From positions 1 to 20,163 of the IMG/VR virus record IMGVR_UViG_3300026518_000498: a stretch of DNA of 20,163 bases; one strand, written 5' to 3'. The stretch comes from a virus. A program made the position numbers and the translations under genes. Under the pieces are notes generated by a model. It did not search any database. It was not told where the DNA came from and saw only the letters and a program-made list of their open reading frames with translations. Shown one piece after another: positions 1-20,163 of the stretch. How positions within the stretch are numbered: the stretch's first letter is position 1; each line of letters opens with the position of its first letter.

Positions 1-28
1 TCAACTCCATGGAATACCAGATTGGATC

Positions 29-58
29 GCCCCAGCCGGGGCATGCCCCGGCTGGGGC
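29..58. repeat. 30-nt perfect palindrome left of the tail block
   Basis: Each base from 29 to 43 pairs with its mirror from 58 to 44: the arms are GCCCCAGCCGGGGCA and TGCCCCGGCTGGGGC. It could form a very stable GC hairpin. No T tract follows, so it is not a classic intrinsic terminator. It lies just outside the point where the DUF6441 gene loses homology. It may be a factor-assisted terminator or a dispersed REP-like element of the flanking chromosome. Confidence 0.7.
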
Positions 59-134
59 TCTCAGCGCAATCTCCATCTAAATTTCCAGACGTCAGGTTAC
101 AGTACCGGAAATCCTCAATGCCCATGATCGCGGT

Positions 135-494
135 GTGCTGATCAGATCAAAATCCGGGTTTTATCTGGCCATCCCGACCGAGGCGGCCGGCAAGGGGCGT
201 GGGGGTGCGAGGTTGACGCCCGGCGAATGGGAGCAGCGGCGCGGGATGCGGTTGCGGTTTATCTATCGCCGCAATGGGCCGAGTTTATTGGTGGCCGAAA
301 AGGCGCGGATCAATACACGCGGCACCGCGGTGGCCTCGCGCTCCAAAACCGGACGTGGGCAGGTTTCTGCGCCGATTTTCATTCTGGTGCCGCAGGTAAA
401 ACTGCGCAAGCGGCTCGATTTGGCACGGGATGCGGAAAGGGTCGCGGGGTCCGTGTCGGGGTTGATTGTGGAAAAGTGGAGAGCAGGAACATGA
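135..494 (+). CDS. DUF6441 family phage tail-completion-type protein, 5'-truncated
   Basis: The 119 residues match the C-terminal part of DUF6441 proteins as I know them: SGFYLAIPTEAAG near the start, a basic TPGEWEQRRGMRLRFIYRR stretch, and PQVKLRKRLDLARDAERVAG near the end. In phage genomes this family usually lies just before the tail terminator gene, probably in tail completion or head-tail joining; the exact role is inferred. Family members are usually roughly twice this long. The first available start is a GTG. In the same frame, family-like residues (EILNAHDRG) continue back to about position 105, and a TAA lies at 78-80. The gene has therefore lost about 100 N-terminal codons, probably by a rearrangement near 80-105, and is likely non-functional. 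It ends with an ATGA where the next tail gene would normally start, but that gene is now 1.36 kb away. Confidence 0.7.
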   Translation: MLIRSKSGFYLAIPTEAAGKGRGGARLTPGEWEQRRGMRLRFIYRRNGPSLLVAEKARINTRGTAVASRSKTGRGQVSAPIFILVPQVKLRKRLDLARDAERVAGSVSGLIVEKWRAGT

Positions 495-627
495 GGAAAA
501 GATTGTATATAATCGGCCTTCTGCCACAAAGGTGAAGAAACCTCTGCGTGTTCGGCCTACATCGGGAACACCGCAATACTTGAATTCACTGTCCAAATGG
601 CCTGTGCGGTTTTCTGGCCCCGTTAAT

Positions 628-1521
628 TCAGGTCGATTGCTGCTTTCTTCGGCGTACACTAATCAACAGCCCCACCGTCAAGGCAACAAGCGCCAGGATG
701 CTGATCACATTCAGGCGTTCGCCCAAGATCAACACCCCCAAAATGGCGCCCCCACCCGGCACTGCTGCAAGGATGAATGAGGTGCTCCCATTCCCAATCG
801 TCCGCGACGCATGGGCAACGAAAAGCAGCCCAATAAGATTTGGTACAAAACCCTGATAGATTGCCTGTAGTAAAAGTGGGCCCATAGACGCATCTGCAAG
901 GCCAGAGGGCAGCCAAAGCGCCCAGACCGGCAGATAGAGCACCGCATTAACGACCGTCCCGCAAAAGATGATCTGCATCGCGCCGAGATGCCAGCGCTCC
1001 GACAAGATGACATAAGACGAGAAAAAGAGCGCACCAATCACAAAGAGCAGATCGCCGACCCATGCGCCCTGAACGCTGGCAACACTGGTGTCCCATGCCA
1101 GCCCTACCGCAGAAACAAGGATCAGTGCAGCACCCAGAACCTGTTGAAGGCCCGGGCGTGTGCGGAACAGGAATACCCCGAAAAGAACACTGATGAGGGG
1201 TAGCAACCCGTTCATGAACACACCGCCGTGGGCGGCGGGCGCATAACGAAACCCGGAAAAGACGATAAGAATATAGACCGGCCCCAATATGAACGAAAGC
1301 ACGGCGATCTGGTTTAGTCGTAGTCCCCGCCAAGGCTTGTAGTAAAGGCAGAGCGGCAACGCCACCAGCGAGGCCAAGCCATAGCGCATTGCCGCCAGAT
1401 CATAAATCGTCAGCCCACTTTGATTGGCAACCCGGCTTACAATCAGCCAGAATGACCAAACAAAGACAATGAACCATGCCGCAGCGTAGCCTGTGAAATG
1501 GGAAGGGGAGTTGGTGGGCAT
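628..1521 (-). CDS. EamA/DMT-superfamily inner-membrane transporter (cargo gene)
   Basis: About 297 residues make up roughly ten hydrophobic helices in two five-helix halves, the classic EamA (drug/metabolite transporter, RhaT-like) arrangement and usual length. The first half has WFIVFVWSFWLIVSR followed by AAMRYGLASLVALPL. The second half ends with GGGAILGVLILGERL, the family's conserved glycine-rich/E-R signature before the last helix. The C-terminus is short and basic (RRRKQQ). The substrate cannot be read from sequence; relatives export amino acids or metabolites. I chose the ATG at 1521, since the upstream TTG at 1536 abuts the only purine-rich stretch. It is the only minus-strand gene among the left-hand tail genes, sitting between the DUF6441 remnant and the tail terminator. 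That position suggests an inserted moron with its own promoter in the region 1522-1700. Confidence 0.85.
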   Translation of the reverse strand: MPTNSPSHFTGYAAAWFIVFVWSFWLIVSRVANQSGLTIYDLAAMRYGLASLVALPLCLYYKPWRGLRLNQIAVLSFILGPVYILIVFSGFRYAPAAHGGVFMNGLLPLISVLFGVFLFRTRPGLQQVLGAALILVSAVGLAWDTSVASVQGAWVGDLLFVIGALFFSSYVILSERWHLGAMQIIFCGTVVNAVLYLPVWALWLPSGLADASMGPLLLQAIYQGFVPNLIGLLFVAHASRTIGNGSTSFILAAVPGGGAILGVLILGERLNVISILALVALTVGLLISVRRRKQQST

Positions 1522-1858
1522 GTGCGCTGCGCTCAACCTCTAAAAGTAAGGGGAAACTTCCGAAATTCAGCAGTAGGATCTGACACACGTAGAGGCAAGA
1601 GATTGCTCGCAAAAAAAGCATGCATTGGTTTTGGCTTATATCCAAATGCGAGGCATTTTTATTCTGTGGTAGGTACGCATTTTAACTCCAGGGTGCGCGC
1701 TGTGAACTGCGAATTTGCCGGTCGTGTTCCCCACCCACCCGGAATAAATTCTACGCAGAGCATCGAGTGCGACATGAACGACCCAAGATCAGGGAATTTA
1801 CAACCAAGTCGAAGCGTTAATTCCCTGATCGAAACCCGACCCAAACATCAGAGGACAG
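1522..1858. other. Intergenic region between permease and tail operon
   Basis: These 337 bases hold no convincing gene. Positions 1537-1700 look AT-richer than the phage genes and are the natural place for the permease promoter on the minus strand. The right part (about 1740-1858) holds a 12-bp inverted repeat and then the ribosome-binding sequence GAGGA serving the tail terminator start at 1859. Because the permease interrupts the operon, a promoter for the downstream tail genes may also lie here, but I see no certain -35/-10 pair. Confidence 0.5.
1787..1830. repeat. 12-bp perfect inverted repeat with 20-bp spacer before tail terminator
   Basis: The arms GATCAGGGAATT (1787-1798) and AATTCCCTGATC (1819-1830) are exact reverse complements separated by 20 bases. 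The second arm ends 28 bases before the ATG of the first intact tail gene. It could be an operator, a processing hairpin in the leader, or a scar at the permease insertion border. No T tract follows, so a simple terminator is unlikely. Confidence 0.6.
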
Positions 1859-2290
1859 ATGCCCACACCCCGAGAAACCATCCTGCAGGCCCTGCTTGCG
1901 GCGCTGCAAACCGTGCCCAATGCAAACGTGCTGCGCGAAGAGGTGCTGCCAGAACGTGTGCCGACCGGCGGCCTCATAATCCTGCGCGATGGCGACCCCG
2001 GCTCCCCAGAAGTCCTGATCTCGCCGCTCAGCTATGCTTACGATCATCGGGCCGAGATCGAAGTCATTGTGCAGCGGAAGACATCGTCTGCGCGTTCCGC
2101 AGGGTTCGACACCCTCGTGCAAGCGATCGGAACCGTGATCTCCACCAACCGCACCCTCGGCGGTCTCTGCGATTGGGTCGAGGCCGCGGCCCCCAAGCCG
2201 GTTGATCTGCCGGTTGAGGGCGGCGAGGCGCTGAAAGCAGCCATCATCGAGATCACGCTGATTTACACGACAGCCGACCCACTCGGCTAA
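1859..2290 (+). CDS. Phage tail terminator / tail completion protein
   Basis: This 143-residue soluble protein begins PTPRETILQALLAALQ and includes GGLIILRDGDPGSPEV, then an AYDHRAEIEVIVQ strand and a C-terminal ALKAAIIEITLIYTT strand. This is the alternating helix/strand pattern of the small alpha/beta minor tail proteins (lambda gpU-like) that cap the tube and stop its growth. Relatives in Rhodobacteraceae prophages are often named only 'hypothetical' or misnamed 'acyl-CoA transferase'. Size and position immediately before the tail tube gene support the call. A GAGGA ribosome-binding site lies just upstream of the ATG. In other phages this gene directly follows DUF6441; here the permease has split them. 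The family name is partly an inference from synteny. Confidence 0.65.
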   Translation: MPTPRETILQALLAALQTVPNANVLREEVLPERVPTGGLIILRDGDPGSPEVLISPLSYAYDHRAEIEVIVQRKTSSARSAGFDTLVQAIGTVISTNRTLGGLCDWVEAAAPKPVDLPVEGGEALKAAIIEITLIYTTADPLG

Positions 2291-2326
2291 TTTCACCCCA
2301 AAATACCCAAATAAAGGACCATCATC

Positions 2327-3265
2327 ATGGCACGCGCACAAGGCGCGCGGTCGCAATTGGCGGCTGCGTTCGAGACTACCTATGGCACCGCCCCGACCAC
2401 AGGGTTCATGAAAATACCGTTTGCCAGTGCCTCGCTGGGGGCGGAACAGCCGCTGCTAACCTCTGAACTGCTGGGCTATGGCCGCGATCCGCTCGCGCCG
2501 ATCAAGGACGCGGTGACGGCGGATGGCGATATCAAGGTGCCGATCGATGCCGAGGCCTTCGGGTTCTGGTTAAAAGCTGCGTTTGGTGCGCCGACCACGA
2601 CCGGCACCACCAACAAAACGCATACGTTCAAATCGGGGAACTGGAACCTGCCGAGCCTGGCAATCGAGGTTGGCATGCCGGAAATCCCCCGTTTTGCCAT
2701 GTATACTGGTTGCGTTCTGGATCAGATATCCTGGCAGATGCAGCGCTCGGGGCTGTTGACGGCAGACGCCAAGCTGATCGCCCAGGGCGAGAATGTGGTG
2801 ACGTCCACAGCGGCGGGAACACCGACGGCCTACGGCCTGCAGCGGTTCGGCCATTTCAACGGCGCGATCAAACGTGGCGGTGTCGCGCTCGGCAATATTG
2901 TCTCGGCCGATATTACCTATGCCAACAACCTTGACCGGATCGAAACCATCCGCGCAGACGGGCGTATCGATGGCGCCGATCCCTCCATTGCCGCCCTTAC
3001 CGGCAAGATCGACGTGCGCTTTGCCGATACCACGCTGATGGATCAGGCGCTGAACGGGACCGCATCGGCGCTGGAGTTCTCTTATACCATCTCGTCGACC
3101 GTTAGCCTGACAATCACGGCGCATGCGGTTTACCTGCCGCGACCTCGCGCTGAAATCCAAGGGCCACAAGGCATTCAGGTCAGTTTTGACTGGCAGGCAG
3201 CTTACGATTCCACGGCGGGGCAGATGTGCACCGTTGTTCTCAAAAATACCGTCGGGAGTTACTGA
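2327..3265 (+). CDS. Phage tail tube (major tail) protein
   Basis: This 312-residue, beta-rich protein has no membrane segment. It starts ARAQGARSQLAAAFETTYGT, the usual opening of siphophage tail tube proteins of this group, then LLTSELLGYGRDPLAP and an internal stretch KVPIDAEAFGFWLKAAFG followed by a TTTGTTNKTHTF loop. These features recur in tail tube subunits that form the hexameric rings of the tube around the tape measure. A strong AAGGA ribosome-binding site sits nine bases before the ATG, in keeping with the high amounts needed. It is followed within three bases by the assembly chaperone gene, the normal order in lambda-like tails. Confidence 0.8.
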   Translation: MARAQGARSQLAAAFETTYGTAPTTGFMKIPFASASLGAEQPLLTSELLGYGRDPLAPIKDAVTADGDIKVPIDAEAFGFWLKAAFGAPTTTGTTNKTHTFKSGNWNLPSLAIEVGMPEIPRFAMYTGCVLDQISWQMQRSGLLTADAKLIAQGENVVTSTAAGTPTAYGLQRFGHFNGAIKRGGVALGNIVSADITYANNLDRIETIRADGRIDGADPSIAALTGKIDVRFADTTLMDQALNGTASALEFSYTISSTVSLTITAHAVYLPRPRAEIQGPQGIQVSFDWQAAYDSTAGQMCTVVLKNTVGSY

Positions 3266-3267
3266 TC

Positions 3268-3705
3268 ATGCTGAAACTTGATCTTTCAAACAAACCTGCC
3301 TGGCTCGATCTCGGCCATGGTGTCCGCGTCCTGCTCGGTCCGCTGACCACCGCCATGATGGTCGCAGCCAGAAATGACCCCGCCATTATGGCGCTTCCAG
3401 AGGACACGCCAGACGAGGAAAGCGCGCTCGCTTTTGCCAAGGCGCTGGCCCGAAATGCGATGCTTGATTGGGAGGGCGTTGGGGATGTTGACGGCCACAA
3501 CATCCCTGTCAGCCCCGAGGCGATTGATGCCCTGCTGGATGTCTGGCCGTTGTTTGAGGCCTTCCAGACCGACTACGTCGCCAAAGGTCTGGTGCTGGAT
3601 CAGGAAAAAAACGTCTCTGCGCCCTTGCCGACTGGATCTTCGGCGGGGGTGGGGAATATTGCCAAGCGTGCGCGCAAACCTGCGAAACCTGCCCGCAAAA
3701 GCTGA
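3268..3705 (+). CDS. Tail assembly chaperone, zero-frame product (gpG-like)
   Basis: In the unshifted frame this gives 145 residues. It starts MLKLDLSNKPAWLDLGHGVR, has a helical middle (ESALAFAKALARNAMLDWEG) and ends in a low-complexity basic tail (KRARKPAKPARKS) that looks like out-of-frame reading. It sits between tail tube and tape measure, where tailed phages encode the paired chaperones that coat the tape measure during tail assembly. The GGGAG before the ATG at 3268 is a fair ribosome-binding site; a TTG-like start further upstream inside the tube gene is less likely. A slippery heptamer at codons 114-115 and a stem-loop behind it move some ribosomes into the -1 frame, which stays open to 3935. 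The predicted fusion is 222 residues. Confidence 0.75.
   Translation: MLKLDLSNKPAWLDLGHGVRVLLGPLTTAMMVAARNDPAIMALPEDTPDEESALAFAKALARNAMLDWEGVGDVDGHNIPVSPEAIDALLDVWPLFEAFQTDYVAKGLVLDQEKNVSAPLPTGSSAGVGNIAKRARKPAKPARKS
3606..3649 (+). promoter_or_regulatory. Programmed -1 ribosomal frameshift signal
   Basis: Positions 3606-3612 read A AAA AAC in the correct phase for tandem slippage of the codons AAA and AAC of the gene starting at 3268. After a 9-nt spacer, bases 3622-3631 pair with 3640-3649 in a 10-bp stem (eight Watson-Crick and two G-U pairs) with an 8-nt loop. The -1 frame entered at 3612 has no stop until 3935. Heptamer, spacing, stem and open downstream frame are all as known for the lambda G-GT type of tail chaperone frameshift. 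Confidence 0.85.
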
Positions 3706-3935
3706 ACGCGCCACTGACCCTTGAAGGGGTGCAGGTGTGGGATCTGGTCGGCCGCCTTGGCGGGCAGATGCGCGTGGCACCGTCGGGCGGCATTGTCGGC
3801 TGGGATATGTCAGCAGCCCTGGCGATGGCCTCGGCGCTCGGGATTAGCACGCTCGCAGTCGCAGAACTCTTGCCGCCGATCGAGGCGGTGATGGTCAAAA
3901 AACTCTTTGAGAAGATGGAACAGGATCATGGTTGA
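3612..3935 (+). CDS. Tail assembly chaperone, -1 frame extension (gpT-like)
   Basis: This frame gives 107 residues read after the -1 shift. It starts with a cysteine-rich segment, YCQACAQTCETCP (C-x2-C-x3-C-x2-C, possibly metal-binding), then the well-ordered stretch LTLEGVQVWDLVGRLGGQMR and a final helical part (PPIEAVMVKKLFEKMEQDHG). The -1 frame reads as far more protein-like than the zero frame over 3612-3705, which is strong evidence that it is used. A stand-alone start (GTG at 3729) has a purine run directly against it rather than spaced upstream, and would cut off the cysteine segment, so frameshifting is the better explanation. The end overlaps the tape measure start by eight bases, suggesting translational coupling. 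By family logic the T part recruits tube subunits to the chaperone-coated tape measure. Confidence 0.8.
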   Translation, partial: RLCALADWIFGGGGEYCQACAQTCETCPQKLNAPLTLEGVQVWDLVGRLGGQMRVAPSGGIVGWDMSAALAMASALGISTLAVAELLPPIEAVMVKKLFEKMEQDHG

Positions 3936-6057
3936 AAAACGCGTCTCCGTGCGCCTTGCGGCAGTGGGCGGCAAACAGGTGCGCGCAGAGCTGACCGGCA
4001 TTGGCGACGCTGGCAAAAAAGGTTTTGGTAAGGCCTCGCGCGAGATGGAGATCGCCAACGCGCGCCTTGCGAAGTTCGCGCGCCGGGCCAAGATCGCGGT
4101 CGGCGTCATGGTTGCCGCTGCCGCTGCGGCCGGGATCGCCATGGTGCGCTCGAGTCTTCAAACGATCGACGAGCAGGCCAAGCTGGCGGCGTCCTTGCGC
4201 ACCACCACGGCCAGCATGCAGGTCTTGGCTCGGGCCGCTGATCTGGCTGGCGTGTCCCAGGGCGAGGTCTCGCAAGCCACCATCATGATGACCAAAAGCC
4301 TCAGCCAGGCGGCGGCAGGCTCGGGTCCAGCGGTCAAAGCCCTACAACAGTTGCACCTGTCGGCGGCTGATCTCGCCAAGCTGCCGATCGATCAGAAGAT
4401 GATCCAGATTCAGGATGCGATTGCGAAGTTCATCCCGACGGCACAGCAGGCGGCAGTGGCATCAACGATTTTCGGGGCGCGCGCGGGGTTGATCTTCACC
4501 CGCATCGATAGTGCCACCTTGCACCAAGCCACCAAGGACGTGCAGGATTTTGGGGTGGCGGTGTCCGAGAAAGACGCGGCGCAGATCCAGCGAACCAATG
4601 ATGCGCTCTCGCGCATGGGCCTCTTGTGGAAAGGCATCGCCAACCAACTTGCCGTCGCCGTTGCACCAGCGCTTGAGGCCATGGCAGATGCGTTCGCGGC
4701 GTTTGGCAAGGTGACGGGGCCGCTTGGGCGCGCCATAAAAACCCTATTCAACCATCTCGGTGAAATCGTCAGCATTGCGGCGACGTTTGCGGCCGTGCTC
4801 GGCGGCAAGCTGGTGATCTCACTGGCCAGTGCCGTGCTCGGCATTCGCGGGGTATCTCTATCGCTGGCAGTTTTGCGCGGAGCCCTCATTCGCACCGGCA
4901 TCGGCGCGCTGATTGTCGGGGCGGGCGAGTTGCTCTATTGGTTCGGTCGTCTTGTGAAGGGTGCTGGCGGGTTTGGCGCGGCGATGGGCCTTCTTAAAAA
5001 CGTTGCGGTGGAAGCCTGGGGCCGGATCAAGCTCGGTGGTAAATCTCTTGGCCTTGCGCTGGCGACGGTTTGGACAACGGTTGAGACCGGCTGGCTGAGA
5101 ATGCTGGCGTCGATCCAGAAGAGATGGGCCGATTTTCTGCACAAGGTTGCCAGTGGCATGCGCGGTGTGCCGGGAATGGATGCGCTGGCTCTCAAGCTGG
5201 GCGGGGCGGCCATCATGGCTGGCTCGGCTTACTATGAAATGGCGGCGGCGGTAGATGCGGCACGAAGCAAGGCCGATGGGCTGGCTGTTGCTGCCGTGAC
5301 TGCCGCCAATGCGGCTAAGGCTCCGCTCCAATCAATTAAGGCCCTAAGCGATGCGGTGAAAACCGCAGGTGAGGATGCCAAAGTTGCCACATCAGATGCG
5401 GGAGATGCTGCGGGCACTGTCGCCACAACAATCGCCAAGGCAGGCGGGGCGGCAAAGAAAGCGGCGGATATTGCAAAATCCGCTTGGGCGAGTGCTGCCA
5501 CCTCGCTGAAGGACTACGCCGTCAAAGCCGCCGATATGGGCAAGGGGCTGGGGGATAGCCTGACCGGTGCTTTTTCAAATGCGGAAAGCGCCATTGGTGA
5601 ATTCGTTAAAACCGGCAAGTTGGATTTTCGCTCGATGATCACCTCGATGCTGGCGGACATGGCCAAGCTGTCGGCGCGCAAGTTCATTCTCGGCCCGCTG
5701 GCTAATGTTCTGTCTGGGGCGCTCGGTAAAATGGGCGGCATCTTTGCGCCTGTGCATCATGCTGGCGGCATGGTTGGCGGTATGGCACCACAACGGTTGG
5801 TGCCTGCCATGGCCTTTGCTGGCGCGCCCCGAATGCATGGTGGAGGTTGGGCTGGATTACGTCCAAGCGAGGTGCCCGCGATCCTGCAAAGAGGCGAGCG
5901 GGTGTTGTCCCGCCGCGAGGTGGCTGCCGGCGCAACCGGCTCTCAAAACATCACCATCAACATCCAGACCCGAGATGCCGAGAGCTTCCGCCAATCCCGC
6001 ACCCAGGTGGCGGCCGACATTGCCCGCGCGGTGGCCATGGGTCGGAGGGGGATGTAA
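3928..6057 (+). CDS. Phage tail tape measure protein
   Basis: This 709-residue, alanine-rich, mostly helical protein sets tail length and probably helps DNA pass the membrane. It has a basic N-terminal helix, a hydrophobic segment at about 55-73 (KIAVGVMVAAAAAAGIAMV), long helical stretches, a second hydrophobic cluster at about 279-345, and an Ala/Lys/Asp-rich coiled-coil region around 450-540. The C-terminus has GGGWAGLRPSEVPAILQRGE and RVLSRREV, a hallmark of lambda-family tape measures. The ATG at 3928 is preferred over the TTG at 3907 because it gives the usual coupled overlap with the chaperone stop. At about 0.15 nm per residue (general phage rule) the tail would be near 100 nm, far longer than a gene transfer agent tail, whose tape measure is much shorter. 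Confidence 0.88.
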   Translation: MVEKRVSVRLAAVGGKQVRAELTGIGDAGKKGFGKASREMEIANARLAKFARRAKIAVGVMVAAAAAAGIAMVRSSLQTIDEQAKLAASLRTTTASMQVLARAADLAGVSQGEVSQATIMMTKSLSQAAAGSGPAVKALQQLHLSAADLAKLPIDQKMIQIQDAIAKFIPTAQQAAVASTIFGARAGLIFTRIDSATLHQATKDVQDFGVAVSEKDAAQIQRTNDALSRMGLLWKGIANQLAVAVAPALEAMADAFAAFGKVTGPLGRAIKTLFNHLGEIVSIAATFAAVLGGKLVISLASAVLGIRGVSLSLAVLRGALIRTGIGALIVGAGELLYWFGRLVKGAGGFGAAMGLLKNVAVEAWGRIKLGGKSLGLALATVWTTVETGWLRMLASIQKRWADFLHKVASGMRGVPGMDALALKLGGAAIMAGSAYYEMAAAVDAARSKADGLAVAAVTAANAAKAPLQSIKALSDAVKTAGEDAKVATSDAGDAAGTVATTIAKAGGAAKKAADIAKSAWASAATSLKDYAVKAADMGKGLGDSLTGAFSNAESAIGEFVKTGKLDFRSMITSMLADMAKLSARKFILGPLANVLSGALGKMGGIFAPVHHAGGMVGGMAPQRLVPAMAFAGAPRMHGGGWAGLRPSEVPAILQRGERVLSRREVAAGATGSQNITINIQTRDAESFRQSRTQVAADIARAVAMGRRGM

Positions 6058-6061
6058 AAAA

Positions 6062-6688
6062 GTGGCTTTTCACGAAATTCGCTTTCCCGACAATATTAGC
6101 CGTGGCGCACGCGGTGGTCCCGAGCGGCGCACCCAGATTGTCGAATTGTCGTCCGGTGACGAGGAACGCAACGCCAGCTGGGCCAATTCGCGGCGGCGCT
6201 ATGATGCAGCCTATGGTGTGCGCCGGGCCGATGATCTGGCGGCCGTGGTAGCCTTTTTTGAGGCCCGCAACGGGCGGCTCTACGGGTTTCGCTGGAGGGA
6301 TTGGGGCGACTATAAATCCTGCCTTCCGTCGGGCACGCCTGCCGCAACCGATCAGAACATCGGGACCGGTGACGGGGCTACGACGGCCTTTCAACTGGTG
6401 AAAACTTATGCCTCCGGCGCGCAAATATGGTCCCGCACCATCACCAAGCCGGTCTCCGGCACCGTGGTGGTGGCAATCGGTGGCATTGTTCAAACGTCAG
6501 GTTGGTCGATTGATATCGCCACCGGCCTCATTACCTTCACCACCGCTCCGGTCAATGGCGCTGCTATTACGGCGGGGTTCGAGTTTGACGTTCCGGTGCG
6601 GTTCGACACCGACCGTCTCGATGTCACCCATGATATCGAGCGGCTCGGCTCCATCACCTCCATTCCATTGATTGAGGTTCGCCGATGA
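6062..6688 (+). CDS. DUF2460 distal tail protein (GTA g12-like)
   Basis: The 208 residues begin AFHEIRFPDNISRGARGG, the standard opening of DUF2460. ANSRRRYDAAYGVRR and the tryptophan-rich GFRWRDWGDYKS motif follow near residue 80. The C-terminal half is a beta-sandwich-like region ending in FDTDRLDVTHDIERLGSITS and IPLIEVRR. In the Rhodobacter gene transfer agent the equivalent protein forms the distal tail ring linking tube and hub. The start is a GTG preceded by GGAGGGG; the longer in-frame extension upstream lies wholly inside the tape measure gene and is discarded. The end overlaps the next start by four bases (ATGA). Confidence 0.9.
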   Translation: MAFHEIRFPDNISRGARGGPERRTQIVELSSGDEERNASWANSRRRYDAAYGVRRADDLAAVVAFFEARNGRLYGFRWRDWGDYKSCLPSGTPAATDQNIGTGDGATTAFQLVKTYASGAQIWSRTITKPVSGTVVVAIGGIVQTSGWSIDIATGLITFTTAPVNGAAITAGFEFDVPVRFDTDRLDVTHDIERLGSITSIPLIEVRR

Positions 6689-7569
6689 AAACTTTGCCCA
6701 CTGGCCTGCAAACCCATCTCGATTCTGGCACCACCACACTGGCCTGGTGCTGGCTTCTGACCCGCAATGATGGTGCGGTGTTTGGGTTCACCGATCACGA
6801 TTTGGCGCTCACCTTTGATGGCACCACCTTCACCCCCGAAAGCGGTTTTGCTGCCTCTGAAATCCGCTCTGGTTCAGACCTCGCGGTTGACAGCCAGGAT
6901 GCGGTCGGGGTGCTGACCGCCACCACCATTACCGAGACCGATATTCTTGACGGCCGCTGGGATAATGCGGCCGTGGAAATCTGGCGCGTGAACTGGCAGG
7001 ACGTGTCGCAGCGCGTGATGATGCGCCGAGGTGCCATTGGGCAGGTTCGTCGCGGGCGGCTGCATTTTGTCGCCGAGATGCGCTCGCTGGCGCATGTTCT
7101 CGGCCAAACCGTCGGGCGGACGTTTCAGGCGAGTTGCGATGCGGCTTTGGGGGATGTCCGCTGTGGTGTTAATCTCGCGGATCCGGCGTTTAAAGACAGC
7201 GGCACAGTGGCAACCGCTGTCGGCGATCGCGCCTTCACAACCTCGGATCTGACTTCATTCGCTGATGGCTGGTTTGAGTTCGGAGTGGTGACCTGGACCA
7301 GCGGTGGCAATGCCGGGCGTTCCGCGGAGGTACTGACACATGCGCTTGCAGGGGCAATCGCGACGGTCAGCCTTTTGGAGCAACCGGTGCGTCCCATTCT
7401 CGTAACAGATGCGTTCTCCATTACGGCGGGATGCGACAAAACCTTCGCGAACTGCAAAGCCAAGTTTATCAATGCAGTCAATTTCCGTGGATTTCCGCAT
7501 ATTCCCGGGCAAGATACCATCATCCGCTACGCAGCAAAGGGCGGTGCCAATGCGGGGGCCGTTTTATGA
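6685..7569 (+). CDS. DUF2163 / BR0599-type tail hub protein (GTA g13-like)
   Basis: The 294 residues have an N-terminal DUF2163 domain (WCWLLTRNDGAVFGFTDHD, then a LAVDSQDAVGVL segment) and a C-terminal BR0599-type domain (GCDKTFANCKAKFINAVNFR followed by GFPHIPGQD). Family members form the baseplate hub below the distal tail ring. Four cysteines are placed as pairs at about 151/160 and 250/257. Lambda tail-tip protein L holds a 4Fe-4S cluster in its C-terminal domain, so a metal or Fe-S site is plausible here, but that is inference. It overlaps both neighbours by four bases (ATGA), showing tight translational coupling. Confidence 0.9.
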   Translation: MKTLPTGLQTHLDSGTTTLAWCWLLTRNDGAVFGFTDHDLALTFDGTTFTPESGFAASEIRSGSDLAVDSQDAVGVLTATTITETDILDGRWDNAAVEIWRVNWQDVSQRVMMRRGAIGQVRRGRLHFVAEMRSLAHVLGQTVGRTFQASCDAALGDVRCGVNLADPAFKDSGTVATAVGDRAFTTSDLTSFADGWFEFGVVTWTSGGNAGRSAEVLTHALAGAIATVSLLEQPVRPILVTDAFSITAGCDKTFANCKAKFINAVNFRGFPHIPGQDTIIRYAAKGGANAGAVL

Positions 7570-8000
7570 CATCCCTCGTCATCAAAGCCGCCCGCCGCTG
7601 GATCGGTACGCCATACCACGACCAAGCCTCAGTCCGCGGAGCGGGCTGTGATTGCCTTGGTCTCATTCGCGGCGTCTGGCGCGAGGTGGTCGGCCCTGAG
7701 CCGATGCCCGTGCCTCCCTATTCCCGCGACTGGGGCGAAACTGGTCCCGTCGAGGTGTTGGCCGAAGCTGCGCGGGCGGCGATGATTGTACTGCCGATTG
7801 AAGACGCCCGCACTGGCGATGTAATCCTGTTTCGTATGCGCGCGGGGGCGATAGCCAAGCACTGCGGCATTCTTTCTGATGCGCACCATTTTATCCACGC
7901 CTATGAACGTACCGGTGTGATCGAGGAAATCCTCACCCCGGCGTGGCAGCGGCGTATTGCCTTTGCCTTCCGCTTTCCCACCACCAACCGAAAGCCCTGA
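7566..8000 (+). CDS. NlpC/P60 family tail-tip peptidase (GTA g14-like)
   Basis: The 144 residues form one NlpC/P60 domain. The catalytic cysteine is C30 in GAGCDCLGLIRGVW, the first catalytic histidine is H99 in AKHCGIL, and H111 in HFIHAYE is the likely third residue. No signal peptide is present. Enzymes of this family cut peptide bonds of peptidoglycan stems. In the gene transfer agent the equivalent sits at the tail tip and opens the wall of the target cell. The ATG at 7566 gives a four-base overlap with the hub gene; longer in-frame starts lie inside the hub gene. Length and gene order match the GTA tail cassette exactly. Confidence 0.92.
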   Translation: MTSLVIKAARRWIGTPYHDQASVRGAGCDCLGLIRGVWREVVGPEPMPVPPYSRDWGETGPVEVLAEAARAAMIVLPIEDARTGDVILFRMRAGAIAKHCGILSDAHHFIHAYERTGVIEEILTPAWQRRIAFAFRFPTTNRKP

Positions 8001-8003
8001 TTC

Positions 8004-11000
8004 ATGGCCTCAATCCTACTGGCTTCTGCTGGCTCCGCCCTTGGCGGGGCCATTGGCGGGAGCGTGCTTGGCGTGTCTGCTGCTGCCATTGGCGGTGCGG
8101 TCGGGCAGATCGCGGGCTCCATGGTGGATTCTTGGATCGTGTCGTCGCTGGCTCCTGCCCAGCGGATCGAGGGCCAGCGGCTCCAGAACCTCACTGTCAC
8201 CACATCAACCGAAGGGGCCATCATTCCCCGCGTTTATGGCCGGATGCGGCTCGGCGGCAATATCATATGGGCGACGGATTTCACCGAGACCGTCAATACC
8301 ACCAGCCAGGGAGGTAAAGGCGGCGGCCCGAAGGTCACGACGACATCATACCTCTATACCGCTTCATTCGCGGTCGCGCTGGCCGAGGGTTCGATCTCCG
8401 GCATTGGCCGCGTTTGGGCCGATGGCAAGCCGCTCGATCTGACCAATGTGACCTGGCGAATTCACAAGGGCGACGAGGCGCAGATCCCGGACCCGTTCAT
8501 TATCGCCAAAATGGGCGCGGACAATGCGCCCGCCTATCGCGGCACCGCATATGTGATGTTCGAGGAATTGCCGCTGGAGGTTTTCGGCAATCGCATCCCG
8601 CAGTTGTCCTTCGAGGTGTTCCGACCTGTTGATGCGCCGGACACAGCTGAAGGGTTGATCAAGGCCGTGACCATGATCCCCGCCACCGGCGAGTTTCAAT
8701 ATGGCACGACACCGGTCTCGCGCGGAACTGGCGGCAATAGCGCCTCCGAGAATGTGCATACGACCAACGGCGTGCCCGACATTATCGCATCGCTCGATCA
8801 ACTGCAGGCGGCCGCCCCGCATATTGAAAGTGTCAGCCTTGTGGTTAGCTGGTTTGGCCTTGATCTGCGTGCGGGCAATTGCACCATCATGCCCGGCATC
8901 GAGAACACAACCAAGCAGACAACGCCTGTTTCTTGGGCCGTCAATGGGTTGAACCGAGCTTCGGCCCACCAGATCAGTTCGGACACCAATGGCAAACTCG
9001 CCTATGGCGGCACACCCTCGGATACGACCATCGTCGAGGCAATCAAAGAGATCAAAGCGCGGGGCCTGCGGGTCACATTCTATCCCTTCCTGCTGATGGA
9101 CATTCCGGCTGGAAATGCGCTGCCCAACCCGTATTCCGATAATGCCGCCACACCAAGCCAAGATAAATACCCCTGGCGCGGCCGTATTACCTGCTCGCCA
9201 GCGGCAGGGTTTGTTGGCACGGTCGACAAGACCACCGCCGCCACCACGCAGGTTTCGGCTTTTTTCGGAACAGCGGGACCGTCCGACTTCTCTGTGGTCG
9301 GCGAAACGGTCTCATGGATCGGTGGCGCGGATTGGGGCTATCGCCGCTTTATCCTGCATTATGCCCATCTCTGCGCGGCGGCCGGCGGGGTCGATGCCTT
9401 CCTTCTTGGCTCGGAACTGAAGGGGCTAACAACGGTTCGAGATGGGGCGACTGGCTATCCGGCCGTTGCGGCGCTCAAAACCCTCGCCACCGATGTCGCC
9501 AACCTCGTAACCGTCTCGACCGGCACGGCCGATCTGCAGGTCGATTTCTCAAGCCTGCACCTCGTGACCTATCCCGGCGACGATCCAAACGGGGTCATAA
9601 GCAGTCCGGCACCTCAATGGGAATGCTGGACCTCGCCGCTGCCGACCGTGACGACGGGCAGTATCGACACGGGCCCCGTTTCAGGGCGTCTGCTTTATCA
9701 CGCGATTGATGTGACGGCCGTAGGCATCTCGGTCGCCGATATTGATGCAGGCAACGCCACGCTCAACGTTTCCGCCGACCAAAGCTGGCAATGGGGTGGT
9801 GCGCGCCTGCGCATTCGTGCTTACGGCCTGCCGGATGCCGGTGGCGCGCCGGACACAAATTTTCCGCATCCTTTTGCACCCCTCATTCTGGATGTGCAAT
9901 CAGACACCAGTGTTGCCATCCCAAGCAATACGACATCGGGCACCGGTACTCTCCCCGCTGGCACCCGCTGGATCCAGTTTCAGATCATCATCACCGACGG
10001 CATTCTGGCCTCGAATTTCTCGTTTCAGCTGACAACATCCAACGCCATGGTGACCTCGGGGCGGGCCAGTTACGCCGCTGATTGGTCGGAGTATTTCGGG
10101 CACCACCCGCAGGATGGCTCGGGCGATGTGTTTTTCCACCTCGATCCATTGTGGGCCTCAAACGACATCCATTTCATCGGCATCGACAATTACCTGCCGC
10201 TGTCTGATTGGCGCGATGGCTCTGATCATCTCGACGCGCAGGCGGGTTGGCCTGGCATTCATGATATTGGGTATTTGCAAGCGGGCATCGAAGGCGGCGA
10301 GCAGTTTGACTGGTTTTATGCCAGCGATGCCGACCGCACAGCACAAGTGCGCACGCCAATTGTGGATAGCGGTGGCGGCAGCCTTTTACCGGCAACCATT
10401 GCGCGCTCGTTTTTGGAAACCTCCGGCGCAACCATCACCAACACGGCTTTTGGCGGCACGGGCACACGCAATAACCCCGCGGCCTTTTCTGCGGTGGTGC
10501 CACTGCCAGCGGTGCCGAGCGACGGCGTGCTGTTTGAACGCGGCGGCAGTTCTTATGGCATGCTGCTCTGCGTGCGCGCAGGCGGCACCGTGTTTCGTTA
10601 TCGCGCAGGCATGGGCAACGTTACGGCTCCAAACGGAGATGCGGCGTTTCTCGATATCCCCGTTTCTTCGCTGCCGTTTGACGGTCAAATGCACGAGCTG
10701 ATCTGGGATGTTACGCTGAACCCCAGCCTGATCCGCCTCTGGGTCGACGGTGCTCTGATCGGAAGCGCCAGCACAACGGACGGAACCATGTCGGCTTGGG
10801 CCTATAGCGGCAGCGGGTGTTATGGCGCGAGCGGTGCCGGCATCACCAATATCACCGGTGAGCCGACTACTGGCTGGCCTGTCGCCTGCCCGAACCCTCT
10901 CAATATGTACGACGTGGCCATCGTGCCGCCTGCAGGTATCGGCAAGGATTGGGTGTTTCGCCCGAAAGATATCCGCTCATGGTGGTTAAGCCCGCATTAT

Positions 11001-13052
11001 GATCGCCCGGGTGGCGTGGAAAGTGCGGCACCGACGGCATGGACCCCACAAAGCAAGCCGATCCGCTTCACCGAGCTTGGGTGCCCCGCCGTCGATCGCG
11101 GCCCGAACCAGCCGAATGTGTTTTATGATCCGAAGTCATCCGAGAGCGCGGTGCCGTACTTTTCCCGCGGTTGGCAGGATGAGGCGATCCAACGCCAGTA
11201 CCTGCGCGCCATGCTCGGCTATTGGGGCGACAGTACAAAGAACCCGGCCAGCACGGGCTATTCCGGCACAATGATCGACATGAGCAATGCCGCCATCTGG
11301 ACCTGGGATGCGCGGCCCTATCCTGATTTTCCTGCACGGGCAGACGTTTGGGCTGATGCACCGAACTGGCGGTTGGGCCATTGGCTGAACGGAAGATTGG
11401 GCGCTGTAGGGCTGGCGGCGCTGGTGAGGGAGTTGTGTGTGCGGGCAGGTCTTTCGGCCACGCTGATCGACACAAGCGACCTTTCGGACATTGTCGCAGG
11501 CTACGTCATCACAGCGATGGAAAGCCCGCGCGCCTCGATCTCGACTCTGGCGCGGCATTTTGGCTTTGATGCTGTGGAAAGCGGTGGCGTGATCCGGTTT
11601 GTGACCCGAGGGCAGGCAGCGGTGGCGACAATTTCCCCTGACAATATGGTGGCAGCATCCGGTGACGTGATGGAACTGACCCGAGGCCAAGAAACCGAAC
11701 TTCCCCAAGCCCTCAAATGGCAGATGGTGCGCGCGGATGCAGAATATGACCCGGCCACGGTTGAAGCGCGGCGCGTGACGGTATCCGCCAGCCGCATCGC
11801 CTCGGAAAGTTTCCCGCTGGCGGTGCCAATGGAGGAAGCCGACCGGCGGGTGCGCCGCGCCCTGATGGAGGCGTGGGTTGGGCGCGAGACGCTATCCGCC
11901 AGCATGCCGCCCTCACAACTGGCGCTCGATCCCGGCGATGTGGTCAGCCTCGCCAATGATGGGCGGATGGTCGATTATCGGGTCACCAAGATCAATGATG
12001 CTTTGGCGCGCTCGATCGAGGCGATCCGCACCGACGCCGCTCTTTATGATCTGCCACCGGGGCAATACCGGGCAGCAAAATTACCGACGGCGACCGTTTA
12101 CGGCCCGCCGAATGTGGCGCTGATGGACCTCCCGCAGTTGCAGGACGCGGTGCTGGCGCATCGGCCTTACGCGGCCGTTTATGCAAACCCGTGGTACGGC
12201 ACCGCTGCCGTCTGGCGCAGCGCCAGCACGTCGGGATTCACCCTGCTTGATACGATCCCGCAGGCCGCCCACATGGGGGTGCTGGCGGCTGGCCTCCCCG
12301 CTGGCCCGATATCCCGCTTTGATCTTGCTAACGTGTTGCTGGTTGATTTGTCCTCCGGCACGCTGACTTCTGTCACCGATTTGGAGCTGTTTGCTGGTGC
12401 CAATACGCTGGCAATCGAAAGCGCGCCCGGCGTTTGGGAGATCGTGCAGTTTGGCAACGCAATGCTGGTTGGAACCGGGCGTTACAGCCTGACACGTCTG
12501 CTGCGCGGGCAGCGCGGGACCGAGGATGCGATTGGCGCACCGACATTAACTGGGGCAAAGATCGTGCTGCTGGATACGGCATTGCAGCCGCTCTCTATGT
12601 CTCTCGGCGATCTCGACATTGCGTGGAACATGCGCATCGGCCCAGCCAATGCCGCACCGTCCGATGCCATCATGCAGGCGCAGAGCTTCACGCCGAACGG
12701 TCGGGGGTTGAGGCCGTTTGCACCGGCGCAGGCGCGGATGCGTAAACTGGCAAATGGTGATCTGACGCTGCGCTGGCTGCGGCGCGATCGGGATCTGGCA
12801 GCGGATTCTTGGGTGCTGACCGATGTGCCGATGTCGGAGGCGACCGAGGTCTATGATCTGGAAATCCTGAATGGGGCGACCGTTGCGCGCGCCGTTGCCG
12901 GCCTGACAACGCCCACCTTCACCTACACCGCGGCCATGCAGATCGCCGATTTTGGAGGCCCCGTGACCACGTTTTCGATCCGCCTTTATCAGATTGGTGC
13001 GCTCGGCCGCGGCGTGCCGCTTGTCGAAACCCTCACCCCCAAGGAAAGCTAA
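8004..13052 (+). CDS. Megatron / host-specificity tail fibre protein with GTA TIM-barrel domain (g15-like), enlarged
   Basis: This is the largest gene, 1682 residues, against roughly 1300 for usual relatives. Residues 1-50 are glycine/alanine-rich and hydrophobic (GSALGGAIGGSVLGVSAAAI), typical of the tail-tip insertion segment. A hub-like domain follows with PRVYGRMRLGGNIIWATDF. The GTA TIM-barrel-like domain spans about 310-1125 and includes YAADWSEYFGHHPQDGSGDV at 690 and KPIRFTELGCPAVDRGPNQP near 1018. It is split by two extra beta-rich segments: residues about 500-688, and about 788-980, the latter resembling a LamG/concanavalin fold (HELIWDVTLNPSLIRLWVDG). Beyond the barrel come a phage tail-3-like domain (about 1170-1340) and C-terminal beta domains. 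In relatives this protein contacts and penetrates the recipient envelope. The next gene overlaps it by one base (TAATG). Confidence 0.9.
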   Translation: MASILLASAGSALGGAIGGSVLGVSAAAIGGAVGQIAGSMVDSWIVSSLAPAQRIEGQRLQNLTVTTSTEGAIIPRVYGRMRLGGNIIWATDFTETVNTTSQGGKGGGPKVTTTSYLYTASFAVALAEGSISGIGRVWADGKPLDLTNVTWRIHKGDEAQIPDPFIIAKMGADNAPAYRGTAYVMFEELPLEVFGNRIPQLSFEVFRPVDAPDTAEGLIKAVTMIPATGEFQYGTTPVSRGTGGNSASENVHTTNGVPDIIASLDQLQAAAPHIESVSLVVSWFGLDLRAGNCTIMPGIENTTKQTTPVSWAVNGLNRASAHQISSDTNGKLAYGGTPSDTTIVEAIKEIKARGLRVTFYPFLLMDIPAGNALPNPYSDNAATPSQDKYPWRGRITCSPAAGFVGTVDKTTAATTQVSAFFGTAGPSDFSVVGETVSWIGGADWGYRRFILHYAHLCAAAGGVDAFLLGSELKGLTTVRDGATGYPAVAALKTLATDVANLVTVSTGTADLQVDFSSLHLVTYPGDDPNGVISSPAPQWECWTSPLPTVTTGSIDTGPVSGRLLYHAIDVTAVGISVADIDAGNATLNVSADQSWQWGGARLRIRAYGLPDAGGAPDTNFPHPFAPLILDVQSDTSVAIPSNTTSGTGTLPAGTRWIQFQIIITDGILASNFSFQLTTSNAMVTSGRASYAADWSEYFGHHPQDGSGDVFFHLDPLWASNDIHFIGIDNYLPLSDWRDGSDHLDAQAGWPGIHDIGYLQAGIEGGEQFDWFYASDADRTAQVRTPIVDSGGGSLLPATIARSFLETSGATITNTAFGGTGTRNNPAAFSAVVPLPAVPSDGVLFERGGSSYGMLLCVRAGGTVFRYRAGMGNVTAPNGDAAFLDIPVSSLPFDGQMHELIWDVTLNPSLIRLWVDGALIGSASTTDGTMSAWAYSGSGCYGASGAGITNITGEPTTGWPVACPNPLNMYDVAIVPPAGIGKDWVFRPKDIRSWWLSPHYDRPGGVESAAPTAWTPQSKPIRFTELGCPAVDRGPNQPNVFYDPKSSESAVPYFSRGWQDEAIQRQYLRAMLGYWGDSTKNPASTGYSGTMIDMSNAAIWTWDARPYPDFPARADVWADAPNWRLGHWLNGRLGAVGLAALVRELCVRAGLSATLIDTSDLSDIVAGYVITAMESPRASISTLARHFGFDAVESGGVIRFVTRGQAAVATISPDNMVAASGDVMELTRGQETELPQALKWQMVRADAEYDPATVEARRVTVSASRIASESFPLAVPMEEADRRVRRALMEAWVGRETLSASMPPSQLALDPGDVVSLANDGRMVDYRVTKINDALARSIEAIRTDAALYDLPPGQYRAAKLPTATVYGPPNVALMDLPQLQDAVLAHRPYAAVYANPWYGTAAVWRSASTSGFTLLDTIPQAAHMGVLAAGLPAGPISRFDLANVLLVDLSSGTLTSVTDLELFAGANTLAIESAPGVWEIVQFGNAMLVGTGRYSLTRLLRGQRGTEDAIGAPTLTGAKIVLLDTALQPLSMSLGDLDIAWNMRIGPANAAPSDAIMQAQSFTPNGRGLRPFAPAQARMRKLANGDLTLRWLRRDRDLAADSWVLTDVPMSEATEVYDLEILNGATVARAVAGLTTPTFTYTAAMQIADFGGPVTTFSIRLYQIGALGRGVPLVETLTPKES

Positions 13053-14419
13053 TGACAACTCCCAACCTTGCCCTGCCGTACCTGGCAGCAGCCCAAGCCC
13101 AGAAGCATGTCACCGTCAATGAAGCCCTCGATCACCTCGATGGGGTGGTGCAGTTGTCGGTGATCTCGTCCAGCTTGACCGCGCCGCCCCCAAGTCCTGT
13201 CGAGGGTGAGCGCTATATTGTCGCCGCCAGTGCAACCGGCGCGTGGGCCAGTTGGGATGGATCAGTTGCGCATTATTCCGGTGGAGCATGGTTGCGGCTG
13301 ATCCCGCAAACCGGATGGATTGCCTGGGATCAGGCTGTTGGCGGGATTAAGACATACGATGCCACGACTGGGTGGTCAGCGCTGACCATTAATAAGGGCC
13401 CCGTCACCTACAACCCCTTTCAAAATCGCGTTGAAATCCCTCTGGCGAGCGTCTTCCCGACCGTGAAAAGCACACCGGGTGCCGCGGGCACTATCACGGA
13501 CGATCCAGTTAATGGCCTAACCCTTGCCTCGACTTCCGGCACCGAGATCGCACGGTATATTCGAACAAAAGCACTGTCTGCGAGTTGGGATGTCGTTGAG
13601 TTTGCGACCGAAACAGATCACGCGGCCACGACATGGCGCTCAAACGGATTTGTTGTGATGGGGGCGGCTGGTACGTTTGCGACCATCGCCGTTGGCAGCA
13701 ATGGTACTGGCGCAAGCGTTATCAGGATGCTGAAATGGGATGCGACCGGTCATTATTTGGCAGGGCTGGCCCCGGATGTTGTCTGGGAAGGCTGGTCGGC
13801 GTTCTTTCGCCTGATCCACCGTGGAACCAAAATCCTCGTTTATCATTCCTACGATGGACAGGCCTGGGCCTATACAGGGACGATTGATGAGACCTTAGAC
13901 TTGGGTGGTCCGGCGCTTTTTATTGGGCCCTCGGTCAATAAAACCAACACCACATATGTCACCTATTATGCCGATGCCGACATTGTGCCGCAATTTGCGG
14001 GCTTTGTGGGGGCAGGCGGCGGCAATGCTCCCGTTTTGGCGGACACAATCCTCGCCAAAGCTCCGAGCGGGGCTGCCATTGGCGCGCATGTGGTTGAGGA
14101 GTTGATCTCCGGCCTGACAGGCGCATCCGCGACCTCAGCCATTGCCATTCCTGATCGGGCCATCGTGCTGGCAGTTTCAGCCCGCACCGTTACCGCGATC
14201 TCCGGGGCCGCGTCCTACGATTGCGGCATTGTGGGGACGCCCAACAAGTTCGGAGGCGCGCTCGGCATTGTCGCTGGCAGCACCAACGTCGGGGTTATTG
14301 GCCCGCAGGCGTTTTATGCGCCAACGCCGATTGTGCTGACCGCCAATGGTGGCAATTTCATCGGCGGTGAGGTGCGCATCTCGATCCAGTATCTACTGCC
14401 AAGCGCTCCGCAATCATGA
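13052..14419 (+). CDS. DUF2793 domain phage protein with lectin-like middle domain
   Basis: The 455 residues start with the DUF2793 signature: TPNLALPYLAAAQAQKHVTV, then NEALDHLDGVVQL, GERYIVAASATGAWASWDG and a tryptophan-rich segment to about residue 110. Residues about 117-313 are beta-rich and include FFRLIHRGTKILVYHSYDGQ followed by AWAYTGTIDE, which recalls DUF1349/concanavalin-type sugar-binding domains. The last 115 residues (IPDRAIVLAVSARTVTAISG to the end) form the usual C-terminal DUF2793 beta domain. The gene follows the megatron in many alphaproteobacterial prophages and is thought to be a tail-tip or receptor-related protein; the role is not proven. It is somewhat longer than common relatives because of the middle domain. 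Confidence 0.82.
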   Translation: MTTPNLALPYLAAAQAQKHVTVNEALDHLDGVVQLSVISSSLTAPPPSPVEGERYIVAASATGAWASWDGSVAHYSGGAWLRLIPQTGWIAWDQAVGGIKTYDATTGWSALTINKGPVTYNPFQNRVEIPLASVFPTVKSTPGAAGTITDDPVNGLTLASTSGTEIARYIRTKALSASWDVVEFATETDHAATTWRSNGFVVMGAAGTFATIAVGSNGTGASVIRMLKWDATGHYLAGLAPDVVWEGWSAFFRLIHRGTKILVYHSYDGQAWAYTGTIDETLDLGGPALFIGPSVNKTNTTYVTYYADADIVPQFAGFVGAGGGNAPVLADTILAKAPSGAAIGAHVVEELISGLTGASATSAIAIPDRAIVLAVSARTVTAISGAASYDCGIVGTPNKFGGALGIVAGSTNVGVIGPQAFYAPTPIVLTANGGNFIGGEVRISIQYLLPSAPQS

Positions 14420-14432
14420 TGAGGACTAGACG

Positions 14433-14777
14433 ATGAAAGACCCGTCCAAAATGGACCTGATCCAATGGCTGGCATCGGACGCCGGTCGTGCGGCCATCGC
14501 TGGAGCCGCCGGAGGGTTGGTTCGCTGGGTGACCTTGCGCGACGACTGGCGCGAGGGGCTGACAGGTCTGCTCGTTGGCAGCCTCTGTGCAATTTACCTC
14601 GGCCCACTTGCCGAACCACTGCTCGATCCGGTGATTGGCAAGATTGCTCCCGGTGACGGTGCTGCGGGCTTTGCGAGCTTCGTGATTGGTCTCGGCGGCA
14701 TCAGTATCGCGGGGTTCATTCTCGATATCATCAAGGCGCGGCGTTCCAAAGTTCTGGGAGGCCGAGATGAGAAATGA
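14433..14777 (+). CDS. Putative holin-like membrane protein
   Basis: The 114 residues hold about three hydrophobic segments: RAAIAGAAGGLVRWV, GLLVGSLCAIYLGPLAEPLL, and FASFVIGLGGISIAGFILDI. A charged C-terminus (KARRSKVLGGRDEK) follows. Size, topology and position directly before a cytosolic GH24 endolysin with no export signal make it the natural holin candidate. The endolysin needs a hole-forming partner, and no other gene of this size fits. I recognise similar short proteins in Rhodobacteraceae prophages, usually unnamed, so the function is inferred from context. A GAGGA ribosome-binding site lies about eight bases before the ATG. Confidence 0.6.
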   Translation: MKDPSKMDLIQWLASDAGRAAIAGAAGGLVRWVTLRDDWREGLTGLLVGSLCAIYLGPLAEPLLDPVIGKIAPGDGAAGFASFVIGLGGISIAGFILDIIKARRSKVLGGRDEK

Positions 14778-14868
14778 CCTGAAACATGCCGCCAAACGCG
14801 AAGCCCGGGTCTGGGCCGTGGCGGTCGTGGTTCTAGGCGTCTGGATGGCAGCCGTCTGGATCGCCTGA
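14767..14868 (+). CDS. 33-aa single-pass membrane peptide in lysis cassette
   Basis: A small open frame starts inside the end of the holin-like gene (11-base overlap) and ends 13 bases before the endolysin start. The peptide has a basic N-terminus (MRNDLKHAAKREAR) and one hydrophobic helix (VWAVAVVVLGVWMAAVWIA) reaching the C-terminus. A GGGAGGCCGAG stretch precedes the ATG as a good ribosome-binding site. It could be a second holin, an antiholin or a regulator of lysis timing. I do not recognise a family, but tight spacing on both sides and the clear topology argue that it is real. Confidence 0.6.
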   Translation: MRNDLKHAAKREARVWAVAVVVLGVWMAAVWIA

Positions 14869-14881
14869 CAAAATAGGGAAA

Positions 14882-15448
14882 ATGATCATGAAAATCTCGA
14901 AACGGGGTCTCCTTGAGATCGCCGAGCACGAAGGTATTGTGCCGGGGCCTTATCTCGACAGCCGCGGCATCTGGACCTGGGGGATTGGTCACACGGCAGC
15001 GGCTGGCGCTCCCGATCCCGAAAAGATGGCCCGCGGTATGCCGGATGATGTGGATGCCGCGATAATTGGCGCGCTGAAACAGTTTAGCCGTGATCTTGGC
15101 ACTTATGAACGCCGCGTCAATCGCGCAATCAAGGTGCCGCTTAAACAGCATCAGTTTGACGCGCTGGTCAGCTTTGATTTCAACACCGGCGGGATATTCA
15201 AGGCGCGCCTCACGCAGAGGATCAATGCGAGCGATCCGGGCGCGGCCGACAGCTTCATGGGCTGGCTGAGACCGCCGGAAATCCGGGGGCGGCGCAGCGA
15301 TGAAATGCGCCTGTTCCAGACCGGTGATTACAAGGCCAATGGTGATGTAATCAAGGTTTGGCGGGTGGATGGGAATGGCCACCTGCGAGGGCTCGATCGT
15401 GTGATGTATGGCGACGACCTGTTGGCGGTGATGGGGCAGCGCGCATGA
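14882..15448 (+). CDS. GH24 phage endolysin (T4-type lysozyme)
   Basis: This 188-residue muramidase cuts the beta-1,4 link between N-acetylmuramic acid and N-acetylglucosamine. The catalytic triad is visible with the same spacing as T4 lysozyme: E17 in AEHEGIV, D26 in PYLDSRG and T32 in WTWGIGHT. The conserved second half includes PLKQHQFDALVSFDFNTGG and the SDEMRLFQTGDY segment. There is no signal peptide or signal-arrest-release helix at the N-terminus, so it should wait in the cytoplasm for a holin. An AGGGA ribosome-binding site precedes the ATG at 14882; the ATG at 14888 is an alternative. The stop overlaps the i-spanin start (ATGA). Confidence 0.93.
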   Translation: MIMKISKRGLLEIAEHEGIVPGPYLDSRGIWTWGIGHTAAAGAPDPEKMARGMPDDVDAAIIGALKQFSRDLGTYERRVNRAIKVPLKQHQFDALVSFDFNTGGIFKARLTQRINASDPGAADSFMGWLRPPEIRGRRSDEMRLFQTGDYKANGDVIKVWRVDGNGHLRGLDRVMYGDDLLAVMGQRA

Positions 15449-15777
15449 TCCGGTTTCTTATGGGAATCATCGGCCGTCCGGCCATACTGGGTTGGGCGTT
15501 GGCCGGGGTCATGGCGCTGGTTGGCGGAAGCTACACCCTTGGTCGCTATCAGGGGACCGCTACCGCCAATACCAAACGGGCGGCCGAACAGGCTCGCCTC
15601 CAGGTACAGATGATGCGTATGGCCGACATCGCCTCACGCAAAGAAGCCGCGCGTCTGGCCGCTGTCGCCGCAGCCGACAAACTTTTAAGGGAGCTTGAAG
15701 ATGCAGCACATACGGACCCTCTTGCTGACCGGGTTTCCCTTGGCGCTGACAGCGTGCGCCGCCTCAACCGCCGTTAG
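15445..15777 (+). CDS. i-spanin (Rz-like inner-membrane spanin subunit), copy 1
   Basis: The 110 residues have a short N-terminus, one hydrophobic helix at about 13-30 (AILGWALAGVMALVGGSYTL), then a periplasmic alanine- and charge-rich helix from about 40 to 95 that looks like a coiled coil (ADIASRKEAARLAAVAAADK). This is the type II membrane topology of Rz-like spanins, which join an outer-membrane lipoprotein to fuse the envelopes at the last step of lysis. Position after the endolysin and overlap with a small lipoprotein gene in another frame make the call firm despite low sequence conservation of spanins. The ATG at 15445 overlaps the endolysin stop. Confidence 0.85.
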   Translation: MIRFLMGIIGRPAILGWALAGVMALVGGSYTLGRYQGTATANTKRAAEQARLQVQMMRMADIASRKEAARLAAVAAADKLLRELEDAAHTDPLADRVSLGADSVRRLNRR

Positions 15778-15958
15778 CCCACGCCTCAGCCCGCCGCCGT
15801 CGTTGCTGGTGCCATGCGCCGCGCCGGTGAGATTGCCGGAGCGGGCGCTGACGCAGGCCGAGGTCGAAACCTTTTGGGGGCGGGATAGAACTGCGTTGCG
15901 CCGGTGTGGGGGGAGGCATCAGGGGTTGGTGGATTTTGTGTCTTCACCGCCCAGTTAG
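15701..15958 (+). CDS. o-spanin (Rz1-like outer-membrane lipoprotein), copy 1
   Basis: The 85 residues start with a lipoprotein signal (LLLTGFPLALTAC) whose lipidated cysteine is C19. A proline-rich segment follows (PRLSPPPSLLVP), as is common in Rz1, then PERALTQAEVETFWGRDRTA and a CGGRH motif. The first 77 bases lie inside the i-spanin gene in the +1 frame, the classic overlapping spanin arrangement. The AGGGAG ribosome-binding site falls within the i-spanin coding sequence. The last residues differ from copy 2, and the end overlaps the convergent DUF218 remnant by 15 bases, so the C-terminus may have been altered at a junction. Confidence 0.85.
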   Translation: MQHIRTLLLTGFPLALTACAASTAVSPRLSPPPSLLVPCAAPVRLPERALTQAEVETFWGRDRTALRRCGGRHQGLVDFVSSPPS

Positions 15959-16450
15959 CGAATAAGCCAGCAGGCCGACATATTCTTTGACAGCGATGTT
16001 TAGGGTTTCGAGGTTCTTGGCGAGATTCCAGCTGATATCATCAGCAAATCGGCCGGAGCGGTAGTCAACTGGGTAGGGAATTACCCCGGTCCAGCCCGCG
16101 CGCTGAAAACTGCGCATGGCGCGGGGCATATGAAAAGCAGATGTAACCAACACCCAAGTTTGGCCCGGTTCGGGCCGCAACAGCGCGTAGGTCAGGAGGG
16201 CGTTTTCGGTTGTGTTACGCGATTTGCTTTCCAGAATGAGGCGGTTGGCCGGAATTCCCTGTTCCGAGAAAAATTGCTTGGCTACGGTTGCTCCACTGAT
16301 GCCTTTTTCCAACGCGTCCCTCAAAGAGTCGCTGCCACCAGAGAAAATAAGCTTGGCGTTTGGGAATCGTCGGCCCAACGCCAGTGCGGTGGTGAACCGC
16401 TCCCCTGCGTCATTGAGTTGGACCTGATCCCAATATGCTGTTCGACGTGC
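15944..16450 (-). pseudogene. DUF218/YdcF-like protein, N-terminally truncated
   Basis: About 168 codons match the DUF218 fold seen in YdcF/SanA/ElyC-type proteins: VQLNDAGERF, the SGGSDSL loop, SRNTTENALLTYALL and LVTSAFHMPRAMRSFQRAG, ending VIPYPVDYRSGRFADD and a short tail. Missing are the N-terminal membrane helices and the first strand with its VVLGG-type motif, roughly 100 residues. Sequence identity to the family stops near 16445, where the second spanin cassette begins. The frame stays open upstream to 16549, but those 34 residues are only the antisense reading of the i-spanin copy. Intact members act in envelope or polysaccharide metabolism, with no settled reaction. This copy is probably inactive. 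Confidence 0.8.
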
Positions 16451-16638
16451 AAGCACGCCTGCAAACGCAGATGATCCGCGCCGCTGAAATCGCCTCACGC
16501 AAAGAAGCCGCGCGTTTGGCCGCTGTCGCCGCGGCCGATAAATTTTCAAAGGAGCTCGAAGATGCAGCCCATAAGGATCGCAATGCTGACCGGATTTCCC
16601 TTGGCGCTGACAGCGTGCGCCGCCTCAACCGTCAGTAA
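16448..16638 (+). pseudogene. i-spanin copy 2, lacking N-terminal anchor
   Basis: The frame repeats the second half of copy 1: QMIRAAEIASRKEAARLAA and VAAADKFSKELEDAA, ending GADSVRRLNRQ. Homology begins at about 16450, matching 15589 in copy 1, with a constant 861-base offset and no gaps. The membrane helix and the first 48 codons are gone. An ATG at 16435 would give a 67-residue frame, but its first residues come from the truncated DUF218 region. Without the anchor it cannot work as a spanin, so its remaining role may be only to carry the nested o-spanin. Confidence 0.8.
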
Positions 16639-16798
16639 CCCAGCAATCGGTCCGCCACCGTCGTTGATGGTGCCGTGTGTTGCGCCAGTGAAGCTACCTG
16701 AGCGGGCGCTGACGCAGGCCGAGGTCGAAACCTTTTGGGGGCAGGATAGGACTGCGTTGCGAAGGTGCGGAGGGCGTCATGGTGGTTTGATCGATTGG
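16450..16798 (+). repeat. Diverged direct repeat of the spanin cassette (partner 15589-15937)
   Basis: About 350 bases repeat in the same orientation at an 861-base offset without indels. They cover the 3' half of the i-spanin gene and nearly all of the o-spanin gene. The left end of the repeat coincides with the break in the DUF218 gene, and the right end with the point where the two o-spanin C-termini diverge. Confidence 0.8.
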
Positions 16799-16819
16799 AT
16801 CGCTGAGTCTCACAGCTGA
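16562..16819 (+). CDS. o-spanin (Rz1-like lipoprotein), copy 2
   Basis: This is an intact 85-residue lipoprotein of the same length as copy 1 and identical at roughly three quarters of positions by my count. The signal is AMLTGFPLALTAC with C19 as the lipid site, followed by a proline-rich GPPPSLMVP and PERALTQAEVETFWGQDRTA. It is nested in the +1 frame of the broken i-spanin copy, exactly as in copy 1. Several substitutions between copies are conservative (R/K, V/I, L/M), suggesting both were under selection while diverging, in separate phages rather than after a recent local duplication. The C-terminus (GLIDWIAESHS) is probably the native one. Confidence 0.8.
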   Translation: MQPIRIAMLTGFPLALTACAASTVSNPAIGPPPSLMVPCVAPVKLPERALTQAEVETFWGQDRTALRRCGGRHGGLIDWIAESHS

Positions 16820-16907
16820 TCACGTTTTGAATGGCGCAGCTATTGCAATCAATCCCGATATGGCTTTTTTTGTGAGGGTGTTCAGAATTCCGTGTCACGG
16901 GGTTAGC

Positions 16908-18150
16908 CTAGATATCCAGCACGTCGTCTAACCTCCCCTCAAAATAGATCGAGAACTGGGACAGTGTCAAATTCCAGTTTTGCAGCGGCATGGTCCAATT
17001 TTTGGATGCATTCTGGATACCCATATACAGAAGCTTAAGCAGGCTGTTTTCGTTAGGAAACGCGCCCTTGGTTTTGGTCAGTTTTCGGAACTGTCGGTGC
17101 ACGGCCTCGATTGCGTTGGTGGTATAATTCACCCGCCGGATGTCGTCTGGATACTTGAAATAGGTCGACAGGTTTGGCCATTTCTTGCGCCAAGATTTCA
17201 GGACGATGGGGTATTTTTTGCCCCATTTTTCTTCCAGTTCATCCAACGCCACCTCGGCGGATTCAACCGTTTCGGCTTTATAAACCGGCTTCAGATCGGC
17301 CATGAATTCTTTCTGGTTTTTGCTGGCCACATATTTCAGAGAATTGCGGATTTGGTGAATTACACAGAGCTGAACCTCGGTTTTTGGAAGGATCGCATTG
17401 ATTGCTTCAGGGAACCCCGTCAGCCCGTCCACACAGGCAATGAGGATGTCTTCCAGCCCGCGATTATTCAGGTCCGTTAGCACCGACAGCCAGAAGTTTG
17501 CGCCTTCTGTTTCAGACAGATAGAGGCCCAGAATATCCTTCCTGCCCTCAAGATTCAGCCCCAGAACCGTGTACACCGCCTTGCTCGCATAGCGCCCGTC
17601 CTGCTTGACCTTGTAGTGGATCGCGTCCAGCCAGATGATCGGATAATGGCTGGCCAGCGGGCGGTTCTGCCACGCCTTGATCTCGGGGATCAGTTTGTCA
17701 GTGATCGCGCTGATTGAGGCGTTGGAAACCTCTAGCCCGTAGATTTCTGCGATGTGCCCGGCGATGTCCAAGTAGCTCATCCCCAACCCAAACATCGAGA
17801 TAATCTTGCGCTCGATCTCGTCGCTCATGTGGGTCTGATGTTTTTTCACGAGGTGCGGTTCAAATGATCCCGCCCTGTCGCGCGGGGTCGCCAGTTCAAA
17901 ACTGCCAGTGGTCGATTTGATGGTTTTACGGCCGGATCCATTCCTGCGATTGGCAGACTCGGAGCTTTGCAAATGCGCGGCCATTTCAGCCCTCAGGGCG
18001 GCCTCCGTCAGTTGCTCTCTTCTCGGTGATTGCTGCACAATCACCTGTCAGGCAATGTATCAGTGGCGTCAGGATGCCATCTTTACCCGTGAGGCCTCGG
18101 CCATCTTGCAGCGCGGCCAAAGCCACCTCAAAATCAAATTCTTCTCGCAT
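16908..18150 (-). pseudogene. IS256-family transposase, frame broken by an insertion of about 40 nt
   Basis: The main frame (16908-18044) encodes a Mutator/IS256-type DDE transposase: the first Asp in IIWLDAIHYKVK, the second in IACVDGLTGFPEAI, the Glu in TTNAIEAVHRQFRK, and CVIHQIRNSLKYVASK between them. The expected N-terminus lies in another frame starting at the ATG at 18150 (MREEFDFEVALAALQDGRGL, then LTPLI). In relatives LTPLI runs straight into KQLTEAAL; here about 40 extra bases separate them, shifting the frame by one and placing a TGA before the main frame. The internal GTG at 18044 could still give a protein lacking the first 30 or so residues. Activity is doubtful unless ribosomes shift. 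Confidence 0.8.
18025..18045. repeat. Hairpin inside the transposase-disrupting insertion
   Basis: The arms GGTGATTG (18025-18032) and CAATCACC (18038-18045) pair perfectly around a 5-base loop. The hairpin sits in the middle of the extra bases (about 18017-18058) that split the transposase frame. It might be a tiny inserted element. Confidence 0.6.
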
Positions 18151-18287
18151 GTGTCATTCCTTTTCTTCAGTTTACAGAAATGACACGGAATTTCTAACGC
18201 TCCCTTTTTTGTCGGAAAACAGCAATCTATTCCTGTGGCCGGTCTCCTGTTACACGTCCGGCATGAAACCCGCCGACGAAAAACGCA

Positions 18288-18536
18288 TTGCGTAATCAGC
18301 TCTTCGCTTTCACCCGTTTGCCGCAAAGCCAGTGGGAATCAGCCCGGACCACAAACGCAATCGAACGCCGGAACGAGGAATTTCGCCGCCGCGTCAAGAT
18401 CCAGTCCGTGTTGCCATGCGCCGAAACCGTACCAATGCTGCTCTGGGCTCTGATGGCCTCGGGCCAGATTATCATGCGAAAGGTCGATGGCTGGGAAACC
18501 TTGGCTCAGCCCGTCGCTGACGCAACCCTTGACTAA
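18288..18536 (+). pseudogene. C-terminal remnant of a second, different IS256-family transposase
   Basis: The 82-codon frame matches only the C-terminal end of another IS256 group: LFAFTRLPQSQWESARTTNA, IERRNEEFRRRVKIQSVLPC, and AETVPMLLWALMASGQIIMR followed by KVDGWETLAQ. It retains the Glu of the NAIE motif but not the two Asp-containing regions, so it cannot be active. It reads opposite to the complete IS256 element beside it and shares little sequence with it, so it is a separate, older element truncated on its left near 18290. The 75 bases between the two elements show nothing I can identify. Confidence 0.8.
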
Positions 18537-18584
18537 GCCGCCTGATCGGCGCAAAATTAACCCGCTCGGAGGCGCGTGAAATCA

Positions 18585-18610
18585 ATTTCTACCACTTTTG
18601 AGACACAACC
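18585..18610. repeat. Possible right terminal repeat of the truncated IS256 remnant
   Basis: The bases around TTTCTACCACTTTTGAGACA, 50 to 75 bases after the remnant's stop codon, resemble the outer ends of IS256-group elements as I remember them. The partner end is missing because the left part is deleted, so this cannot be confirmed within the window. Confidence 0.4.
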
Positions 18611-18672
18611 GGGGCAATGTTTCGGAAATTTTGTTAAATGCAGCTGCACTAGCCATTAGGTTCAATACATAC

Positions 18673-19428
18673 ATGTCTCGAATCCCCAAGATCAGTATAT
18701 GCATCCCAGCCTACGAAATGCATGGACACGGTGCGACATTTCTGGCCAATTCTTTCGAAATTCTGCGTCAGCAAACCTATACTGATTTTGAAGTTGTTGT
18801 TGCCGACCAGTCAAACGACAATTCAGTTGCAGAAACCTGTGCTTCATTCCCCGACCTGTCAATTCGCCACATCTGGACACGCGACCAACCGCGTCAGGGA
18901 TCAGCCAATACGAATGTCGCAATCGATGCGGCTAAGGGCGAAATTGTTAAAATACTGTTTCAGGACGACTTTCTGAACGGACCCGACGCGCTTGGCGGCA
19001 TCGTCTTGGCTTTTGACGACAACAACGTCTTGTGGTGCTTGAACGGCTCTGAATGCACTGAGGACGGGCAAGCACTGATTCGGCCTATGATTCCCCAATA
19101 CCACTCACGGATTCAATTCGGGAAAAACACGGTAAGTTCACCCTCAGTTCTTGCGCTGCGCAGAAAGAATGCACCGCGTTTTGATGAGAATCTGGTCTGG
19201 TTAATGGATGTTGACTATTACAAACAATGCGAGCTTCGGTTCGGGCCGCCAACGATCATTCCCGAATTTTTAATCGTAAATCGAATTCATGATGGGCAGG
19301 TCAGCGCAACTACCGGCAGCAAACTGAAACGTCAGGAATTGCAGTATATTGCGCGCAAGTACAGCACGTCCCTTGGAATGCTCGACTGGGCGCACTATGC
19401 TCGAAGATTAGTCAAATACCTGCGATAA
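18673..19428 (+). CDS. Family 2 glycosyltransferase
   Basis: The 251 residues have a GT-A fold pattern. The nucleotide-binding start is ISICIPAYE at about 7-15, followed by TDFEVVVADQSNDNS, a DXD-like metal site at about 97-99 (LFQDDF), and a conserved acidic segment WLMDVDYYKQC near 176-184. No membrane helix is present. GT2 enzymes transfer a sugar from a nucleotide donor; acceptor and sugar cannot be read here. A sulfotransferase lies 156 bases away and convergent, which points to modification of a surface polysaccharide or glycolipid. I chose the ATG at 18673 because the domain begins within a few residues. The gene looks AT-richer than the phage region, in keeping with a separately acquired surface locus. 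Confidence 0.85.
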   Translation: MSRIPKISICIPAYEMHGHGATFLANSFEILRQQTYTDFEVVVADQSNDNSVAETCASFPDLSIRHIWTRDQPRQGSANTNVAIDAAKGEIVKILFQDDFLNGPDALGGIVLAFDDNNVLWCLNGSECTEDGQALIRPMIPQYHSRIQFGKNTVSSPSVLALRRKNAPRFDENLVWLMDVDYYKQCELRFGPPTIIPEFLIVNRIHDGQVSATTGSKLKRQELQYIARKYSTSLGMLDWAHYARRLVKYLR

Positions 19429-19584
19429 TCCAAGATGCCGGGCTTGCAGCAGTGCTGAATTGATGATTGATCAGCGAAGTTGCGGGCGGACATACCCGGC
19501 GGAGTAACACGGAGTGCTTGAAAGAGGGCGCCGATGCCACCTAAAAAACCGAAAAGCAACGAGAAGTCATTTTATTTTAACAAC

Positions 19585-20163
19585 TTACAGGTCAAACGAA
19601 TAGCCAAACAGCGCGATGTCGCGCTCATGCCGACGGGCCACAAGGATAGCGTCTGCGTCCGAATAATATGTGCGGTAGTTCTTGTGTACCGATTCATTTA
19701 CGCGCTTTTTGGGAGCCGCGAGGCGAAGAGCGTATTTTTTGACGAAGATGCCGAAATCTTCCTCCAAGGTTTCTTGGCGCATTAGAAAATCGACTCCAAT
19801 CTTTCCATTTTCGTCAATTATCCAGTCGCAAACGTTGTGTACGGCAGCAATTTCCTGTTTTTCTGCTGTCTTGGAGTCATCAACCCACGCCAGGTAATCC
19901 GAGAATGAATATTTTGTTAGACGTTCATGGACATCGGCGGCTTTCTCTTTGTTCCGTCCCTTGAGCTGCTGAATGTAGTGGTAAACCGAAACGTGCCAGG
20001 CCCAAGGATTGCGGACCACTGAAAATGTCATGAAATCGGTAAACGGTGCGAGCACCCCATCCATTTCCAGCCTTTTGCCCCTCGCAAGATTCTGATCTGA
20101 TTTGCCGAGATCGGTAATTTGGAGGGTAGCACCAAATGGAGCAACATTTGTTAGGGGAGGCCC
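19585..20163 (-). CDS. Sulfotransferase family protein, 5' end outside window
   Basis: The frame is open from the right edge to the stop at 19585, giving 192 residues of a partial protein. The PAPS 3'-phosphate-binding motif is clear: TFSVVRNPWAWHVSVYHYI. The C-terminal part has RVNESVHKNYRTYYSDADAI and HERDIALFGYSFDL, the usual ending of family-2-type bacterial sulfotransferases. The N-terminal PAPS 5'-phosphosulfate loop would lie beyond the window. The enzyme moves sulfate from PAPS to a hydroxyl, probably on a carbohydrate given the neighbouring glycosyltransferase. An internal ATG at 20064 is not the start, since the upstream residues keep reading as protein (APFGATLQITDLGKSDQN). It converges on the glycosyltransferase gene. 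Confidence 0.85.
   Translation of the reverse strand, partial: GPPLTNVAPFGATLQITDLGKSDQNLARGKRLEMDGVLAPFTDFMTFSVVRNPWAWHVSVYHYIQQLKGRNKEKAADVHERLTKYSFSDYLAWVDDSKTAEKQEIAAVHNVCDWIIDENGKIGVDFLMRQETLEEDFGIFVKKYALRLAAPKKRVNESVHKNYRTYYSDADAILVARRHERDIALFGYSFDL

Follow-up and report, generated by a model that had tools for sequence, protein, structure and literature searches.

Two diverged spanin cassettes around a truncated DUF218 gene: a probable recombination scar in an RcGTA-like tail and lysis gene cluster

In overlapped two-component spanin systems of the Rz/Rz1 type (Pfam LysC, PHROG 456) an endolysin gene is followed by those of an anchored i-spanin and an o-spanin lipoprotein that overlaps it out of frame, and duplication of the spanin locus followed by deletion was proposed as a step in spanin evolution (Kongari et al., 2018; PMC6139136). 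The first spanin cassette of the locus described here has the same composition. Unlike in the Rz/Rz1-type systems, it is followed by a second, diverged and anchorless cassette, with a fragment of a host gene in between. The tail genes upstream are in the order common to RcGTA-like tail clusters of Rhodobacterales, with gp12-, gp13-, gp14-like, gp15-like and DUF2793-type genes, the last of which is reported to encode a tail fibre of the RcGTA particle and to co-evolve with GTA genes (PMC10883770). In several host genomes with such clusters the tail fibre gene is followed on its 3′ side by a gene termed here gene M, whereas in our locus the two are separated by a complete holin-endolysin-spanin cassette. 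The locus can also be compared with the illegitimate joints of mosaic phages, one recognised route to which is homology-facilitated illegitimate recombination (PMC3240628), since it shares with them near-zero homology inside coding genes and collinear related flanks. It differs from them in that one parental side is a host polysaccharide gene that had already been fused to the lysis cassette, and in that we infer the route.

The window, i.e., the whole stretch of DNA that was analysed, is a virus record of 20163 bases, classed as a fragment, and represents a cluster of phage-derived tail and lysis genes from a bacterium of the Rhodobacteraceae type. Matches above cut-off to TIGR02217, TIGR02218 and TIGR02219 mark gp12-, gp13- and gp14-type GTA tail genes, and PHROG matches add a tail terminator, a minor tail protein, an assembly chaperone and a tape measure. 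A further gene we take to be gp15-like and another to be a tail fibre gene of the DUF2793 type, these names coming from our own reading together with PHROG tail fibre matches. The label RcGTA-like rests on this tail gene set, the head genes and other GTA features lying outside the 20163-base window. The lysis cassette begins with a holin-like gene (14433–14777, + strand; phrog_13918, 3.5e-25; phrog_2359 holin, 1.4e-7) and an endolysin gene of the phage lysozyme type (14882–15448, +; PF00959, 9e-23; phrog_7 endolysin). No integrase, repressor or att site was recognised among the scanned genes of this fragment, and the region found no match in annotated phages. At the other end of the window an EamA-type transporter gene (628–1536, −) is placed on the opposite strand between two phage genes, a phrog_6367 gene (135–494) and the tail terminator gene (1859–2290), and has a close relative in one of 61 related genomes (G030, 75% identical).

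The sequence-only reading had reported a spanin stretch of about 350 bases occurring twice at an offset of 861, and this was borne out: positions 15589–15888 and 16450–16749 form a gap-free direct repeat with 83% identity over 300 nt, which includes exact common stretches of up to 43 nt. Towards about 15935 and 16796 the resemblance is lost, so that the copies extend over 15589–15935 and 16450–16796. At other offsets the same stretch gives 25.5% ± 2.8% identity and reaches at most 34%, hence the repeat did not arise by chance. In copy 1 the i-spanin (15445–15777, +, 110 aa) matches Rz-like spanins weakly (phrog_6197/1026), is 85% identical to the i-spanin of a related locus, L006, and has an N-terminal membrane anchor, with hydrophobic residues 8–26 (mean hydropathy 1.8), that aligns with relatives. 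The o-spanin lipoprotein (15701–15958, +, 85 aa) matches phrog_456, Rz-like spanin, at 1.2e-7 and PF23793 (LysC) at 1.6e-5, slightly under the cut-off; its gene starts out of frame within the i-spanin gene and ends beyond it, with a 77-nt overlap. Its lipobox, LTAC, is invariant across the five o-spanin sequences compared. Judged by these features, the spanin pair of copy 1 is complete and of the overlapped type, and it probably works. It is a mosaic, with an i-spanin nearer to L006 and an o-spanin end nearer to a second related locus, L014.

Copy 2 has kept only the periplasmic part of the i-spanin (16450–16638, +), whose homology starts at 16450. The fragment carries no hydrophobic anchor, the best mean hydropathy being 0.5, and because the anchor is missing it is predicted to be unable to reach the inner membrane. 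The o-spanin gene of copy 2 (16562–16819, +, 85 aa; phrog_456, 3e-8; PF23793 LysC, 5.4e-6) has an intact lipobox and is preceded by a good ribosome-binding site, AAAGGAGCTCGAAGATG. The two o-spanin proteins are 74% identical, in line with the difference at about a quarter of residues given before; the earlier description of the copy 2 gene as nested has to be changed to overlapped, as it shares no more than its first 77 nt with the i-spanin gene.

Between the copies lies a gene of the YdcF/ElyC type (DUF218; 15944–16449, −; PF02698, 5e-29) that lacks its N-terminus, the fragment matching profile positions 11–133 of 133. L014 encodes an intact protein of 260 aa to which it is 90% identical over 168 aa, and since the alignment begins at residue 93, residues 93–260 are present and the first 92 of 260 (35%) were lost. 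The sequence-only reading had placed the loss of the i-spanin anchor exactly where the DUF218 gene lost its N-terminal half; the coincidence holds to the very base, although the missing part is one third of the protein and not half. The open frame of the fragment continues to 16549 in antisense spanin DNA. Nucleotide differences from L014 are concentrated at third codon positions (9, 9 and 47 at the first, second and third), thus most of the divergence predates the truncation. It is a host gene of the surface-polysaccharide type and not one of a phage. Next to it in L014 lie genes for an FkbM methyltransferase and a GDP-sugar epimerase, and in two further loci, by our reading of the translations, the neighbour is presumably a mannose-1-phosphate guanylyltransferase gene (L041) and a glycosyltransferase-like gene (L042). 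The C-terminal TGR recurs in host genes gathered independently of spanins. No relatives were found in IMG/VR contigs, which argues against DUF218 being common phage cargo, and on plasmids there were only distant YdcF-like genes, in two Rhodobacterales, near a glycosyltransferase or other polysaccharide-type genes.

The breaks in the DUF218 gene and in the copy 2 i-spanin gene coincide at base 16450, and an unbroken relative exists for each side of this junction (16449–16451), which fixes the breakpoint to the base. On the left, L014 (MAG contig JAADIJ010000128.1) aligns without gaps to window positions 15400–16450, and past 16450 its identity falls to 20–24%, i.e., to background. It carries a single spanin cassette and, behind it, an intact DUF218 gene with further genes of the surface-polysaccharide kind; it thereby supplies both the intact gene and the spanin-DUF218 order that were to be looked for in related genomes. 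On the right, L006/L015 (JALUYI010000001.1; MAG) aligns to 16450–16870 and again, behind an insertion sequence, to 18204–18291; it has a single intact cassette and then gene M. The earlier suggestion that one junction broke both genes is thus upheld. L014 and L006 have one base in common at the joint, a count that holds for these references, which are relatives of about 80–90% identity and not the actual donors. In a tree of the repeat (about 370 nt, eight sequences) copy 2 groups with L006 with a support of 0.99 and copy 1 stands outside the pair, which makes duplication in place unlikely. The 3′ tails agree with the flanks, as copy 1 ends L014-like and copy 2 runs on L006-like toward gene M. 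The junction is known from one metagenome-type contig, and an exact-pattern scan of IMG/VR, from which the window's own record may be absent, gave no second contig with it.

An older joint is found at the end of copy 1 (15935–15958), where the 3′ end of the o-spanin gene and that of the DUF218 gene overlap by 15 nt on opposite strands in both the window and L014. The o-spanin tail VDFVSSPPS occurs in these two only, other relatives carrying other tails, and a pattern scan for this joint found no other IMG/VR contig. The gene order of L014 is itself an older joint, of a tail cluster to host DNA. The variation of the flanks among relatives also raised the possibility of a phage attachment site where the o-spanin gene ends; against it, gene M belongs to tail clusters, and in one relative (L013) the cut lies inside the o-spanin gene.

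Behind copy 2 the DNA is interrupted by an insertion sequence of the IS256 (Mutator) family (16874–18204), with a Transposase_mut domain in its transposase (16908–18044, −; PF00872, 4e-99), imperfect terminal inverted repeats, as seen when its ends were compared, and a short target duplication of 8 bp, TTTTTTGT, at 16866–16873 and 18205–18212, the site being unsplit in L006. Beyond it only the first 10 codons of gene M (MKPADEKRIA; 18262–18291, +) are left before the gene is cut off, in a stretch 94% identical to L006 3596–3683. In L006 gene M (3637–4035, 132 aa) is the gene that natively follows the cassette. It found no match in Pfam, PHROG or NCBIfam scans; in the RcGTA-like clusters of several genomes (the L053–L060 set) its place is directly 3′ of the tail fibre gene, or 5′ of it in L056 and L057, and it is present in two copies in each of the related genomes G002 and G003. 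At the cut a C-terminal fragment of a second Mutator-family transposase begins (18288–18536, +; PF00872, 1.4e-9, profile positions 315–371 of 379). The flank at 18288–20064 consists of this fragment, a family 2 glycosyltransferase gene and a sulfotransferase-like gene. The glycosyltransferase (18598–19428) has no close relative among the 61 related genomes, hence it could not be established what originally adjoined the right flank. The older joint shared with L014 had been missed in the sequence-only reading.

Rearrangement of the same site was also seen in other relatives. The MAG genomes G002 and G003 contain several paralogous tail clusters, and so hold raw material for ectopic recombination. 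In G003 an intact spanin pair is followed, at a distance of about 300 nt, by a frameshifted remnant of a second o-spanin (L016, 6615–6901), and this in turn by what we read as the start of an IS5-type transposase. In L013 (5077–5140) the o-spanin likeness ends directly after the i-spanin stop and gives way to a sequence whose ends read AGCGTTTTC ... GAAAACGC. As L016, L013 and the window, with its cut gene M, each differ, the 3′ flank of the cassette has been rearranged in several relatives, the observed states being an o-spanin with a polysaccharide gene (L014), a decayed second o-spanin with IS5-like DNA (L016), a lost o-spanin (L013) and the doubled cassette of the window. It may tentatively be suggested, as a possibility that we do not rate highly, that exchange recurs at the 3′ end of the cassette among RcGTA-like clusters and that doubled cassettes are possible natural intermediates of a duplication-then-deletion route. 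A further locus, in another genome of the family (L029/L039, G201:C13:30065-30925), shows two o-spanin-like matches about 600 nt apart, the second of which resembles the end of a longer membrane protein.

The arrangement is best explained as a recombination scar and not as a functional double system, and we consider it probable that two related tail/lysis clusters of the RcGTA-like kind recombined illegitimately, possibly with the help of homology. In an L014-like parent the last codons of the o-spanin gene would already have been joined to the 3′ end of the host YdcF/DUF218 gene, while an L006-like parent would have had the native order of i-spanin, o-spanin and gene M. An illegitimate joint from inside DUF218 of the former to inside the i-spanin gene of the latter would then give a complete first cassette, a beheaded DUF218 gene and a beheaded second cassette. 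This may have happened by deletion between two clusters of one chromosome, or by way of incoming DNA that had homology at one end and was joined illegitimately at the other; IS256-type elements would have disrupted the stretch 3′ of copy 2. The sequence-only reading had proposed two related prophages; the recombination of two related elements agrees with the flanks, the tree and the multi-cluster genomes, but the evidence for what these elements were is an RcGTA-like tail gene set. An assembler might instead have joined two loci of one metagenome at 16450. The joint is indeed confined to one contig, a 20163-base fragment, and the exact stretches of up to 43 nt common to the copies could mislead an assembler. 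Yet the joint lies outside these stretches and has one shared base, whereas a false join in a graph-based assembly needs a long shared word; moreover, the nearby IS256 element with its 8-bp target duplication and the transposase-cut gene M show that this stretch rearranges, and L016 has a comparable second o-spanin remnant. Such a chimera is thus unlikely.

Still more improbable is that the spanin locus of one element was duplicated in tandem, with DUF218 inserted between the copies and the anchor of copy 2 lost later. The same orientation and order of the copies fit such a history, and so does the duplication-then-deletion step proposed for spanins (Kongari et al., 2018; PMC6139136), but the copies are not sisters, their flanks match two different parents, and the cut of DUF218 and i-spanin at the same base would need two events where recombination needs one. 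A different matter, which concerns use and not origin and is compatible with recombination, is whether selection has kept the copy 2 o-spanin as an additional partner of the copy 1 i-spanin. The sequence-only reading saw that i-spanin as the only partner left to it, yet the host genome may contain further clusters. The frame of the copy 2 o-spanin, its lipobox and ribosome-binding site are intact, it scores slightly above copy 1 against o-spanin families, and its synthesis would still be possible if lysis-operon transcription crosses about 600 nt antisense to DUF218. On the other hand, the frames of the beheaded i-spanin and DUF218 are open as well, and an intact frame may therefore be no more than a sign of a recent event; the differences from L006 by codon position are 21, 14 and 21, without third-position excess, in a test that the overlapping i-spanin frame blurs; and the stretch 3′ of copy 2 is broken by IS elements. 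We therefore regard selection for such a partnership as doubtful. We see the copy 2 o-spanin as a spare lipoprotein or else as a relic, and copy 2 as a whole is probably a relic.

Recombination between related clusters thus offers the best account of the locus, which in other respects is ordinary mosaicism with an illegitimate joint of a known kind. What sets it apart is that it is an unusually readable case of lysis-gene exchange among the phage-derived clusters of one bacterial group. A doubled spanin locus is the intermediate type called for by models of spanin evolution (PMC6139136); here it appears to have been made by recombination between relatives, and it is probably decaying.
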